A program made the translations under genes and the position numbers. From Streptomyces sp. CB03234 (GTDB taxonomy: Bacteria > Actinomycetota > Actinomycetes > Streptomycetales > Streptomycetaceae), in assembly GCF_001905885.1 (NCBI RefSeq), contig NZ_LIYH01000004.1, positions 496,001-560,000 on the forward strand: a stretch of 64,000 bases of DNA, in the 5' to 3' direction. The notes beneath the pieces were generated by a model. That model was not told the DNA's origin. It worked only from the letters and a program-made list of their open reading frames with translations, and ran no database searches. The stretch's first letter is position 1. Each line of letters begins with the position of its first letter. This document shows, piece after piece, positions 1-64,000 of the stretch.

Positions 1-7
1 CGGTGTG

Positions 8-14
8 CCTCCTT
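8..14 (-). promoter_or_regulatory. Ribosome binding site of a divergent gene starting just outside the left edge
   Basis: The minus strand reads AAGGAGG here, a perfect Shine-Dalgarno sequence, followed by seven bases to the window edge with no start codon. A start codon immediately left of base 1 would have ideal spacing. I infer a divergently transcribed gene whose coding region lies outside the window; its product cannot be seen. Confidence 0.55.
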
Positions 15-118
15 CTTGTCCCGATTCCGCTCAACATAGCTCACCCGCTCCGGCCGCCCCCGGGCCACCGATGTGCGCGACCCGGCCGCTCGGGAGCATG
101 CTGTCTGTGTGCCCGCAC

Positions 119-138
119 CCGTGCCGTAACGGGCACGG
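119..138. promoter_or_regulatory. Short inverted repeat upstream of the first phosphatase gene
   Basis: The arms CCGTGCC and GGCACGG (7 bp) flank a 6-base loop, about 37 bases before the start codon at 175. The dyad lies between two divergent genes, so it could be an operator or an mRNA leader hairpin. No factor can be assigned. Confidence 0.3.
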
Positions 139-174
139 CGGCGCCGGGTACCTCGCGCTGAGTGAGGCTGGGAC

Positions 175-2958
175 ATGCCAGGGAAACCGCACAGCAACGG
201 CACCGGGAACGCCGAGGGCCGGCCCGACGCACTGGCCCTGGCGCTGGCCGAGGCAACGGTGGCGGCCGTCGAATCCACCGGCGGATTCGCCGGCGGCGTC
301 TACCTGCGCAGCGGCACCCCGGGACTGCTGCGGCTGGCCGCCCTCGCCGGGCTGCCCGCCCTGCTGTTCCACCCCTGGTGGCGCATGCACATCAACCGCC
401 CCTTCCCGGTGGCCGACGCCCACCGCTCCGGCAAGCCGGTCCACCTCGCCGACGCCGAGGACGCCATGCGCCGCTACCCCCAGCTCATGGCGGGCCTTCC
501 GTTCCCCTTCGGGTCGCTGTACGAGCCGGTCGCCCCCGGCCGCGACGGCTTCGGCGTGCTCGTGGTCCTCCGCGCCGCCACCCCCGGCCGCCCCGTCGAC
601 CCGGGCGACCGGCGCCGGATGCACCAGGCGGCGCGGCACCTCGGCACCCGGCTCGCCGACCTCGCCGCCGGGGGCACCCCCGTCGCCTGGGACGACCCGC
701 CCGTCAACGTCCAACTGCCCACGCGCACCGCCCCGCCCGTGCGGACCGGCCACCTCGACTGGGACACCGCGACCGGTGCCGTCACCACCGACGAGGAGCT
801 CCGTACGATCCTCGGCACCGCCCCGGACGCCGGCCCGCCCGCCACCATCGACGCCGTCACCGCCCTGCTCGCCCCGGAGGACGCGTACGGCCTGTGGACC
901 GTCGCCCGCCGGCTCACCGACGCCGACCACCCCCACACCCGCCGCATCTGGCTGCGCGCCCGCGACGGCCGCCCCTGCCTCCTGGAACTCTCGCCCCACG
1001 AGCCCCCCGGCGACCCGTCCCACCGCCCGCCCGCCCCCGGCCGGTCACCACCCCCCACCGCCCCGAACACACCCTCGCCCGCCGACCGGCCGGCGGCGGA
1101 GCCTGCCGGGCCCGCCGGTGCGGAGAACCGTGTGCCCGGCGGGCCCGGCGGCGGAAGCGCCGACGGCCGGCCGCGGCAGGAGCCGCCCGGCGTCGGCCCG
1201 AGCGGCCACGCGCGCGCCGAGCGGTCGGCGGAGGAACGTCCACCGCCGGCCACGGGGGGAAGCCCCGTGCCCGACGGTCCCGTCGGCCACGCGTCGGCCG
1301 GGCCGGGGGCGGGGCGGCGGCTGCGCGGGGTACTGGTGGACCCGGGGGCCGGCGCCGTCAGGGGTGCGGCGGCCGACCGGTTGGCCGGCGGGATCTGCTC
1401 GCTGGACCGGCTCGGGAGGATTACGTTCGTCAGCAGCGGCGCCGAGACCCTCCTCGGCCGCGGCAGGCCCCAGCTCATCGGGCGCGTCCTGTGGGAGGCC
1501 CTGCCCTGGTTCGGGCGGCCCGCCTACGAGGACAACTTCCGGGCCGCCCTGCTCTCCGACGAGCCCGTCCACTTCCTGGCGCACCGCGACCCCGAGTCGT
1601 GGCTGTCGGTCTCCCTCTACCCCGGACACGAGGGCCTGACCATGACTTTCGCCGCCGCCGAGCAGCCCGCGTACACGCCCGGCTCCGTCGCCTCGCCCGG
1701 CGCCGGACTCGGCTCCCCGGCCGACCGGGCGTCCATGCCGTACCGCCCCGTCGCCCTCGCCATCGCGCTCACCGAGGCCGTCACCGCCCGCCAGGTGTCC
1801 GCCGTCGTCACCGAGGAACTGCTGCCCGCCTTCGGCGGCCGCCAGCTCGCGATCTACCTCCTCAGCGAGCGCCATCTCCACCTCGCCTGGGAGACCGGCT
1901 TCCCGCAAGGCTTCCTCGACCGCTTCGACGGCGTCGGGCTCGACGCCCGGCTGCCCGGCGTCGAAACCCTCACCACCGGCCGCCCCATCTTCTTCGAGTC
2001 CATGCAGCGGCTCGCCGCCGCCTACCCCGGCATCCCCATGGACGCCCACGTCGGCGCCCGCGCCTTCCTGCCCCTCATCGCCTCCGGCCGCCCCGTCGGC
2101 TCCTGCATCCTCGGCTTCGACCAGCCCCGCGGCTTCAGTCCCGAGGAGCGCACCGTCCTCACCGCCCTCGCCGGACTGATCGCCCAGGCCCTCGAACGCG
2201 CCCGGCGCTACGACTCCGAGGCCGCCCTCGCCCGGGGCCTCCAGGACGCCCTCCTGCCGCACACGCTGCCCCGGCTCCACGACGTCGACACCGCCGGCCG
2301 CTACCTCCCCGGCACCCAGGGCATGGAGGTCGGCGGCGACTGGTACGACGTCATCGACACCGGCCGCGGTATCGCCCTCATCATCGGCGACGTCCAGGGA
2401 CACGGGGTGGCAGCCGCCGCGACCATGGGCCAGCTGCGCAGCGCCGTACGCGCCTTCGCCCTCAGCGGCCACGACCCCGAGGAGGTGATGAGCGGGACGA
2501 ACCGGCTGCTCATCGACCTCGACGCCGGCCAGTTCGCCACCTGCTGCTACATCGTCCTGGACGCGGCGACCGGCCTCACCCGCGCCGTACGCGCCGGCCA
2601 CCTCCAGCCCCTGCTGCGTCACCCGGACGGCACAACGGAGGTCCTCGACCTGCCCGGCGGCGTGGTCCTCGGCGTCGACCCCGAAGCGGCCTACCCGGTC
2701 ACCGAACTGCGGCTCGCGCCCGGCGACGTCCTGGCCCTGTTCACGGACGGGCTCGTCGAACGGCCCGGAACCGACATCGACCTGGGTATCGAGCGGCTGC
2801 GCGGCGCGCTCTCCGGGGTCGGCGCGTCCCCTCTCGCCGCCACCGCCGAGCGGCTCATCCGCGAGGCCACGGGCGCCCACGACCGGCCCGACGACATCGC
2901 ACTGCTGCTCGCCGCCCGCCGCCCCGACGGCGACCCCCGCCGGAGCAGCGCGGCATGA
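175..2958 (+). CDS. GAF/PAS-domain SpoIIE-family PP2C serine/threonine phosphatase
   Basis: A 927-residue cytosolic sensor phosphatase. An N-terminal GAF-like region (about residues 15-165) and a Pro/Gly-rich linker lead to a PAS-like segment (about 400-500), a GAF domain (about 525-685) and a C-terminal SpoIIE-type PP2C domain (about 695-910). The Mn/Mg-binding acidic residues are present in GGDWYD (Asp722), GDVQGHG (Asp739), FTDGLVE and RPDDIA. Proteins of this family usually dephosphorylate anti-anti-sigma factors (RsbV/SpoIIAA-like) and so control stress sigma factors; the target here is unknown. The ATG at 175 follows GAGG at suitable spacing. The next gene encodes a related phosphatase only 60 bases downstream, so the two probably form an operon. 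Confidence 0.9.
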   Translation: MPGKPHSNGTGNAEGRPDALALALAEATVAAVESTGGFAGGVYLRSGTPGLLRLAALAGLPALLFHPWWRMHINRPFPVADAHRSGKPVHLADAEDAMRRYPQLMAGLPFPFGSLYEPVAPGRDGFGVLVVLRAATPGRPVDPGDRRRMHQAARHLGTRLADLAAGGTPVAWDDPPVNVQLPTRTAPPVRTGHLDWDTATGAVTTDEELRTILGTAPDAGPPATIDAVTALLAPEDAYGLWTVARRLTDADHPHTRRIWLRARDGRPCLLELSPHEPPGDPSHRPPAPGRSPPPTAPNTPSPADRPAAEPAGPAGAENRVPGGPGGGSADGRPRQEPPGVGPSGHARAERSAEERPPPATGGSPVPDGPVGHASAGPGAGRRLRGVLVDPGAGAVRGAAADRLAGGICSLDRLGRITFVSSGAETLLGRGRPQLIGRVLWEALPWFGRPAYEDNFRAALLSDEPVHFLAHRDPESWLSVSLYPGHEGLTMTFAAAEQPAYTPGSVASPGAGLGSPADRASMPYRPVALAIALTEAVTARQVSAVVTEELLPAFGGRQLAIYLLSERHLHLAWETGFPQGFLDRFDGVGLDARLPGVETLTTGRPIFFESMQRLAAAYPGIPMDAHVGARAFLPLIASGRPVGSCILGFDQPRGFSPEERTVLTALAGLIAQALERARRYDSEAALARGLQDALLPHTLPRLHDVDTAGRYLPGTQGMEVGGDWYDVIDTGRGIALIIGDVQGHGVAAAATMGQLRSAVRAFALSGHDPEEVMSGTNRLLIDLDAGQFATCCYIVLDAATGLTRAVRAGHLQPLLRHPDGTTEVLDLPGGVVLGVDPEAAYPVTELRLAPGDVLALFTDGLVERPGTDIDLGIERLRGALSGVGASPLAATAERLIREATGAHDRPDDIALLLAARRPDGDPRRSSAA

Positions 2959-3018
2959 GCGCGGTTGTGCCGCACGGAACGCCGACCGACCATGAGGAGA
3001 CGTAAGAAGGCAGGTGCC

Positions 3019-5394
3019 ATGAGCGCGGTGTACGCGGCCGAGGATGCCGACTTCCGCGGCCCACTCGACGTCACGAAAGCAGCGACGGCCGTGCTGGACG
3101 GCGACGGCACGGTCGTCGGCTGGGGTCCGGCGGCCCACGCCCTGCTGGGCTACCCCCCGCACGAGGCGGTCGGCCGCCCCATCGGCACGTTCGTCGTGGA
3201 CCGCCCCGGCGCGTACCGCATGTCGGCGCCCCTGCCCGGCGCGGCGCTGGCCCGGCGCCAGGTGCTCCACATGCGTCACCGGGACGGCCACATCGTCCGC
3301 GTGGCCACCGCGACGCTCCCGCTCTCCCACGCCGGCACCGGCCCCGCCCGGCTGCTCGCGGTGGCCGACGCGGACGAGACCGAGCGGTGGGAGGCCCTCC
3401 AGTCGATGCTCCGCGGCCTGGCCACCCAGTCGCCCGTCGGCCTCGCCATCTACGACATCGACCTGCGGGTCGTCTGGACCAACCACGCCCTGTACCGCGA
3501 GATGGGCACCTTCCAGTACGCCGGGCTCGGCCCCGACGAGATGGTCACCGACGGCGAGATCCTCTCCGACGGCTACCCGACGACGCTGGCGGAAGCCATG
3601 CGCCGGGTGATCGCCACCGGCGAGCCCGTCATCGAACTCCACTACAGCGGCCGCCCGCCCGCCGACCCCGACCACGACCACGTCTGGTCCTGCTCCTACT
3701 ACCGGCTCCAGGACGCCGACGGCCGGGCCCTCGGCGTGTGCGAGGAGACGGTGGACATCACCGACCGCTACCTCGCCCAGCAGCGCCTGGACCTCCTCGT
3801 ACGGGCCGGCGGCCGGGTCGGCACGTCCCTGGACATGACCCGCACGGCACAGGAACTGTCGTCCGTCGCCGTCCCGCAGTTCGCCGACGCCATCACGGTC
3901 GACCTCATCGACGTCGTCCTGGAGGGCGACCAGCCGGCCCCCGGAACGGCGACCTCCAGACGCGTCGTACGGGTGTGGGAAGGCCCCTCGGAAGGACCCC
4001 GCAGCGCCAGACCGGTCGCCTACCCGGCGGACTCCCTCCAGGCCCGCTGCCTGGCCGGCGGACGGCCCGTACTGGAAGGGCCGACGCCCACGCAGAGCGC
4101 CCATTCCCGGCTCGCCGTGCCGCTGCGCACCGAAGGCGGCCCGCTCGGCGTGGTGACCTTCTGCCGCGACCGCCACCCCGACCCGTTCGAGTCCGGCGAC
4201 CTGCTGGTCGCCGACGAACTCGTCGCCCGCGCCGCCGTCAGCATCGACAACGCGCGCCGCTTCACCCGCGAACACGCCGCGGCCCTCACCCTTCAGCGCA
4301 GCCTGCTGCCCCGGCACCTGCCACGCCTCACCGCCGTCGACGTCGCCCACCGCTACCTGCCGGCCGACAACAGGGCCGGAGTCGGCGGCGACTGGTACGA
4401 CGTGATCGCCCTGTCCGGCACCCGCGTCGGCCTCGTCGTCGGCGACGTCGTCGGCCACGGGGTGCGCGCCGCCGCCACCATGGGCCGCCTCCGTACGAGC
4501 GTGCGGGCGTTCGCCCGGCTCGACCTGCCGCCCGACGAACTCCTCACCCGCCTCGACGAGCTGATCACCCAGGACGCCCACGAACAGACCGCCGTCCAGG
4601 CCGAGACCGAGGACGCCGCACTCGGCGTAACCTGCCTGTACGCCGTCTACGACCCGGTCACCGGGCGGTGCAGCATGGCCCGCGCCGGAAGCCCCCTGCC
4701 CTCGATCGTCGACCCGGGCACCGGAGCCGTCAGCCACCCGGACGTACCCGCCGGCCCGCCGCTGGGCCTGGGCGGCCTGCCGTTCGAGGCCGCCGAGTTC
4801 ACCCTCCCCGAAGGCAGCCTGATCGCCCTGTTCACCGACGGGCTCATCCAGGGCCGCGACCGGGACCGCGACGCCGAACTCGACGCGCTGCACGCCGTCC
4901 TCGCGGAGCACCGCCGCCCCCTGGACGACCTGTGCGACCGGATCGTCACCACGCTGCTGCCCGGCCCTGTCGACGACGACGCCGCGCTCCTCCTCGTACG
5001 CACCCGCACCCTGGACAGCCACGAGGTGGCCGCCTGGGACCTGCCCGACGACCCGGAAGTGGTCGGCCGCGCCCGCGCCCTGGCCACCGGGCAGGTGGAC
5101 GCCTGGGGGCTCGACGGAGAGCTGGGCTTCACCACCGAACTGGTCGTCAGCGAACTCGTCACCAACGCCATCCGCTACGCCTCCGGCCCCATCCAGCTGC
5201 GGCTCATCCGCGACCGGACCCTCATCTGCGAGGTGTCCGACACCGGCCACACCTCGCCGCACCTGCGCCGCGCGGGAAGCGAGGACGAGGGCGGCCGCGG
5301 GCTGTTCCTGATCGCCCAGATGACCCAGCAGTGGGGCACCCGCTACACCCCCACCGGCAAGACCATCTGGGCCGAGCAGCCGATCCCGCCCTGA
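3019..5394 (+). CDS. PAS/GAF SpoIIE phosphatase with C-terminal anti-sigma-type ATPase domain
   Basis: A 791-residue multidomain stress-signalling protein: PAS (about 5-120), second PAS (about 130-255), GAF (about 265-415), PP2C/SpoIIE phosphatase (about 420-640; GGDWYD with Asp458, then GDVVGHG, LFTDGLIQ and DDDAALL), and an RsbW-like histidine-kinase-type ATPase (about 660-790; N-box ELVTNAIRY, then DTG and GGRGLFLI). Phosphatase and anti-sigma kinase modules in one chain is a common streptomycete arrangement that can switch an anti-anti-sigma factor both ways. I chose the ATG at 3019 because GAAGG precedes it; the in-frame ATG further upstream lacks a good site. Partner proteins are not encoded nearby. 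Confidence 0.9.
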   Translation: MSAVYAAEDADFRGPLDVTKAATAVLDGDGTVVGWGPAAHALLGYPPHEAVGRPIGTFVVDRPGAYRMSAPLPGAALARRQVLHMRHRDGHIVRVATATLPLSHAGTGPARLLAVADADETERWEALQSMLRGLATQSPVGLAIYDIDLRVVWTNHALYREMGTFQYAGLGPDEMVTDGEILSDGYPTTLAEAMRRVIATGEPVIELHYSGRPPADPDHDHVWSCSYYRLQDADGRALGVCEETVDITDRYLAQQRLDLLVRAGGRVGTSLDMTRTAQELSSVAVPQFADAITVDLIDVVLEGDQPAPGTATSRRVVRVWEGPSEGPRSARPVAYPADSLQARCLAGGRPVLEGPTPTQSAHSRLAVPLRTEGGPLGVVTFCRDRHPDPFESGDLLVADELVARAAVSIDNARRFTREHAAALTLQRSLLPRHLPRLTAVDVAHRYLPADNRAGVGGDWYDVIALSGTRVGLVVGDVVGHGVRAAATMGRLRTSVRAFARLDLPPDELLTRLDELITQDAHEQTAVQAETEDAALGVTCLYAVYDPVTGRCSMARAGSPLPSIVDPGTGAVSHPDVPAGPPLGLGGLPFEAAEFTLPEGSLIALFTDGLIQGRDRDRDAELDALHAVLAEHRRPLDDLCDRIVTTLLPGPVDDDAALLLVRTRTLDSHEVAAWDLPDDPEVVGRARALATGQVDAWGLDGELGFTTELVVSELVTNAIRYASGPIQLRLIRDRTLICEVSDTGHTSPHLRRAGSEDEGGRGLFLIAQMTQQWGTRYTPTGKTIWAEQPIPP

Positions 5395-5454
5395 CGTTTG
5401 CCGAGGCTCCGGCCCGGAAACCCGGGAGTGGCCGACACGCACGGGAGGTACGTC

Positions 5455-5793
5455 ATGGCAGTGTCCGAACAGATCAGCGACGGGCTCTGGGACGAGTTCC
5501 ACACCGTCGTCAACATGACCTCGCGCGAGCTGCAGGAATGGCTCAACGTCGAATCGGCGGGCGAGGAGACCGAAGAAGTCCCCGACCGCGCCGGAAAGCC
5601 CATGGGCCGACGTGTCCTCGAGATCCTCGGCAAGCGCCGCACCGACCTCACCCAGGACGACGTGAGCGTCATGCAGCGCGTCTGCGACATCGTCCGCTCC
5701 CAGCGCGACCCCTCCCTCGACCCGAAGGCCGGGGGAACCGACTGGCGCCACGGCCTGATGGACATCGGTCACGACCCCCTCAAACCGACCTGA
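5455..5793 (+). CDS. DUF3140-family small protein
   Basis: A 112-residue soluble, charged protein matching the actinobacterial DUF3140 pattern: an N-terminal helix with LWDEFHTVVNMTSRELQEWL, a central GRRVLEILGKRR segment and a C-terminal DWRHGLMDIGHDP. Members are sometimes labelled DNA-binding on weak grounds; no function is established here. The ATG at 5455 has GGGAGG seven bases before it, which argues against an upstream start at 5398. It sits 60 bases after the phosphatase gene and 57 bases before topoisomerase IB, so co-transcription with either is possible. Confidence 0.8.
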   Translation: MAVSEQISDGLWDEFHTVVNMTSRELQEWLNVESAGEETEEVPDRAGKPMGRRVLEILGKRRTDLTQDDVSVMQRVCDIVRSQRDPSLDPKAGGTDWRHGLMDIGHDPLKPT

Positions 5794-5850
5794 CGATCCA
5801 GTCCTCCACGGATTCTCCAGCGGCCGTAGCGTCCCGACGAGGAGGATCCG

Positions 5851-6879
5851 TTGCGCCTCTCCCACAGCCGCCCCACCGACCCCGGCTACACCCGCCGCCG
5901 CCACGGCCGCGGCTTCCGATACCTCGACCCCGCCGGGCAGGCCCTGCGCGACCCGGCGGAACTCGCCCGCATCAAGGGGCTGGTCATCCCGCCGGCCTGG
6001 CGCGACGTCTGGGTCTGCGCCAGGCCCAGCGGCCACCTCCAGGCCGTCGGCACCGACGCAGCCGGGCGCCGCCAGTACCTCTACCACCCGCAGTTCCGCG
6101 CCGAGCAGGAGCAGGCCAAGCACGACCACGTGCTGGACGTCGCCGAACGCCTCCCCGCCGTCCGCGAGGCCGTCGAGGGACACCTGGGCGACCGGGGCCT
6201 CACCCGCCGGCGCGTCCTCGCCACCGCCGTACGCCTGCTCGACCTCGGGTTCTTCCGCATCGGCAGCGACCGCTACACCGAGGAGAACAACAGCTACGGC
6301 CTGACCACCCTGCTGCGCGAACACTCCCGCTGCCACGCCGGTGCCGTCCTGTTCACCTACACCGGCAAGCACGCCAAGGAGATCGTCCAGACCGTCGCCG
6401 ACCCCGCCGCCTGCCGCAGCCTCACCGCTCTGCTGCGCCGCCAGGGCGGCGGCGACCGGCTCCTCGCCTACTGGGAGCGGCCCTCCTGGCACGAGGTGAG
6501 CGGCGCCGACGTCAACGCGTACCTCAAGGAACTCGCCGGCCTGGAGATCACCGCCAAGGACTTCCGCACCTGGCACGCCACCGTCATGGCCGCCGTCGCG
6601 CTCGCCGTCTCCCAGAGCGTCGCCCACAGCGAGACCGCCCGCCGCCGTGCCATCAGCCGGGCCGCCCGCGAAGTCGCCGGATACCTCGGCAACACCCCCG
6701 CCATCTGCCGGGCCTCCTACATCAACCCGCGGGTGATCGAGCTGTACGAGGAGGGCGTCACCGTGGCCGACGCACTGCCCCACCTCGGCGACGAGGGCGC
6801 GTACGGCATCCCCGCCACCCAGGGCCCCGCCGAGCGGGCCGTCCTCCGGATGCTGCGCACCGGCCGGCCGCCCGGCTGA
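5851..6879 (+). CDS. Type IB DNA topoisomerase (bacterial, poxvirus-like)
   Basis: A 342-residue enzyme that relaxes supercoils by transient nicking through a 3'-phosphotyrosyl intermediate. Size and layout match small bacterial topoisomerases IB such as the Deinococcus enzyme. An N-terminal domain with RRRHGRGFRYLD and VIPPAWRDVW precedes the catalytic domain. Visible active-site elements are RIGSDRYTEENNSYGLTTL, YTGKHAKE, the WHATVMAA region and the nucleophile Tyr290 in SYINPRVIELYEEG. The start is a TTG at 5851, chosen because GAGGAGG lies just upstream. Its stop directly abuts the stop of the convergent SDR gene. These enzymes are common in soil actinobacteria; a role in stress tolerance is inference. 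Confidence 0.93.
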   Translation: MRLSHSRPTDPGYTRRRHGRGFRYLDPAGQALRDPAELARIKGLVIPPAWRDVWVCARPSGHLQAVGTDAAGRRQYLYHPQFRAEQEQAKHDHVLDVAERLPAVREAVEGHLGDRGLTRRRVLATAVRLLDLGFFRIGSDRYTEENNSYGLTTLLREHSRCHAGAVLFTYTGKHAKEIVQTVADPAACRSLTALLRRQGGGDRLLAYWERPSWHEVSGADVNAYLKELAGLEITAKDFRTWHATVMAAVALAVSQSVAHSETARRRAISRAAREVAGYLGNTPAICRASYINPRVIELYEEGVTVADALPHLGDEGAYGIPATQGPAERAVLRMLRTGRPPG

Positions 6880-7623
6880 TCAGGGCCAGGACGGCTCCCG
6901 GCGCGGCACCACCACCAGCTCCGAGACCACACTGCCCTCCGGCACCGACAACGCGTACAGCACCGTGTCGGCCACGATGTCCGGGCTCTGCAACAGCGAC
7001 ACATCGGCGTCCGGGAAACGCTCCAGGATGAACGGCGTCTCCATGCCGCCCGCGATGATCCCCGTCACGCCGATCCCCGTGCAGTCCCGCTGCGCCTCCT
7101 TGAACAGCGTGTGCGTGAAGGCCCGCAGCCCCGACTTGCCCGCCGAATACGGCCCGGCCTCCGTCCACGTCCGGTTCGACGCGGTCGACAGGATGTTCAC
7201 GATGCGGCCGCCACCCCTCGCCACCATCCGCCGGTAGGACTCCAGGCACAGGTACATCGGCCCCAGCAGGTTCGTCGTGACCACCCGCGTCACCTCCTCC
7301 GCCGTGAGGTGCTCGATGGGTTTGGACACATCCACAGCCGCGTTGTTGACCAGCACATCCACGTGCTGACCGTCCTCGTCCAGCTCCCGGAACACCCCGG
7401 CCACCGCCTCGGCGTCCCGGACGTCCATCTCGACGAACCGCACATCCCGCCCGTCCCGCCCCAGCTCCTCGCACAGCTCCCGCGCCTGCTCCTTGCGCAC
7501 ATCCGCGACCAGGACCGACGCGCCCGCCCCGGCCAGAGCCCGGGTGATCGAGGCACCCAGCCCGCGCGCCCCACCGGTCACCAGCGCCTGCCTGCCCCCA
7601 AGATCGACCCGCACTGCGCCCAT
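6880..7623 (-). CDS. Short-chain dehydrogenase/reductase (SDR)
   Basis: A 247-residue classical SDR. It has the Rossmann motif TGGARGLG near the N terminus, the NNAAV motif, a catalytic Ser in NILSTAS and the YSAGK catalytic Tyr/Lys pair. Substrate is unknown. I chose the ATG at 7623 because GAGGAGG lies about five bases before it; a longer frame to 7686 has no such site. It faces topoisomerase IB with no spacer between the two stop codons, so any transcription terminator must lie inside coding sequence. Confidence 0.88.
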   Translation of the reverse strand: MGAVRVDLGGRQALVTGGARGLGASITRALAGAGASVLVADVRKEQARELCEELGRDGRDVRFVEMDVRDAEAVAGVFRELDEDGQHVDVLVNNAAVDVSKPIEHLTAEEVTRVVTTNLLGPMYLCLESYRRMVARGGGRIVNILSTASNRTWTEAGPYSAGKSGLRAFTHTLFKEAQRDCTGIGVTGIIAGGMETPFILERFPDADVSLLQSPDIVADTVLYALSVPEGSVVSELVVVPRREPSWP

Positions 7624-7957
7624 GCCTGCCTCCTCATGATGAGTCGTGTCTCCCCCCACTGTGGCCTGCGCCACTACGCACGGCATGCCGGACGGTCACT
7701 GTGAGCAAGCACACCAGAAGTGCCGAATCTGCAGGTCAGGCCCCATATGACAACCGGACGGGCCGCCGAGGCGGCCCCTTGGCGCCCGGCTGGAGCAGGC
7801 ACTTCTGCCACCATGGTCAACGCTGTGGGACCGCCTCCGACGAGGCGCGCAGCAGCAGACAGATCCGGTGGACAGGCCGTGCAGTGCGGCACGTGGCCTT
7901 CCTTTCCGCCGAATTCCGCCATCCGGGTCCACCGGCTCGTCACCCCCGTACCTCACT
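7624..7957. promoter_or_regulatory. Divergent intergenic region
   Basis: About 330 bases lie between the SDR gene (minus strand) and the MFS gene (plus strand). The stretch is less GC-rich than its surroundings and contains no convincing gene. It should hold both promoters, but I could not pick a defensible -35/-10 pair. Confidence 0.4.
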
Positions 7958-9286
7958 GTGCCTTCTTCCTCCGCGCCCACCGCGCCCCCCGCCCCTGCGG
8001 CTACGCGCGTCAACCACTCGCCCTGGCGTTCCCTCAAGTACCGCAGCATGCGCTGGTGGTCGCTCGCGAACCTGGTGTCCAACGCCGGTACGTGGATGCA
8101 GCTGACCGTGCAGAACCTGCTGGTGCTCCAGATCACCGGCTCGGCCGCCGCGACCGGACTGTCGCTGTCCGTGCAGGCCGCCCCCGGGCTGCTGGTGAGC
8201 ATCGCGGGCGGCGCCGCCGTCGACCGCTGGCCCCGCAAGCTCACCGCCGCCGTCAGCCAGGCGCTGCTCGGCGCGGTCGCCTTCACCACCGCCCTGCTCG
8301 TCGCGTTCGATCAGCTCAACCTGGGCGTCCTGATGGCGCTCGCCGCTGTCACCGGCCTCATCGCCACCATCGACGGGCCCGCCTGCTCACTGCTCGGCAA
8401 CGACCTGGTCCGCGCGGAGGACGTCCCCTCGGCCATCGGCGTCGGGTCCCTGGTCAGCAACGCGGGCCGGCTTGCCGGCGCCGGCCTCGCGGGCCTCGCG
8501 GTCGGGGTCTTCGGCACGGCCGCCGCGTACGCCGCGAACGGCCTGTCGTTCCTGTTCGTCGCGGCCGTCATCCCGTTCCTGCGCCCGGTGGCGACCGCCG
8601 CCACCAAGACCTCGCCGGCCGCCACGCGCGACGACGACATGACCGTCCGCGAGGGCCTCGCCTTCTTCGCCCGCCGCCCCCGGCTGGTCGCCCTCGCCGG
8701 CATCAGCGGCATCAGCGCGATCTTCGGCCGCAACTACGGGCTCACCCTCGCCGTGCTCGTCACCGGACCGCTCGCGGGCGGCGCCGGCGCCTTCGGCACG
8801 GTCTCCACCGTCCTCGCCGTGGGCGGCATCATCGGCGCCGTCCTCGGCGCGCGGCTGCGCAAGCCCTCCGTACGCCTCGTGGGCACCCTGGCCGCCGGGG
8901 GCGCGCTCCTCCAGGTGGTCGCCGGGCTCTCGCCGTCCCTCGCCGTCCTGCTGGTCCTCGTCCTGCCGATGGCCGTCGTCGAGTCGGTCTCCGACACGGC
9001 CGGTACGACGGTCCTCCAGACGGACCCGCCCGCCCATATGCGCGGTCGCGTGCTGGGCGTCTGGAACACCATCCGGACCATGTGGTCCCTGGCGGGCCCC
9101 CCGGCCCTCGGCCTCCTCATGGAGCTGGCCGGCGCGCGTGGAGCCCTGGTGGTGGGCGGCCTCCTCATCGCCGGCACGATCGGAGCGGGGCACCTTCTGC
9201 GCCGCCGCCGCGTTCCGGAGCCGGTCCTGCTCCACCCGGACACCCCCGTCCTGACGGCCCGCCCGGCCCTCTCCACCGCGGCCTGA
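7958..9286 (+). CDS. MFS transporter (EntS/macrolide-efflux-like)
   Basis: A 12-helix major facilitator of about 440 residues related to MFS_3/enterobactin-exporter-like pumps: LANLVSNAGTWMQL in helix 1 and repeated hydrophobic segments with short basic loops. Near the end are CxxR-free motifs such as PAHMRGRVLGVWNTI, typical of this subfamily. It probably exports a small molecule; the substrate is unknown. The start is uncertain: GTG 7958 gives the usual short Ser/Thr/Pro-rich N-terminal tail, GTG 7868 is possible, and neither has a strong Shine-Dalgarno sequence. Confidence 0.82.
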   Translation: MPSSSAPTAPPAPAATRVNHSPWRSLKYRSMRWWSLANLVSNAGTWMQLTVQNLLVLQITGSAAATGLSLSVQAAPGLLVSIAGGAAVDRWPRKLTAAVSQALLGAVAFTTALLVAFDQLNLGVLMALAAVTGLIATIDGPACSLLGNDLVRAEDVPSAIGVGSLVSNAGRLAGAGLAGLAVGVFGTAAAYAANGLSFLFVAAVIPFLRPVATAATKTSPAATRDDDMTVREGLAFFARRPRLVALAGISGISAIFGRNYGLTLAVLVTGPLAGGAGAFGTVSTVLAVGGIIGAVLGARLRKPSVRLVGTLAAGGALLQVVAGLSPSLAVLLVLVLPMAVVESVSDTAGTTVLQTDPPAHMRGRVLGVWNTIRTMWSLAGPPALGLLMELAGARGALVVGGLLIAGTIGAGHLLRRRRVPEPVLLHPDTPVLTARPALSTAA

Positions 9287-9371
9287 CGCCACCCCGCCGG
9301 GGCGGGGCGGTGCCCCTGCTCCCGCCGACCCGCAGACAGCCACCGCCCGGTGCGGGGCCGTGCCCCCATCC

Positions 9372-9546
9372 CCCACCGCCCCGCAGATGGCCACCGGCCG
9401 GGGTGGGGCCGTGCAGGGTCGCCCCCGCAGAGGTTGGCGGCGCCGTAACGGCTCCCTTACGTGTGCCCAAGGCCGCCGGCCTCGAGGAGGTGAGCCCGGA
9501 GGGGCCACGCTCCCCACCCCCCGGCAGGCCACCGACCCGCACCGCC
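9372..9546 (+). repeat. Inverted dispersed repeat, copy 1
   Basis: This ~175-bp segment matches the reverse complement of 21573-21753. The best-conserved blocks are GGGGTGGGGCCGTGCAGGGT followed by CCCCGCAGAGGTTGGCGGCG, and GCCGCCGGCCTCGAGGAG followed by GAGCCCGGAGGGGCCACGC, with a more variable centre. A partial upstream copy of its first 40 bases lies at about 9330-9370. It resembles the dispersed intergenic repeats found in many Streptomyces genomes and encodes nothing recognisable. Confidence 0.8.
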
Positions 9547-9621
9547 CCGGGGCGAACCGGGAAGGGGCACCGCCCCGGGAGGAGCCGCCGCAAGGGCACC
9601 GCCCCGGTCCCGTTGTGCCCA

Positions 9622-9666
9622 CCCTCCCCCAAGCTCTCGGCTTCGCTCGAGCAGGGGGGACCCCCA
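9622..9666. repeat. Imperfect palindromic intergenic repeat
   Basis: CCCTCCCCCAAGCTCTCGG, continuing with CTTCGCTCGAGCAGGGGGGA, has complementary C-run and G-run arms around an AGCTC/GAGC inner dyad. From memory, near-identical elements recur between genes in several Streptomyces genomes; I could not confirm this here. It could form a terminator-like hairpin after the MFS gene. Confidence 0.6.
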
Positions 9667-9681
9667 TCGCCCCTGCGGGAC

Positions 9682-9955
9682 GACTGCCCACAACGGGTGC
9701 GGAACGACTGCCCACAACGGTGGGGGCACCCTGCCTCAACGGGGCGATCGCGCACAACGGATGGGGGAGCCGCCTCTCCGGAACGACTGCCCACAACGGG
9801 TGGGCGCAGCGGGTGGGTGGGAGACCCGTCTCTGCGGAAGACCGCCCGCAACGGGGGAGCCGTCTCGGTGGCGACTGCCCATAACGGGGGAGGCGCAAGG
9901 GCGCGCCCCGCTGCGGGTGAGGAAGCCGCCGCAGCGGGACGGCTGCCCACAGCGG
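9682..9955 (+). repeat. Degenerate repeats of GACTGCCCACAACGG
   Basis: Full copies lie at 9682-9696, 9706-9720 and 9785-9799. Diverged copies lie near 9731-9742, 9750-9760, 9840-9853, 9872-9887 and 9941-9955. Spacing is irregular (about 20-70 bases), so this is not a CRISPR array. The repeats overlap no gene. A protein- or RNA-structure role is unknown. Confidence 0.75.
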
Positions 9956-9991
9956 GGGCGTGGAGGCGCAACCACCGGCCCCCGGCGGGCT

Positions 9992-10018
9992 GGGGGGGGG
10001 GGGGGGGGGGGGGGGGGG
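9992..10018 (+). repeat. 27-base G homopolymer tract
   Basis: Twenty-seven consecutive G residues follow a T at 9991 and end at a C, 14 bases beyond the stop codon of hldE. In the hldE-strand transcript this is a poly-C run just after the stop. Such a length is extraordinary even for a high-GC genome and could be slippage-prone or a sequencing or assembly artefact. Confidence 0.9.
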
Positions 10019-10032
10019 CGGCCAGCGGCTGC

Positions 10033-11433
10033 TTAGCGGCCCGGGGGGCGGATGGGGGCCGCCGCCTGGGCGGCGCGGCGGGCCAGCAGGGTCGTGGAGC
10101 GGCCGTCGAGGTACGGGAGCACCACCGCCTGGCCGCCCCAGGCGCGCAGCACCTCCGCCTCCGGCAGGTCCTCGGCGGAGTAGTCGCCGCCCTTGACCCA
10201 CACGTCCGGCCGCAGCCGGCTCAGCAGCTCCGCCGGGGTGTCCCCGTCGAAGACGGCGACCGCGTCGACGCTGCCGAGGCCCGCGAGCACCCGCACCCGG
10301 TCGGGGAGCGGGTTCAGGGGCCGGCCGGGGCCCTTGAGCCGCCCGACGGACTCGTCGGAGTTGACGCACACGATGAGGCAGTCGCCGATCCGGCGGGCGC
10401 TCTCCAGCAGGCCGACGTGGCCCGCGTGCAGCAGGTCGAAGCAGCCGCCCGTCGCGACGACCGTCCCGCCGCGCGCCCGGACCTGTTCCGCGAGCACGAA
10501 CGGGTCGGTCTCCGGCACCTCACGTGGCCCGGCCGGGGGCGGCGTACGCCACAGCGACGGGTTGCCCGCGCCGCCCGCGGCGACGAACGCGGCCGCCTCG
10601 GCCACCGCCCGCTGCACCGCCTCCTCCGGCAGTGCGCCGTCCGCCAGCGCGGCGGCCGTCGCGGCGGCGAAGCAGTCGCCCGCGCCGCACGCGTCGCCCT
10701 CCGCCCGGTACGGCGCCGGGACCAGCATCGGGGTCGTGGCACCGGGCCGCGTCAGCAGCACCCCGCGCTCGCCGAGCGTCACGGCCACCGCCGCCACCCG
10801 CCACCGTTCCGCCAGATCCGCGCCCCGTTCCGCGAACGCGCGCAGCGAGTCGCCGTCGCCGCGGCACAGCGCCATCGTCTCGGTGGCGTTCGGAGTGACG
10901 ATCCGCGAGCCCGGCACCGGCGCGTCGCCCTTGAGGTGCGGGTCCCACACCACCGGCACCTTGGGCGCGACGGCCGCCAGGTGCTCCCGTACCGCGCTGG
11001 CGGTGTGCCGCCCGTAGTCGGCGACGAGCACGGCGTGGGCCTGCGCGAGCGTCTCGCGCACCGCCCCGTCCGGCTCGCCGGGGTCACCGCCGCCGCGGTC
11101 GATCCGCACCAGCGGCCGGCCGGACGCCAGCACTCGCGTCTTCACCGGCAGAGTGCCGTTCAGGGGCAGCTCCACCAACCGCACACGGCCGCGCAGCGAA
11201 CGCCGCACCGCCTCGCTGGCCGGGTCGTCGCCCAGCGCGGTCACCAGCACCACGTCCCGCCCGCCGCGCGTCGCGAGCGCGGCCGCCAGCCCGGCACCGC
11301 CGGGGCGGCGCTGGTCGCCCGTGACGTCGACGACCGGGGCCGGGGCGTCCGGGGCCAGCCGGGTCGACACGCCCTCGATGTCCTCGTCCAGCAGGACGTC
11401 ACCGACGACCACCAACGGCTTGTACGCGCTCAT
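10033..11433 (-). CDS. hldE: Bifunctional heptose-7-phosphate kinase / heptose-1-phosphate nucleotidylyltransferase
   Basis: A 466-residue, two-domain enzyme of nucleotide-activated heptose biosynthesis. Residues 1 to about 310 form a PfkB/ribokinase-like kinase (VVVGDVLLDEDIEG, RLAPDAPAPVVDV, GAGDCFAAAT with the catalytic Asp). Residues about 330-466 form a cytidylyltransferase-fold domain (TGGCFDLLHAGHVGLL with the HxGH motif, VNSDESVGRLKG). By family, it phosphorylates D-glycero-D-manno-heptose 7-phosphate at C1 and then, after GmhB, adds the nucleotide. The start at 11433 has GGAGG upstream and overlaps the gmhA stop by ATGA. It is the last gene of its operon, followed by the 27-G tract. 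No hldD epimerase gene is seen in the window. Confidence 0.92.
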   Translation of the reverse strand: MSAYKPLVVVGDVLLDEDIEGVSTRLAPDAPAPVVDVTGDQRRPGGAGLAAALATRGGRDVVLVTALGDDPASEAVRRSLRGRVRLVELPLNGTLPVKTRVLASGRPLVRIDRGGGDPGEPDGAVRETLAQAHAVLVADYGRHTASAVREHLAAVAPKVPVVWDPHLKGDAPVPGSRIVTPNATETMALCRGDGDSLRAFAERGADLAERWRVAAVAVTLGERGVLLTRPGATTPMLVPAPYRAEGDACGAGDCFAAATAAALADGALPEEAVQRAVAEAAAFVAAGGAGNPSLWRTPPPAGPREVPETDPFVLAEQVRARGGTVVATGGCFDLLHAGHVGLLESARRIGDCLIVCVNSDESVGRLKGPGRPLNPLPDRVRVLAGLGSVDAVAVFDGDTPAELLSRLRPDVWVKGGDYSAEDLPEAEVLRAWGGQAVVLPYLDGRSTTLLARRAAQAAAPIRPPGR

Positions 11434-12083
11434 GACATCCTCCGCCGGACCGCGGCGGGCGCCGCCGCGCCCGCCGCACGCGTGGGCGGCCCCGCCGCCA
11501 CCTCCGCGTCGAAGCACTCGCACAGCAGGTGCACGGCCACCAGGTGGGTCTCCTGGACGGTCGCCGTCGAGTCGGCCTCCACGCACAGGGCCTCGTCGGC
11601 GGCCTCGGCCAGTGGATTGGGCCGGGGACCGGTCAGCGCCCACACCCGCAGCCCGGCCTGCCGGGCGGTCACGGCCGCCGCGACCAGGTTGGCGCTGCGG
11701 CCCGAGGTGGACAGCAGCACCAGTACGTCACCGGGCCGGCCATGTGCGGCGACCTGACGGGCGTACACCTGGTCGAACCCGTAGTCGTTGCCGATGGCCG
11801 TCACGCTGGACGTCTCGGCATGCAGAGAGATGGCCGAGAAGGCGGGGCGCTCGCGCTGGTAGCGGCCCACCAGCTCGGCGGTCAGGTGCTGGGCCTGTGC
11901 CGCGCTGCCGCCGTTGCCGGCGGCCAGCAGCCGGCCGCCGACCGGCAGGACGGCCGCGAGATGGCCGCCCCACTCCGCGATCCGGTCCAGATGGTGGCGC
12001 CGGAACCGGCCGAGCGCGTCCTGCAGCGCCCGGCAGTGCTCGTGCGCCGCTTCGAGGGTGGGAGAAGCGAGGGGATCGGTCAT
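11430..12083 (-). CDS. gmhA: Phosphoheptose isomerase (SIS domain)
   Basis: A 217-residue single SIS-domain protein. GmhA converts sedoheptulose 7-phosphate to D-glycero-D-manno-heptose 7-phosphate, the first step of nucleotide-heptose synthesis. Family features seen are GNGGSAAQAQHLTAELVGRY, GDVLVLLSTSGRSANLV, a conserved Glu in HAETSS and the C-terminal HLLCECFD. The ATG at 12083 gives the usual length; a longer frame to 12131 adds an unconserved tail. It overlaps hldE by 4 bases and lies 91 bases after the upstream glycosyltransferase, so it probably belongs to the same operon. Confidence 0.93.
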   Translation of the reverse strand: MTDPLASPTLEAAHEHCRALQDALGRFRRHHLDRIAEWGGHLAAVLPVGGRLLAAGNGGSAAQAQHLTAELVGRYQRERPAFSAISLHAETSSVTAIGNDYGFDQVYARQVAAHGRPGDVLVLLSTSGRSANLVAAAVTARQAGLRVWALTGPRPNPLAEAADEALCVEADSTATVQETHLVAVHLLCECFDAEVAAGPPTRAAGAAAPAAVRRRMS

Positions 12084-12174
12084 GGCGTTCGGGCGTACCG
12101 CGTCCCTGGGGAACGGCGGCGGGGCCCACACCTCCTTCGGACTTCGTCGTACGGCTGGACCGTGGTCGGGCCGG

Positions 12175-13686
12175 TCAGGCCACGCCCGTCACGGCGGGCC
12201 GGGCGGCGAGCACCGCGGCGTACTCCTTCTCGGTGGCCGCCGCGACCCGCGCCCAGCCGTACCGGCTCAGCACCCGGCGGCGGCCGGCCGCCCCGCACGC
12301 GGCCCGCAGCGCGGGATCGGCGAGCAGTTCGCCGACCGCGCGGGCCAGCGCCTCGGGGTCCCCGGGCGGCACCAGCCGCCCGGTGTCCGGGTCGGCGACG
12401 GTGTCGAGCTGTCCGCCCACCGCGCTGGCGACGATGGGCCGCCCGCACGCCATGGCCTCCAGCGGCACGATGCCGAACGGCTCGTAGTCCGCCGGGCACA
12501 GCACCACGTCCGCGCTGCGCAACAGCGGCGCCACCTCCTCGGGGGCGACGCCGCCGGTGAACCGGACCCGGTCCGCCACCCCGGCCAGCCGGGCGACCTC
12601 CCGCAGTCGGCGTACCTCCGGGTCGGCGTCGAGCCGGTCGGCCGGAGGGCCGCCGACGACGAGGAGTTCCGTGTCGGGCAGCCGGCTGAGCGCCGTGACG
12701 GAGACCGCCGCGCCCTTGCGGGGCACCAGGCGGCCCAGCTGGAGCAGCCGGTACCGGGCGCCGCCGTCCCGCTCGGCGGCGGGGCCGTCCGGTCGGAACT
12801 GCTCGGTGTCCACGCCGCACGGCACGACACCCACCTTGTCGGTCGGTATCCGCATCCGGCTCAGCTCGAAGACCTCGTCGTGGCAGGTGGCGATCACCCG
12901 GTCGCAGCCCAGGCCCACCTCCCGCTCGCGGGCGATGCGTTCGGGCGGGCTGGTGTCGGCCTGCTTCTGGTGGCGCCGCTTCACCGTTCCCAGCGCGTGG
13001 TACGTGTGCAGCAACGGCAGGCGTGCCTCCCGGGTCGCCCACAGCGAGGCCACGCCCGACATCCAGAAGTGCGAGTGCACCAGATCGGGCGGCCGGGTCC
13101 GCCACTCGCGGGCCATCCAGCGGCCGAACGCCGCCATGTACGGCAGGAGTTCGTCCTTCGGGATGGGCTCGGGCGGACCGGCGGGCACGTGGCGCACCTC
13201 GACGCCGGGGCGCAGCATCACCCGGTCGGGGAGGTCCGGGGAGTCGCGGCGGGTGTAGACGGTGATGCGGTGGCCGCGATCGGCGAGGGCGCTCGCGAGG
13301 CGTGCGACGTGCACGTTCTGGCCGCCCGCGTCGACGCCGCCCAGCACGGCGAGCGGGCTCGCGTGCTCCGAGACGAGCGCGACGGACAGCCCGTGGCGGC
13401 CGCCTCCGGCCCGGCCGCCCGCACCGATGTCGATGTCGATCGCCTCGGCGTCCAGAGCCTCCGCCTCCAGAGCCTCCGCCTCCAGAGCCTCCGCCTCCAG
13501 GGCCTCGGCCTCCAGGGCCTCGGCCTCGATGGACTCCACCTCGGCGTCGATGTCGTCGAACGCCCCGGAGCCGTCCAGCGAGCCTCCGCGGTCCAGCGAG
13601 CCTCCGCCGTCCAGCGCGTCGGCGTCCACCCGGCGGCGCCCGACCGGGCCGGTGTCCAGGGGATCCGTGGGGTCGAGGGATGTCAT
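12175..13686 (-). CDS. GT4-family glycosyltransferase with repetitive N-terminal extension
   Basis: A 503-residue protein. The GT-B glycosyltransferase starts near residue 100 (VALVSEHASPL, GGVDAGGQNVHV, as in sucrose-synthase/MshA-like GT4 enzymes) and continues with the nucleotide-sugar site (LLQLGRLVPRKG; EPFGIVPLEAMACGRP). It should transfer a sugar in glycan assembly; donor and acceptor are unknown. The first ~95 residues are an acidic, low-complexity extension with five tandem Ala-Glu-Ala-Leu-Glu-type pentapeptides and GGSLD repeats, absent from typical family members. The ATG at 13686 overlaps the previous gene's stop (ATGA), which supports the extension being translated. Confidence 0.88.
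   Translation of the reverse strand: MTSLDPTDPLDTGPVGRRRVDADALDGGGSLDRGGSLDGSGAFDDIDAEVESIEAEALEAEALEAEALEAEALEAEALDAEAIDIDIGAGGRAGGGRHGLSVALVSEHASPLAVLGGVDAGGQNVHVARLASALADRGHRITVYTRRDSPDLPDRVMLRPGVEVRHVPAGPPEPIPKDELLPYMAAFGRWMAREWRTRPPDLVHSHFWMSGVASLWATREARLPLLHTYHALGTVKRRHQKQADTSPPERIAREREVGLGCDRVIATCHDEVFELSRMRIPTDKVGVVPCGVDTEQFRPDGPAAERDGGARYRLLQLGRLVPRKGAAVSVTALSRLPDTELLVVGGPPADRLDADPEVRRLREVARLAGVADRVRFTGGVAPEEVAPLLRSADVVLCPADYEPFGIVPLEAMACGRPIVASAVGGQLDTVADPDTGRLVPPGDPEALARAVGELLADPALRAACGAAGRRRVLSRYGWARVAAATEKEYAAVLAARPAVTGVA
13451..13525 (-). repeat. Five tandem 15-bp units encoding an acidic pentapeptide repeat
   Basis: Units at 13451, 13466 and 13481 are identical (TCCAGAGCCTCCGCC); those at 13496 and 13511 share two substitutions. 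They encode Glu/Ala/Leu repeats in the N-terminal extension of the GT4 glycosyltransferase. A second, 18-bp repeat (GTCCAGCGAGCCTCCG core) lies at 13571-13620 in the same extension. Such repeats can expand or contract in frame by slippage. Confidence 0.85.
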
Positions 13687-14648
13687 GAGCGCACCTCCGT
13701 CATCACGCGCTCCCAGTCGTCCAGGAAGCGTTTGAGCCCGTACCGTTCGAGCGCCGCCTGCCGGGCCCGCGCGCCGTCCTCGGCAGCCGCCTCCGGCTCG
13801 TCGAGATAGCGCCGGGCGGCCCGCGCCAGCACCTCGGGCCGCGTCGACAGCGTCCCGGCGCCGGCCGGCACCGCCTCGATGGCCTCCGTCGTGGCCAGCG
13901 CCACGACCGGCATGCCCAGGTGCATGGCCTCCAGCAGGGACAGGCCCAGCGACGTCCAGCGCACCGGATGCAGGTACAGCCGCCGCTCCGCCATCGCCGC
14001 GTGCAGCTCCCGCTGCGGCAGGTCGGCGCTGCGGCACCGCTCCTCGGGTACGCCCAGGTGCGCGGCGAGGCCCTCGGTACGCATGCCGAACACGTCCAGC
14101 GGCGCCGCCTCGCACAGCGCGGGCAGCAGATCCGTACCGGTGTAACGGCCCCTCCGCACCGGCTCGTTGACGACGACCGCCGCCCGTGCGAGGCGCCCGG
14201 TGTACAGGTGCCCCGGGTCGACGATCCCGTGCTCGATCACCTCGGTCCGGGCCGAACCGCTGTCCCAGAACAGCCGGTTGAAGTGCGTGACGTGCACCAG
14301 CGTCAGGCCGGTGCGGTCGGCGCACGGATGACGGGTGTCCGGGACGTTCCCGTCGGGCGCGTTGTGCTCCAGGTACACCGCCGGTACGTCCCGTCCCGGT
14401 CGGCGCCCGCCCAGCCAGCGCTCGGCCAGCTCGAACTCGTGCGGCCGCTGGAGGACCACCAGGTCCACCGGCGCGTCCCGCGACTGCTCGGGCGTCACCT
14501 CCCGTACCGAGTCGGGCCAGGTGAACGTACGGGCCCGGCCGCGTCCGTCCGGACCGCGGTCCGGAAGTACCGGCACCAGGTAGGTGTGGGGCCCCTGGAC
14601 GAACGCCGTCGTCCAGGACCCGTGCACATGCCACAGCAGGATGTTCAT
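13683..14648 (-). CDS. GT4-like glycosyltransferase
   Basis: A 321-residue GT-B-fold enzyme. It opens with MNILLWHVHGSWTTAFVQG, has a central VYLEHNAPDG and HVTHFNRLFWDSG region, and a C-terminal nucleotide-sugar site TSLGLSLLEAMHLGMPVV with the conserved Glu. Homologues occur next to GT4 and carbamoyltransferase genes in streptomycete saccharide loci. Start and stop are fixed by context: ATGA overlap with the downstream GT4 gene and 16 bases after the carbamoyltransferase stop. Sugar donor and acceptor are not predictable. Confidence 0.82.
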   Translation of the reverse strand: MNILLWHVHGSWTTAFVQGPHTYLVPVLPDRGPDGRGRARTFTWPDSVREVTPEQSRDAPVDLVVLQRPHEFELAERWLGGRRPGRDVPAVYLEHNAPDGNVPDTRHPCADRTGLTLVHVTHFNRLFWDSGSARTEVIEHGIVDPGHLYTGRLARAAVVVNEPVRRGRYTGTDLLPALCEAAPLDVFGMRTEGLAAHLGVPEERCRSADLPQRELHAAMAERRLYLHPVRWTSLGLSLLEAMHLGMPVVALATTEAIEAVPAGAGTLSTRPEVLARAARRYLDEPEAAAEDGARARQAALERYGLKRFLDDWERVMTEVRS

Positions 14649-14664
14649 GAGCCGTCTCCTCCCC

Positions 14665-16332
14665 TCACCGCGCCGCGTCGTCGGTGTCGTCGGAGCGGAA
14701 GAAGTCCCCGCGCCGCACCGCGTACGGGCCGATGGCCAGCAGGTCGACGGGGGAGGAGCCGAAGCACTCCAGGGCGTCGCGCGGGTCGTCCACCATGGGC
14801 CGGCCGGCCGTGTTGAGACTGGTGTTGACCACCACCGGCAGTCCGGTGCGCCGCTCGAACTCGGTCAGCATCCGCGCCACCAGCGGCTCGGCCTGCCGGT
14901 CGACGGTCTGGATCCGCGCCGTGCCGTCGACGTGCACCACGGCCGGGATGCGCTCGCGCCACTCGGGCGCCACGTCGTGCACGAACAGCATGTACGGGCT
15001 GGGGATCACGCCGTCGAAGATCTCCGCCGCCCGGTCGGCGAGCACCATCGGCGCCACCGGCCGGAACTGCTCGCGCCCCTTCACGTCGTTGAGCCGCTCC
15101 AGGTTCCCCGCGTGCCCCGGGTGGGCCAGCAGCGAGCGGTGCCCGAGCGCCCTGGGCCCGAACTCCGAACGCCCCTGGAACCACGCCACGATCGCGTTCT
15201 CCGCCAGCGCCTGGGCCACCGTCTCCGCGATGTCCGCCGGCCGGTCGAAGGGAACGGCGGCCGTCTTCAGCCAGGCGCCCAGCTCGGCGTCCGACCAGTC
15301 CCGCCCCAGATCGGCGCCCGGCATCGGATCCGGGTCGTCCCCGCCGCCCGCCGCCAGCAGCAGCGCCCCGCCCAGCGCCGTACCGGCGTCACCGGCCGCG
15401 GGCTGCACCCACACCCGGTCGAACGGCCCCTCGCGGGCGATCCGCGAGTTGGCCACGCAGTTGAGGGCGACGCCCCCGGCCAGCGTCAGGACGCCGTCGT
15501 GGGTCTGGCCGTGCAGCCAGCGCACGAGGTCCAGCAGCGTCTCCTCCAGCACGGCCTGCGCGCTGGCGGCGATGTCCGCGTGGTCCTGCGTCCACGCCTC
15601 GTCCGGGCGGCGCCGCGGACACAGCTCCGCCCACGGCACCCCGGTCGCGTGGAACCCGCCGTCACCCGTGGGGTACACGTACCGCCGCAGCTCGGGCAGC
15701 ATCCGGGGCCGGCCGTGCGAGGCGAGCGCCATGACCTTGAACTCGTCGGAGGAGCGCAGGAACCCGAGGTGGTCGGTGAGCTCCTCGTAGACCAGCCCCA
15801 GCGAGTGCGGCAGCTCCTGTGCGTACAGCGCCTCCAGCCGGTCGTGGACGCGGCGCGCCGCCAGGTGCGAGGCCCGCTCGCCCCGCCCGTCGAGGACCAG
15901 CACCGACGACGTGTCGGCGCCCTCGGCGGCGAAGGCGCCGGAGGCGGCGTGCGCCATGTGGTGCGGCACGAAGCGGACGATGCCCGGGTCCAGGCCCGGC
16001 AGGGTCGCCTTGAGGAAGCCGGGTGCCTCCCGTGCGTACGTCAGGCGCAGGTGGTCCCACGGGTCGTCCAGGCCCATCTGATCGGCGGGCCGGGCGAGTT
16101 CCGGGTCGAAGGAGTACGCCACCGCGTCCAGGTCCTGGGGGCGCAGGCCCGCCCGCTTCAGGCACCAGGCGGCGGCCTTCTCGGGCAGTTCCCAGGCGGA
16201 GAACGGCACCGGCCGCTTGCCGTGCTTGCGGCGGGAGAACCGCTCCTCCTCCGCGGCGGCGACGGTGCGTCCGTCGATGACCAGCGCGGCGGCCGGATCG
16301 TGGAAGAGTGCGTTGATTCCGAGAATGCGCAT
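14665..16332 (-). CDS. O-carbamoyltransferase (NodU/CmcH/TobZ family)
   Basis: A 555-residue enzyme that would transfer a carbamoyl group from carbamoyl phosphate, via carbamoyl-AMP, to a hydroxyl. The N-terminal Kae1-like domain carries ILGINALFHDPAAALV and the metal-binding His residues of FVPHHMAHAASGAF. The C-terminal YrdC-like domain carries the FGPRALGHRSLLA and VVNTSLNTAGRPMVD signatures. Length is normal for the family. Members decorate Nod factors, antibiotics and sugars; in this locus the acceptor is most likely a sugar residue of the glycan. It lies between the epimerase-like gene (43 bases) and a glycosyltransferase (16 bases). Confidence 0.9.
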   Translation of the reverse strand: MRILGINALFHDPAAALVIDGRTVAAAEEERFSRRKHGKRPVPFSAWELPEKAAAWCLKRAGLRPQDLDAVAYSFDPELARPADQMGLDDPWDHLRLTYAREAPGFLKATLPGLDPGIVRFVPHHMAHAASGAFAAEGADTSSVLVLDGRGERASHLAARRVHDRLEALYAQELPHSLGLVYEELTDHLGFLRSSDEFKVMALASHGRPRMLPELRRYVYPTGDGGFHATGVPWAELCPRRRPDEAWTQDHADIAASAQAVLEETLLDLVRWLHGQTHDGVLTLAGGVALNCVANSRIAREGPFDRVWVQPAAGDAGTALGGALLLAAGGGDDPDPMPGADLGRDWSDAELGAWLKTAAVPFDRPADIAETVAQALAENAIVAWFQGRSEFGPRALGHRSLLAHPGHAGNLERLNDVKGREQFRPVAPMVLADRAAEIFDGVIPSPYMLFVHDVAPEWRERIPAVVHVDGTARIQTVDRQAEPLVARMLTEFERRTGLPVVVNTSLNTAGRPMVDDPRDALECFGSSPVDLLAIGPYAVRRGDFFRSDDTDDAAR

Positions 16333-16375
16333 GGGGTCCCAGGCCTTTCGGCGAGTCGGGTACGACGGACGGGCG

Positions 16376-17344
16376 TCAGGAAGGGGAGTCCGCGTGGTCG
16401 CGGAACCAGGCGATGGTGCGCCGCAGACCCTCCTCGGCGCTGACCACCGGCTCCCATTCGAGCTTGTCGCGGGCCAGGGTGATGTCGGGGCAGCGCACGG
16501 CCGGGTCGTCCGTCGGCCGTTCGATGAAGCGGATCTCCGAGTCGGAGCCGGTCAGTTCGATGACGAGCCGGGCCAGTTCCAGCATGGTGATCTCGGTCGG
16601 GTTGCCGATGTTCACCGGGCCGCGCAGCCCGTGGGCCGCCGCGGCGAGGATGCCGCGCACGGTGTCGTCGATGTAGCACAGCGACCGGGTCTGCAGCCCG
16701 TCGCCGGTGACCGTGAGGGGCTCGCCGTCGAGTGCCTGGCGTACGAAGGTGGGGACGGCCCGGCCGTCGTGGCCGCGCATCCGCGGACCGTAGGTGTTGA
16801 ACAGCCGTACGATGCCGGCGTCCGTGCCGTGCACCTCGGCCTCGGCGGTGGTCAGCGCCTCGCCGAACCGCTTCGCCTCGTCGTACACGCTGCGCGGGCC
16901 GACCGGGTTGACGTTGCCCCAGTAGCGCTCGTTCTGCGGGTGCTGCTGCGGGTCGCCGTACACCTCGGAGGTGGAGGCGAGCAGGAAGCGGGCGTCGGAG
17001 CGGTGCGCGAGTTCCAGCGCGTGGCGGGTGCCGAGGCTGCCGGCGTCCAGCGTGTGCAGCGGGAGGCGCAGATAGTCGGCGGGCGACGCGGGCGACGCGA
17101 AATGCAGCACCAGGTCGGGCGGCCGGTCGACGGTGAAGGGCTCGGAGACGTTCGCCTCGACGAGCGTGAAGCCGGGGTGGCCGAGCAGGTCGGATATGTT
17201 CTCCGGCCGCCCGGTGCTGAAGTCGTCGACGCATGTGACGGCGGTGCCCGAGTCCAGCAGCGCGTGGCACAGGTGCGAACCGACGAAGCCGGCGCCGCCG
17301 GTGACGACGGCGTGTTCCCAGCTGCGTGAGAAAGCGGTGTTCAT
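16376..17344 (-). CDS. NAD-dependent epimerase/UDP-glucuronate decarboxylase-like
   Basis: A 322-residue extended SDR. It has GGAGFVGSHL (NAD site), DDFSTGRPENI, the catalytic YDEAKRFGEAL, a Ser/Thr in STSEVYGDP and a C-terminal FIERPTDDPAVRCPDI segment, as in UDP-xylose synthase (UXS). UXS converts UDP-glucuronate to UDP-xylose; another dTDP/UDP-sugar epimerase role is possible. GAGGAG precedes the ATG. As first gene of the minus-strand operon running to hldE, it would supply a pentose donor for the glycosyltransferases. Confidence 0.85.
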   Translation of the reverse strand: MNTAFSRSWEHAVVTGGAGFVGSHLCHALLDSGTAVTCVDDFSTGRPENISDLLGHPGFTLVEANVSEPFTVDRPPDLVLHFASPASPADYLRLPLHTLDAGSLGTRHALELAHRSDARFLLASTSEVYGDPQQHPQNERYWGNVNPVGPRSVYDEAKRFGEALTTAEAEVHGTDAGIVRLFNTYGPRMRGHDGRAVPTFVRQALDGEPLTVTGDGLQTRSLCYIDDTVRGILAAAAHGLRGPVNIGNPTEITMLELARLVIELTGSDSEIRFIERPTDDPAVRCPDITLARDKLEWEPVVSAEEGLRRTIAWFRDHADSPS

Positions 17345-17547
17345 GCGGTCTCCTCCGTACGAGTGCGGAACGCGAACGACGCTCCAGTGCCCCCTGCACC
17401 TGCGACCAGGCTGGGCCGTACGGGGGCCCGGGGCGCGGTGGTGTGAGCCGTTCGAGTGGTCACGCTTGGTGACGGTGGCCGTGCCGGGGGCTTCGGCGGG
17501 CGTTCCCCGGGCTGTCCAACGGGTTCATACGCCCAGGTCGGACGGGG

Positions 17548-18684
17548 TCAGGGGGCGACGGTCTCGCTGGTGATCAGCTCCGCCAGGGCCGGCAGGCCGC
17601 CCTCGGCCAGCGCCCGGCGCTGCTGGTCCGCCGGCGTGCCCTGCTGGAGCAGCCGGTGGACCAGCGAGGCCACCTCGCGGCTGTCACCGGCCTCGTCGAG
17701 CGCGGGGGTGACGTGGTCGAGCAGCATGCACAGCACGTCGCCCGCCCGCCGCGCCTTCCCCTCCGGATCGACCAGCAGGCCGCTCAGACCATGGCGGGCG
17801 GCGTGCCAGTTCGACGCCTGGAGCAGTTCCGGCGGGCACTGCGGCAGCGGCAGGCCGGCCTTCTCCTCCCGGATGGCCGTGGCGATCAAGCCGCGGATGA
17901 TCCCGGCGAACATGACGGCCGCGTCCGCGCGCAGCTGCACGTCCGCGCACCGCACCTCGATGGTCGGGTACTTGTCGGACAGCCGGGCCTGCCAGTAGAG
18001 CTGGCCGGTGTCGGTGATGATGCCGGTGTCCAGCAGCGACTGTACCCGTCTCTCGTGGTCCGCGAGCGAGGCGAACGAGGGCGGCGGGCCGCTGACCGGC
18101 CAGCGCCCGAAGATCACCGTGCGCCAGCTGGCGAAACCGGTGTCCTTGCCGTCCCACAGGGGCGAGTTGGCCGACATGGCGACCAGGACGGGCAGCCAGA
18201 CGCGTATCCGGCTCAGGACCGCGACGCCCATCTCCCGGTCCGGCACGGCCGCGTGCACATGCATCCCGTTGACGAGCTGTTCGGCCACCAGCTGCGGTGC
18301 CTGTGAGCGCATCGCGAGGTAGCGGGCCTTCTGCGTGACCGGCACCGGCGCCACCTCCCGGTACGGGGCCGTCGCGCACGCCGCGATCCGGCAGCCGTTC
18401 TTCTCCGCCGCCGTGCCGAGCGCGTGGCGCAGCCGCAGCAGGTGGCCGCCGACCTCCCCGAGGTCGGTGCACACCGGCGTGGCCACCTCCACCTGCGCCT
18501 GCAGCAGCTCCGACTGGACCTCCGCGTCCTCGACGATCGGCTCGAGACCCGCGGCCGCACGTACATGGTCCGCCAGCGGGACCGGCAGGCACGTGTCCGG
18601 ATCGAGCAGCAAGTACTCTTCCTCGACCCCAATGGTGATCATGTCGCCCCGGGTACCCTCCGAACGATCGGATGAATCGGACAT
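17548..18684 (-). CDS. Carboxylate-amine ligase (GCS2/YbdK family)
   Basis: A 378-residue ATP-dependent ligase of the glutamate-cysteine ligase type 2 fold. Signatures are [12 protein letters not shown] near the N terminus, [13 protein letters not shown] (the conserved His-x-His), [14 protein letters not shown] and [12 protein letters not shown]. YbdK-like proteins make a gamma-glutamyl-type bond, but the physiological substrate is usually unknown; the gene is not clearly egtA. It starts 15 bases after the stop of the GT2 gene at 18700 and could be the last gene of that operon. A later ATG would drop the first 14 residues. Confidence 0.85.
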
Positions 18685-18699
18685 CGTCAGCTCACCCGG

Positions 18700-19596
18700 T
18701 CAGCCCACATAGCGCCGAGCCGTCGACGTGCGCTGCGACTCCGCCAGCGCCCCCAGCCGCGCCTCCACCGCCGGCGGCACCACCCGCCGCTCCCGCAGCA
18801 CCCACGGCAGCCCCGCGAGCGCCAGCCCGAACGCCCGCAGCGACGCCCGGTCGCGCGGAACCGTACGCGCCAGGTCCAGCGTCCGGCGCAGCGCGGGCAG
18901 CACCGGGCGGCGCAGCCAGCAGAACCACAGCGTGTTGCGCAGCCCGTGCACCCGCCGCAGCGTCGGGTCCCGCGCCACCGACGGCGCGTGGTGGACGGTC
19001 ATCCCCGCCACGTACGCCAGCCACCAGCCCTGGGTCGCCAGGTCCGTGGCGAGCAGCTCCTCCTCGCCGCCCAGCCACAGCCGCTCGCTGAACCCGCCCG
19101 CCGCCCGGAACGCCTCCGTCCGCAGCACCGTCGCCGCCGCAAGGAACGACCCCAGCGCGGGCCCCGGCAGCCAGTCCGGGCCCTGGACCGGCGAGTCGCG
19201 CAGCTCGGCCACGATCGGGTCCTCCCGGCCGTCCGGCTCGACGAGGATCCGTGCCGTGACCGCCCCGAGCCGGTCGTGCCGGTCCAGCAGGTCCGCCGCG
19301 TACGCCAGCGACCCCGGCTCCCACCAGGAGTCGTCGTCGCAGAAGGCGACGTACGGCGTACGGACGCGGCGTACCGCGAGGTTGCGGCCCACCGCGCCGA
19401 GGTTTTGGCCCGGCGTCAGCAGCGTGATCTCGGGGTGGAGCCGGGTGACCGCCTCCGCGGTGCCGTCCGTCGAGCCGTTGTCGGTGACGATCACCGGCGG
19501 GCGTTCCGGCAGCGCGGCCAGCTTGCCCAGCGTACGCAGCAGCTCGTCGCGCCGGTTGTGGGTGATCACGACGACGGTCGTGCGGCCGTCCGTCAC
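18700..19596 (-). CDS. GT2-family glycosyltransferase (paralogue B)
   Basis: A 298-residue GT-A enzyme. The N terminus has TTVVVITHNRRDELLRTL and PVIVTDNGSTDGT (nucleotide binding), then FCDDDSWWEPGSL, where the DxD-type acidic triplet binds metal, and GGFSERLWLGGEEEL for acceptor/catalysis. Rhamnosyltransferase-like activity is plausible but unproven. The GTG start at 19596 overlaps the stop of the upstream paralogue (GTGA). The two adjacent genes share long identical blocks and look like a tandem duplication. Confidence 0.85.
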   Translation of the reverse strand: MTDGRTTVVVITHNRRDELLRTLGKLAALPERPPVIVTDNGSTDGTAEAVTRLHPEITLLTPGQNLGAVGRNLAVRRVRTPYVAFCDDDSWWEPGSLAYAADLLDRHDRLGAVTARILVEPDGREDPIVAELRDSPVQGPDWLPGPALGSFLAAATVLRTEAFRAAGGFSERLWLGGEEELLATDLATQGWWLAYVAGMTVHHAPSVARDPTLRRVHGLRNTLWFCWLRRPVLPALRRTLDLARTVPRDRASLRAFGLALAGLPWVLRERRVVPPAVEARLGALAESQRTSTARRYVG

Positions 19597-20462
19597 GGCA
19601 CGGCCCCCTGGACGTCCAGGCGGCGGGCCGCCGCCTCCACGGCCGCCGGGAGCGGCCGGCGTTCCCGCAGCGCCACGGGCAGCCGCCCCAGCAGCTCGCG
19701 CAGCGCCTCCCGGGCCTCCGGCTCCCGCCGCGCCCGTACGGCGATCCCGCGCGTGTGCCGCAGCGCCACCGCCAGCGGGCGGCGCAGCCACGCGGTGAGC
19801 GCCGCGTTGCGGAGCTGGACGGCGGGTCGGCCGGGCCGCACCCCGCCGACCGGGCTGTGCACGGCCACCACGTCGGGGGAGTGGCACACGCCCCAGCCGT
19901 GCGCCGCCAGGTCGTACGCCAGCAGCGTCTCCTCACCGCCGAGGAACAGGATCGGGTGGTAGCCCCCCGCCTCCAGGTAGGCCTCCCTCCGGGCCACCGC
20001 GGCGCACGCCAGGAAGCCCAGCACCGGAGGCCCCGGCAGATCGGCGGCGCGCTCCAGCGGGGAGGCGGCGAGCTGGTCGTTCAGCGGGTCCGGCTCCCCG
20101 TCGGGGCCGACCCGGACGCGGGCGGCGAGCAGCCCCAGCCGCGGATGGCGGTCCATCAGGTCCGCCGCGCGCCCCAGCGACCCCGGCTCCCACCAGGAGT
20201 CGTCGTCGCTGAACGCCACATACGGCGTACGGGCGTGCCGTACACCGATGTTGCGGCCCGGCGCGCCCAGGTTCAGCCCCGGGGTCAGCACCGTGATCTC
20301 CGGGTGCAGCCGGGCGACGGCCTCCGGTGTGCCGTCGGTCGACGCGTTGTCGACGACGATCACCGGGGGCCGTTCGGGCAGCGCGGCGAGGCGGTCCAGC
20401 GTCCCCAGCAGCTGCTCGCGGCGGTTGTGGGTGATCACGACAACGGTGGTGCGGCTGTCCAC
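19593..20462 (-). CDS. GT2-family glycosyltransferase (paralogue A)
   Basis: A 289-residue GT-A enzyme with TTVVVITHNRREQLLGTL, PVIVVDNASTDGT, FSDDDSWWEPGSL and GGYHPILFLGGEETL, a block-by-block match to the next gene. The start is GTG 20462, chosen for CCGGAGG at good spacing and an N terminus that aligns with the paralogue; it overlaps the 3' end of the GT9 gene by 28 bases. A role in adding successive sugars to the same glycan is inferred from the cluster. Confidence 0.85.
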   Translation of the reverse strand: MDSRTTVVVITHNRREQLLGTLDRLAALPERPPVIVVDNASTDGTPEAVARLHPEITVLTPGLNLGAPGRNIGVRHARTPYVAFSDDDSWWEPGSLGRAADLMDRHPRLGLLAARVRVGPDGEPDPLNDQLAASPLERAADLPGPPVLGFLACAAVARREAYLEAGGYHPILFLGGEETLLAYDLAAHGWGVCHSPDVVAVHSPVGGVRPGRPAVQLRNAALTAWLRRPLAVALRHTRGIAVRARREPEAREALRELLGRLPVALRERRPLPAAVEAAARRLDVQGAVP

Positions 20463-21514
20463 GGGCGCGGTACCTCCGGGTGGTCGAACAGGGCCTTGAG
20501 GACGTCGTCGGGCCGGATCCGCAACAGCCGGGGGTCGGGCTCCCGCCCGTGCGGGTCGCCCGGCCGGGAACCCGACGGCCCCGGGTGCCACAACGCCACG
20601 TGCCGCGTACCCGGAGGCGGGCCCCACAATCCGGGCGATACCGGACCGAACAGGGTGACGGAGGGGACGCCGTACGCCACCGCCAGATGCGCGATGCCGG
20701 TGTCGCCGCTCACCACGGCCGCCGCGCCCGCGAACAGGGCGGCCAGCCGCTCGAACGGCAGCCCGCCCCGGAACACGGTGACGTCGCCGTCCACGCCCCC
20801 CTCCCCGGCGCGCCCACCGGCTGCGGGCGCCCCGGCGGGGCCACGCGGGGCCGGCGTGCCGAGCGGCCCGCCGGCCTCGGGGCCGTCCGGCCGGAGGACC
20901 CCGTCCCGTACCCGGTCCAGCAGCTCGTCCTCGCCCGGCCCGCCGGTCAGCACCACCCGGTACCCGTGCCGCCGCAGTCCCCGCACCACCGCCGCGTACC
21001 GCTCCGCCGGCCAGCGCCGCGCCCCCGAGTCGGCGCCCGGGTGCACGACCACCGCGCCGGGCGCGGGGGAGGGCACGCCGGGCACCGGCAGCCGCAGATC
21101 GGCCGGGTCCGCCGGGATGCCGTACCACTCCAGCAGCCGGCACCACCGGGCGCGCTCGTGCTCCTCGGCCCGCCACTCGGGCCCCGCGATCTCCGGCGTC
21201 CCGGGGTGCGCGAACGCCAGCAGCCGCCCCGGGCGCATACGTTGCAGCAGCCGGTGGCTGGACGGTCCGTTGCCGTGCAGATCCACCGCCACGTCCGGCG
21301 GCGGCCCCTCCCACTCCAGCCGCACCGGTACGGCCCTCCCGGGCGCCGACGCCGGCAGCAGCCGGTCCACCGCGCCGGACGCGGCCGCGGGCGCGGCCAG
21401 CTGCTCCGGCGCGGCCAGCACGATCTCGTACCCCGGAAATCCCCGCCGCAGCGCGCGCAGCGCGGGCACCCCGGCCAACAGGTCACCGAGGCCCAGTGCC
21501 CGTAGCACCAGCAC
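20435..21514 (-). CDS. GT9-family (heptosyltransferase-like) glycosyltransferase
   Basis: A GT-B protein of about 359 residues. VLVLRALGLGDLLAGVPALRALRRGFPG is the GT9 N-terminal pattern, followed by VDLHGNGPSSH, VVVHPGADSGARRWP and SGDTGIAHLAVAYGVPSVTLFGP (donor site). GT9 enzymes usually transfer heptose from a nucleotide donor, which fits hldE/gmhA/gmhB nearby. A Gly/Pro/Ala-rich insertion lies at about 225-260. The start is weak: GTG 21514 is the first in-frame candidate before the conserved domain, without a clear ribosome site. The inverted repeat at 21573-21753 sits just upstream and may have separated this gene from its original leader. Confidence 0.8.
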   Translation of the reverse strand: MLVLRALGLGDLLAGVPALRALRRGFPGYEIVLAAPEQLAAPAAASGAVDRLLPASAPGRAVPVRLEWEGPPPDVAVDLHGNGPSSHRLLQRMRPGRLLAFAHPGTPEIAGPEWRAEEHERARWCRLLEWYGIPADPADLRLPVPGVPSPAPGAVVVHPGADSGARRWPAERYAAVVRGLRRHGYRVVLTGGPGEDELLDRVRDGVLRPDGPEAGGPLGTPAPRGPAGAPAAGGRAGEGGVDGDVTVFRGGLPFERLAALFAGAAAVVSGDTGIAHLAVAYGVPSVTLFGPVSPGLWGPPPGTRHVALWHPGPSGSRPGDPHGREPDPRLLRIRPDDVLKALFDHPEVPRPWTAAPPLS

Positions 21515-21572
21515 CCGCGGCCTGCCGGGGCTCCGCTCCGAACCCGCCGGCTGACCGGAGCCGTCCCGTTCT

Positions 21573-21753
21573 GGCGCGGTGCCGGGTGGCGGCCACCGCA
21601 GGTGGGTGGGGGGCGTGGCCCCTCCGGGCTCGTCTCCTCGAGGCCGGCGGCCTCGGGTACGTCGGAGCGGGAGCCCACCCGTCGCCGCCAACCTCTGCGG
21701 GGACGACCCTGCACGGCCCCACCCCGGCCGTCGCCCGGCTGCGGGGCGGTGGG
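21573..21753 (-). repeat. Inverted dispersed repeat, copy 2
   Basis: This is the reverse-complement partner of 9372-9546. It lies inside the 248-base gap between two minus-strand GT9 genes that otherwise belong to a tightly packed operon. Its conserved blocks match copy 1 with a few substitutions and small indels. It ends 60 bases before the likely start of the downstream GT9 gene. Confidence 0.8.
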
Positions 21754-21762
21754 ATCCGGGCC

Positions 21763-22770
21763 TCATTCCCCGGCCTCCAGCAGCTTCTCCACCGCCGCCA
21801 GTACGTCCTCCGCCGTCACCCCGTCCAGGCACGGATGGCCGGGCACCGGGCACTCGCGGGCCCTGGTGTCCGCGCACGGTGCCGCCTGGTCGCCCAGCAG
21901 GACGTGCGGGACGCCGTAGGGGCCCCAGCGTTCGGCGGGGACCACCGGTGAGAAGAGGGAGACGATCGGGGTGCCTACGGCCGCCGCCAGGTGCGCCGGG
22001 CCGGTGTTGCCGGTGACCACCGCGCCCGCCGCCGCCAGCACCGCCGCCAGTTGCGGCGGCTGCGTCCGGCCGCCCAGGTCCAGCCCGTCGCGGCCCGCGA
22101 CCAGCGCGGTCAGCTCCCGCTCGTCGGGCCCGCCGGTGACGACCACCCGGTGGTCCGCCCCGGCCAGCAGCCGTACCGCGTGGGCGCACCGCTCCGGGCT
22201 CCACCGCCGGGCCTCCACGCTCGCGCCCGGGTGGACCACCACGTACGGCCCCGGCCCGGTCAGTTCCGGTGCGCCCGGCGCGTGGTGGACGCGCAGCCGC
22301 CCGTCGTCGCCCGGCGGCCGGGGGAAGCCCGCCGCCTCGGCGAGGTCCAGCGCCGCCTCGGCCTCATGGGCGCGAGGCGCCCGCCGATGGCGTACGTCCA
22401 GCAGCGAACCGGGGGCGTCCACACTGTCGGCGGCGATGTGCCCGACGCCCGCCATGCGCAGCAACAGCGCGGCGGGCAGCGGGCTCTGGTGGAACGACGT
22501 CAGGACGAGCGCGGCGTCGGCGCGCGTGGCGGCGATACGGGTCACCACCCGGTCGATGTCGGCGCGCTGCACCGGCGGCGGGCTGAAACCCACCCACGGC
22601 GCGTCCCACACCAGCACTTCGTCCACGCCCGGCAGCAGCCGCGCGGCGGGCGCCCCGCGCGGGCCGCACAGCAGCGTCACCCGGTCCGCCCGGTGGGCGA
22701 CCGCTCGTACGGCGGGCCCGGCCAGCAGGACGTCCCCGAAGCTGTCGAGGCGCACGACGAGCGCCCTCAT
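21763..22770 (-). CDS. GT9-family (heptosyltransferase-like) glycosyltransferase
   Basis: A 335-residue GT-B enzyme: [24 protein letters not shown] at the N terminus, VVVHPGASVEARRW and TGGPDERELTALV in the middle, then VVTGNTGPAHLAAAVGTPIVSLFSPV for donor binding. It ends with APCADTRARECPVPGHPCLDG, a Cys-rich segment seen in several actinobacterial GT9 proteins. The ATG at 22770 overlaps the gmhB stop by 4 bases (ATGA), so translation of the two is probably coupled. By family and context it likely uses the nucleotide-heptose made by HldE. Confidence 0.9.
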   Translation of the reverse strand: MRALVVRLDSFGDVLLAGPAVRAVAHRADRVTLLCGPRGAPAARLLPGVDEVLVWDAPWVGFSPPPVQRADIDRVVTRIAATRADAALVLTSFHQSPLPAALLLRMAGVGHIAADSVDAPGSLLDVRHRRAPRAHEAEAALDLAEAAGFPRPPGDDGRLRVHHAPGAPELTGPGPYVVVHPGASVEARRWSPERCAHAVRLLAGADHRVVVTGGPDERELTALVAGRDGLDLGGRTQPPQLAAVLAAAGAVVTGNTGPAHLAAAVGTPIVSLFSPVVPAERWGPYGVPHVLLGDQAAPCADTRARECPVPGHPCLDGVTAEDVLAAVEKLLEAGE

Positions 22771-23291
22771 GACCGCCTCCCCAGCGCATGCCGTACCGCG
22801 CTCAGCAGGTCCCGGCACACATGGGGCGCGGCCGCCACTTCCTCCGGCAGCGTCCGCGCCGTCGGCACCAGCACCCCCCGCGCGCCCGCGGCCAGCGCCG
22901 CGCCCATGTCGGAGCCGATGTCGCCGATCACCACGCACTCCTCGGGCCGTACCCCCAGCAGGCGTGCCGCCTCCATGACCAGGCCCGGCGCCGGTTTGCG
23001 GCAGCCGCAGCCGTCGTCCGGTACGTGCGGGCAGTGCACCCACGCGTCGAAGGGACCCAACAGGGCTTCTATGCGCGCGTTGACCGCCCGGACGTCGGCC
23101 TCCGTCAGCAGCCCGCGCCCGATGCCCGACTGGTTCGAGACCACCCCGAGCCCCAGCCCGTGCTCCCGCAGCAGTCCCAGCGCCTCCCGCGCGCCCGGCA
23201 TGGGCCGGACCTTCTCCGGGTCGCCGTTGTACGGGACGTCCTCGACGAGCGTGTCGTCACGGTCGAACAACACCGCCGCCGGGCGCGTCAC
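22767..23291 (-). CDS. gmhB: D-glycero-D-manno-heptose 1,7-bisphosphate 7-phosphatase (HAD)
   Basis: A 174-residue HAD-IIIA phosphatase with the nucleophile motif FDRDDTLVED, VVSNQSGIGRG (motif II region), the zinc loop CPHVPDDGCGCRKPAPG and VVIGDIGSDMGAAL with acidic motif IV residues. GmhB removes the 7-phosphate between the two HldE reactions. Length and motifs match GmhB rather than histidinol phosphatase, and gmhA/hldE are in the same cluster. The GTG start at 23291 forms a GTGA overlap with the preceding GT2 gene. Confidence 0.92.
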   Translation of the reverse strand: MTRPAAVLFDRDDTLVEDVPYNGDPEKVRPMPGAREALGLLREHGLGLGVVSNQSGIGRGLLTEADVRAVNARIEALLGPFDAWVHCPHVPDDGCGCRKPAPGLVMEAARLLGVRPEECVVIGDIGSDMGAALAAGARGVLVPTARTLPEEVAAAPHVCRDLLSAVRHALGRRS

Positions 23292-24289
23292 AGGACGCCG
23301 TCCCAGCTCTCCGCCGACCGGTGGCGCAGCTCCCCGGAGAGCCGGTGCCAGGTGGCGACGGCGGGGATGAGCGCGCTCGTCACCGTCATGGTCACGATCT
23401 CGTCCAGCGTCCGCGGGCCCGGCGCGATCCGTGCTCGCGCGAACTCCGCCGTGCCCAGCGCCCAGCCCGCCGCGGCGAGGCGCGCGGCCCGCCGCCGTCC
23501 GGTGGCGGCCAGCAGCAAAGCTCCGACGCCCGCGGCGGTGACGGCCGCGTGCCGCCGGATCCGGCCGCGCGGCGCGGCCGCCCGCTCCCACCAGTCGGGG
23601 CCGTGCAGTCGCTTCATCAGCGCGTCGTCCGCGTTGCCCTTCTGGAGCCGCACGGACACCCACCGGTCGGCCGGCCGTACCGGATGCTCGGTGAGCCGTT
23701 CGCCGCGTACGATCCGCCAGCCCGCGTCGATGACCCGCAGCGCCAGGTCTGCGTCCTCGCGGAAGGCCCGGGGGAACCGTTCGTCGAAGCCGCCGACCGC
23801 CTTGAGCACCTCGGTGCGGTAGGCCATGTCGGCGGTCACCCACAGGGCACCCTGGAGGCCGGCCGTGTTGCGTTCCCAGTCGGTGGGGCGGCGGTCGGCG
23901 GGCAGCGGCACCCGGACGACGCCCTGCACGCCGCCCGTGTCGGGGGAGGCCTCCGCCAGGTCGCGGGCGAGCTGTTCGCGCCAGTAGGCGCTGACCCGTA
24001 CGTCGTCGTCGAGGAGCACCGTCCACGGCTCCTCCACGGCGCGCACCCCCGCGTTACGGGCCGCCGCGGGCCCGAGGCCGCCCGTGCGCAGGACGAGGGC
24101 GCGGTCCGCGAGCGCGCCCAGCGCCTCCAGTGGCAGTGGGCCGTCCGGTAGTCCGGGGCGGTCGTCGACCAGCACGATCCGGCTCGGTTCGGGCCCCTCG
24201 CAGGAGGCCAGCGAGGCGAGCGCGTCGACGAGGCAGGGCCGTCCGATGGTGGGGACGACCACGGCGTACGAGGCGAGCGAGGGGATCAT
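23288..24289 (-). CDS. GT2-family glycosyltransferase
   Basis: A 333-residue GT-A enzyme with YAVVVPTIGRPCLVDAL, RIVLVDDRPG, LGPAAARNAGVRA, VLLDDDVRVSAYW (metal-binding Asp residues) and GGFDERFPRAFREDADLALRV (catalytic region). Its C-terminal ~80 residues are hydrophobic and may contact the membrane. The ATG at 24289 has GGAGG about eight bases upstream, and an upstream ATG has no such site. It is the first gene of the operon GT2-gmhB-GT9-GT9-GT2-GT2-ligase and is separated by 96 bases from the S9 peptidase stop. Confidence 0.87.
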   Translation of the reverse strand: MIPSLASYAVVVPTIGRPCLVDALASLASCEGPEPSRIVLVDDRPGLPDGPLPLEALGALADRALVLRTGGLGPAAARNAGVRAVEEPWTVLLDDDVRVSAYWREQLARDLAEASPDTGGVQGVVRVPLPADRRPTDWERNTAGLQGALWVTADMAYRTEVLKAVGGFDERFPRAFREDADLALRVIDAGWRIVRGERLTEHPVRPADRWVSVRLQKGNADDALMKRLHGPDWWERAAAPRGRIRRHAAVTAAGVGALLLAATGRRRAARLAAAGWALGTAEFARARIAPGPRTLDEIVTMTVTSALIPAVATWHRLSGELRHRSAESWDGVL

Positions 24290-24385
24290 GCGTCCGCGCC
24301 TCCACATCCTGGGTCGGTTTCCACAGCGACATACGGAATGCCCGTCTTCGGTCACTTTATGCGCATGGTGGAGCCGTCGCACGGC

Positions 24386-26527
24386 TCAGCCGGTCAGATG
24401 CCGCTCCATCCAGTCGGCGGCGGTCCGGCGGAACAGCCGCCGGTTGTCCGCCCGCCGGAAATCGTGGCCCTCCTCGCGCAGCATCAGCAGCTCCGCCGCG
24501 AGCCCCCGCTCCCGCGCCGCCCGCACGACCTGCTCCGACTCGCCCGGCGGCACGTTGGTGTCGTGCTCGCCGTGCACCGCCAGCAGCGGTACGCGCAGCT
24601 CGTCGATCCGGCTCATGGGGGACAGAGCGCGCAGCAACTCCCGGTCGCGCACCGGGTGGCCGTACTTGTGGGCCGCCGACTCCGCGATCCACGGCTCGGT
24701 CCCGGCGAAGAACGTCGCGAAGTCCGACATCCCGCACACCGCGACGCCGGTACGGAACAGCTCCGGGTGCCACACCAGCGAGGCCAGCGTGAGGTATCCG
24801 CCGTACGAGCGGCCCATCACGGCCAGTCGCGTGGGGTCGGCGCGCCCGGTCAGGACCACGTGCGCCACGCAGTCGGCGACGTCCTCGATCGCAGCGAACC
24901 GCCCCGTACCGAGGTCGGCGTCCACGAAGGACCGCCCGTAGCCGGAGGAGCCGCGCACGTCGGGCGCGAAGACGTCCAGGCCCCGCCCGGTCAGCTCGTG
25001 GTACAGCGGCTCGAACACCGGCCGTTCCTGCTCCTCCGGGCCGCCGTGCAGGTGGATCACGCACGGCGCCGGCCGGCCCTCGGCGCGCCCCGGCGCCCGG
25101 TAGTACCAGCCGCCCAGCACCAGCCCGTCGCGCGCGGTGGGCCGCAGCGGCGCCGGGCGTACGGGCGGGCGGCCCGGCGGGACGGCGTCCTCGTCCCGTG
25201 ACGACCAGGGCGTGCGGGCGGGGGACGCCGTACCGGACAGCCACCACACGCCCGGCTTCCGCTGCGAACCCGACAGGGCCAGCACCATCCCGTCGGGCCC
25301 GGCCCGGCTGATCCGGGTCACCACCTCGTGCGGAAGGGTCACCTCGTGGGGCGGCGCCGTGCCGGTGGCGCCGCCGCTGGGCGCGGGCGCGGCCGGCTCG
25401 GTCACCGGCAGGCCCAGCGTCCGGAACTCGCTCGCGCCCCGCACGTTCCAGGCGAGCGCGGCGGTACGCCCGTCCTCGGTGAACGCCAGCAGTTCGAGGT
25501 CGCTGCCCTCCCGTTCGGCGACCACGGACAGTCCGGTCCGCCGTCCCTCGCCGTCCAGCCCGGCGGCCAGCAGCGCCGCGAACTCCCGCTCGTGGTCGCT
25601 GCGCAGCCACACGGTGCGGCCGTCCGGCGAGAACCGGCCGATCCAGGGGTCCCCGTCGGCCACCCGCAGAACGGACCCCGTGCCCAGGTCTGCGGTACGC
25701 ACCACCACGGCCTCGCGCCGCCCGCGCGGCCCCCGGCGCACCAGCGCGAACCGCCCGTCCTGGCTGACGTCGCACACCCGCAGCGTCGCGGCCCCGGACT
25801 CGGTGGCCACCAGCACGGGCGACCGGACCCCGTCCGGATCGGCCAGGTAGGCGCTCAGCCGGTCCCGCACGGCACCGTCCAGCTCCGGCCCCGCGTCCTG
25901 CGGGCCCACCTCGCCCCGATGGGCGCCGCCCAGCAGGGTGGCGTGGCCGTCCCGTCCCGCCCAGTCGGCGGGCAGCTCCCCGAAGGCCTCCGGCTCCTCC
26001 ACGGCGGCGTCCTCGCGGTCGGGCGGGCCGCCCAGCGACGGCGGGGGCTCGGCGACGGTGACCGCCACGGCCGAGCCGTCGCGCGCCCAGCACCCCAGGT
26101 ACGCCGAGCTCCCCGAGTCCGCGCCCGCCACGATCCGCCGTCCGGTGCCGTCCGGGCGTACGCACAGCACCCGGGTGTGCTCGCCGCCGCCGGGGGCGAC
26201 CGTGTACGCGATCCAGCGCCCGTCGGGCGACCACGCCACCTCCGTCACCGGGTCGGGGTCGGAGTCGAGCAGGTGGATGCCCTCCCCGTCGAACCCTCCG
26301 GCCACCGGACCGGTCCACAGCTGCGGCACCCCGGTCCGGTCGCAGATGAACGCCACGTGCTCGCCGGTGGGGTCCGCCGACGGGTACCAGCAGCCGTGCG
26401 AGACCAGCGGCTGAGGGGTGTCCCGCAGGCCCGCCGCGTCGGTGAGCGGCACCAGCAAGGGTGCCGCCGGCGTGGCGCCGCCCGGTGGTGTCGCTCCGGT
26501 CAGCTGATCCTGTGCGTCTGCAGCCAT
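24386..26527 (-). CDS. S9-family prolyl-oligopeptidase-like serine peptidase
   Basis: A protein of about 713 residues. A beta-propeller-like N-terminal region carries repeated WD40-like strands (SHGCWYPSADPTGEHVAFI; VAWSPDGRWIAY), and an alpha/beta-hydrolase domain begins near residue 455. The nucleophile is the Ser in GRSYGGYLTL, the Asp is in HGEHDTNVP and the His in REEGHDFRR. It should cleave short peptides or act as an acylaminoacyl-peptidase. No signal peptide is seen. The start is uncertain (ATG 26527 or GTG 26551); either overlaps the 3' end of the amidotransferase gene, implying an operon. Confidence 0.87.
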   Translation of the reverse strand: MAADAQDQLTGATPPGGATPAAPLLVPLTDAAGLRDTPQPLVSHGCWYPSADPTGEHVAFICDRTGVPQLWTGPVAGGFDGEGIHLLDSDPDPVTEVAWSPDGRWIAYTVAPGGGEHTRVLCVRPDGTGRRIVAGADSGSSAYLGCWARDGSAVAVTVAEPPPSLGGPPDREDAAVEEPEAFGELPADWAGRDGHATLLGGAHRGEVGPQDAGPELDGAVRDRLSAYLADPDGVRSPVLVATESGAATLRVCDVSQDGRFALVRRGPRGRREAVVVRTADLGTGSVLRVADGDPWIGRFSPDGRTVWLRSDHEREFAALLAAGLDGEGRRTGLSVVAEREGSDLELLAFTEDGRTAALAWNVRGASEFRTLGLPVTEPAAPAPSGGATGTAPPHEVTLPHEVVTRISRAGPDGMVLALSGSQRKPGVWWLSGTASPARTPWSSRDEDAVPPGRPPVRPAPLRPTARDGLVLGGWYYRAPGRAEGRPAPCVIHLHGGPEEQERPVFEPLYHELTGRGLDVFAPDVRGSSGYGRSFVDADLGTGRFAAIEDVADCVAHVVLTGRADPTRLAVMGRSYGGYLTLASLVWHPELFRTGVAVCGMSDFATFFAGTEPWIAESAAHKYGHPVRDRELLRALSPMSRIDELRVPLLAVHGEHDTNVPPGESEQVVRAARERGLAAELLMLREEGHDFRRADNRRLFRRTAADWMERHLTG

Positions 26528-28284
26528 ATCTCCAGCAACGCTACGTGCCACAGGGCGTTCGCCCCGCGCTTCGTCCGGTGGTCGTCGGGGGCGGCGAGCA
26601 ACTCGGCGATGTACTCCTCCTGGAAGAGACCGCGCGCCTTCGCCTCGGGCGCGTACAACGCCTCACGGACCCGTTCGAGGACGGGCCCCGCCATGTGGCG
26701 GATCGCCGGCACCGGGAAGTACCCCTTGGGCCGGTCGACGACCTCGCGCGGCAGCAGCGCCCGTCCCGCGTCCTTGATCACACCCTTGCCACCCTGCGCG
26801 AGCTTCAGCTCCGGCGGACAGGCCGCGGCCAGCTCCACCAGCTCGTGGTCCAGGAACGGTGTGCGCGCCTCCAGGCCCCAGTCCATGGTCATGTTGTCGA
26901 CCCGCTTGACCGGGTCGTCGACCAGCATCACGTGGGTGTCCAGCCGCAGCGCCGCGTCCAGGGCGGTCTCGGCACCGGGCGCGGCCATGTGCTCGCGTAC
27001 GAACCGGCTGGAGACGTCGTGGTCGGTGAGCATGTGCGGCTGGAGGATCCGGGCCATCTCGGAGTGCGGCCGGTCGAAGTACACGTCGGCGTACCTCTCC
27101 GGCTCGCGCTCCCGCTCGACGGCGGCCATCTCGGGGTACCAGCGGTAGCCGGCGAACACCTCGTCGGCGCCCTGACCGCTCTGGACGACGCTGACCTCCT
27201 TGGAGACCAGCTCGGACAGCAGATGGAAGGCGACGACGTCATGGCTGATCATCGGCTCGCTCATGGCCGCGATCGCCGCGTCGAGCGCGGTCGACACCCG
27301 GTCGGAGGGCACCATCAGCTGGTGGTGGTCGGTGTCGTAGCGCCGCGCGATGAGATCCGAGTACGTGAACTCGTCGCCCTCCTCGCCGCCCTCCGCCTCG
27401 AACCCCACGCTGAACGTCGCCAGGTCCTTCTGCCCCTCCTCGGCCAGCAGCGCCACGATCAGCGACGAGTCGAGACCGCCCGACAGCAGCACGCCCACCG
27501 GCACGTCGGCGACCATCCGGCGGCGCACCGCCGTCCGCAGCGCGTCCAGCACCGCGTCCCGCCAGTCACCGGCGTCCATGCCGGCGAACTCGGGGCGGCG
27601 CGTGTACGAGGGCTGCCAGTAGCAGCGGTCCCGGTACGAGCCGTCCGGCTCCACCACCCGCACCGTGGCGGGCGGCAGCTTGCGCACCCCGGCGAGCACC
27701 GTGCGGGGCGCCGCCACCGTGGCGTGCCAGCTCAGGTACTGGTGCAGGGCCACCGGGTCGAGCGAGGTGTCGATGCCGCCGCCCGCCAGCAGGGCGGGCA
27801 GGGTCGAGGCGAATCGCAGCCGGCCGGGCGCGTGTGCCAGGTACAGGGGCTTGATGCCCAGCCGGTCCCTGGCCAGCACCACCCGGCCGGTGTCGTTCTC
27901 GACGATGACGAACACGAACATGCCGATGAAGTGGTCGACGCAGTCCGTGCCCCACTGTCTGTAGGCCTTCAGGATCACCTCGGTGTCCGAGGTGGAGAAG
28001 AACCGGTGCCCCAGGGCGCGCAGCTCGGCGCGCACCTCCTGGTAGTTGTAGACGCACCCGTTGAACACCCCGGTGAGCCGGGCCTCGGTGTCCGTCATCG
28101 GCTGTGCGCCGCGCTCCGAGAGATCGATGATCTTCAGGCGGCGATGGCCCAGCGCCACGGGCCCCTGCGACCAGATGCCCCGGCCGTCCGGCCCCCGGGC
28201 CGCCAGCCGGTCGGTCATGCGTTCCACCGCGGCCACATCGGGCCGGCGGTCGTCGAAGCGGATCTCCCCACTCAGGCCACACAT
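26500..28284 (-). CDS. Glutamine-dependent amidotransferase, N-acetylglutaminylglutamine (NAGGN) type
   Basis: A 594-residue asparagine-synthetase-like enzyme. Cys2 of MCGLSGEIRFD is the glutaminase nucleophile, the class-II domain has ARGPDGRG, FNGCVYN and DTEVIL, and the synthetase domain has the PP-loop SGGLDSSLIV and GQGADEVFAGY. Overall wording resembles the NAGGN amidotransferase subfamily (osmolyte dipeptide amide) more than AsnB. In known systems that enzyme lies beside a GNAT/ATP-grasp dipeptide synthetase; no such gene is in this window. GGGAGG precedes the ATG at 28284. Assignment to the subfamily is from memory of family sequence. Confidence 0.82.
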   Translation of the reverse strand: MCGLSGEIRFDDRRPDVAAVERMTDRLAARGPDGRGIWSQGPVALGHRRLKIIDLSERGAQPMTDTEARLTGVFNGCVYNYQEVRAELRALGHRFFSTSDTEVILKAYRQWGTDCVDHFIGMFVFVIVENDTGRVVLARDRLGIKPLYLAHAPGRLRFASTLPALLAGGGIDTSLDPVALHQYLSWHATVAAPRTVLAGVRKLPPATVRVVEPDGSYRDRCYWQPSYTRRPEFAGMDAGDWRDAVLDALRTAVRRRMVADVPVGVLLSGGLDSSLIVALLAEEGQKDLATFSVGFEAEGGEEGDEFTYSDLIARRYDTDHHQLMVPSDRVSTALDAAIAAMSEPMISHDVVAFHLLSELVSKEVSVVQSGQGADEVFAGYRWYPEMAAVEREREPERYADVYFDRPHSEMARILQPHMLTDHDVSSRFVREHMAAPGAETALDAALRLDTHVMLVDDPVKRVDNMTMDWGLEARTPFLDHELVELAAACPPELKLAQGGKGVIKDAGRALLPREVVDRPKGYFPVPAIRHMAGPVLERVREALYAPEAKARGLFQEEYIAELLAAPDDHRTKRGANALWHVALLEIWLQTHRIS

Positions 28285-28492
28285 ACGGCACCTCCCTGCC
28301 GTGCCGTATCCGCCGCCCCAAGCACATCCGGGACCTCAGCGTCCTCCTCAACCGCATATGAATCAGTCACCACAACTCCTCGAAGACGGGGAGCGGGCAC
28401 CCCTGCCTGCCGTCCGTCCCGGCCGTGCGCGGCGACCCGCTCCATCCGGCCGGGTGCCCCGTTGATCGCCGGGCATGCCTGGAGCGTCGTCG
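28285..28492. promoter_or_regulatory. Upstream region of the amidotransferase gene
   Basis: This interval between the terminator at 28493-28529 and the amidotransferase start must contain the promoter of the amidotransferase-peptidase operon. It is less GC-biased than coding DNA. No gene is supported, and no promoter pair stands out. Confidence 0.4.
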
Positions 28493-28529
28493 GTGAGGGG
28501 CGGGCGCCTGCCGGGCGCCCGCCCCTCAC
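28493..28529 (-). terminator. Strong hairpin terminator after the MFS/small-protein operon
   Basis: Arms 28493-28508 and 28514-28529 form a perfect 16-bp stem (GTGAGGGGCGGGCGCC and its complement) with a TGCCG loop, 16 bases beyond the TAA of the small gene. There is no U tract, as is usual in Streptomyces. The placement suggests it ends the minus-strand MFS/small-protein transcript and insulates the amidotransferase promoter. Confidence 0.8.
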
Positions 28530-28544
28530 GGACCGCCGACCGTC

Positions 28545-28718
28545 TTATCTCGTGTCCATGCCCTTGTCCTTGCCGGACTCCTGCTCCTCCTCATTGGCGA
28601 GGCGCTCGCCCTCCGCCTGGGACGGAGTCGAGCGGGCCACGTCGGGGTGTTCGTCCACACCCGGCTCGCGCTCGCCCTCCGCCTGGGAGGGGGTCGGGTA
28701 GTCCCACGCATCACTCAT
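28545..28718 (-). CDS. Small acidic TPSQAEGER-repeat protein
   Basis: A 57-residue hydrophilic protein beginning MSDAWDYPTPSQAEGERE. The nonapeptide TPSQAEGER occurs twice (about residues 8-16 and 31-39), joined by an acidic linker; the tail is Glu/Lys-rich. Short streptomycete proteins with a TPSQAEGE motif are familiar but have no known function. GGAGG lies seven bases before the ATG, and the gene follows the MFS permease by two bases, so it is surely co-transcribed. It is likely disordered and may be an accessory of the permease. Confidence 0.75.
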   Translation of the reverse strand: MSDAWDYPTPSQAEGEREPGVDEHPDVARSTPSQAEGERLANEEEQESGKDKGMDTR

Positions 28719-28720
28719 CG

Positions 28721-30064
28721 CTACGCCTCCGGCGACTCGTTCCGTGCCCGCGATGCCGGGCCGGGGCGGGACGAGTACCCCGGCGCCCCCGGCGCTACCG
28801 GGTCGGGCAGCTTCAGGAACAGCGCCATGACGGCGCTCGCCAGGTACAGCATCGCGAAGATCCACATCACGCCCTGGACACCCAGCGGACCCAGGAAGAC
28901 GCCCACCAGGGCCGGGCCGAGGAAGGTACTGGCTCCGGCGCCCAGGTTGAGGGCCGACATCGCCTGGCCCTTGTGGGCCGGGTCCAGCGACGGCATCAGC
29001 GCCGACAGCGGTACGTAACCGGCGAGCGTCGCGCCGAACAGGCTCACCAGCACCATCGCCAGGGCGTAGTTGTCGCCCGCCGACACGGTGCCGTAGTACA
29101 GCAGCAGCGTGGTCACGGCGCAGCCGACCCCGCCGAACCACGCGACGGTGCGCTGCCAGCCGATGCGGTCGCCGACGACGCCGAAGATCAGGTTGAAGAA
29201 GATGTTCGTGGCGAACATCGCGGACAGCAGCTGGAGCCACTCGCTGAGCGAGAAGCCCAGCGTGTCGGTGAAGAAGACCGGCAGGAAGACCAGGAAGCCG
29301 AACTGCGGCGCCGTGTTGATGGCCCGCACGACCGCGCCCGTACCGATCCTCGGGTTGCGCCAGACGATCGCGAGCGAGCCGATCAGGGTGGTGACCGGGC
29401 GCTCACCGGCGGGGGCGAGCCGGCTTCTGCCGGTGGGCTCGCGCACCAGGAGCACGGCCATCAGGCCGCCCGCCAGGACCAGCCCGAGCGACAGCCACAG
29501 CGTGCTGTACGCGCCGATCCGCGGCACCGCGAAGCTGGCGACCAGCGACCCCAGCGTCGGCAGCCCGCCCGTGAACGCGAACCAGAACCAGCCCACCGCT
29601 GAGCCTAGCCGGGCCTTCGGCGTCACCGCCGTGACCCAGATGAGGAAGCCGTACGCGAAGAGCGGATAGCCGAAGCCGCGCAGCCCGTAGGAGAGCAGCA
29701 GGAGCCAGAAGTCGACCGCGGGGACGGCGAAGACCAGGAACACCACCTGGAACACGCCCCAGATGCCAAGGCCCAGCATCATCACCCGGCGCGGCCCCCA
29801 CAGGTCCGACAGGGCGCCGGAGAACCAGGCGGCGACGCTCGCGGTGACGCCGTAGACGGTGAACAGCAGCGCCACCCGCTCCTTGGACATGCCCTCGTCC
29901 AGGAGGTAGGGGGACAGGTAACCGGACTCGACGCCGTCGCCGATCATGAAGATGAGCACGCCCAGGAATCCCCAGGCGAGCGCCTTGGGAATGCCGATCC
30001 TGTCCAGCCAATGCCTCGCGGGTGTCTCTTCGGCGGAAGACGACGGGTCAAGAACGACGGCCAC
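28721..30064 (-). CDS. MFS permease, polyol/sugar type
   Basis: A 12-helix permease of about 447 residues. Helix 1 begins IPKALAWGFLGVLIFMIGDGVESGYLSPYLL; loop 2-3 has FSGALSDLWGPRRVM, and loop 8-9 has GVVGDRIGWQRTV. The pattern resembles ribitol/D-arabinitol-type polyol permeases. I chose GTG 30064 because AAAGGTGG lies six bases upstream; the longer frame from 30178 would add an unlikely basic, Arg/Pro-rich tail. With the divergent kinase operon and the deoR-type gene it forms a presumed sugar or polyol uptake system. Confidence 0.83.
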   Translation of the reverse strand: MAVVLDPSSSAEETPARHWLDRIGIPKALAWGFLGVLIFMIGDGVESGYLSPYLLDEGMSKERVALLFTVYGVTASVAAWFSGALSDLWGPRRVMMLGLGIWGVFQVVFLVFAVPAVDFWLLLLSYGLRGFGYPLFAYGFLIWVTAVTPKARLGSAVGWFWFAFTGGLPTLGSLVASFAVPRIGAYSTLWLSLGLVLAGGLMAVLLVREPTGRSRLAPAGERPVTTLIGSLAIVWRNPRIGTGAVVRAINTAPQFGFLVFLPVFFTDTLGFSLSEWLQLLSAMFATNIFFNLIFGVVGDRIGWQRTVAWFGGVGCAVTTLLLYYGTVSAGDNYALAMVLVSLFGATLAGYVPLSALMPSLDPAHKGQAMSALNLGAGASTFLGPALVGVFLGPLGVQGVMWIFAMLYLASAVMALFLKLPDPVAPGAPGYSSRPGPASRARNESPEA

Positions 30065-30354
30065 GAGAACCACCTTTTTTCGAAAATTCGGGGAAAGCGC
30101 GGGGAAGCGCCGCGGGAAAGCGCGGGGAGCGGTGCGCTGTGAGGCGTCACGATGAAACGACCGTGTGAGAAGGGTCAATGAGCGGGAGAAAAACCCCGTG
30201 ACGCGCCCCGGCCGTGGCGTGAAAAGGATGCGGCGGCGGTGTCCCGGGTCACCCGAAAGCTGCCGTCACCGCAGCTCAAGGGCCCCGTCCCGGCAGGGCG
30301 CCGCACCGGCCGTCAGGTTAAGTCGGTGTTACCTTCACGTGGCGTCTGTGATCT
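30065..30354. promoter_or_regulatory. Promoter region of the polyol permease operon
   Basis: These 290 bases separate the permease start from the deoR-type stop and contain no gene. The part next to the permease is unusually A/T-rich for the window (AACCACCTTTTTTCG and GAAAA tracts on the plus strand). The distal end holds a candidate operator at 30328-30341. Confidence 0.5.
30328..30341 (+). promoter_or_regulatory. Candidate DeoR-type operator, site 1
   Basis: GTTACCTTCACGTG matches the reverse complement of site 2 (GTTAAGTTCACGTG) at 12 of 14 positions. It lies just beyond the deoR-type stop codon, about 265 bases before the permease start. A shared motif in two upstream regions around a DeoR gene is the basis; binding is not shown. 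Confidence 0.45.
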
Positions 30355-31128
30355 TCACTCGACGATCCGCACGTCCACGCCTATGTCCCGCAGCCGCCGC
30401 ACCTCCGCCGCCGGTGCCGCGTCGTCCACCAGCACCAGGTCGAAGTCGGTGAGCGGGGCCAGCGCGTACAGCCCCTGATTGGCGAACTTGGTGTGGTCGA
30501 TGAGCAGCACCCGGCGCGCCGCGGACGCCATCATCGCCCGCTTGACCTGCACCGTCTCGGGCGACATGTGGTAGCAGCGGCCCCCGGTCACCGCCGTCGT
30601 CGACATGAACAGCGCATCCGCCCGGAACGACTCCACACTGTGCGCCGTGTGCAGCCCCATGAAGGCGTCGTACGCCGGGAAGTACGTGCCCCCGAGGGCG
30701 ATCAGCGAGACCCCCGGCTCCCGCGCCAGCGCCGTGACGGCCGGCAGCGAGTTGGTGATCACCGTGAGCGGCGTGTGGTCGGCCATCTGCTGGGCCAGGC
30801 TCAGGCAGGTGGTGGAGTCGTCCAGCATCACGATCTGCCCGGGCGCCAGCAGCTCCGCGGCGGCCCGCGCCAGCCGGTGCTTGGTCTGCGCCATCGTCGT
30901 CAGGCGCTCGCTCACGCTGCCGTGGAACTGCGTCGACGGCAGACAGCTCGCCCCGCCCCGCACCTTGCGCAGCCAGCCCTGCGCCTGGAGCGCGTCCAGA
31001 TCGCGGTGGATCGTCATCACGCTCACGCCGAACTCGTCGGCCAGGTCGTTCGTCCGCACGAACCCCTTCGCGGTCACCAGCTCGCGCAGCGTGCGCCGCC
31101 GCTCCTCCTGGGCGTCCATACGGGTCAT
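30355..31128 (-). CDS. DeoR/GlpR-family transcriptional regulator
   Basis: A 257-residue regulator. The N-terminal winged helix-turn-helix (about 8-62) has ERRRTLRELVTAKGFV and EFGVSVMTIHRDLDALQAQGWL with KVRGGA, the family signature. The C-terminal DeoRC sugar-phosphate-sensing domain (about 80-250) has MLDDSTTCLSLA, VITNSLPAV and LLIDHTKFAN. Family members repress catabolic operons and are released by a phosphorylated sugar intermediate. The start at 31128 has AAGGAG nine bases upstream. It is divergent from the kinase operon and upstream of the permease operon, which it most likely controls. Confidence 0.9.
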   Translation of the reverse strand: MTRMDAQEERRRTLRELVTAKGFVRTNDLADEFGVSVMTIHRDLDALQAQGWLRKVRGGASCLPSTQFHGSVSERLTTMAQTKHRLARAAAELLAPGQIVMLDDSTTCLSLAQQMADHTPLTVITNSLPAVTALAREPGVSLIALGGTYFPAYDAFMGLHTAHSVESFRADALFMSTTAVTGGRCYHMSPETVQVKRAMMASAARRVLLIDHTKFANQGLYALAPLTDFDLVLVDDAAPAAEVRRLRDIGVDVRIVE

Positions 31129-31161
31129 GGCGTCCGGCTCCTTGCCACACGGTGCGAATCT

Positions 31162-31175
31162 CACGTGAACTTAAC
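31162..31175 (-). promoter_or_regulatory. Candidate DeoR-type operator, site 2
   Basis: CACGTGAACTTAAC on the plus strand reads GTTAAGTTCACGTG on the minus strand, 34-47 bases before the deoR-type start. It nearly matches site 1 and contains the palindrome CACGTG. The position suits autorepression and possibly control of the divergent kinase operon. Confidence 0.5.
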
Positions 31176-31331
31176 ACGGCAGCACCGTGTCGCCGCCCGG
31201 CCGAGCGGTGCGGGGCCGGGATCTCACACGGCGGCCACGGCCGGTCACGGGATAATCGCGCGGCCGATTGACGCTCCGCCCGGCCGCGCGTTTACCTGAC
31301 GTCCGCGAGTGAAGGGGCAGGTATTCCAGTC

Positions 31332-32846
31332 ATGTCGGTTCTCACCATCGACGTCGGTACGTCCGTCATCAAATCGGTCGTCTTCGACGACCAGGGGCAG
31401 GAAATAGCGCTTTCCCGTATCGGCACGGAGGTACTGCGCCCCCGCCCCGGCTGGGCGGAGCAGGACATGGACGCGGTGTGGAACGGCGTGGTCTTCACCG
31501 TACGCAGCGCCCTCTCCCAGCTCGGCCCGGTCCACGACCAGGTCTGGCTGGTGAGCTTCACGGCCCAGGGTGACGGCTGCTGGCTCGTCGACGCCGACGG
31601 CCGCCCCACCGGTCCCGCCATCCTCTGGTCCGACGGCCGCGCCGGTGACCTGCTCACCCGCTGGGCCGCCGACGGCGTCCTGGAGGAGGCCTACCGCCGC
31701 AATGGCTCCCTCACCTGCAGCGGCATGCCCAATGCGGTGATCAGCTGGCTCGCCGCCCACGACCCCGGACGCCTGGAGCGCTCGCGTACGGCGCTGACGG
31801 CGGCCGGCTGGCTGTTCCTGAAGCTGACCGGAGTGACCGCCATCGACGAGTCCGACGCCTCCGCCCCCTTCCTCGACCACACCACCGGCGCCTACGACCC
31901 GGCGATCGTCGACCTGTTCGGGTTCGAGGCGCACGCCCGTCTTCTGCCGGAGGTACTGGGCGAGAACGAGCGGATCGCCGAGATCACCCACCACACCGCC
32001 GGCGAACTGGGCCTCCCGGCCGGCCTGCCCGTCGTCATGGCCCCCTACGACATCGCCGCGACCGCCCGCGGCGCCGGCGTCGTCGACCCCGGCCAGGCGT
32101 GCGCCATCCTCGGCACCACCCTGTGCACCGAGATCGTCACCCGCCAGGTGGACACGAGCGGCGAACCGTGCGGCATCAACATCGCCTACCGCGGCCGCGA
32201 ACGCATCCTCCGCGCCTTCCCCACCCTCTCCGGCACCGAGGTCCTCGACTGGGCGTCCCGCCTCCTCGCCGTCGACGGGCCCGCCGCCCTCGGGGAGCTG
32301 GCGTTCGGCACCGAACCCGGGCCCGGTGGACCGGTGTTCCTGCCGTACCTCTCGCCCGCCGGGGAACGCGCCCCCTTCCTCGACCCGCGCGCCCGCGGCA
32401 CCTTCTGGGGCCTGTCCCTCGACCACACGCCCGCCCACCTCGCCCGCGCGGTCTTCGAGGGCCTGGCGCTCGTCGTCCGCGACTGCCTGAGGGCGTCCGG
32501 CACCGACGTCCACGAACTGCGCCTGTGCGGCGGCGGGTCCGCCAGCGACCAGTGGTGCCGGCTCATCGCGGACGTCACCGGGGTGCCCACGGCCCGCAGC
32601 GCCGACACCGAACTCGGCGCCAAGGGCGCTTTCCTGACCGGTCTCGTCCTCAGCGGCGCGGAGAGCAGCATGCGGGACGCGGCCGCCACGTACGTCCGGA
32701 TGCGCTCCGGCTGGGAGCCCGACCCCGAACGCGGCGCGTTCTACGACGGGCTCTACGAGTCGTTCCTGGCCTGGCGCGGCGCCGCCCGCTCCCTCGGCTG
32801 GTCGCCCGCCACCACCACCGACGTACAGAAGGCACCACATGTCTGA
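31332..32846 (+). CDS. FGGY-family carbohydrate kinase (first of a pair)
   Basis: A 504-residue two-domain sugar/polyol kinase. The first ATPase subdomain has LTIDVGTSVIKSVVFDDQG (phosphate 1 motif) and WAEQDMDAVW; the second has LGTTLCTEIV, LPYLSPAGERAPF and the adenosine motif LRLCGGGSASDQW. FGGY kinases phosphorylate C3-C7 sugars, polyols or sugar acids; the wording is closest to erythritol/xylulose-kinase-like members, but the substrate is not assignable. The next kinase overlaps its end by eight bases, so the two are co-translated. A DeoR-type repressor is divergent. Confidence 0.87.
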   Translation: MSVLTIDVGTSVIKSVVFDDQGQEIALSRIGTEVLRPRPGWAEQDMDAVWNGVVFTVRSALSQLGPVHDQVWLVSFTAQGDGCWLVDADGRPTGPAILWSDGRAGDLLTRWAADGVLEEAYRRNGSLTCSGMPNAVISWLAAHDPGRLERSRTALTAAGWLFLKLTGVTAIDESDASAPFLDHTTGAYDPAIVDLFGFEAHARLLPEVLGENERIAEITHHTAGELGLPAGLPVVMAPYDIAATARGAGVVDPGQACAILGTTLCTEIVTRQVDTSGEPCGINIAYRGRERILRAFPTLSGTEVLDWASRLLAVDGPAALGELAFGTEPGPGGPVFLPYLSPAGERAPFLDPRARGTFWGLSLDHTPAHLARAVFEGLALVVRDCLRASGTDVHELRLCGGGSASDQWCRLIADVTGVPTARSADTELGAKGAFLTGLVLSGAESSMRDAAATYVRMRSGWEPDPERGAFYDGLYESFLAWRGAARSLGWSPATTTDVQKAPHV

Positions 32847-34338
32847 CGCCCTCTCCGCCGACGCCCTGACGGCCGACGCCGTCCACCTCGGCCTCGACCT
32901 CGGCACCCAGAGCGCCCGGGCGGTCGCCGTGGACGGTACCGGCCGGCTCCTCGCCGCCGCGTCCCGCCCGCTGGCCGGCCACCGCGACGGCGTACGCCAC
33001 GAACAGGACCCCGAGCAGTGGTGGTCCGCCCTCGCCGGCGCCTGCCGCGAGGCCCTGACCGGTATCGCGCCCGAGCGCGTCCGTGGTCTGGCCGTCGACG
33101 CCACCTCCGGCACCGTCCTCCTCGCCGACGAGCGGGGCAGACCCCTGACACCCGGCCTGATGTACGACGACGGGCGCGCCCGCGCGTACACGTCCCGCGT
33201 CAACAAGGCGGGCGGGGAAGTCTGGCAGGAGCTGGGCTACCGCACCATGCAGCCGTCCTGGGCGCTGCCCAAGCTGCTGTGGCTGCTGGACAACACCGAC
33301 TTCCCCGACGCCCGGCTGCTGCACCAGGCCGACCTGATCACCTGGCGCCTGGCCGGGCAGCAGGTCGCGAGCGACGCCAGCCACGCCCTCAAGACCGGCT
33401 ACCACCTGGTCGACGAGCGCTGGCCGGACGGCGAACTGGCCGGACTCGGCGTCCCCGCCGGGCTGCTGCCGGACGTCGTCCGGCCCGGCACGGTCATCGG
33501 GACGGTCTGCGCCGACGCCGCCAGGGCCACGGCCATCCCCGCCGGCACGCCCATCGTCGCGGGCATGACCGACGGCTGCGCCGCGCAGATCGGCGCCGGG
33601 GCCCTCACACCCGGCGCCTGGAACTCCGTCCTCGGCACCACCCTCGTCCTCAAGGGCGTCAGCCCCCATCTCGTACGGGACCCCGGGGGAGTGGTCTACT
33701 GCCACCGCGGCCCCGGCAGCACCTGGCTGCCCGGCGGCGCGTCCAGCAGCGGCGCCGGAGCCATCGCCCGGCGCTTCCCCGGCGCCGACCTCGACGCCCT
33801 CACCCGGCAGGCCGCCGCCACCGGCTCCACCGCCGTCACCTACCCCCTCGCGGGGGAGGGCGGCGAACGGTTCCCGTTCCGGGCGCCCGACGCCACCGCG
33901 TTCGTCCTGGGCGACCCGTCCGGCGACGCCGAGGAGTTCCACGCCCTGCTGCTCGGCGTGGCCTGCGTCGAACGCCTCTGCTTCGACTACCTCGACCACC
34001 TCGGCGCCCCCGTCGATGGCCCGCTCACCCTCACCGGCGGCGGCGCCCGCAACGCCTACTGGTCGCAGCTGCGCGCCGACGTCCTCGGCCGTACGGTCAC
34101 CCTCCCCGAACACGCCGAGAGCGCCACCGGCATGGCGGTGCTCGCCGCGACCGCCTCGGGCGCCACGCTGGAACAGGCCGCGGCCGCCATGGTGCGCGTC
34201 CGCGCACACCTGACCCCCGACCCGTCCCGCACGGCCCGGCTGACCCCCGTCTACCTCGACTTCGTCGACGAACTGACCCGACGCGGCCGGCTGGATCAGG
34301 CCGTCGCGGCGCACGCCCGCAGAAAGGCCGAGCAGTGA
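32839..34338 (+). CDS. FGGY-family carbohydrate kinase (D-ribulokinase-like)
   Basis: A 499-residue kinase: LGLDLGTQSARAVAVD, EQDPEQWWSAL, the distinctive AVDATSGTVLLADERG and GLMYDDGRA segment, then LGTTLVLKGVSP and LTGGGARNAYWSQL. The TSGTVLL/MYDDGRA pattern recalls the cyanobacterial and plant sugar kinase (SePSK/AtXK-1) group, reported as D-ribulose kinases. Two FGGY kinases of different subtype in one operon suggest two phosphorylatable intermediates, or substrate and by-product salvage. It overlaps the first kinase by eight bases and the phosphatase gene by GTGA. Confidence 0.87.
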   Translation: MSDALSADALTADAVHLGLDLGTQSARAVAVDGTGRLLAAASRPLAGHRDGVRHEQDPEQWWSALAGACREALTGIAPERVRGLAVDATSGTVLLADERGRPLTPGLMYDDGRARAYTSRVNKAGGEVWQELGYRTMQPSWALPKLLWLLDNTDFPDARLLHQADLITWRLAGQQVASDASHALKTGYHLVDERWPDGELAGLGVPAGLLPDVVRPGTVIGTVCADAARATAIPAGTPIVAGMTDGCAAQIGAGALTPGAWNSVLGTTLVLKGVSPHLVRDPGGVVYCHRGPGSTWLPGGASSSGAGAIARRFPGADLDALTRQAAATGSTAVTYPLAGEGGERFPFRAPDATAFVLGDPSGDAEEFHALLLGVACVERLCFDYLDHLGAPVDGPLTLTGGGARNAYWSQLRADVLGRTVTLPEHAESATGMAVLAATASGATLEQAAAAMVRVRAHLTPDPSRTARLTPVYLDFVDELTRRGRLDQAVAAHARRKAEQ

Positions 34339-34952
34339 CCGACTTCGTCCTCGTACGCCACGGCGAGACCGAGTGGCACGCGGAGAACCGCTACGCGGGC
34401 CGCACCGACGTACCGCTGACCGAGCTGGGCCACAAGCAGGCCGCCACGCTCGGCGCCTGGGCCGCCGGACAGCACCTCGACGCCGTCCTCTGCTCGCCGC
34501 TGTCCCGCGCCCGCCTCACCGCCGAACCCGCCGCGACGGCGCTCGGCCTCACCCCCCGGGTCGACGAGCGGCTGTACGAGGTGGACTTCGGGCGCGGCGA
34601 CGGGCTGACGCGCGGCGAGATGGCCGAGGAGTTTCCCGACGCGCTCGCCGCCTTCCTCACCGACCCGGTCACCCACCACCTGCCGGGCGGCGAGGACCCG
34701 GCCGCGGCGGCCGAGCGCGCCATCGCCTGCCTGGAGGAGGTGGCGCGGGAGCTCCCCGACGGCCGCGTCCTCGTCGTCGCCCACTCCACCCTCGTACGCC
34801 TGGTGCTGTGCGAGCTCCTCGGCATCCCGCTCGCCCGCTACCGCCAGGTCTTCCCCGCCCTGGAGAACGGCGCCCTGACCGAACTGCGGCTGCTGCCCGG
34901 CCGGCAGGCCTCCCTGCTGCGGCTCAACGCGCCCGCCCTCACCACCCACTGA
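34335..34952 (+). CDS. Histidine-phosphatase-superfamily protein
   Basis: A 205-residue member of the phosphoglycerate-mutase/acid-phosphatase branch. The catalytic His9 lies in FVLVRHGETEWH; further signatures are LTELGHKQAATLG, SPLSRARLTAEP, the acidic loop LYEVDFGRGDGLTRGEM and the second His in VVAHSTLVRLVL. In a kinase operon it more likely dephosphorylates a sugar phosphate than acts in glycolysis. The GTG start at 34335 overlaps the kinase stop (GTGA), proving tight coupling; upstream in-frame codons lie inside the kinase. Confidence 0.87.
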   Translation: MTDFVLVRHGETEWHAENRYAGRTDVPLTELGHKQAATLGAWAAGQHLDAVLCSPLSRARLTAEPAATALGLTPRVDERLYEVDFGRGDGLTRGEMAEEFPDALAAFLTDPVTHHLPGGEDPAAAAERAIACLEEVARELPDGRVLVVAHSTLVRLVLCELLGIPLARYRQVFPALENGALTELRLLPGRQASLLRLNAPALTTH

Positions 34953-34969
34953 CCCCTCGGAGCATCACC

Positions 34970-36007
34970 GTGACCACCACCGTCCTCGCCGCCGGCGACC
35001 ACTTCGTCCTGCCCCGGCTGCTCGACGAGGAACTCCGCGCCGCCGCACCGCCCGGCGCCGGCCTCGACGTACGCCGGATCCAACTGCCCTGGCCGCACAC
35101 GCCCTTCGGCCCGGTCGCCGAGGTCGACGAGGCGTCCGGCACCGAGGACGAGCTGATCGAGGCGCTGCGCGGCGTACGGATCTGCCTCACCCAGATGGCC
35201 CCGCTCACCGAGCGGATCCTCACGGCCTGCCCCGACCTGGAACTGTTCTGCGTCAGCCGAGGCGGCCCCGTCAACGCCAACCTTAAGGCGGCCACCCGCC
35301 ATGGTGTCGCCGTCTGTTACGCGCCCGGCCGCAACGCCGTCGCCACCGCCGAGCACACCCTCGCCCTGATCCTCGCCGCCGCGCGGGGCATCGGCGACGT
35401 CCACACCGACCTCAAGCACGCCACCTGGCGCGGCGACTACTACGACTACGACAACTGCGGCATCGAGATCGACGGCTCGGTCGTCGGCCTGGTCGGCTTC
35501 GGCGCGATCGGCTCACGCGTGGCCCGTGTCCTGGTCGCCATGGGCGCCAAGGTCCTGGTCCACGACCCGTACGTCACGCCCGAGGCGGTGGGGGGCATCG
35601 CCGAACTGGTGCCGCTGGACGAGCTGCTGGGCCGCTCCCGGATCGTCTCGCTGCACGCGCGCGTGACGGAGGAGACCAAGGGCATGATCGGGGCGGCTCA
35701 GCTCGCGTCGATGCCGCCCGGCTCGGTGCTGGTCAACTGCGCGCGCGGCGCGCTCGTCGACTACGAGGCCGTGTGCGACGCGCTGGACTCGGGGCGGCTC
35801 GCGGGCGCCGGTTTCGACGTGTTCCCCGCCGAGCCGGTCCCGGCCGGGGCCCGCCTGCTGTCCACGCCGGGCGTCGTCCTCACTCCGCACATCGCGGGCG
35901 CCAGCCGGGAGGTGGCCCACAAGGCGGCCCGGATCGTGGCGGCCGAGGCGGCCCGCTTCCTCCGTGGCGAACCGCTCGCCCACTGCGCCAACCCCGAGGG
36001 GCGTTAA
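34970..36007 (+). CDS. D-2-hydroxyacid dehydrogenase family protein
   Basis: A 345-residue NAD(P)-dependent dehydrogenase of the SerA/glyoxylate-reductase superfamily. It has the Rossmann GLVGFGAIGSRVARVL, the substrate Arg in NCARGALVDYE, the Glu of the catalytic triad region and the catalytic His in LTPHIAGASREV. The first ~120 residues include FCVSRGGPVNANL. It would oxidise or reduce a 2-hydroxy acid derived from the kinase substrate. The GTG at 34970 follows GGAG at eight bases, 17 bases after the phosphatase. Its TAA overlaps the TAA of the convergent SDR gene within TTAA. Confidence 0.87.
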   Translation: MTTTVLAAGDHFVLPRLLDEELRAAAPPGAGLDVRRIQLPWPHTPFGPVAEVDEASGTEDELIEALRGVRICLTQMAPLTERILTACPDLELFCVSRGGPVNANLKAATRHGVAVCYAPGRNAVATAEHTLALILAAARGIGDVHTDLKHATWRGDYYDYDNCGIEIDGSVVGLVGFGAIGSRVARVLVAMGAKVLVHDPYVTPEAVGGIAELVPLDELLGRSRIVSLHARVTEETKGMIGAAQLASMPPGSVLVNCARGALVDYEAVCDALDSGRLAGAGFDVFPAEPVPAGARLLSTPGVVLTPHIAGASREVAHKAARIVAAEAARFLRGEPLAHCANPEGR

Positions 36008-36795
36008 CGCTTCGGGCGCGGCTGCGACAGGTACCGCTGGCCGGCGGCCTTCAGACGGTCGGGCAGCACCTTGGTGGCTACGCCCAGGACCTTCGTCCGC
36101 ACCGACCCGGCGACCACCTTGCCCCGGCCGCGCATCAGGGCCTCGAAGGCGTCCTCGGCGACCCGGGCCGGATCGTCCTTCGCCATGCGCCCCAGGCGTG
36201 TGTCGGCCATGCCGGCGCGGTGGAAGAAGGGCGTCCGCGTGGCACCCGGCATCAGCGCCGTGACGCTCACCCCGGTGTCCCGCAGCTCGCTGTGCAGGGC
36301 CTGCGCGAAGGACTGGAGGAACGACTTCGAGGCGCTGTAGACGGACTGGCACGTCCCCGGCGCCATCGAGGCCAGTGACGAGGTGACCAGCAGCCGCCCC
36401 TCGTCCTCCTCCACCATGCCGCGCAGCAGCCGGTGCGCGAGGTGCACCGTCGCGTTGATGTTCAGGTCGATGATCCGGGCGTGGTCGGCGAGGTCGACGT
36501 CGAGGAACGCCCCGCCCCGCCCCACGCCCGCGTTCAGCGCGGCGGCGGCGACCGGCCGGCGGGTCGCGAGGACCGCCGCGTACAGCTGCTCGACCCCGTC
36601 ATAGGTGGCGAGGTCGGCCCGTACGGCGACGACGCCGGCGCCCCGGCCGCGCAGCTCCTCGGCGGCGGCCGTCAGGGCCGCGTCCTCGGCGCAGACCACC
36701 AGGTCGAACCCGTGGCCGGCGAACTGCCGGGCCAGCGCAAGACCGATGCCGCTGGACGCGCCGGTCACCACCGCCAGCGGTTTCACGGTGTCCAT
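36004..36795 (-). CDS. Short-chain dehydrogenase/reductase
   Basis: A 263-residue SDR with AVVTGASSGIGLALA (cofactor), ALNAGVGRGG in place of the NNAG motif, a catalytic Ser in VTSSLASMAPG and YSASKSF as the catalytic Tyr/Lys. The C terminus is basic (RLKAAGQRYLSQPRPKR). It resembles the long-chain ketoreductase/DltE-like SDRs. An ATG at 36816 is possible, but a sigma-B-like -10 (GGGTAC, minus strand 36810-36805) would lie inside it, so 36795 is preferred. Divergent from the MFS gene at 36883. Confidence 0.85.
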   Translation of the reverse strand: MDTVKPLAVVTGASSGIGLALARQFAGHGFDLVVCAEDAALTAAAEELRGRGAGVVAVRADLATYDGVEQLYAAVLATRRPVAAAALNAGVGRGGAFLDVDLADHARIIDLNINATVHLAHRLLRGMVEEDEGRLLVTSSLASMAPGTCQSVYSASKSFLQSFAQALHSELRDTGVSVTALMPGATRTPFFHRAGMADTRLGRMAKDDPARVAEDAFEALMRGRGKVVAGSVRTKVLGVATKVLPDRLKAAGQRYLSQPRPKR

Positions 36796-36823
36796 GCGCG
36801 CCGGGTACCCACCCATCGGCTCC

Positions 36824-36849
36824 GTTTCACCCAATTGATCATGGGGTAC
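36824..36849 (+). promoter_or_regulatory. Sigma-B-like promoter of the MFS gene
   Basis: GTTT at 36824-36827 and GGGTAC at 36844-36849 are separated by 16 bases, matching the streptomycete stress sigma-B consensus GNNT-N14-16-GGGTAC/T. A second GGGTACCC lies at 36803-36810, nearer the divergent SDR. The start codon is 34 bases downstream of the -10. Confidence 0.55.
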
Positions 36850-36882
36850 CCGCCCGCCGTGTTCACGCCTCGGAGGTGACCC

Positions 36883-38409
36883 ATGACAGAGCGGGATCTC
36901 GGGCAAGCGGCTGGGCAAGCGCCGAACGGCACCGTGACGACCCAGGTTCCGGCGCGACTGGACAGACTGCCGTGGTCGCGCTGGCACTGGATGATCGTCA
37001 TCGGACTGGGCACCGTCTGGATCCTCGACGGCCTGGAAGTGACCATCGTGGGCAGCATGGCCGGCCGGCTCTCCGAGGAGGGCAGCGGGCTCGCCATCAG
37101 CAGCGCGCAGGTCACGGGCGTCGCCGCCGCGCTGTACGTCGCCGGGGCGTGCTCCGGGGCGCTGTTCTTCGGCTGGCTCACGGACCGCTTCGGCCGCAAG
37201 AAACTCTTCCTGATCACCCTGGCGGTCTATCTGGCCGCGACCGCGCTGACGGCGCTGTCCTTCTCCTCCTGGTGGTTCTTCGTCTTCCGCTTCCTGACCG
37301 GCTTCGGCATCGGCGGCGAGTACGCCGCCATCAACTCCGCCATCGACGAGCTGATCCCCAGCCAGTACCGCGGCCGGGTGGACCTGATCATCAACGGCAG
37401 CTTCTGGCTCGGCGCCATGGGCGGCGCCCTGCTGTCCGTCCTCGCCCTCGACACCGACATCCTCCCCAAGGACCTGGGCTGGCGGATCTCCTTCGGCCTC
37501 GGCGTCGTCCTCGGCCTGGTCATCCTGCTCGTCCGCCGCCATGTGCCGGAGAGTCCCCGCTGGATGTTCATCCACGGGCGCGAGGAGGGCGCCGAGCAGC
37601 TGGTGGCGGACGTCGAGCGGCAGGTGGAGGCGGAGACGGGCCGGCCGCTGCCCGAGCCGGCCGGGGCGATCACCATCAAGCAGCGGCACAGTGTCGGCTT
37701 CGTACAGATCGCCCGTACGCTCTTCCGCGCCTACCCCCGGCGGGCGGTGCTGGGCCTCGCCCTCTTCATCGGGCAGGCCTTCCTCTACAACGCCATCACC
37801 TTCGGGTTCGGCGCGATCCTGGTGACGTTCTTCGACATCGGCACCGGCTCGACCGGCTACTTCTTCGCCGTCATCGCGTTCGGCAACTTCATGGGGCCCC
37901 TGCTGCTCGGCCGCTTCTTCGACACCTGGGGCCGTCGCCCGATGATCGCCGGTACGTACATCCTGTCCGGCCTGCTGCTGTTCGTCACCGCCTGGATGTT
38001 CTCCAACGGCTGGCTGACCGCCACCACCATGACCCTCAGCTGGTGCGTGGTGCTCTTCTTCGCGTCCGCCGGTGCCAGCTCCGCGTACCTCACGGTGAGC
38101 GAGATCTTCCCCATGGAGACCCGCGCGATGGCCATCGCGTTCTTCTACGCCGTCGGCACGGCCGCCGGCGGTATCTCCGGCCCGCTGATCTTCGCCGGTC
38201 TCACCGAGAGCGGCGTGGTCGCGGACACCGTGCTCGCCTTCTGTATCGGCGCCACGCTCATGGTGCTGGCCGGCCTGGTGGCGCTGTTCTTCGCCGTCGC
38301 CGCCGAACGCAGGTCGCTGGAGGACATCGCGACCCCGCTGTCCGCGCAGGCCGCCAAGGCCATGACTCCGGCCGGCCCCACCACCGCCACCGCGCGCACG
38401 GTGCCGTGA
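36883..38409 (+). CDS. MFS transporter, sugar/metabolite:H+ symporter-like
   Basis: A 508-residue permease with 12 predicted helices and a long central loop. Signatures are WILDGLEVTIVGSMAG in helix 1, GWLTDRFGRKKLF (loop 2-3 motif), RFLTGFGIGGEYAAINSAIDELIP in helices 4-5, VPESPRWMF after helix 6 and GRFFDTWGRRPMI in the second half. The pattern resembles the sugar porter/metabolite symporter group, including niacin- or aromatic-acid-type carriers; substrate unknown. GGAGG lies before the ATG. The upstream sigma-B-like promoter suggests stress-linked expression. Confidence 0.85.
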   Translation: MTERDLGQAAGQAPNGTVTTQVPARLDRLPWSRWHWMIVIGLGTVWILDGLEVTIVGSMAGRLSEEGSGLAISSAQVTGVAAALYVAGACSGALFFGWLTDRFGRKKLFLITLAVYLAATALTALSFSSWWFFVFRFLTGFGIGGEYAAINSAIDELIPSQYRGRVDLIINGSFWLGAMGGALLSVLALDTDILPKDLGWRISFGLGVVLGLVILLVRRHVPESPRWMFIHGREEGAEQLVADVERQVEAETGRPLPEPAGAITIKQRHSVGFVQIARTLFRAYPRRAVLGLALFIGQAFLYNAITFGFGAILVTFFDIGTGSTGYFFAVIAFGNFMGPLLLGRFFDTWGRRPMIAGTYILSGLLLFVTAWMFSNGWLTATTMTLSWCVVLFFASAGASSAYLTVSEIFPMETRAMAIAFFYAVGTAAGGISGPLIFAGLTESGVVADTVLAFCIGATLMVLAGLVALFFAVAAERRSLEDIATPLSAQAAKAMTPAGPTTATARTVP

Positions 38410-38634
38410 CGCGGTGACGCGCGGCGAGCCGGCGGCCGATTGGATGGTGCGCCGCTCAATGGTTTATCGTTCATTCAGTCGGTTGTGAAGACGCCTTCAC
38501 GACCGCCACACGCTGCCCCGGCTGGTTCCCCCGTCCAGCCGGGGCGTCTTGCGTTCCCGCCCGGCTTCAGCTCCCGCAGGCCGGGCACCCGTCCCCTCGG
38601 AAGACCGAGCCGAGAGACGAGGAACGGTGGAGCG
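38410..38634. promoter_or_regulatory. Intergenic region with terminator and possible stress promoter
   Basis: These 225 bases carry a local A/T-rich stretch, GTTT at 38462-38465 and GGTTGT at 38481-38486 (15-base spacer; two mismatches to sigma-B -10), the dyad GTGAAG/CTTCAC at 38485-38500 and the hairpin at 38515-38545. No gene is seen. Confidence 0.4.
38515..38545. terminator. Hairpin with 11-bp stem between MFS and SRPBCC genes
   Basis: GCCCCGGCTGG pairs with CCAGCCGGGGC around the loop TTCCCCCGT and is followed by GTCTT. It could terminate the MFS transcript. If the sigma-B-like elements upstream are a real promoter for the next gene, the hairpin would instead sit in that leader. Confidence 0.6.
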
Positions 38635-39048
38635 ATGACCGAGTACGAGCGTTCACGCACCATGCCGGCACTGCCCGAGCACGTCTTCGACCAGGCCGCC
38701 AACGTCGACCAGCTCGACAACTGGCTGCCCGAGGCCCTGCACGTGCACGCCGAGGAGCTGCCCGCCGTCACCGTGCACGAGGACCGCACCGACGAGGACA
38801 CCTCCGCGCTGCTGCGCGCCGAGAAGGACCAGATGCGCCTCGAGTGGGGCACCAGGGAGCAGGGCAGCTACGCCGGGTGGCTCCAGGTCGCCGGTATCGG
38901 CAGCGGGGCCAGCGAGGTGACCGTGCACCTGTCCTTCTTCGACGAGAGCCACGACCCGGGCGAGAAGCCGGTGAACGACGCCCTCGACCACAGCCTCCAG
39001 CGCCTGGAGGACCAGGTCCGCATGCGTGTCGACAACGCCGCCGGCTGA
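38635..39048 (+). CDS. SRPBCC-fold small protein
   Basis: A 137-residue soluble protein. The N-terminal SRTMPALPEHVFDQAANVDQLDNWLP matches the START/polyketide-cyclase-like (SRPBCC) pattern, followed by beta-strand-rich segments (RLEWGTREQGSYAGWLQVAG; SEVTVHLSFFDE) and a long C-terminal helix. Members bind hydrophobic ligands in a deep cavity; no ligand is suggested here. The ATG at 38635 has GTGGAG just upstream. It precedes the next small gene by nine bases. Confidence 0.78.
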   Translation: MTEYERSRTMPALPEHVFDQAANVDQLDNWLPEALHVHAEELPAVTVHEDRTDEDTSALLRAEKDQMRLEWGTREQGSYAGWLQVAGIGSGASEVTVHLSFFDESHDPGEKPVNDALDHSLQRLEDQVRMRVDNAAG

Positions 39049-39057
39049 CGGTCGCCC

Positions 39058-39366
39058 ATGCCCGCCACCAAGCGGTACGCGGTCGCCGCCTCCGGACAGT
39101 GGACGGACGAGGAGGAGGGCCGCCGCCGGCTGCCCGCCGGGGAGGTCCACGCCTGGGAGCCGGGCATGAACCAGACCGTCTGCGGCCTCTCCCTCAGCCG
39201 GTCGCAGCTCGGCCGCTTCCCGCACGTCGTCTGGCCGGACGTCCTGCCCGAGTCCGGCGGCGCCGCCGACCGCGTCCAGCGGGTCTGTCCCCGCTGCGCC
39301 TCCGTCGCCGGCCGCCGGGGCGGCGACGCCCGGCCACGGTGGCAGCGCATCCGCCCCCGCCCATGA
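39058..39366 (+). CDS. Small conserved hypothetical protein with Cys motif
   Basis: A 102-residue protein with MPATKRYAVAASGQWTDEEE, HAWEPGMNQTVCGLSLS and a C-terminal VQRVCPRCASVAG. Three Cys residues (one in VCGL, two in CPRC) and nearby His could bind zinc. Similar short proteins occur widely in Streptomyces with no assigned role. It starts nine bases after the SRPBCC gene and ends in an Arg-rich tail. No strong ribosome site is visible, so translational coupling is likely. Confidence 0.65.
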   Translation: MPATKRYAVAASGQWTDEEEGRRRLPAGEVHAWEPGMNQTVCGLSLSRSQLGRFPHVVWPDVLPESGGAADRVQRVCPRCASVAGRRGGDARPRWQRIRPRP

Positions 39367-39374
39367 TCGTCCCG

Positions 39375-39399
39375 GTTTTCGTCCTGCTTCGCGGGGCAC
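39375..39399 (+). promoter_or_regulatory. Sigma-B-like promoter candidate before the decarboxylase
   Basis: GTTT at 39375-39378 and GGGCAC at 39394-39399 with a 15-base spacer match the sigma-B consensus except for C instead of T in the -10. The ATG at 39409 lies ten bases downstream, so the transcript would be nearly leaderless. Confidence 0.35.
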
Positions 39400-39408
39400 T
39401 GGGACGGC

Positions 39409-40875
39409 ATGGACCATTCACAGGCACCCGTGCTCGACGCGCTGGCCGCGTACCACTCCAAAGACCAGACACCCTTCACTCCGCCCGGCCACAAACAGGG
39501 CCGCGGCGCCGACCCGCGCGTACGCGCCGTCCTCGGTGACGCCGTCTTCCGCTCCGACGTGCTCGCCACCAGCGGGCTGGACGACCGGACCTCCTCCCAC
39601 GGCATCCTCGCCACGGCGCAGGAGCTGATGGCCGACGCGGTCGGGGCTGAGCACACGTTCTTCTCCACCTGTGGCAGCTCCCTGTCCATCAAGGCCGCCA
39701 TGCTGTCCGTCGCCGGACCGCACGAGAAGCTGCTGGTCGGGCGCGACGCCCACAAGTCGGTGGTGTCCGGCCTCGTCCTGGCCGGGATCGTCCCGATCTG
39801 GGTCGACCCCCAGTGGGACGCCGAGCTCCACCTCGCCCACCCGCCGTCCGCCGACGCCTTCCGCGCCGCGTTCGCCGAGCACCCCGACGCGCGGGGCGCC
39901 CTGGTGACGACCCCGACGCCGTACGGCACCTGCTCGGACCTGGCCGGCATCGCCGAGGCCTGCCACGAGCACGGCGCGCCGCTCATCGTCGACGAGGCGT
40001 GGGGCGCCCACCTGCCGTTCCACCCGGACCTGCCCACCTGGGCCATGGACGCCGGGGCGGACGTCTGCGTCACGTCCGTCCACAAGATGGGCTCGGGCCT
40101 CGAACAGGGCTCGGTCTTCCACCTCCAGGGCGACCTCATCGAACCGGAGGTCCTGAAGAACCGCGAGGACCTGCTCGGCACCACCAGCCCCTCCGTCCTC
40201 GTCTACGCCGCCCTCGACGGCTGGCGCCGCCAGATGGTGCAGCACGGCCACGCCCTCTACGACGACGCGCTGGCCCTGGCCAAGACGGTACGGACGCGGA
40301 TCGCCGAGATCGACGGCCTCCATGTGCACGGGCGCGACGACTTCTGCGGACCCGGCCGCTCCGCCGACCTCGACCCCCTCCAGGTCATCATCGACATCAC
40401 GGGGCTCGGTACGACCGGCTACCGGGTCGCCGACTGGCTGCGCGAGCACCACCGCGTCAACATGCACCTGTCCGATCACCGCCGCAGCAGCGCCCAGCTC
40501 ACCCACGCCGACGACGAACGCAGCGCCGACGCCCTGCTCACCGCGCTGCGCGACGTCGCCGGCCACGCGGACGAACTGCGCCCCGCGCCGCGGGTGGAGG
40601 TCCCCGACCCGGCCGACCTCCGCCTGGAGCAGGTCATGCTGCCGCGCGACGCGTTCTTCGGGCGGGTCGAGCAGGTGCCGTGGGAGAAGGCCGTCGGCCG
40701 GATCAGCGCCGAGATGCTCACCCCGTACCCGCCCGGCATCCCCGCCGCGCTGCCCGGCGAGAAGCTCAACGCCGAGGTGCTGCACTACCTGCGCAGCGGT
40801 GTCGACGCCGGCATGGTCGTCCCGGACGCCGCCGACACGGAGGTCAAGACGGTACGGGTGACCGTGGAGCACTGA
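39409..40875 (+). CDS. PLP-dependent Orn/Lys/Arg decarboxylase family protein
   Basis: A 488-residue fold-type I PLP enzyme. Family marks are TPFTPPGHKQGRG at the N terminus, HTFFSTCGSSLSIKAAML, VDEAWGAHLPFHP (PLP-binding Asp), the Schiff-base Lys in TSVHKMGSGLEQGS and a C-terminal SAEMLTPYPPGIPAALPGE. It would decarboxylate lysine, ornithine or arginine to a polyamine; the exact amino acid is not visible. The length matches the short bacterial group without the wing domain. It lies convergent to the M20 gene, with direct repeats in between. Confidence 0.88.
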   Translation: MDHSQAPVLDALAAYHSKDQTPFTPPGHKQGRGADPRVRAVLGDAVFRSDVLATSGLDDRTSSHGILATAQELMADAVGAEHTFFSTCGSSLSIKAAMLSVAGPHEKLLVGRDAHKSVVSGLVLAGIVPIWVDPQWDAELHLAHPPSADAFRAAFAEHPDARGALVTTPTPYGTCSDLAGIAEACHEHGAPLIVDEAWGAHLPFHPDLPTWAMDAGADVCVTSVHKMGSGLEQGSVFHLQGDLIEPEVLKNREDLLGTTSPSVLVYAALDGWRRQMVQHGHALYDDALALAKTVRTRIAEIDGLHVHGRDDFCGPGRSADLDPLQVIIDITGLGTTGYRVADWLREHHRVNMHLSDHRRSSAQLTHADDERSADALLTALRDVAGHADELRPAPRVEVPDPADLRLEQVMLPRDAFFGRVEQVPWEKAVGRISAEMLTPYPPGIPAALPGEKLNAEVLHYLRSGVDAGMVVPDAADTEVKTVRVTVEH

Positions 40876-40880
40876 CACGC

Positions 40881-40948
40881 CACGGTCACAGGGAAACGCC
40901 ACGTCACAGGGAAACGCCACCGTCACAGGGAAACACCACGGTCACAGG
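40881..40948 (+). repeat. Tandem direct repeats between convergent genes
   Basis: Units of 18-19 bases (CACGGTCACAGGGAAACGC) lie at 40881-40899, 40900-40917 and 40918-40936, with a partial fourth to 40948. They fill the whole 66-base gap and run into the stop codon of the M20 gene. Copies differ by one or two bases. The units are not self-complementary, so this is no obvious terminator. Confidence 0.85.
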
Positions 40949-42135
40949 CCCGCCGCGGCCTTCTCCCGCAGGCACGCCCAGGCCTCCTCCGGCACCTCCG
41001 GGCGCAGCAGCACATCCGCCGCCGTGCACGCCAGCGCCTCCGCCGCCGCCAGCATCACCCGGCGCCCGCGCGGCCCCGCCGCCGCCTCGGCGAACTCCGG
41101 TGTGTGGTCCGACGCGTCCGAGCCCATGATCGCGACGAACGGGTGGACCGCGGGCACCCGCGTGCTCACATTGCCGATGTCGGACGATCCCAGGTACACG
41201 CCGGGCTCGGGCTCCGACAAGGGGATGCCCGCCCGGTCCAGGTGGTGGGCGAACAGCCCCGACAGCACCTCGTTGTCGCGGAAGTGCTCGTAGCGGCCGC
41301 CCACACCGGTCACCTCCACCCGGGTACGCGTGGCCGTCGCCACGCCCTGCGCGCACGAGCGCACCTCCTCCACCAGGTCCTCCAGCGCGGCCGTCGTCGC
41401 CCCGCGCAGCCCGAAGAGCCCCTCCGCGTACTCGGGCACGATGTTCGTCGCCCGGCCGCCGTCCGTGATGATGCCCTGTACGTGGGACCCGGCCGGCAGC
41501 CGCCGGTCCAGCACGCCCAGGGTGTTGAACAGCTGGATCAGCGCGCCGAGCGCGTCGATGCCCTCCGTGGGGTTGCCCGTCGGATGCGCGGCCCGCCCGT
41601 GGAACGCCACCCGGATCTGGGCGCTGGCCGTCAGCGGCGCCCACGACCAGCTGTAGACGCCCGGGTGGAACATCAGCGCCGCGTCCACCCCGTCGAACAG
41701 CCCCGCCTCCACCTCCACGACCTTGCCGCCCCCGCGTTCCTCCGCCGGCGCACCCACCGCCAGCAGCGATCCCGGGACCTCGCCGAGCGCTCCCCGTACC
41801 GCGAGCGCCGCGCCCAGACCGGCCGCGGCGATCAGGTTGTGGCCGCACGCGTGCCCCAGCAGCGGCAGCGCGTCGTACTCCAGCAGCAGCGCCACGCACG
41901 GCCCGTCACCCGAGCCGGTGCGGCCGGTGAACGCGGTCGGCAGGCCCGCCACCCCGCGCTCCACCTCGAACCCCTCCCGTTCGAGTTCGCCGGTCAGCAG
42001 CCGCGCCGCCTCCCGCTCCTCGAACGCCGTCTCCGGTGAGCGGTGCAGCGCGAGGCCGACGTCCCACAGCCGCTCCGCTCGGACGGCGACCTCCTCCCTG
42101 ATCCGGTCGTACACGGGCTCGGGGTTCTGCGACAC
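40942..42135 (-). CDS. M20-family amidohydrolase/metallopeptidase
   Basis: A 397-residue co-catalytic zinc hydrolase of the AbgB/aminoacylase type. Visible elements are LHRSPETAFEE, LLLEYDALPLLGHACGHNL (zinc-binding Asp and His), GAPAEERGGGKV (catalytic Glu pair), FHGRAAHPTGNP in the dimerisation domain and MGSDASDHTPEF near the end. It probably cleaves N-acyl or amide bonds of amino-acid derivatives. GTG 42135 is the best start (AAGGAGG five bases upstream); an upstream in-frame ATG lacks such a site. The last codons derive from the adjacent direct repeat. Confidence 0.87.
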   Translation of the reverse strand: MSQNPEPVYDRIREEVAVRAERLWDVGLALHRSPETAFEEREAARLLTGELEREGFEVERGVAGLPTAFTGRTGSGDGPCVALLLEYDALPLLGHACGHNLIAAAGLGAALAVRGALGEVPGSLLAVGAPAEERGGGKVVEVEAGLFDGVDAALMFHPGVYSWSWAPLTASAQIRVAFHGRAAHPTGNPTEGIDALGALIQLFNTLGVLDRRLPAGSHVQGIITDGGRATNIVPEYAEGLFGLRGATTAALEDLVEEVRSCAQGVATATRTRVEVTGVGGRYEHFRDNEVLSGLFAHHLDRAGIPLSEPEPGVYLGSSDIGNVSTRVPAVHPFVAIMGSDASDHTPEFAEAAAGPRGRRVMLAAAEALACTAADVLLRPEVPEEAWACLREKAAAGL

Positions 42136-42220
42136 GTACGCCTCCTTCGACAGGCGGGGACTGGCTCCCCGTACGGGTTCCACGCCCCCGACGGCCGATG
42201 CGTACGCGGAGGTACGGGGC

Positions 42221-43480
42221 TCAGGTCTCCACGCCCGGCCGCCGCTCGGTGCCGCCCTCGCCGCGCAGCCGGCGGCGCAGGGCCGCCAGCCGGGGGTAGC
42301 GCTCGCTGAGCTCCGCCGAGCGGCGGTCCAGCTCCTGCATGAGGCGCTCGCTGCGCCTGTCCAGGTCCAGCTCGTCGAGGATCCGGTCGATCTCGGCGAG
42401 CAGCGCGCCGTGCAACTGCCACTGCCGGGGGTGCTCCTGCACGTCCTCCAGCAGCATGTCGGCGACCCGGTCGCGGGTGACCCGGCTCGCGGCCAGGGCG
42501 GCGGTCAGCCGCTCCTCCGCGGCCTCCGCGTTGGCGGCCACCTGCGTGGTGATCAGGCGGGCGAAGCTCTCGATGGCGTCGGCCATGTGCTCGAACAGTT
42601 CCTTGAGCCCGGCCGACACGTCCTCGGGGAACAGCGACTCCTCCGTACGGAACTTCGCCAGGTCGGTCAGGCTCCGGGTCAGCACCCGGAGCACCACCGC
42701 GCAGATCTCCAGGGTGTCCAGCCCCGTCCGCAGCACCACCCGGGACAGCAGCCCCTCCCGTACGCGCGGATTCATCCGCAGGCTCTCCTCCGCCTGCCGC
42801 AGCGACGCGTCGACCTCCACGATGTCGTGGTCCAGCCGCCGCGCCTCGTGCAGCCGGGCCGCCGCGTGCGGGAACGGGATGTGGCCCTCGGAGATCTCCG
42901 CGCCCATGGTGCGGAACATCCGGCCCATCCCGCGCGCCAGCCCGTCGATGGACGCCCCGGCCGACTGCGTCCACACCGGCGGTGCGAACAGCAGGTTGAA
43001 CAGCAGGCCCACCCCGGCGCCGATGAGCGTCTCCAGCACCCGGTGCCAGGCCGCCGACGTGGCCTGGGAGACACCGAGGACCAGCATCGCGCTGATCGCC
43101 ACCTCGGGGACGAACTCGTCCACCCGCACGAAACGGCCGATGATCAGCGCGGTGAAGATCGTCAGGCCCAGGCTCCACCAGGTCAGTCCCACCAGGGCGG
43201 TGAAGCCGATGGCGATGAGGACACCGACGACGACCGAGTTGACGCGCCGGATACCCGTGGTGAGCGTCGCGTACAGGGTGACCTGCACGACCAGCAGCGC
43301 GGTCAGCGGGGCCGTCAGCGGGGCGGGTTGCGCGGGCAGAACCATCAGGGCGACGACGAAGGAGATGACGGCGGCGGCCGTGGAGCGCAGCGTCTGCGCC
43401 GCGACGGGTTCGGTGGTCCGCCGCACCAGTTTGATCACGGGTGCTGATACGTCCGGCATCCCCTTCACGTGCCCGATCAT
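42221..43480 (-). CDS. FUSC/aromatic-acid-exporter-like membrane protein
   Basis: A protein of about 419 residues. The N-terminal half has some six hydrophobic helices (TAAAVISFVVALMVL; VGVLIAIGFTALVGL; LGLTIFTALIIGRFV) as in the FUSC/ArAE family, and the C-terminal half is a long charged alpha-helical cytosolic domain (EHMADAIESFARLIT; RLMQELDRRSAELSERYPRL). Family members export aromatic acids or act in membrane stress. The start is uncertain: ATG 43480, or TTG 43519 with GGTGAGG upstream. It is divergent from the SDR at 43586. Confidence 0.78.
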   Translation of the reverse strand: MIGHVKGMPDVSAPVIKLVRRTTEPVAAQTLRSTAAAVISFVVALMVLPAQPAPLTAPLTALLVVQVTLYATLTTGIRRVNSVVVGVLIAIGFTALVGLTWWSLGLTIFTALIIGRFVRVDEFVPEVAISAMLVLGVSQATSAAWHRVLETLIGAGVGLLFNLLFAPPVWTQSAGASIDGLARGMGRMFRTMGAEISEGHIPFPHAAARLHEARRLDHDIVEVDASLRQAEESLRMNPRVREGLLSRVVLRTGLDTLEICAVVLRVLTRSLTDLAKFRTEESLFPEDVSAGLKELFEHMADAIESFARLITTQVAANAEAAEERLTAALAASRVTRDRVADMLLEDVQEHPRQWQLHGALLAEIDRILDELDLDRRSERLMQELDRRSAELSERYPRLAALRRRLRGEGGTERRPGVET

Positions 43481-43523
43481 GAGCCACTCACCACACTTCA
43501 GCCCCAGGAACCCCTCCAACGCC

Positions 43524-43549
43524 GTTTTGCCTCACCCGTGACGTGGTAC
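43524..43549 (+). promoter_or_regulatory. Sigma-B-like promoter candidate before the SDR gene
   Basis: GTTT at 43524-43527 and TGGTAC at 43544-43549 with a 16-base spacer differ from the sigma-B consensus at one -10 position. The SDR start codon is 37 bases downstream. Confidence 0.4.
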
Positions 43550-43585
43550 CGCCAAAGTCCCGATTCCCCTTGCCGAGGAGGCACG

Positions 43586-44395
43586 ATGAACCCGCCCGTG
43601 AACCGGGGCACCCCCGTCGCCGTCGTCACCGGCTCCGACTCCGGCATCGGCCGCGCCACCGCCGTCCGGCTCGCCGCGCAGGGCATGGACGTCGGCATCA
43701 CCTGGCACACCGACGAGGAGGGCGCGCACCGCACCGCCGAGGAGGTACGCGGCCACGGGCGCCGCGCCGCCGTCGCGCACCTGGACCTGACACGGCTGCC
43801 GGAGGCCGCCGGCGTCGTCGACGAGCTGGCCGGCGAACTCGGGCGCGTCGACGTCCTGGTCAACAACGCCGGCACCGGCACCGCCACGCCCTTCCTGGAC
43901 ATGACGTACGACACCGTGCGGGACGTGCTGGACGTCGACCTGATCGGCCCGTTCCTGTGCTCGCAGGCCGCCGCGCGCCGCATGATCGAGCAGGGCGACG
44001 GCGGGCGGATCGTCAATGTGACGTCCGTGCACGAGCACCAGCCGCGCGTCGGAGCGGCGCCCTACTGCGCGGCCAAGGGCGGACTCGGGCTGCTCACCCA
44101 GGTCATGGCGCTGGAACTGGCCGAGTACGGCATCACCGTGAACGCCGTCGCGCCGGGCGAGATCGCCACCCCGATGACGGGCCAGGAGGACGAGGACGTG
44201 ACGAAGAAGTCCCGGCCCGGCGTGCCGCTGGGGCGTCCGGGCGACGCGCGTGAGGTCGCGGCGGTCATTGCCTTCCTGGCGGGCGAGGACGCCTCGTACG
44301 TCACGGGCGCCTCGTGGGTGGTGGACGGCGGCATGCTCCGGATGGGCCCGCAGGCCGGCTCGCACCTGGAGAGCGACGCCTGGCGACGGCCATGA
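43586..44395 (+). CDS. Short-chain dehydrogenase/reductase
   Basis: A 269-residue classical SDR: VAVVTGSDSGIGRATA, VLVNNAGTGTATPFLD, catalytic Ser in VNVTSVHEHQP, YCAAKGGLGLLT with Tyr and Lys, and NAVAPGEIATPM. The VHEHQP segment after the Ser recalls glucose-1-dehydrogenase/FabG-like SDRs, but the substrate is unknown. GAGGAGG lies seven bases before the ATG. A long bidirectional hairpin follows immediately. Confidence 0.88.
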   Translation: MNPPVNRGTPVAVVTGSDSGIGRATAVRLAAQGMDVGITWHTDEEGAHRTAEEVRGHGRRAAVAHLDLTRLPEAAGVVDELAGELGRVDVLVNNAGTGTATPFLDMTYDTVRDVLDVDLIGPFLCSQAAARRMIEQGDGGRIVNVTSVHEHQPRVGAAPYCAAKGGLGLLTQVMALELAEYGITVNAVAPGEIATPMTGQEDEDVTKKSRPGVPLGRPGDAREVAAVIAFLAGEDASYVTGASWVVDGGMLRMGPQAGSHLESDAWRRP

Positions 44396-44396
44396 G

Positions 44397-44443
44397 CGTG
44401 TGACAGGGCCCCCGCCCGGGATGGGCGGGGGCCCTGTCACACG
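44397..44443. terminator. Bidirectional terminator with a 21-bp perfect stem
   Basis: Arms 44397-44417 and 44423-44443 are fully complementary (CGTGTGACAGGGCCC outer part) around the loop GGGAT. It sits two bases after the SDR stop and eight bases from the catalase stop, so one hairpin can end both convergent transcripts. Confidence 0.92.
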
Positions 44444-44450
44444 TACGACG

Positions 44451-46109
<1,659 letters not shown>

Positions 46110-46203
46110 GATCCTCGGCTCCTCTGCTGCTGTTGTCGCTCTGCGTCCTGCCACTGCGTCCTGTATGTCGCAGTATGCCCCGTTACCCGCCCATCGGGCC
46201 CTT

Positions 46204-47007
46204 CTAACCGCCGATCCCCGCCTTGTGCGCCGCCGCGCCGGCTCCCGCCTTCACGCCACCGTCACCCACGGCCGCGCTCCCGGCGTGCACGGGCAGGTGG
46301 TAGACGGCGAACGCCCGGCCGATCACCGGCTGGGCGACATTGCGCACCCGTACCCCGTCACCGGTCATGCCGTGCTCGGTGCCATGGTGGGCGTGACCGT
46401 GTACGGCGAGGTCGGCGCCGCCCTCGTCGACCGCCTCGGCCAGCAGGTAGCTGCCCAGGAACGGATAGATCTCCAGCGGCTCGCCCGCGAGCGTGTCCGG
46501 CACGGGCGCGTAGTGCGTCAGCGCGATCCGTACGGCGCAGTCCGCCTCGTGCAGCATCGTCAGGGACTTCCGCAGCCCGTCCGCGCAGCGCCGGGTGTAG
46601 CGGATGAAGTCCTTCATCTCCGGCTCGCCGAACTCACCGCCGCTGCGCCCGGCGAACCCGCCGCCGAACCCCTTCGTCCCGGCGACGCCCACGCGCACCC
46701 CACCGACGTTCAGCACCGTGCCCTCGCCCTCCAGGACGGTCACCCCGGCCCGGTCGAGCGCCGCCGCCACCTCCGCCTCCTGGTCGCTCTGGTAGTCGTG
46801 GTTGCCCAGGACGGCGACCACGGGCACACCCAGGCCGGCCACCTCGCCGGCCACGACCTCGCCCTCCTCGGCCGTGCCGTGCCGCGTCAGGTCACCGGCG
46901 AGCAGCAGCAGGTCCGCCTGCTCGTGGATCTTGTCGAAGGCCGGCCGCAGGGCACCCTCGCTGCCCGGGCCCAGGTGGATGTCACCGACCGCTGCTACTC
47001 GGATCAC
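46204..47007 (-). CDS. Calcineurin-like metallophosphoesterase
   Basis: A 267-residue dinuclear-metal phosphoesterase: [37 protein letters not shown] and VHGHAHHG give all five metal-binding blocks. Substrate unknown; a nucleotide or phosphodiester is likely. The 30 C-terminal residues are Gly/Ala-rich. The GTG start at 47007 overlaps the BON-protein stop (GTGA), which marks a three-gene operon with the BON and nucleotidyltransferase genes. Confidence 0.88.
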
Positions 47008-47258
47008 GACAGCTCCTCGGGGTGGTCGGGGGCGTCCCCGCAGACGACGACCAGGTCCTCGCGCAGCGGCAGCCCGGCCAGCTCCTCCTGGGCGATGCGC
47101 AGGATCTCGGACCGGCACTCCGCGCTGGCGACCGTGCCGTAGAGCATCACGCTCGTACCGCGCTGCTCGATCCTGATGCCGAGTTCGGCGATGTCCTCGC
47201 TCGCCAGCCGGTCCCGCAGATGGGCGATGCGGTACTCGGCGGTGTCGGCGGCGCTCAT
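47004..47258 (-). CDS. BON-domain-like small protein
   Basis: An 84-residue protein with YRIAHLRDRLASEDIAELGIRIEQRGTSVMLYGTVAS and a following helix SEILRIAQEELAGL, an alpha-beta-beta-alpha-beta arrangement like the BON domain. It has no signal peptide, so it is probably cytosolic. BON domains bind phospholipid or nucleotides (as in potassium-sensing Kbp); no ligand is evident. It is coupled at both ends by 4-base overlaps. Confidence 0.72.
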   Translation of the reverse strand: MSAADTAEYRIAHLRDRLASEDIAELGIRIEQRGTSVMLYGTVASAECRSEILRIAQEELAGLPLREDLVVVCGDAPDHPEELS

Positions 47259-48244
47259 GACGTTGCCTCCCGTGGTTCGGGTGGTTCGATGACGTTCAGG
47301 CGCTCCAGCAGGTACAGGAACGCCTCGGGCATCGGAGAGCCTTCGTTCTCCCGGCGCAGCAGGTCCCAGTCGATCTTCTCCCGCAGGGTGCGGGCGATCG
47401 GGAGGACGGCACCGAAGTCGCAGTGGTGCTCCGAGAAGGCGGCCAGCAGACTGCCCACCAGGTCGGTCGGCGCCAGCACCGGCATCCGTACCGAGTCCAC
47501 CGGCAGGATGTGGGCCCGGTCCAGCAGCTCACGCGTCACCGGGTGCCGCGCCAGCTCGAAGATCAGGTCGATCTCCTCACCGTGGCTGCGGGCCTTGATC
47601 AGCCAGTCCTCCGGCGGCACCCGCACCTGGATGCCGGCGGCCTCCAGATCCTGCGTGATCGCCTCCGCGTCCTCGCGGAGGATGGCGAAGTCGGTGTCGT
47701 GCTGGAGGCTCTGCGGGACGCCGTGCGCGTACGCCGCCACACTGCCGGCCAGGGCGAACGGATGGCCGGTGCTCTTGAGCAGTCCCGCCACCTGCTTGGT
47801 GGCCTCCAGGATGGACTGCGTACGGTCCGGAGGATGGCTGCCACTGAGGCCCCCGGGGCCGCCCGGGCCTCCGGTGACACCGGGGCCAGTGGGCCCGCCC
47901 GGGCTGCCGCCCGCCGCCCCGCCGCCCATGGGCGCGCCGAGGAGCGCGCCGTCCGGCTCGCCCTCCACGGCTCTGCCACCGGCCAGTCGCAGCCCGGTCG
48001 GCCCGGACGGCTCGGCCGGTCCGCCCGGCTGGGTGGCCCCGGGGCCGCCCGGGCCTCCGGTGACACCGGGGCCAGTGGGCCCGCCCGGGCTGCCGCCCGC
48101 CGCCCCGCCGCCCATGGGCGCGCCGAGGAGCGCGCCGTCCGGCTCGCCCTCCACGGCTCTGCCCCCGGCCAGTCGCAGCCCGGTCGGCCCGGACGGCTCG
48201 GCCGGCCCGCCCGGCTGGGTGGCGTCTTGCGAGTGGTTCCTCAC
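47255..48244 (-). CDS. Nucleotidyltransferase-fold protein with duplicated N-terminal linker
   Basis: A 329-residue protein. Residues about 135-329 look like a minimal nucleotidyltransferase: FALAGSVAAYAHGVPQSLQHDTDFAI with the G-S and D-x-D active-site pattern, EEIDLIFELA for the third acidic residue, and helical IARTLREKIDWDLL. The N-terminal ~130 residues are Gly/Pro-rich and consist of a 62-residue unit (starting ATQPGGPAEPSGP) present twice without any amino-acid change. The start is GTG 48244 with GGAGGG upstream. It heads the operon with the BON and phosphoesterase genes. Confidence 0.78.
   Translation of the reverse strand: MRNHSQDATQPGGPAEPSGPTGLRLAGGRAVEGEPDGALLGAPMGGGAAGGSPGGPTGPGVTGGPGGPGATQPGGPAEPSGPTGLRLAGGRAVEGEPDGALLGAPMGGGAAGGSPGGPTGPGVTGGPGGPGGLSGSHPPDRTQSILEATKQVAGLLKSTGHPFALAGSVAAYAHGVPQSLQHDTDFAILREDAEAITQDLEAAGIQVRVPPEDWLIKARSHGEEIDLIFELARHPVTRELLDRAHILPVDSVRMPVLAPTDLVGSLLAAFSEHHCDFGAVLPIARTLREKIDWDLLRRENEGSPMPEAFLYLLERLNVIEPPEPREATS
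47852..48223 (-). repeat. Near-perfect 186-bp tandem duplication inside a gene
   Basis: Unit 1 spans 47852-48037 and unit 2 spans 48038-48223. By eye they differ at only two bases (CCACC versus CCCCC near the middle and GGTCC versus GGCCC near the end), both synonymous. The length is a multiple of three (62 codons), so the frame is kept. The high identity implies a recent duplication or ongoing homogenisation. Confidence 0.95.
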
Positions 48245-48343
48245 GGGTGTTCCGCCCTCCTCGTCGGCCTGCGGGAGGCGGTTCGGGTACCCGGGCCTCT
48301 CTCTTTTATGGCTCGGTTCTCCGCCGTGGCCCCGGAACTCGGT

Positions 48344-49774
48344 TCACTCGCCGGGGTCCCGGTGGTCGCGGCGGGACGCCCTGGTCAGGACGGCGCCGGT
48401 GGTGACGAGCAGGACGGCGCCGGCGCCCAGGAGCCAGAGCTTCGGGCGGGCGCCCGTGTCCGCCATCTCGGCGCCCTCGGCCCGCTCGGCGCGCGGCTCG
48501 CCGCGCGGGGCGGGGGAGGGCTCGGCGGGGGAGGGCTCGGAGGGGGGCCGGGCGTCCGTGACGGCTTCCGAGGCGGCGGGCTCCGGTTCCGGGCCGGGGA
48601 CAGCGGGCTCCGGTTCCGGTTCGGGCTCCGCGTCCGGCTCGCGCTTCGGCCCAGGCTCCGGCTTCGGTTCCGGTCCGGGCGCGCCCGGTGGTGACAGGGC
48701 CGGTGAGGGGGAGTGCGCGGGCGCCGCCGCCGGGTCGTCGTCGCACGACGGTTCCGCCGCGAAAGGGGCGTTGCGGATGCCGCCCGCGAGGGGGCCCGCC
48801 TTCAGCGCGCGGACCACGACGTCGCCCTCGATGTCGGCCGGGCTGCCGTCCGTCAGTTCCGCGCGCGGTGCGTAGACGGATCCGGTGAGGGTGTCGCCCG
48901 CCGTGAGGGCGATGTCGGTGGCGTCGGCGAACGTCCACAGGATGTACGGGGCCCCCTCGCCCCCGACGCCCGCCATCGTCGGCGTACGCCAGGACAGCTC
49001 GCCGCCCTCGGCCGTCGTGTCGACCACGATCACGAGCGGGCGCGCGGCCGTCGGCCGGTTCTCGAACGCCAGCACCCGGATGCCGGCGAGCCGCGCGCCG
49101 GTCAGTCGCAGCACGTTCGTACGGTCGTCGGCCAGCCGGACGCGCACGGTGGCGCCGCCCGCGTCGCGCGGCGTCACCGTGGCCCGGCACCGGGCCAGTG
49201 CGTCGGCGCGCTGCCGGTGGCCGGCGAAGAGGGTGCCGAAGTCGATGAGGCCCCGCGCCGGCCCCACCGACGGGGGCGGCTGCGCGGTGGTCAGCTCGAC
49301 GCGCGGCGTCGTGCCGTACCCGGCCCCGGCCGCGACCAGCCGGGTCCTGACCGGCGTGCCGTTCATGCCGGTGGTCCGCGCGCCGCCGCCGAGGTCGCCC
49401 ACCTTGACGTAGCGGTCGCCGGCCACCCGCAGCACCGCGTCCACCGCGCTGCCGGGGAAGTCGACCGCGCCGTCGACCAGGAGAGCGGTGGGCCGCGCGT
49501 CCCCGGGAGCCACGAAGCCGCCCGCGCCGCGCGGCGCGACGGTGTACCGCGACCCGAGGGCGAGGTCGCCGCCCACGGCGACGGCGCTCCCGGACTCCGT
49601 ACCGCCCAGCCGCGCGTCCCGGCGCGTGACGACACCGAAGCCGTGGTTCCCGGCCATCGGGTTGCCGATCACGGTGGAGGTCTCGTGTGCCCCAGCCGCC
49701 GGTGTTCCGGGGCTCACCGCGCACAGCCCGCACACCACCGCCGGAATCACGGCCGCCAGTCCAGTCGTTCGCAT
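48344..49774 (-). CDS. Choice-of-anchor A family surface protein with sortase-type tail
   Basis: A 476-residue exported protein. The signal peptide is about residues 1-30 (MRTTGLAAVIPAVVCGLCAV, cleavage near AGA-HE). The choice-of-anchor A domain follows (GNHGFGVVTRRDARLGG, VVVDTTAEGGELSW, LTGSVYAPRAELTDGSPADIEGDVV). A Pro/Glu-rich spacer with PEPEPEP repeats leads to the C-terminal EMADTG, a hydrophobic helix (LWLLGAGAVLLVTTGAVL) and Arg/Arg: a class E sortase-like anchoring signal. No Shine-Dalgarno sequence is evident before ATG 49774, so it may be leaderless. Divergent from the ABC exporter. Confidence 0.83.
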   Translation of the reverse strand: MRTTGLAAVIPAVVCGLCAVSPGTPAAGAHETSTVIGNPMAGNHGFGVVTRRDARLGGTESGSAVAVGGDLALGSRYTVAPRGAGGFVAPGDARPTALLVDGAVDFPGSAVDAVLRVAGDRYVKVGDLGGGARTTGMNGTPVRTRLVAAGAGYGTTPRVELTTAQPPPSVGPARGLIDFGTLFAGHRQRADALARCRATVTPRDAGGATVRVRLADDRTNVLRLTGARLAGIRVLAFENRPTAARPLVIVVDTTAEGGELSWRTPTMAGVGGEGAPYILWTFADATDIALTAGDTLTGSVYAPRAELTDGSPADIEGDVVVRALKAGPLAGGIRNAPFAAEPSCDDDPAAAPAHSPSPALSPPGAPGPEPKPEPGPKREPDAEPEPEPEPAVPGPEPEPAASEAVTDARPPSEPSPAEPSPAPRGEPRAERAEGAEMADTGARPKLWLLGAGAVLLVTTGAVLTRASRRDHRDPGE

Positions 49775-49907
49775 AGCGGAGAAAATAGGATCATCGGACC
49801 CATGGTGGCGGGGACGCGCCCACCCGGCCGGGCGACGTTTCACCCGGTCGGCGGTGGGGGAGCGGTTGCTGCGACGGCAAGGGCGCCGCAGCCGGGGGGT
49901 GGGGATC
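49775..49907. promoter_or_regulatory. Divergent promoter region
   Basis: These 133 bases separate the surface-protein gene (minus) and the ABC exporter gene (plus). A short A/T-rich patch (GAGAAAATAGGATCATC) lies directly upstream of the surface-protein start. I could not define promoter boxes with confidence. Confidence 0.4.
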
Positions 49908-51848
49908 GTGCGTGACAAGAAGCTGTTCCGGCGGGCCTGGAGGGCCGAGCCACCCGTCTCCGACAGCGAACGCGAGCTCTTCGGCGGAGCCCTGCGCTAC
50001 GACTTCGGCTGGGTCAAGCACGAGTACGCCGTGCTCGACCTCAAGCCCCTGGCCGCCGTCCGCGCCCTGCCCCGCCTCATCGGCAGCACCCTCCGGCTCT
50101 CCTGGGAGTCCGACCGGCGCGCCCTGCTCACCGTCGGCCTCACCGAGATCGGCCAGGGCATCGCCCAGGCCGTGGGACTGCTCCTGACGAACCAGGTCCT
50201 CCAGGCCCTCTTCGCCGCCGGCACCACCACCGAACGCCTCCGCGCCGCCCTGCCCGCGCTGATCGCCGCCGGCGTCCTCGCCGTGGTCAACGCGGTCCTC
50301 GCCTCCCTCTCCACGGCAGGCACCGGCCGCCTGGAGCCCAAAGTGGAACGGCTCGCCACCGAGAAGTACCTCCACCGCGCCGCCGGAGTGGAGCTCGAAG
50401 CCATCGAGGACGGGGCGTTCCGCAAGCTCCTGGACTCGGCCCAGTTCGGCGCCCTGGCCGCCCGGAACATGATCGGCGCCTGTGTGGGCGCCCTCAACGG
50501 CGTGTTCACCATCGTCGCCGCCGCCGGTGTCCTCACCGTGCTCCACCCGGCGCTCCTGCCACTGCTCGTCCTGATCGCCCTGCCGCGCGGCTGGGGCGCC
50601 ATGCATGTGGCACAGCGCCGCTACGCCTCCCGGATGAACTGGATCGAGCACGAGCGAGCGGCCCGCCTCGTCAACAACCTCATCACCAGCCGTGAGTCGG
50701 CCCAGGAGATCCGCGTCCACCAGGTCGGCCGCTACCTCCTCGACAAGTTCCACGACATGGCCGAGACCTCCGAGGCCGAGCAGACCCGCCTCGCCGACGG
50801 ACGCGCCGTCACCGAGCTGCTCGCCGCCGCGTTCTCCGGCGTGGCCGCCCTCCTCACGTACGCCGCCCTCGGCGCCCTGCTGGTCACCGGCCGCATGGAC
50901 ATCGCCATGGCCGGCACAGCCGCCCTCGCGGTACGCACCGGCTCGGCCAGCCTCAGCGCGCTGATCACCCACATCAACACCCTGCACGAGGAGTCCCTGT
51001 ACGTCCGCGACCTCGACCGTTTCACTGCCGCCGCCGAATCGCGGGCCATCCCGTCCGGCGGCACCCCCGTCCCGGACTTCCCCGAGAAGATCACCCTGGA
51101 GAACGTCACCTTCCGCTACCCCGATCGCGACGAACCCGCCCTGCGCGGCGTGTCCCTGACCATCACCGCCGGCTCCGTCGTCGCCCTCGTCGGCGCCAAC
51201 GGATCGGGCAAGTCGACCCTCGTCAAGATCCTCGCCGGCCTCCACAGGCCGGGCGAGGGGTGCGTCCTGTGGGGCGACACCGACCTCGCCGACGCCGACC
51301 GGCTCGACGTCTTCCGCCATGTCGCCGTCCTCGACCAGGACTTCCAGCGCTGGCCCTTCACCCTCCACACCAACATCCGCATCGGGCAGCCCCACGCCGC
51401 CCCGCACGCCGGCCGGGTCGAGCGCGCCGCCGCCTACTCCGGCGCCGACAGGCTCGGCGCCACCCTGCCACGCGGCTACGACACCCTGCTCGCCCGCCAG
51501 TTCCGGCACGGCTCCGAGCTCTCCGGCGGCCAGTGGCAGACCGTCGGCCAGGCCCGCCTCCGCTACCGGGAGGCGGGCCTCGTCATCGCCGACGAGCCGA
51601 CCTCCGCCCTGGACCCCGAGGCGGAGATCGAGTCGTTCCAACGCATCCGCGCCCTCACCGGCGAGGGCAGGACCGTCGTGCTCGTCAGCCACCGCATGGC
51701 CGGCATCCAGTCCGCCGACGTCATCCACGTCCTCCACGAGGGCAGGCTCGTCGAGTCGGGCTCGCACCGGGAGCTGATGGACCGGCCGGGCTCCCGCTAC
51801 CGGCGCATGTACCTCCTCCAGGCCGACCAGTACGGGACCGGCTCCTGA
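49908..51848 (+). CDS. ABC exporter: fused permease and ATPase
   Basis: A 646-residue half transporter. About residues 55-345 form the membrane domain with some six helices (VGLTEIGQGIAQAVGLLLTN; FTIVAAAGVLTVL; LLTYAALGALLV). The ATPase at about 385-640 has Walker A GANGSGKST, signature LSGGQWQTVGQAR, Walker B LVIADEP and the H-loop VSHRM. The signature reads SGGQWQ, typical of peptide/antibiotic exporters in actinobacteria. It probably homodimerises; substrate unknown. GTG 49908 is preceded by a G-rich stretch; GTG 49899 is an alternative. The stop lies one base from the convergent GNAT gene. Confidence 0.86.
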   Translation: MRDKKLFRRAWRAEPPVSDSERELFGGALRYDFGWVKHEYAVLDLKPLAAVRALPRLIGSTLRLSWESDRRALLTVGLTEIGQGIAQAVGLLLTNQVLQALFAAGTTTERLRAALPALIAAGVLAVVNAVLASLSTAGTGRLEPKVERLATEKYLHRAAGVELEAIEDGAFRKLLDSAQFGALAARNMIGACVGALNGVFTIVAAAGVLTVLHPALLPLLVLIALPRGWGAMHVAQRRYASRMNWIEHERAARLVNNLITSRESAQEIRVHQVGRYLLDKFHDMAETSEAEQTRLADGRAVTELLAAAFSGVAALLTYAALGALLVTGRMDIAMAGTAALAVRTGSASLSALITHINTLHEESLYVRDLDRFTAAAESRAIPSGGTPVPDFPEKITLENVTFRYPDRDEPALRGVSLTITAGSVVALVGANGSGKSTLVKILAGLHRPGEGCVLWGDTDLADADRLDVFRHVAVLDQDFQRWPFTLHTNIRIGQPHAAPHAGRVERAAAYSGADRLGATLPRGYDTLLARQFRHGSELSGGQWQTVGQARLRYREAGLVIADEPTSALDPEAEIESFQRIRALTGEGRTVVLVSHRMAGIQSADVIHVLHEGRLVESGSHRELMDRPGSRYRRMYLLQADQYGTGS

Positions 51849-51849
51849 G

Positions 51850-52695
51850 TCACCCCAGCTCCAGGGTGCTGACGCCGAAGACCCGCTCCTGGGCGAACGG
51901 CCTCACCGGCCCCGTATACATGCGTGCCGTACGGAACGACGGCACCAGGCCCCGCGCCTGGGCCATCCGCACCGCCTCCGCGTTCGACTCCGGTACGTCC
52001 ACGGCGACCCGCTCCGCCCCGAAACCGTCCACGAGCGCGTCCAGCAGCACCTCCGCGTCACCCGGCGAGTCGGCGAACAGCGGACCGACCCGGGCCTCCT
52101 CCAGCGCCGGCCGGATCACCCCGTACCCCGCCAGGCGGCCGTCCACGACCCGCGCCAGCGCCCGGTGGCCGGGCGCGCCCAGCCACCGCTCCAGGAACCG
52201 GGGCCGCTCCGCCGGGTAGCAGCCGCTGTCGTACGCGGCGATCGCGGCGAGCCCCACCTCGGCGGCCGGCACCACACCCGCCCCCGGCGTACGCGGCGAC
52301 ACCGCCCCCACATAGCGCGCCGTGCGGTGCGCCAGGGCGAACCCCGAGCGGCGGTAGTTGGCCTGCTGTGCGGGCACCCCGTCGAGGCCGACGGTGCGGT
52401 CCCCGGCATGGGCGAGCGCCGCCTTCCAGGTGGCCAGCCCGTGCCCGAGGCCGCGCCGGTCGGGGCGTACCAGATAGAAGCCGAGGAAGGCGTACGCGTC
52501 GCTGTAGTTGACGACCGAGATGGCCGACACCGGGTCCCGCTCGCCGTCGAGCCTGCCGAGGAAGAACCCGCCGGGATCCTGCGCGAAGAAGCTCGGCCCG
52601 TCCGAAAGGCCGGGGTTCCAGCCCTCCGCCGCGGCCCATTCCCCGACCACCGACCAGTCCTCCGGCGTCGCCCGCGACACCCGCAGCGTTGACAA
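51850..52695 (-). CDS. GNAT-family N-acetyltransferase with C-terminal second domain
   Basis: A 281-residue protein. The N-terminal GNAT domain (about 1-130) has RVSRATPEDWSVVGEWAAAEGWNPG and the acetyl-CoA loop RPDRRGLGHGLATWK; the C-terminal domain resembles the YitH/HsdR-type GNAT-associated fold (GYGVIRPALEEARVGPLFAD). Substrate unknown. The start is TTG 52695, preceded by GGGAGGAG at good spacing. It is divergent from the DUF6629 gene by 47 bases. Confidence 0.84.
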   Translation of the reverse strand: MSTLRVSRATPEDWSVVGEWAAAEGWNPGLSDGPSFFAQDPGGFFLGRLDGERDPVSAISVVNYSDAYAFLGFYLVRPDRRGLGHGLATWKAALAHAGDRTVGLDGVPAQQANYRRSGFALAHRTARYVGAVSPRTPGAGVVPAAEVGLAAIAAYDSGCYPAERPRFLERWLGAPGHRALARVVDGRLAGYGVIRPALEEARVGPLFADSPGDAEVLLDALVDGFGAERVAVDVPESNAEAVRMAQARGLVPSFRTARMYTGPVRPFAQERVFGVSTLELG

Positions 52696-52742
52696 GGGAT
52701 CTCCTCCCGGCCGTCGTACGGTTCCCCTCGTACGCTACCCAC

Positions 52743-53351
52743 ATGTGCTGGAGCGCGACGGCCGACCTCGCGGCCGGCACCGTCATCACCGCCGTCGGCG
52801 CCCTGTGCGTGGCCCGCGCCCGAGGCGTACGCGAACTGCCGCTCGCCGCCCTGCCCTTGCTGCTCGGCGCCCACCAGATCGTCGAGTCGGCCGTCTGGGA
52901 CGCCGGCGGCGGCAGCGGCCCCGCCACCCTGGCCTGGGCCGTCATCGCGCTGCCGCTGCTGCCCCTCTGGCTGCCGCTCGGCGTCCTGCTCGTCACGCCC
53001 GCCGCGAGCCGCGCCCGCCTCACCGTCCCGGCCGCCGCCGGGCTCGTGACGGCCGCCGCTCTCGCGTACTGCCTCGCCACCCGGCCGGTGACGGCCCACA
53101 TCCGGGGCCGCACCATCGGCTACGTCCTCGACCTCCCGTACGCCCCGCTCCTCGTCGCCGGCTACCTCCTGGCCACCGTCGGCGCCCTGCTCCTCGCGGC
53201 CGACCGGGGCCTGAGAATCCTCGGCGCGGTCGTCGCGGCCGGGGCGGCGCTGTGCGTCGCGCTGTGGCGCACCGAGTTCGTCTCCACCTGGTGCGCCTTC
53301 GCCGCGGTGGCGTCCCTGCTCCTGCTCGCCAGGACCCGGCGTACAGGCTGA
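52743..53351 (+). CDS. DUF6629-type integral membrane protein
   Basis: A 202-residue protein starting MCWSATADLAAGTVITAVGAL with about six hydrophobic helices (ALPLLLGAHQIVESAVWD; VIALPLLPLWLPLGVLLV; YAPLLVAGYLLATVGALLLA). The MCWSA start is the familiar mark of this uncharacterised streptomycete membrane family. No Shine-Dalgarno sequence is present; TACGCT ends six bases before the ATG and could be a -10, which suggests a leaderless transcript. Confidence 0.8.
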   Translation: MCWSATADLAAGTVITAVGALCVARARGVRELPLAALPLLLGAHQIVESAVWDAGGGSGPATLAWAVIALPLLPLWLPLGVLLVTPAASRARLTVPAAAGLVTAAALAYCLATRPVTAHIRGRTIGYVLDLPYAPLLVAGYLLATVGALLLAADRGLRILGAVVAAGAALCVALWRTEFVSTWCAFAAVASLLLLARTRRTG

Positions 53352-53558
53352 GGGCTCAGTGACGTCCCTCCCTCAGGGCGAAGGTCTGGGGACCGAGTTG
53401 CCGGGGGCGCGGCCTCATGCTGCACTTGGACTCATCGGCGCGGGCGACCTCGGTGTCCCCCGGCCCATCGCATGGCATGCTTTTCGAGCGCTGCGCTCTG
53501 CCTCGGAGTGCCGGGGCACGAGCGTTCCCGGCGATACCCAGTTTCCCCGGAGACGCAC
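53352..53558. other. Intergenic stretch of reduced GC content
   Basis: About 200 bases between the DUF6629 gene and the small secreted-protein gene hold no supported gene. The right half is visibly less GC-rich than the surrounding genes and should carry the promoter of the next gene. Confidence 0.4.
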
Positions 53559-53855
53559 ATGCGAAGCGAATCGACGTGTACCTGGGGGGTATTGCGCAAG
53601 AGGTCGGCTGTGCTGGTTGCCGGGCTGTTGATCGGCGCACTCAGCGATCTCAGCAGCATGAACTCTGCTGCGGCGGCCGGCCCTTACGGCCCGGATACAT
53701 GTGTCAAGGGATATGTGTGGCGCGAGGCGACAGCCGCCGATCATACCTGCGTCGCTCCGAGCGTCCGTGAGTATCACCGTCGGCAGACCAATGCTGCGGT
53801 TTCGTGGGCCGTGCCTATGCCTCTCGTCGAGGCGGAGGGCTGGTTCCGCGGCTAG
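53559..53855 (+). CDS. Small secreted protein with GPYGPDTC motif
   Basis: A 98-residue exported protein. A basic N terminus and hydrophobic core (RSAVLVAGLLIGALSDL) form a signal peptide, with cleavage probably after SAAAA. The mature part begins GPYGPDTCVKGYVWREATAADHTC, a cysteine-pair motif repeated in many actinobacterial secreted proteins; here only one copy remains, followed by an atypical tail. CCGGAG precedes the ATG. Base composition is lower in GC than the neighbours. Function unknown. Confidence 0.72.
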   Translation: MRSESTCTWGVLRKRSAVLVAGLLIGALSDLSSMNSAAAAGPYGPDTCVKGYVWREATAADHTCVAPSVREYHRRQTNAAVSWAVPMPLVEAEGWFRG

Positions 53856-53917
53856 AGGGTGACCAGCGGGTGGCCGGGGCCTGTTGCGCGACACCGCCGT
53901 TGCGGAACGGAGCGCAC

Positions 53918-54697
53918 CTAGCGGGTGTCCTCCGGTCCCGGAGGTTCGGCGGCGGCCGGGTCGAGGATGCGGGTCAGGAAGTGGCGGGTACGTTCGTGCC
54001 GTGGGTCGCCCACGACCTGGGCGGCCGGGCCCTCCTCGACGATCCGGCCGTCGTCCATGAACACCACCCGGTCGGCGACCTCCCGGGCGAAGCTCATCTC
54101 GTGCGTGACGACCATCATCGTCATGCCCTCCGCCGCCAGCATCCGCATCACGGCCAGCACATCGCCGACCAGCTCGGGGTCGAGCGCCGACGTCGGCTCG
54201 TCGAACAGCATCACCTCCGGGCCCATCGCCAGCGCCCGCGCGATCGCCACCCGCTGCTGCTGCCCGCCCGACAACTGCGCCGGATAGGCGTCCGCCTTGT
54301 CCGCCAGCCCGACGCGCGCCAGGTTCTCCCGGGCGACCTTCGCCGCCTGCTCCTTGCCGCGCCCCAGCACCCGCCGCTGCGGCAGCGTGAGGTTCTCGGT
54401 CACGGTCACGTGCGGGAAGAGGTTGAACTGCTGGAACACCATGCCGATCCGGCGGCGTACGGCGTCGATGTCGACGTCCAGGTCCGTGACCTCCGTACCG
54501 CCCACGAAGACCTGCCCCCTGGTCGGCTCCTCCAGCAGGTTCACGCAGCGCAGCAGTGTCGACTTGCCGGAGCCGGACGGCCCGATGACGCACACCACCT
54601 CGCCGGTGGCGACGTCCAGGTCGATGCCGCGCAGCACCTCGTTGTCGCCGAAGGACTTGTACAGCCCCCGGATCTCGATCTCGTTCCGTGTCGGCAT
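53918..54697 (-). CDS. Polar amino-acid ABC transporter ATP-binding protein
   Basis: A 259-residue ATPase of the GlnQ/HisP class: Walker [11 protein letters not shown]-loop [13 protein letters not shown], signature [16 protein letters not shown], Walker [14 protein letters not shown]-loop [15 protein letters not shown] after the Q-loop is typical of amino-acid importers. It powers the permease whose gene lies nine bases upstream. An extra ~15-residue Pro/Glu-rich C-terminal tail is present. Confidence 0.93.
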
Positions 54698-54706
54698 CGG
54701 TATCCC

Positions 54707-55507
54707 TCACTTGGCCCTGGCGGCACGGGCCTCGAGGCGGCGCACCACGAAGCTCAGCGGAATCGTCACCAGCAGGTAGCACAGGCCGGCGACGAGGATG
54801 GGTGTGGAGTTGGCGGTCTGGCTGGCCAGGTCCCGGCCGAACTTCGTCAGCTCCCGTTCCTGAAGTGTCACCCCGAGGAACAGCACCAGCGAGGAGTCCT
54901 TGAACAGCAGCACCAGTTCATTGGTGAGCGGCGGGATGATGATCCGGTACGCCTGCGGGAGGATCACCGACACCATCGCGCGGGCGTGCGAGAAGCCCAG
55001 CGAACGCGCCGCCTCCATCTGGCCCTTGGGCACCGCCTGGATGCCCGCCCGGATCGTTTCCGCCATGTACGCCGCGGCCACCAGCCCGAGGCCGAGGGCG
55101 ACCTTGCCGTACGTCCCGCCGGGGATCTCCGTACCCGGGAACGCGAGCGGTACGGCGACGCCCACGAAGATGAAGATCAGCAGGGCGGGCAGGCCGCGGA
55201 AGATCTCGATGTAGACGCTCGCGGCCCACCGGTAGGGCGCCACCGACGACAGCCGCATCAGGGCGATGACCAGGCCCAGGACGAGGCCGAAGGCGAACCC
55301 GGAGAGGGTGTACACCACCGTGTTGCGCAGCGCGGTGGTGATGATGTCCGGGAAGAGCCGCCCCGCCAGGTCCGCCTGCGCGAACTGGTTCTGCAGCCGG
55401 TCCCAGTCGGCCAGGACGGCGATCAGGACGACGACGGCGACGAAGACCGCGTACTGAACGCCCCGCGAGATCCGCCGCCGCTGCCGCCTCGTCAGCCGTG
55501 AGGTCAC
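54707..55507 (-). CDS. Polar amino-acid ABC transporter permease
   Basis: A 266-residue membrane protein of the HisMQ/GlnP class with about five helices (VQYAVFVAVVVLIAVLA; VYTLSGFAFGLVLGLVIALM; LLIFIFVGVAVPLAF). It carries the EAA loop EAARSLGFSHARAMVSVILPQAYRIIIPPL that contacts the ATPase and NELVLLFKDSSL. The GTG start at 55507 overlaps the binding-protein stop (GTGA), although an open frame continues upstream to 55537. Confidence 0.9.
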   Translation of the reverse strand: MTSRLTRRQRRRISRGVQYAVFVAVVVLIAVLADWDRLQNQFAQADLAGRLFPDIITTALRNTVVYTLSGFAFGLVLGLVIALMRLSSVAPYRWAASVYIEIFRGLPALLIFIFVGVAVPLAFPGTEIPGGTYGKVALGLGLVAAAYMAETIRAGIQAVPKGQMEAARSLGFSHARAMVSVILPQAYRIIIPPLTNELVLLFKDSSLVLFLGVTLQERELTKFGRDLASQTANSTPILVAGLCYLLVTIPLSFVVRRLEARAARAK

Positions 55508-56355
55508 GACAGGCCCTTGGGCAGCGGGCCGATCCACTGTTCGTAGAGCTTGTTGTACGTGCCGTCCGCCTTGGCGTCCTTGATCGCCTTGTCGATCGCG
55601 GCGCGGAGCTTGTCGTTGCCCTTCTTCACCGAGAAGCCGTACTGCTCACCGGTCTCGATGTTCTGCCCTAGCGCGAAGGCGTCGGCGTTCGCCTTGTCCT
55701 TCAACCAGCCCTGCACGACCGGGTAGTCGATGACGACGGCGTCGACCTGGCCGGTGCGCAGCCCGTTGAGCACGGCGTCGGAGCTCTCGAACGCCACCGG
55801 GTCGAAGCCCTGGGACGTGGCGTAGCTCTCCCCGGTGGTCTCGGCCTGGGCGCCCAGCTTCAGCTTCTTCGCCTTGACGTCCGCGAGGCTGGTGGCGCCG
55901 CTCTTCTTGGTCGCCAGCAGGGCCTGGGTGGCGTCGAAGTAGGGGACGGAGAAGTCGACGTTCTTCTTGCGCTCCTCGGTGATGGTCATCCCGGCGGCGG
56001 CCAGGTCGCACTCGCCGGAGTTGAGGAACGCGCCGGTCTTGAAGTTCTCGAACGGTGTGTCGAGGATCTTCTGTTCGACCTTCAGGTTCTTGGCGACCAG
56101 GTCGATCAGCGCCACGTCGAAGCCGACGATCTCGCCGTCCTGCTCGAACTGGAAGGGCGGGTACGGCAGATGGGTGCAGGTCGTCAGCTTGCCCTTCTCC
56201 ACCACGGGCACCCCGCCCGCCGCCTCACCGGGACCCTCGTCGCCGTTCCCGCACCCGGTGGCGACGAGCAGCAGCCCGGTCGCCGCGGCACAGGCGATGA
56301 AGACGGTACGGGGGGTGCGGTGGGCGCGTCGCTTGGCGCCGGCAGTCCTCGTCAC
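55504..56355 (-). CDS. Amino-acid ABC transporter substrate-binding lipoprotein
   Basis: A 283-residue periplasmic-type binding protein exported as a lipoprotein (lipobox LVATGC, about residues 26-31). Family signatures are CTHLPYPPFQFEQDGEIVGFDVALIDLVAKNL, DLAAAGMTITEERKKNVDFSVPYFDATQALL and VDAVVIDYPVVQGWL, as in glutamine/arginine/cystine-type binding proteins. The exact amino acid is not predictable. GTG 56355 has GGAGG six bases upstream. First gene of the three-gene importer operon, divergent from the cyclitol cluster. Confidence 0.9.
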   Translation of the reverse strand: MTRTAGAKRRAHRTPRTVFIACAAATGLLLVATGCGNGDEGPGEAAGGVPVVEKGKLTTCTHLPYPPFQFEQDGEIVGFDVALIDLVAKNLKVEQKILDTPFENFKTGAFLNSGECDLAAAGMTITEERKKNVDFSVPYFDATQALLATKKSGATSLADVKAKKLKLGAQAETTGESYATSQGFDPVAFESSDAVLNGLRTGQVDAVVIDYPVVQGWLKDKANADAFALGQNIETGEQYGFSVKKGNDKLRAAIDKAIKDAKADGTYNKLYEQWIGPLPKGLS

Positions 56356-56713
56356 GGTTGACCTCCATGGGCGCGTGGGCGGCCTCGGATGACGCCGGGG
56401 GGTGACGCCGGGGTGACGCAGCCGCCGGGCGTGATCGTATGACACGGAGCGCGCCCCGTCGCGGAGATCGCCGCCCCGGATCCCGGCCCGGGTCCGGGCC
56501 CCATGTCCCAGGCCCCCGGACACGGCCCGGTCCATGTCCCGGTCGGCGTCCCGGGCCGGTGCGCGAGGGGGCCGGGTGCACGTCCCGGTGGGAAGCGGGG
56601 CAGGTCAGGGGCCGCGTGGGGGCCGGGGCCTCAGGTGGACGGGACAGCGGGCGCCCGACGGTGAAGGGGCGACATTCCGAGACGCACCAGTGAACGAGTG
56701 AACGAGCTCTCTC
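56356..56713. promoter_or_regulatory. Divergent regulatory region between importer and C7-cyclitol cluster
   Basis: These 358 bases hold no supported gene. The importer side has near-repeats of GGTGACGCCGGGG; the cluster side has two GTGAACGA copies at about 56690-56705 just before the first cyclase-like start. No clear -35/-10 pair could be defined. Confidence 0.45.
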
Positions 56714-57865
56714 ATGTACCCCACCACCGCACCGACCACCACTCCACCGACCACCACTCCGCCGACCGCCATCTCCATGGACCGCGCCATCCTCGCCGGC
56801 AACCTCCACTTCCCCGTCCTCGTCCGGGGCGGCGACGCCACCTGGCCGGAGCTGACGCGGATCGCCACCGACCTGGCGGCGGACGCGTTCTGGCTGGTCA
56901 CCGACGCCGGACTGCCCCGCGGCCACACCGCCCGGGTGCTGTCCGCGCTCGGCCCGGCCGCCCCGACGCGCGTCCTTCGGGCCCCCGCCCCGGACACGGC
57001 CTGGGACGAGACCCCCACGCCGGACACGGTGGTCGTCGCCCTCGGCGGCAGCACCGTCATCGAGGCCGCCGCCCGGCTGGCCGCCGGCACCCCGGACCGG
57101 CCGCGCCTGCTCCTCGTGCCCACCACGCCGCGGGCCATGACCGACACGGCACTGAGCCTGGAGCACCCGGCCGCCCACGGCCTGGCGCCCACCCTGGTCT
57201 GGGCCCAGCTCGACCTGCTGCGCACCCTGCCGCCGGACGAACTGCGCACCGGGCTCGCGGCCCTCGTCAGGAACGTCCTGGCGGTCAGCCCGTCCTTCTA
57301 CGACACGGCCGCCGCCCTGCTGCGGCCCGACGTGACCGGCTTCGACGCCCCCCTCATGGCACGCGTCGTCGCCCTGAACGCCGACATCCGCGCCACGCTC
57401 ATGTACTACGACCCGAGCGAACAAGGCCCGGCCATGGCGTTCAGTTACGGCCGCACCGTCGCGGACGCCCTGCTGTCCATGGGCGCCGGGCTGTCCGAGG
57501 GCGACGCAGCCGCGCTCGGGATGCTCGTCGCCGCACGGGTCGCCGTCCTGCTCGGGCTGCTCGACCCGGCCGCCGAGCGCGCCCACCACGAGCTGATGGC
57601 CCGCTGGGGAGCACCGCGCAAGCTGCCCGCCCCGCTCACGGTGGACACCGTCGCGGCGGTCCTCCGGCGTGGCGCGGCCACCGGCCCGGTACCGGCCCCG
57701 TACGCCGGACCCGCCCGGATGGTGCTGCTCGACGGGCTGGGCGCCCCGCACGTCGTACGCGGCCGGATGCTCACCGAAGTCGACGACGACGTACTGCGCC
57801 CGGCACTCGACGTGATCGCCCCCCACACCCCCGTATCCGAGACCGACCTGATCACCATCGACTGA
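56714..57865 (+). CDS. Degenerate sugar-phosphate-cyclase-like protein (probable pseudo-enzyme)
   Basis: A 383-residue protein with the dehydroquinate-synthase fold: VVVALGGSTVIEAAARLA, LLLVPTTPRAMTDT, LDLLRTLPPDELRTGLAALVRN, FSYGRTVADALLS and LGMLVAARVAVLLGLLD align with successive conserved blocks. Yet the three metal ligands of the family are replaced: Glu by Ala183, first His by Arg247 and second His by Glu262. The KTGVN substrate block is also absent, so it should not catalyse cyclisation. The Thr/Pro-rich first 20 residues may be untranslated if ATG 56777 is the start. It is nine bases before an intact cyclase gene, hinting at a partner or scaffold. An iron-type alcohol dehydrogenase is less likely. 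Confidence 0.75.
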   Translation: MYPTTAPTTTPPTTTPPTAISMDRAILAGNLHFPVLVRGGDATWPELTRIATDLAADAFWLVTDAGLPRGHTARVLSALGPAAPTRVLRAPAPDTAWDETPTPDTVVVALGGSTVIEAAARLAAGTPDRPRLLLVPTTPRAMTDTALSLEHPAAHGLAPTLVWAQLDLLRTLPPDELRTGLAALVRNVLAVSPSFYDTAAALLRPDVTGFDAPLMARVVALNADIRATLMYYDPSEQGPAMAFSYGRTVADALLSMGAGLSEGDAAALGMLVAARVAVLLGLLDPAAERAHHELMARWGAPRKLPAPLTVDTVAAVLRRGAATGPVPAPYAGPARMVLLDGLGAPHVVRGRMLTEVDDDVLRPALDVIAPHTPVSETDLITID

Positions 57866-57873
57866 GGAGAACC

Positions 57874-59070
57874 ATGTTCGCCCACCACACCGACCCGCAC
57901 GGACTGTTCACCCACGGCGGCCCGGTCCGCAGCTGGACCGTCAGCACCGCCAAACCGGTCAGCTACCGCGTCGGCTTCGCGCCCGGCGTCTTCAACCCGT
58001 CCAACAGCGCCCTCGCCAAGGCCGGAGCCGTCGACGGCGGCCCGGCCCCGGCCCGGCGGCTCCTCGTCGTCGAGGAACGCGTCGACATGCTGTACGGCGA
58101 CCTGATCCGCGCCTACTGCGACGCGCGCGGCCACGACGAGTACGCGATCCACGTGCTGCCCGCCCACGAGCGGCTCAAGACCATGGACTCCGTCTTCTCC
58201 GTGGTCGCCGCGATGGACCGGTTCGGCCTGGACCGCCGCCGGGAGCCGGTCGTCGCGGTCGGCGGCGGCGTGCTGCTCGACATCGTCGGCCTGGCGTGCA
58301 GCCTGTACCGGCGCAGCACCCCCTACGTCCGCGTACCCACCACCCTCATCGGGCTGGTCGACGCCGGCGTCGGCGCCAAGACCGGCGTCAACTTCGGCAC
58401 CGGCAAGAACCGGCTCGGCACCTACCACCCCGCCACCGAGACCCTGCTCGACCCCGGCTTCCTCGCCACCCTGGACGAGCGGCACGTCAGCAACGGCATG
58501 GCGGAAATCCTGAAGATCGCCCTGATCAAGGACGCCGACCTCTTCGCACTGCTGGAGACCCATGGCGCCCGGCTCGTCGCCGACCACTTCCAGCCGGCCG
58601 GGGCGACGGGCGACGAGGTCCTGGGCAGAGCCGTGCACGGCATGCTCGAAGAACTCCACGACAACCTGTGGGAACACAAGCTGGAACGCGTCGTGGACTA
58701 CGGGCACTCCTTCAGCCCCACGCTGGAGATGCGGGCCCTGCCCGCCCTGCTGCACGGCGAGGCCGTCGCCCTCGACATGGCGCTCACCACCGTCATCGCC
58801 TGCCGGCGGGGCCTGATGAGCACGGATCAGCGCGACCGCGTCCTGAACGTGATGCGCACCCTCAGGCTGCCCGTCACGCACCCCCTGTGCGAACCGGGCG
58901 TCCTCAAGGAGGCGCTCGCCGACACCGTCCGCCACCGCGACGGCAAGCAGCGCCTGCCGCTGCCGGTCGGCATCGGCGGCTCCGTGTTCGTCAACGACCT
59001 CACCACCGGCGAACTGGCCCGCGCGGCCGGTGACCTGGCCGCCCTGGGGGAGGTGACCTCCCATGCGTGA
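57874..59070 (+). CDS. C7-cyclitol synthase (2-epi-5-epi-valiolone-synthase-like sugar phosphate cyclase)
   Basis: A 398-residue cyclase that by family converts sedoheptulose 7-phosphate into a C7 cyclitol (2-epi-5-epi-valiolone or an isomer). Intact blocks are AVGGGVLLDIVGLACSLYRR, VPTTLIGLVDAGVGAKTGVN and YHPATETLLDPGFLATL. Predicted metal ligands are Glu211 (GMAEILKIAL), His278 (DYGHSFSP) and His294 (LLHGEAVALDM). The SLYRR and SFSPTLEM wording fits the EEVS/EVS/DDGS group rather than housekeeping AroB, and no shikimate genes are nearby. AGGAG precedes the ATG. Which stereoisomer is made cannot be told from motifs. Confidence 0.85.
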   Translation: MFAHHTDPHGLFTHGGPVRSWTVSTAKPVSYRVGFAPGVFNPSNSALAKAGAVDGGPAPARRLLVVEERVDMLYGDLIRAYCDARGHDEYAIHVLPAHERLKTMDSVFSVVAAMDRFGLDRRREPVVAVGGGVLLDIVGLACSLYRRSTPYVRVPTTLIGLVDAGVGAKTGVNFGTGKNRLGTYHPATETLLDPGFLATLDERHVSNGMAEILKIALIKDADLFALLETHGARLVADHFQPAGATGDEVLGRAVHGMLEELHDNLWEHKLERVVDYGHSFSPTLEMRALPALLHGEAVALDMALTTVIACRRGLMSTDQRDRVLNVMRTLRLPVTHPLCEPGVLKEALADTVRHRDGKQRLPLPVGIGGSVFVNDLTTGELARAAGDLAALGEVTSHA

Positions 59071-59767
59071 GGCAGTCGTCGTCGCCGATGTGCACGCCCC
59101 CGCCGACGTCCACGGCGTACACGCCGCCGAAGGTCACTCCCGCTGGACGTGCCTCGCCCGCCGCACCGGGCTCCACGGCGGCTGGGAGGCCGTCGAATGG
59201 GCCTGGCTGCCGCCGGGCGGGGTGAGCGGGGAGCACCTGCACTCCCGCACCGAGGAGCTGTACTTCCTGCTCTCCGGGCGCGGCGAGATCACCCTCGACG
59301 GACGCCCGCTCCCCGTCAGGGCGGGCGACACCGTCCTGACGGGCCTCGGCACCCGCCACGCGCTGCGCAACACCGGGCGCCGGCCCCTGGCCTGGCTCGT
59401 CGTCGAACTCACCACCACGGACACCACGAAGGAGCAGCAGATGGACCGTCACCGCAGTGCCGTCATCCGTGACCTGCGCCGCCACGGCCCGCTGGACGCC
59501 TCCACCGTCCTCACCGGCCCCCTGCGCACGGTCCGCCTCACCCGACTGCCGGCCGGCGGCAGCACCGCGCTCGACGCCCACGGCGAGGAGCACACCGTGT
59601 TCATCACCGGAGGGTCGGGCACCGCCCGCGCCACGGGCCGGCACGTGTCCGTGACGCGGGGCACCGCCCTCACCCTGCCGCTCGGCACATCCGTGTGGCT
59701 GAGCGCGGGCTCGGAGGGGCTGGAGTACTTCCACGCCGCGCTCGCCGTACCGGAGGGACCCCAGTGA
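59063..59767 (+). CDS. Bicupin protein
   Basis: A 234-residue protein with two cupin-like halves. The N-terminal half has GEHLHSRTEELYFLLSGRGEITLDG (metal-binding His, His, Glu) and ARHALRNTG-like GTRHALRN; the C-terminal half (from about residue 127) is a less conserved cupin without the full metal set. Cupins in cyclitol loci could be isomerases, epimerases or dioxygenases; the reaction here is unknown. It starts eight bases inside the cyclase gene and ends by GTGA overlap with the next cupin gene. Confidence 0.78.
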   Translation: MREAVVVADVHAPADVHGVHAAEGHSRWTCLARRTGLHGGWEAVEWAWLPPGGVSGEHLHSRTEELYFLLSGRGEITLDGRPLPVRAGDTVLTGLGTRHALRNTGRRPLAWLVVELTTTDTTKEQQMDRHRSAVIRDLRRHGPLDASTVLTGPLRTVRLTRLPAGGSTALDAHGEEHTVFITGGSGTARATGRHVSVTRGTALTLPLGTSVWLSAGSEGLEYFHAALAVPEGPQ

Positions 59768-60261
59768 TCATCCACTCCGGCGACCGGGCCTCCGTCCTCC
59801 TCGGCCCCGGCGGCGAACGGACCACCATCCGCTGCCTCGCCCGGCGCGGCATGCTCCACAGCGAGTGCGAGGCCTTCGACGAGGTACGCCTCGACCCCGG
59901 CACCCGCCTGGACCTGTCCGGCCGGGACGGCACCGAAGCCGCCTGGTACGTCCTGTCGGGCTCGGTCACGCCCGATGTCACGCCCGATGTCACGGCGGAC
60001 GCCCCGCCCGGCGCCCCGCCCGGCGCCCCGCCCGGCGCCCCGCCCGAGGACGCGCCCGGCGCCCCGCCCGACGGCCCCGTCCGTGACGCCCCCGCGCCGC
60101 TCACCGCGCGCGCCCTCGTCCTCGGCCGGCACGGGGACCGCGTCCGGCTCACCGCCGGCCCGGACGGCGCCGCCCTGCTGTGCCTCACCCTCACCCCGCC
60201 CGCCGTCACCCGCACCCTGCCGCCCCGTACCCCCAGCATCCCCGAGGAGCACCCGTCATGA
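59764..60261 (+). CDS. Cupin-like protein interrupted by Pro/Gly/Ala repeats
   Basis: A 165-residue protein. Beta-strand-rich flanks (VIIHSGDRASVLLGPGGERT, EAAWYVLSGSV at the N side; ALVLGRHGDRVRLTAG at the C side) resemble half of a cupin. Between them (about residues 68-110) lies an insert with VTPDVTPDVT and PPGA repeats that would be disordered. No complete metal-binding set is visible. The GTG start overlaps the bicupin stop, and its TGA overlaps the VOC gene start. Possibly it pairs with the bicupin. Confidence 0.65.
   Translation: MIIHSGDRASVLLGPGGERTTIRCLARRGMLHSECEAFDEVRLDPGTRLDLSGRDGTEAAWYVLSGSVTPDVTPDVTADAPPGAPPGAPPGAPPEDAPGAPPDGPVRDAPAPLTARALVLGRHGDRVRLTAGPDGAALLCLTLTPPAVTRTLPPRTPSIPEEHPS
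59965..60048 (+). repeat. In-frame 12-bp tandem repeats inside a cupin gene
   Basis: GTCACGCCCGAT occurs twice at 59965-59988. GCCCCGCCCGGC occurs three times at 60001-60036 with a diverged fourth to 60048. Both are multiples of three and encode the VTPD and APPG-type insert. Such arrays can change copy number without breaking the frame. Confidence 0.85.
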
Positions 60262-60803
60262 CCGCACACCCGCAGCTGGTGCCCGGCGTCACCGCCGTCC
60301 ACCACGTCGCCTACACGGTGCCCGACCTCGACGAGGCGGTCGGCTTCTTCACCGGCGTCCTCGGCGCCGAACTCGCCTACCGGACCGGCCCGATAGCCGA
60401 CCCGGACGGGCAGTGGATGGCCCGCCAGCTGGGCGTCCACCCGCACGCCGTCGCCCACATCGCCATGCTGCGCCTCGGCCCGGTCACCAACGTCGAGCTG
60501 TTCGCGTACGAGGCGCCCGGCCAGCGCCGGGCGTACCCCCGCAACAGCGACTGGGGCGGCCACCACCTCGCCCTGTGGACCGACGACTTCGACGCCTCGC
60601 TGCGCCGGCTCACCGCGCACGACGGGGTCCGCCCGCTCGGCGAGCCGCAGACGGTCGGCGACGGGCCGATCGCCGGGACCCGCTTCCTCTACCTCCGCAC
60701 CCCCATCGGCCTGCACATCGAACTCGTCCAGGCGCCCGCCCGGCTGCCATACCACCACGAGACACCGGTCCGTCTGTTCGACCCCGCGGGAGGCACCTCA
60801 TGA
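60258..60803 (+). CDS. VOC-superfamily protein, candidate cyclitol epimerase
   Basis: A 181-residue glyoxalase/vicinal-oxygen-chelate protein: AVHHVAYTVPDLDEAVGFFTGVLGAEL, HIAMLRLGPVTNVELFAYE, WGGHHLALWTDDFDASL and IGLHIELVQAP give the two beta-alpha-beta-beta-beta modules with metal-binding His and Glu. In cetoniacytone and validamycin pathways, VOC proteins (CetB, ValD) epimerise 2-epi-5-epi-valiolone; the neighbouring cyclase makes that role plausible here. A dioxygenase or unrelated lyase remains possible. Overlaps its neighbours by ATGA at both ends. Confidence 0.78.
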   Translation: MTAHPQLVPGVTAVHHVAYTVPDLDEAVGFFTGVLGAELAYRTGPIADPDGQWMARQLGVHPHAVAHIAMLRLGPVTNVELFAYEAPGQRRAYPRNSDWGGHHLALWTDDFDASLRRLTAHDGVRPLGEPQTVGDGPIAGTRFLYLRTPIGLHIELVQAPARLPYHHETPVRLFDPAGGTS

Positions 60804-62338
60804 ACGGGACCATCTGGGGGCGGGGCGCTCCGCCCGTCGTCATCCAGGAGCAGGACACCTACGACGCCGACGTCGCCGTCATCGGATCGGGCGCCGGGGG
60901 CTCCACCCTCGCCTGGGCCCTGGCCTCCACCGGCGCCCGCGTCCTGGTCGTCGAACGCGGCGGCTTCCTCCCCCACGAGGAGGCCAACTGGTCGCCCGAC
61001 GCGGTCTTCGGCGAGGGCCGCTACCACAATGCGGGCACCTGGCACACCGCCGACGGCCGCCCCTTCACCCCCGCCAACCACTACTACGTGGGCGGCACCA
61101 CCAAGGTGTACGGCGCCGCCCTGCCCCGGCTCCGCGTCAGCGACTTCGACGCCACCGAGCAGCTCGAAGGGACCTCGCCCGGCTGGCCGTTCTCGTACGC
61201 CGACCTGGAGCCGTACTACGCCGAGGCCGAACGCCTCTACCGCGTCCACGGCCAGGACGGCGCCGACCCGACGGCGCCGCCGCGCTCGGAGCCGTATCCC
61301 CATCCGCCCGTCCCGCACGAGCCGGTCATCGGCGAGCTGGCGGCCAAGCTGACGGACCAGGGGCTGCACCCCTTCCCGGTCGAGCTGGGCATCGACCTGG
61401 CCGCACGCGGCGCCTGCCTCCGCTGCGGTACGTGTGACGCCTTCCCGTGCCGCGTCGACGCCAAGAGCGACGCGGAGACCCGTGCGCTGCGGCCCGCGCT
61501 GCGCACCGGGACGGTCCGGCTGCTGACCCGTACCAGGGCCGAGCGGCTGCTGACCGACCCGGCCGGGCGCCGGGTCACCGCCGTCGACGCCGAACGGGGC
61601 GGTAGGACCGTACGCATCTGGGCGGGCACCGTGGTGGTGTCCTGCGGGGCCATCAACTCCGCTGCCCTGCTGCTGCGTTCGGGCGGGGCGGCGCACCCGG
61701 ACGGGCTGGCCAATGGCAGCGGGCTCGTCGGCCGCAACCTGATGGTGCACAACAACAGCGTGCTCATGGCCGTCGACCCCCGGCGCCGCAACCCCGTGAC
61801 GTTCCAGAAGACCCTTGCCGTCAACGACTTCTACCACCCCCTCGGCAACCTCCAGCTGATGGGGAAGGTCCACGAGGCCGCGCTGGCCGCCTCCCACCCG
61901 CACGTGCCGCGCCGGATCCTCGGCGCCGTGGCCGCGCGCAGCGTGGACTGGTGGGTGATGTCCGAGGACCTGCCCGACCCGGACAACCGGGTCCTGCCCG
62001 GCCCGGACGGCGGTGTCATCCTGCGCCGGCGGCCCACCAACACCCGCGCTCACCGCGGCCTGGTGCGCGGCGCGGCCCGCATGATGCGGCGCGCCGGCTA
62101 CCCGCTGGTGCTGCGCCGCCGGATGGGCGTGGAGGCCACCGGCCATCAGTGCGGCACGACGGTCGCCGGACTCGACGAGACCCGCTCCGTCCTCGACCCG
62201 CACTGCCGCAGCCACCAGGTCCGCAACCTGTTCGTCGTCGACGGCGGCTTCTTCCCCTCCTCCGCCGCCGTCAACCCGACGCTGACCATCGCCGCCCAGG
62301 CACTGCGTACCGCCCGCGAAGGCGGCGTGCTGCCCTGA
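60800..62338 (+). CDS. GMC-family FAD-dependent oxidoreductase
   Basis: A 512-residue flavoprotein: VAVIGSGAGGSTLAWALASTGARVLVVERGG (FAD), YYVGGTTKVYGAALPR, the central RCGTCDAFPCRVDAK Cys-rich loop, a MGVEATGHQCGTTV active-site region with the His and the C-terminal NPTLTIAAQALRTA with the Asn. GMC enzymes oxidise primary or secondary alcohols to carbonyls with oxygen or another acceptor. Here the substrate is most likely a hydroxyl of the C7 cyclitol. The ATG overlaps the VOC stop (ATGA). Confidence 0.86.
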   Translation: MNGTIWGRGAPPVVIQEQDTYDADVAVIGSGAGGSTLAWALASTGARVLVVERGGFLPHEEANWSPDAVFGEGRYHNAGTWHTADGRPFTPANHYYVGGTTKVYGAALPRLRVSDFDATEQLEGTSPGWPFSYADLEPYYAEAERLYRVHGQDGADPTAPPRSEPYPHPPVPHEPVIGELAAKLTDQGLHPFPVELGIDLAARGACLRCGTCDAFPCRVDAKSDAETRALRPALRTGTVRLLTRTRAERLLTDPAGRRVTAVDAERGGRTVRIWAGTVVVSCGAINSAALLLRSGGAAHPDGLANGSGLVGRNLMVHNNSVLMAVDPRRRNPVTFQKTLAVNDFYHPLGNLQLMGKVHEAALAASHPHVPRRILGAVAARSVDWWVMSEDLPDPDNRVLPGPDGGVILRRRPTNTRAHRGLVRGAARMMRRAGYPLVLRRRMGVEATGHQCGTTVAGLDETRSVLDPHCRSHQVRNLFVVDGGFFPSSAAVNPTLTIAAQALRTAREGGVLP

Positions 62339-62355
62339 CACGTAAGGAGAGCCCC

Positions 62356-63477
62356 ATGCCTTCCGCCACCGCCGCAGTGGTCCGTGCCCCCGGCCACGCC
62401 TTCACCCTCGAAGAGATACGGGTCGACGCGCCCCGCCCGGACGAGGTCCTCGTGCGCGTACGCGCCGTCGGCATCTGCCACACCGACCTCAGCGTCCGCG
62501 CCGGGCACACCCCCTTCCCCCTGCCCGCCGTCCTCGGCCACGAGGGCACCGGCACGGTCGAGGCCGTCGGCGCCGCCGTCACCTCCGTCGCGCCCGGCGA
62601 CACCGTCGTGATGAGCTTCGCCTCGTGCGGGGCCTGCCCGGAGTGCCTGACGGGCCACCCGGTCAGATGCGCCCACTGGCCGGCGCTGAACCTGTTCGGC
62701 GGCAGCCGCCTGGACGGCAGCCCCACCCTGCGCGGAACGGGCCGGCACGCGGACGCCCCGCTGCACGGACACTTCTTCGGCCAGTCCTCGTTCGCGACGC
62801 TCGCCCTCGCCTCCGTACGCGATGTGGTGCCCGTGCCCGGAGACCTGCCGCCCCAGGTCGTCGCCCCGTTCGGCTGCGGCGTCCAGACCGGGGCGGGCGC
62901 CGTGCTCAACGTGCTGCGCCCCGAGCCGGGCCACACCCTCGCCGTGTACGGCACCGGATCGGTGGGCCTGGCCGCCGTCATGGCCGCCCGGCTCACCGCC
63001 GCCACCCGGGTCGTCGCGGTCGACCCCGACGCGGGGCGGCGGGCCCTGGCTCTCCGGCTGGGCGCCACCGACGCGGTCGACCCGGGCGACGCCGACCCCC
63101 TGGAGGTGGTGCGGGACCTGACGGGCGGGCGCGGCGCGGACCGGGCACTGGAGACGAGCGGTCTGCCGCGCGTGCTGCGCCAGGCGGTGGACGGTCTCGC
63201 CGTCGGGGGCGTGTGCGGGGTGGTCGGCGCCCCGCCCGCCGGGACGGACGTGTGTCTGGACGTACCGCGGATGCTCGACCGGGGGCCGCGGATCGTCGGC
63301 GTGAACCAGGGCGGTGTCGTGCCGCGCGTGTCCATCCCGGCCCTGCTGGACCTGTACCGGGCCGGGCGCCTGCCCGTCGACGCGATCGTGGAGACGTTCC
63401 CCTTCGCCGCGATCGAGGAAGCCGCGGCGGCCGCGACGAGCGGCAAGGTCGTCAAACCGGTGCTGACCATGCCCTAA
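62356..63477 (+). CDS. Zinc-dependent alcohol dehydrogenase (MDR)
   Basis: A 373-residue medium-chain dehydrogenase. The catalytic zinc site is GICHTDLSVRAGHTPFPLPAVLGHEGTG; the structural zinc site is SCGACPECLTGHPVRC with four Cys. Next is GCGVQTGAGAVLN and the NAD-binding YGTGSVGLAAVMAA followed by VDPDAGRR. The pattern resembles benzyl/aryl-alcohol dehydrogenases. It would oxidise or reduce an alcohol/carbonyl pair in the same pathway as the GMC enzyme. AAGGAG precedes the ATG; the gene follows the GMC gene by 17 bases and ends the cluster. Confidence 0.87.
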   Translation: MPSATAAVVRAPGHAFTLEEIRVDAPRPDEVLVRVRAVGICHTDLSVRAGHTPFPLPAVLGHEGTGTVEAVGAAVTSVAPGDTVVMSFASCGACPECLTGHPVRCAHWPALNLFGGSRLDGSPTLRGTGRHADAPLHGHFFGQSSFATLALASVRDVVPVPGDLPPQVVAPFGCGVQTGAGAVLNVLRPEPGHTLAVYGTGSVGLAAVMAARLTAATRVVAVDPDAGRRALALRLGATDAVDPGDADPLEVVRDLTGGRGADRALETSGLPRVLRQAVDGLAVGGVCGVVGAPPAGTDVCLDVPRMLDRGPRIVGVNQGGVVPRVSIPALLDLYRAGRLPVDAIVETFPFAAIEEAAAAATSGKVVKPVLTMP

Positions 63478-63525
63478 TGCCTCAAAAATATGCCTCCGTC
63501 ACAAAGATCACTTACCGTCTGCAGT

Positions 63526-64000
63526 GTGAGTGAAGAAGGTGAAACTCCGGACGCGGCGGAGCGGCCCGTGCTCCGCACGCTCATCGTCGAAGACCACCCG
63601 CTGTTCCGGAACGGCCTGAAGTCCGCGCTGGAGAACCTCGGCGAGGTACTGGTGGTCGGCGAGGCCGAGACCGTCGCCGAAGTGCCCGACGCGGTGGGAC
63701 GGTGCCGACCGGACGTCGTCGTGATGGACCTGTCCCTTCCGGACGGCTCCGGCATCGAGGCGATCCGCCGGCTCGCCGAGCTCCATCCCGGGTTGCCGGT
63801 CCTCACCCTCACCATGTCCGACGACGACGGCGACCTGCTCGCCGCGCTCCAGGCGGGCGCGCGCGGCTACGTCGTCAAGGGCGCGAGCGCGGACGAGGTG
63901 CTGCACGCCGTGCGTACCGTCGCGGCAGGCGGCGCCGTGTTCGGCGCCGGAGTCGCCGCCCGCCTGACGGGGCTGGTCTCCGGCAGCCGGCGGCGCGACG
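63526..64000 (+). CDS. Response regulator, receiver domain (truncated by window edge)
   Basis: A two-component receiver open at the right edge (158 codons seen): VLRTLIVEDHPLFRNGLKSAL carries the acidic pocket, VVVMDLSLPDGSG the phospho-acceptor Asp, LTLTMSDDDGD the switch Thr and GYVVKGASADEVL the conserved Lys. The spacing is that of NarL/LuxR-type regulators, so a helix-turn-helix domain should lie outside the window. The GTG at 63526 has no Shine-Dalgarno sequence; TACCGT lies seven bases upstream, so it may be leaderless. It could be the pathway regulator of the adjacent cyclitol cluster. Confidence 0.85.
   Translation, partial: MSEEGETPDAAERPVLRTLIVEDHPLFRNGLKSALENLGEVLVVGEAETVAEVPDAVGRCRPDVVVMDLSLPDGSGIEAIRRLAELHPGLPVLTLTMSDDDGDLLAALQAGARGYVVKGASADEVLHAVRTVAAGGAVFGAGVAARLTGLVSGSRRRD

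Follow-up and report, generated by a model that had tools for sequence, protein, structure and literature searches.

A putative nitrogen-free C7-cyclitol operon in Streptomyces sp. CB03234, headed by a predicted pseudo-cyclase associated with a two-component system

Introduction

The validamycin pathway uses kinase, aminotransferase, and pseudo-glycosyltransferase steps. For cetoniacytone A, Wu et al. (2009) reportedly described the cet cluster, in which CetA is said to be an EEVS and CetB an epimerase of the vicinal-oxygen-chelate (VOC) type, and cet-like genes reportedly occur also in Frankia alni ACN14a. The CetD N-acetyltransferase of the cet cluster is mentioned in PMC11213898, and CetL is named in PMC4425429. 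The BE-40644 pathway of Actinoplanes combines an EEVS with a UbiA-type prenyltransferase, and 2-epi-5-epi-valiolone is converted to a further-modified ring (PMC5133447). The gabosines, COTC, and KD16-U1 are small C7 cyclohexenones from Streptomyces and potential glyoxalase inhibitors (PMC2635666). In the open-access papers searched, we noticed no described biosynthetic genes for KD16-U1 or for compounds like gabosine or COTC.

Here we analyzed a 64,000-nucleotide stretch of Streptomyces sp. CB03234 (contig NZ_LIYH01000004.1, positions 496,001 to 560,000; hereafter "the window"), which contains a cluster that very probably makes a small seven-carbon ring compound. It also carries a disabled copy of a ring-forming enzyme tied to two-component signaling and is thus an as yet unstudied form of a familiar pathway type. 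No described product for a cluster of this type was noticed in the open-access papers searched.

Results

Seven reading frames in the order PSE-CYC-CUP1-CUP2-VOC-GMC-ADH, all on the + strand and all found intact, occupy positions 56714-63477 of the window. The six genes from 57874 to 63477 are closely packed into one operon and encode, in this order, a cyclase, a pair of cupins, a VOC protein, a flavoenzyme of the GMC family, and a zinc alcohol dehydrogenase (ADH). PSE and CYC are separated by a gap of 8 bases, CYC overlaps CUP1 by 8 bases, the junctions CUP1-CUP2, CUP2-VOC, and VOC-GMC are overlaps of 4 bases each, and a gap of 17 bases lies between GMC and ADH. An earlier note on this DNA, made from the sequence alone, had described overlaps of 4 to 8 bases downstream of the cyclase; this applies to four of the five junctions and fails for GMC-ADH. 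The third-codon-position GC content is 0.92-0.95 across all seven genes. The gene content given in the same note was borne out by Pfam for all genes after PSE except CUP2 (DHQ_synthase/DHQS_C, Cupin_2, Glyoxalase families, GMC_oxred_N/C, and ADH_N/ADH_zinc_N), as was the absence of an aminotransferase, glycosyltransferase, PKS/NRPS, or methyltransferase, none of which was found among the seven proteins with Pfam and further profile models. Pfam also detected no transporter or resistance gene within the seven. The start coordinate in the note, 56714, is that of the DHQS-like gene PSE, which its text left undescribed.

CYC (57874-59070, +) matches DHQ_synthase/DHQS_C in Pfam, and the solved cyclase closest to it is PDB 4p53, the validamycin enzyme ValA, with 468 bits across residues 19-389. 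The two proteins carry the same letters at all 15 inspected positions or motifs. According to the residue table CYC retains E211, H278, H294, D163, K169, N179, and K214. D275 and H354 of CYC also match ValA, and the Anabaena variabilis cyclase 5tpr, which we take to be a DDGS, has Ala and Thr there; we presume that these are the two sites that distinguish such enzymes. The existence of two such distinguishing sites in sugar phosphate cyclases is stated in PMC4426668. In a cyclase tree calculated with a quick method, 49 rows group with ValA (SH-aLRT 85, not starred), the clade of 5tpr has a support of 100, and the host's own AroB (L001) falls outside the ValA group. Best structure match, residues, and tree agree, which supports the assignment of CYC as an EEVS-type sedoheptulose-7-phosphate cyclase. 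The earlier note had likewise read it as an intact sedoheptulose-7-phosphate cyclase and had named grouping with AroB as a refuting outcome; such grouping did not occur. AroB or DDGS identity for CYC was ruled out by the residue table and the tree. Two genome samples, both draws, were available (392 genomes of the genus and 394 of the class), and relatives of the cyclase were patchily distributed, with matches at E up to 1e-60 in 52 of the 392 genus genomes.

CUP1 (59063-59767, +) is a cupin with an HxH...E...H metal motif (Cupin_2, 78 bits), the residues H58, H60, E64, and H99 of which are kept in 90-93% of the homologues compared (30 sequences, 26 loci). CUP2 (59764-60261, +), a small cupin, had no family match in Pfam or the further profile models, and PHROGs was also empty. 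Its conserved residues were read from 19 homologues and include the stretch CLARRGMLHSECE; a Pro-Ala-Gly-rich insert is visible in the alignment. The AlphaFold model of the Archangium CUP2 homologue in locus L040 (mean pLDDT 74) matched cupins of known structure, with a best E of 1.7e-7, and therefore the earlier description of two cupins, resting on Cupin_2 for CUP1 and on this homologue for CUP2, holds. VOC (60258-60803, +) is a vicinal-oxygen-chelate protein (Glyoxalase_4, 51 bits) with weak PDB matches, the named ones being mostly methylmalonyl-CoA epimerases. H16, E80, H103, and E155 occur in 87-100% of 30 VOC homologues, and two His plus two Glu are presumably the metal site of CetB; VOC is thus a candidate 2-epi-5-epi-valiolone epimerase.

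Four of the genes, those for the cyclase, CUP1, CUP2, and VOC, recur together as a core. A search for related loci that returned close relatives only gave 7 loci, and the core was followed in a wider set of 48 loci, the neighborhoods of the stronger cyclase matches (E of at most roughly 1e-95, as well as matches split into parts), which leaves out the window, L036 (on the same contig as L044), and L135 (a duplicate of L038). EEVS letters are present in 47 of the 48 loci (L038 via its duplicate; L146 lies outside the residue table). CUP1 was found in 22 of these 48 other loci, all 22 of which have CUP2 and VOC, and none of the 26 loci without CUP1 has CUP2; as some loci are short contigs (e.g., L126, L129, L134, L141, and L142), an absence in this count may be truncation. 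The ADH and GMC columns of the same count include weak matches, such as the ADH of L046, which at 45 bits is no orthologue. The core was seen in Streptomyces, Nocardiopsis, and Archangium, and hence in two phyla. A KAS III-like gene accompanies it in L038 and L109, where its product might introduce an acyl substituent like that of COTC; the window cluster has no such gene.

GMC (60800-62338, +; GMC_oxred_N/C) appears to be an FAD-dependent sugar or cyclitol dehydrogenase, with FAD glucose dehydrogenases (8hdd/6a2u, 128 bits) as best PDB matches. A CxxCxxCxxxxC motif and H449/N492, which we take to be the catalytic pair, are present in seven of seven homologues. Against the pyranose oxidase model TIGR02462 it scored 50.6 bits (cut-off 544.9); this score and the structure matches ruled out GMC as a CetL orthologue. 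ADH (62356-63477, +; ADH_N/ADH_zinc_N) matched 5tnx with 346 bits (function unnamed), the benzyl alcohol dehydrogenase 1f8f with 300 bits, and the next structure with 195 bits, so that among the best 60 of 66 matches benzyl alcohol dehydrogenase is the nearest of the named structures. In the sister clusters L045 and L046 another gene stands in the place of ADH, and the copy in L045 is related to extradiol catechol dioxygenases.

The first gene, PSE (56714-57865, +), encodes a protein of the 3-dehydroquinate synthase fold family that was overlooked in the earlier note, as was its tie to a two-component system. Pfam detected DHQS_C only, and the best PDB match is the 2-deoxy-scyllo-inosose synthase (DOIS) BtrC (2d2x, 61.8 bits); PHROGs returned nothing. 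Both the residue table and the alignment show that PSE has no zinc ligands, no GKN loop, and neither of the two catalytic lysines. PSE matches at E up to 1e-10 occur in 39 of the 392 genus genomes; 30 of these are in the residue table, from which the nine weakest were left out, and 10 of the 30 belong to the PSE clade. All ten clade members have lost the Glu of the zinc site together with the two lysines and the GKN loop; the first zinc His is kept in two (L009 and L010) and the second in two others (L012 and L016), so that no member has more than one zinc ligand. In the tree, which was built with a quick method and has long branches, the clade (support 100) falls among the DOIS-like proteins. 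A low-confidence structure model of PSE (mean pLDDT 58.5) matched DHQS/DOIS structures with a best E of 4e-11, and leans to the cyclase fold because its alignment consists of 8 rows, six of which are true cyclases; the sugar phosphate cyclase fold of PSE is thus indicated by sequence matches and this model. Taken together, PSE is by its sequence a pseudoenzyme of the cyclase fold that lacks the zinc-binding and catalytic residues and is of DOIS-side origin. A second working cyclase was ruled out on residues, and a duplicate of the EEVS by the placement among DOIS-like proteins in the quick, long-branched tree. Among the listed matches in open-access papers, we noticed none that names an inactive sugar phosphate cyclase.

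Among near relatives, dN/dS was 0.36-0.45 for PSE compared with 0.24-0.31 for CYC and 0.20-0.22 for GMC, and it reached up to 0.84 for far PSE pairs. The faster evolution of PSE than of CYC and GMC also fits weak constraint. No internal stop was found in the ten PSE clade members, nor in one further genome.

A LuxR-type response regulator gene (RR, 63526-64000, +; Response_reg and GerE) follows the operon and crosses the window edge; its complete form lies in L004 at 11526-12215 (Response_reg and GerE). A sensor histidine kinase (HK; HisKA_3 and HATPase_c) lies outside the window, 3' of RR, at L004:12511-14556. Both genes are conserved alongside the cluster in the relative loci. Kinase matches at E up to 1e-130, a cut-off picked after seeing a gap in the match list, occur in nine of the 392 genomes, all among the ten with PSE; at the searched cut-off of 1e-50 the kinase is found in 31 of 392, including all ten PSE genomes. 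These genomes are related and hence do not represent independent events. A further 22 genomes of the 392 carry more distant kinases (best E 4e-118 to 2e-51), among which, in the PSE matches examined, PSE of the window clade was found only in G187; a weaker PSE match lies in G164. The S. acidiscabies cluster (L037) has RR and HK, and PSE is absent within its 21 kb. Since L037 and most of the distant kinases are without PSE, the kinase family can do without it. The PSE tree and the kinase tree show the same main groups.

Discussion

The earlier note had set this cluster apart from cetoniacytone-type loci, a separation that is not supported in that form: the core recurs in L136, where the accompanying genes encode a DegT-type aminotransferase, a protein similar to pyranose oxidase, and an AMP ligase, a gene set that we take to resemble the cetoniacytone set. 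With CYC, CUP1, CUP2, and VOC common to both loci, the window cluster is better viewed as an amino-free member of a wider cetoniacytone-type group, and its pathway as a nitrogen-free relative of that type. Like the cetoniacytone A cluster (Actinomyces sp. Lu 9419, MIBiG BGC0000283; cet genes) with its reported EEVS and VOC epimerase, the window operon has an EEVS adjoining a VOC protein; two His and two Glu are conserved in the latter. In contrast to it, the seven proteins include neither an aminotransferase nor an arylamine-type N-acetyltransferase such as CetD, and GMC resembles FAD glucose dehydrogenases whereas CetL is a pyranose oxidase; the L136 enzyme scored 405 bits against TIGR02462, likewise below the cut-off. 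The identity of CYC to ValA at all inspected positions does not extend to the other validamycin steps, as kinase, aminotransferase, and pseudo-glycosyltransferase are lacking among the seven genes. BE-40644 biosynthesis presumably shares the start from 2-epi-5-epi-valiolone, but the window's seven genes contain no prenyltransferase. The gabosines, COTC, and KD16-U1 represent the kind of small nitrogen-free C7 product that this gene set could give. Thus, of the earlier proposal of a small oxidised C7 cyclitol outside the pathways that the note named, the sedoheptulose-7-phosphate cyclase and the lack of nitrogen-, sugar-, and methyl-transferring genes among the seven are supported, and the separation from the cetoniacytone type is not supported as it was put.

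We favor, with a probability of roughly 0.6, an autonomous operon for a small nitrogen-free C7 compound that has its own two-component system, with PSE as the partner of that system. CYC would convert sedoheptulose 7-phosphate to 2-epi-5-epi-valiolone, the family being assigned by sequence, and VOC would epimerise this compound, as CetB reportedly does. GMC may then oxidise a ring hydroxyl, and the two cupins may enolise and dehydrate the resulting compound, giving either a cyclohexenone or a ring of the polyhydroxybenzyl type, after which ADH would interconvert the CH2OH arm and the aldehyde. The predicted product is probably a small C7 enone or aromatic, and the dioxygenase-like gene in the ADH place of sister clusters hints at an aromatic stage; this gene and the similarity of ADH to benzyl alcohol dehydrogenase are indirect evidence. 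The weakest part of the scheme is PSE, which would most likely be non-catalytic and serve the two-component system by ligand binding or scaffolding. As the operon is compact and easily cloned and the core occurs in two phyla, its chemistry, i.e. the action of paired cupins on 2-epi-5-epi-valiolone, should be solvable with six or seven proteins and could explain how nitrogen-free C7 cyclitols arise. With the pseudo-cyclase, one can test how a metabolic enzyme has lost catalysis and is still tied to a two-component system.

Regulation is weakly favored as the role of PSE. PSE and the kinase occur together in differing contexts, namely EEVS cyclitol clusters, a locus with an A-PCP-TE protein (L181), and an arginine-enzyme locus (L048), and four of the PSE-kinase loci have no cyclitol genes. 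In several loci a small peptide gene lies directly 3' of the kinase. A tentative reading, possible but clearly less probable than the autonomous operon, is that PSE, the membrane histidine kinase, the LuxR regulator, and in several loci the peptide constitute a module attached to unrelated biosynthetic loci, in which a dead cyclase was recruited for signaling; PSE would then act inside the cell, as a sensor or an adaptor, and the peptide would be the cue from outside.

It seems unlikely that PSE is an obligatory partner of CYC, pairing with it as an inactive subunit of a heterodimer and modulating its activity. PSE heads the operon, ends 8 bases upstream of CYC, and shares its fold family, and six of seven window-type clusters carry both genes; however, PSE derives from the DOIS rather than the EEVS side of the family, five loci (L048, L049, L050, L052, and L181) have PSE without a cyclase within 15-20 kb, in genomes that are not among the cyclase matches at E up to 1e-60, and in L037 and the clusters of Nocardiopsis and Archangium the cyclase is present but PSE is not. 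We are equally doubtful that PSE is what remains of a second cyclase now in decay, retained by chance. The lost catalytic residues and a dN/dS above that of the neighboring genes would fit such a relic, but the frames of the ten clade members and the one further genome contain no internal stops, the dN/dS among near relatives is still 0.36-0.45, several catalytic losses are common to all ten members, and PSE is tied to one kinase type across differing gene contexts.

The cluster as a whole could also be a degraded or partial aminocyclitol cluster with its missing steps elsewhere in the genome, and the aminotransferase of the cet-like L136, which has the same core, is in line with this. We consider this improbable: six other loci, with cyclases 75-92% identical to that of the window, have the same genes (minus ADH in L045 and L046, and minus PSE in L037), which indicates conservation and not decay, and by eye no aminotransferase was noticed beside those six loci. 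That the operon is a salvage route with a catabolic or detoxification intermediate rather than an antibiotic-like metabolite as product is very improbable, as an EEVS produces and does not consume a cyclitol, and the own two-component system and patchy spread (52 of 392 genomes) fit specialized metabolism, even though FAD sugar dehydrogenases, cupins, and ADHs occur in catabolism too and the seven genes include no transporter or resistance gene.

A divergent ABC transporter at 53918-56355 was dropped as a cluster member because its binding protein adjoins the cluster in L043 and L044, which are the closest relatives, and not in L045, L046, and L047. ABC genes also lie near L037 and may be different ones. 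Genes in the relative loci were called with a codon-usage script; beyond the window edge, RR and HK are followed by acetyltransferase-like, LysR-like, and other ORFs, named by eye.

A seven-gene operon around an EEVS-type cyclase

The 7.77-Mb genome that contains the window (G000:C8:496001-560000) carries seven genes on one strand between positions 56714 and 63477, which encode a zinc-less pseudo-cyclase (PSE), a sedoheptulose-7-phosphate cyclase (CYC), two cupins (CUP1 and CUP2), a vicinal-oxygen-chelate protein (VOC), an FAD-dependent dehydrogenase (GMC) and a zinc alcohol dehydrogenase (ADH). Four of the junctions are overlaps of 4 or 8 bases, and gaps of 8 and 17 bases separate PSE from CYC and GMC from ADH, respectively. 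A LuxR-type response regulator gene (RR) starts at 63526 and is followed, beyond the window edge, by the gene of a 681-residue sensor kinase (HK), for which a simple hydropathy scan indicated eight hydrophobic segments N-terminal of the HisKA_3 domain. The two nearest relatives also have the divergent ABC transporter encoded at 53918-56355, which loci L045, L046 and L047 do not share. Among the matches listed in open-access literature searches, we noticed no paper on this cluster, on an EEVS-cupin pathway or on a dead sugar phosphate cyclase.

The best match of CYC among solved structures was the validamycin EEVS ValA (468 bits), followed by the cyclase 5tpr (256 bits), which we take to be the DDGS of A. 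variabilis. When 94 family members were aligned, CYC had the ValA letters at all 15 inspected positions or motifs, and 5tpr departed from them at three. A tree of 92 rows, built with a quick method, grouped CYC with ValA and other EEVS rows (SH-aLRT 85 at the EEVS fork, not starred), and placed the 5tpr clade separately. The genome's own AroB fell outside the EEVS group; therefore the grouping with AroB that the earlier note had named as refuting its reading did not occur.

Distribution of the core cassette

With a limit of E 1e-60, relatives of the cyclase were detected in 52 of the 392 genus genomes and in 20 of the 394 class genomes, and seven related loci were found in named genomes. To score co-occurrence, 48 other loci carrying a near relative of the cyclase were searched by tblastn at E up to 1e-6 and within a distance of 10 kb. 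Of these, 22 had CUP1, and every one of the 22 also contained CUP2 and VOC; the 26 loci without CUP1 contained no CUP2, and VOC in six cases. The core of CYC, CUP1, CUP2 and VOC occurs in Streptomyces, Nocardiopsis (L038) and the myxobacterium Archangium (L039 and L040). A glucose-6-phosphate-dehydrogenase-like ORF, named by eye, adjoins both Archangium clusters (L039:6519-7994 and L040:6491-7954) and could supply the pentose phosphate pool.

The tailoring genes differ between loci. The window type has GMC and ADH, while other core loci contain a different ADH and an SDR, often with a KAS III-like gene, or berberine-bridge-type FAD proteins. Beside the core, locus L136 encodes a DegT aminotransferase, an AMP ligase, a pyranose-oxidase-like protein that scores below the cut-off (405 bits) and a KAS III-like protein, a combination that resembles the cetoniacytone set.

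Likely chemistry

Judged from its family, CYC should form 2-epi-5-epi-valiolone. The VOC-family enzyme CetB epimerizes this compound using two His and two Glu, and two His and two Glu are kept in VOC in 87-100% of 30 homologues. About nine in ten of 30 homologues keep the HxH...E...H motif of CUP1, and the model of a homologue identifies CUP2 as a cupin. CUP2 also contains a tandem Pro-Gly-Ala-Pro insert (window 59980-60080) that does not appear in any of the five homologues in alignment A3. GMC most closely resembles FAD glucose and fructose dehydrogenases, and its CxxCxxCxxxxC motif was present in seven of seven homologues. The closest named structure to ADH is benzyl alcohol dehydrogenase; its position is held by another protein in L045 (6410-7336) and L046 (6609-7532), the L045 copy being related to extradiol dioxygenases. 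The likenesses of VOC, the cupins, GMC and ADH, taken together with this dioxygenase-related protein, suggest an oxidation and a dehydration that yield an enone or aromatic ring bearing a CH2OH or aldehyde arm. The protein families are established, and from them we infer each reaction of the pathway.

A pseudo-cyclase linked to a two-component system

DHQS_C was the only Pfam match of PSE, and its best structure match was DOIS. The PSE clade has ten members from the genus sample (support 100), all of which lack the zinc Glu, both lysines and the GKN loop; four retain one zinc His. These residues are all present in the three closest relatives (L015, L017 and L018), and a CUP1 homologue comes after two of them (L053 and L054). 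Between near relatives, PSE is more relaxed (dN/dS 0.36-0.45) than CYC (0.24-0.31) and GMC (0.20-0.22), with values up to 0.84 for far PSE pairs, dS being probably too low in these estimates given the GC content.

The sisters of PSE include DOIS-like cyclases in L051, L053, L054 and L182, with intact residues where read (L051, L053 and L054). In L053, L054 and L182 the cyclase is followed by a CUP1 homologue and an SDR, and L053 additionally contains DegT aminotransferase, ATP-grasp, glutamine-synthetase-like and MFS genes.

Regulation is the candidate role that best fits the gene contexts of PSE. PSE of this clade was found in 10 of 392 genomes. Nine genomes, all among these ten, have the kinase with an E-value of 1e-130 or lower (hypergeometric 1.8e-17, with the cut set after the fact and the kinship of genomes ignored). 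Three of the ten (L048, L049 and L052) have PSE, RR and HK with no adjoining EEVS, as does genome G725 of the class sample (L181), where an A-PCP-TE protein sits between PSE and RR. The kinase and PSE trees of ten loci share their main groups, with a tentative placement of G725. In the tenth PSE genome, G187, no RR-HK pair was found near PSE (L050), and the best kinase match (5e-108) lies on another contig. Streptomyces acidiscabies (L037), which has the cluster and the kinase and no PSE in the 21 kb of its locus, speaks against a strict link between PSE and the kinase, as do 22 further genomes with more distant kinase relatives, among which PSE of this clade was found only in G187.

Small ORFs near the kinase and PSE

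A conserved ORF of 52-55 residues lies at L004:14616-14783 (just past the window, after the kinase), L149:3604-3762 and L036:18660-18821. It has a purine-rich stretch ahead of its start, a hydrophobic middle and a C-terminal CIPIC motif, gave no Pfam match, and is a candidate signal peptide. In L037 and L047 the kinase is followed by similar ORFs that have two Cys close to the end, and none was seen after it in L045 and L046. In loci with PSE and without EEVS, small ORFs with FPGGGTP or FPGPK repeats lie directly after the kinase (L048:14017-14217, L052 about 13900-14164, L181:17653-17877). Near PSE loci there is also a family of small, secreted-looking two-Cys proteins (L049:6253-6576, L050:10958-11185, L052:14515-14781), to which proteins beside the more distant kinase relatives in L160 and L162-L170 match weakly (E 4e-6 to 0.009).
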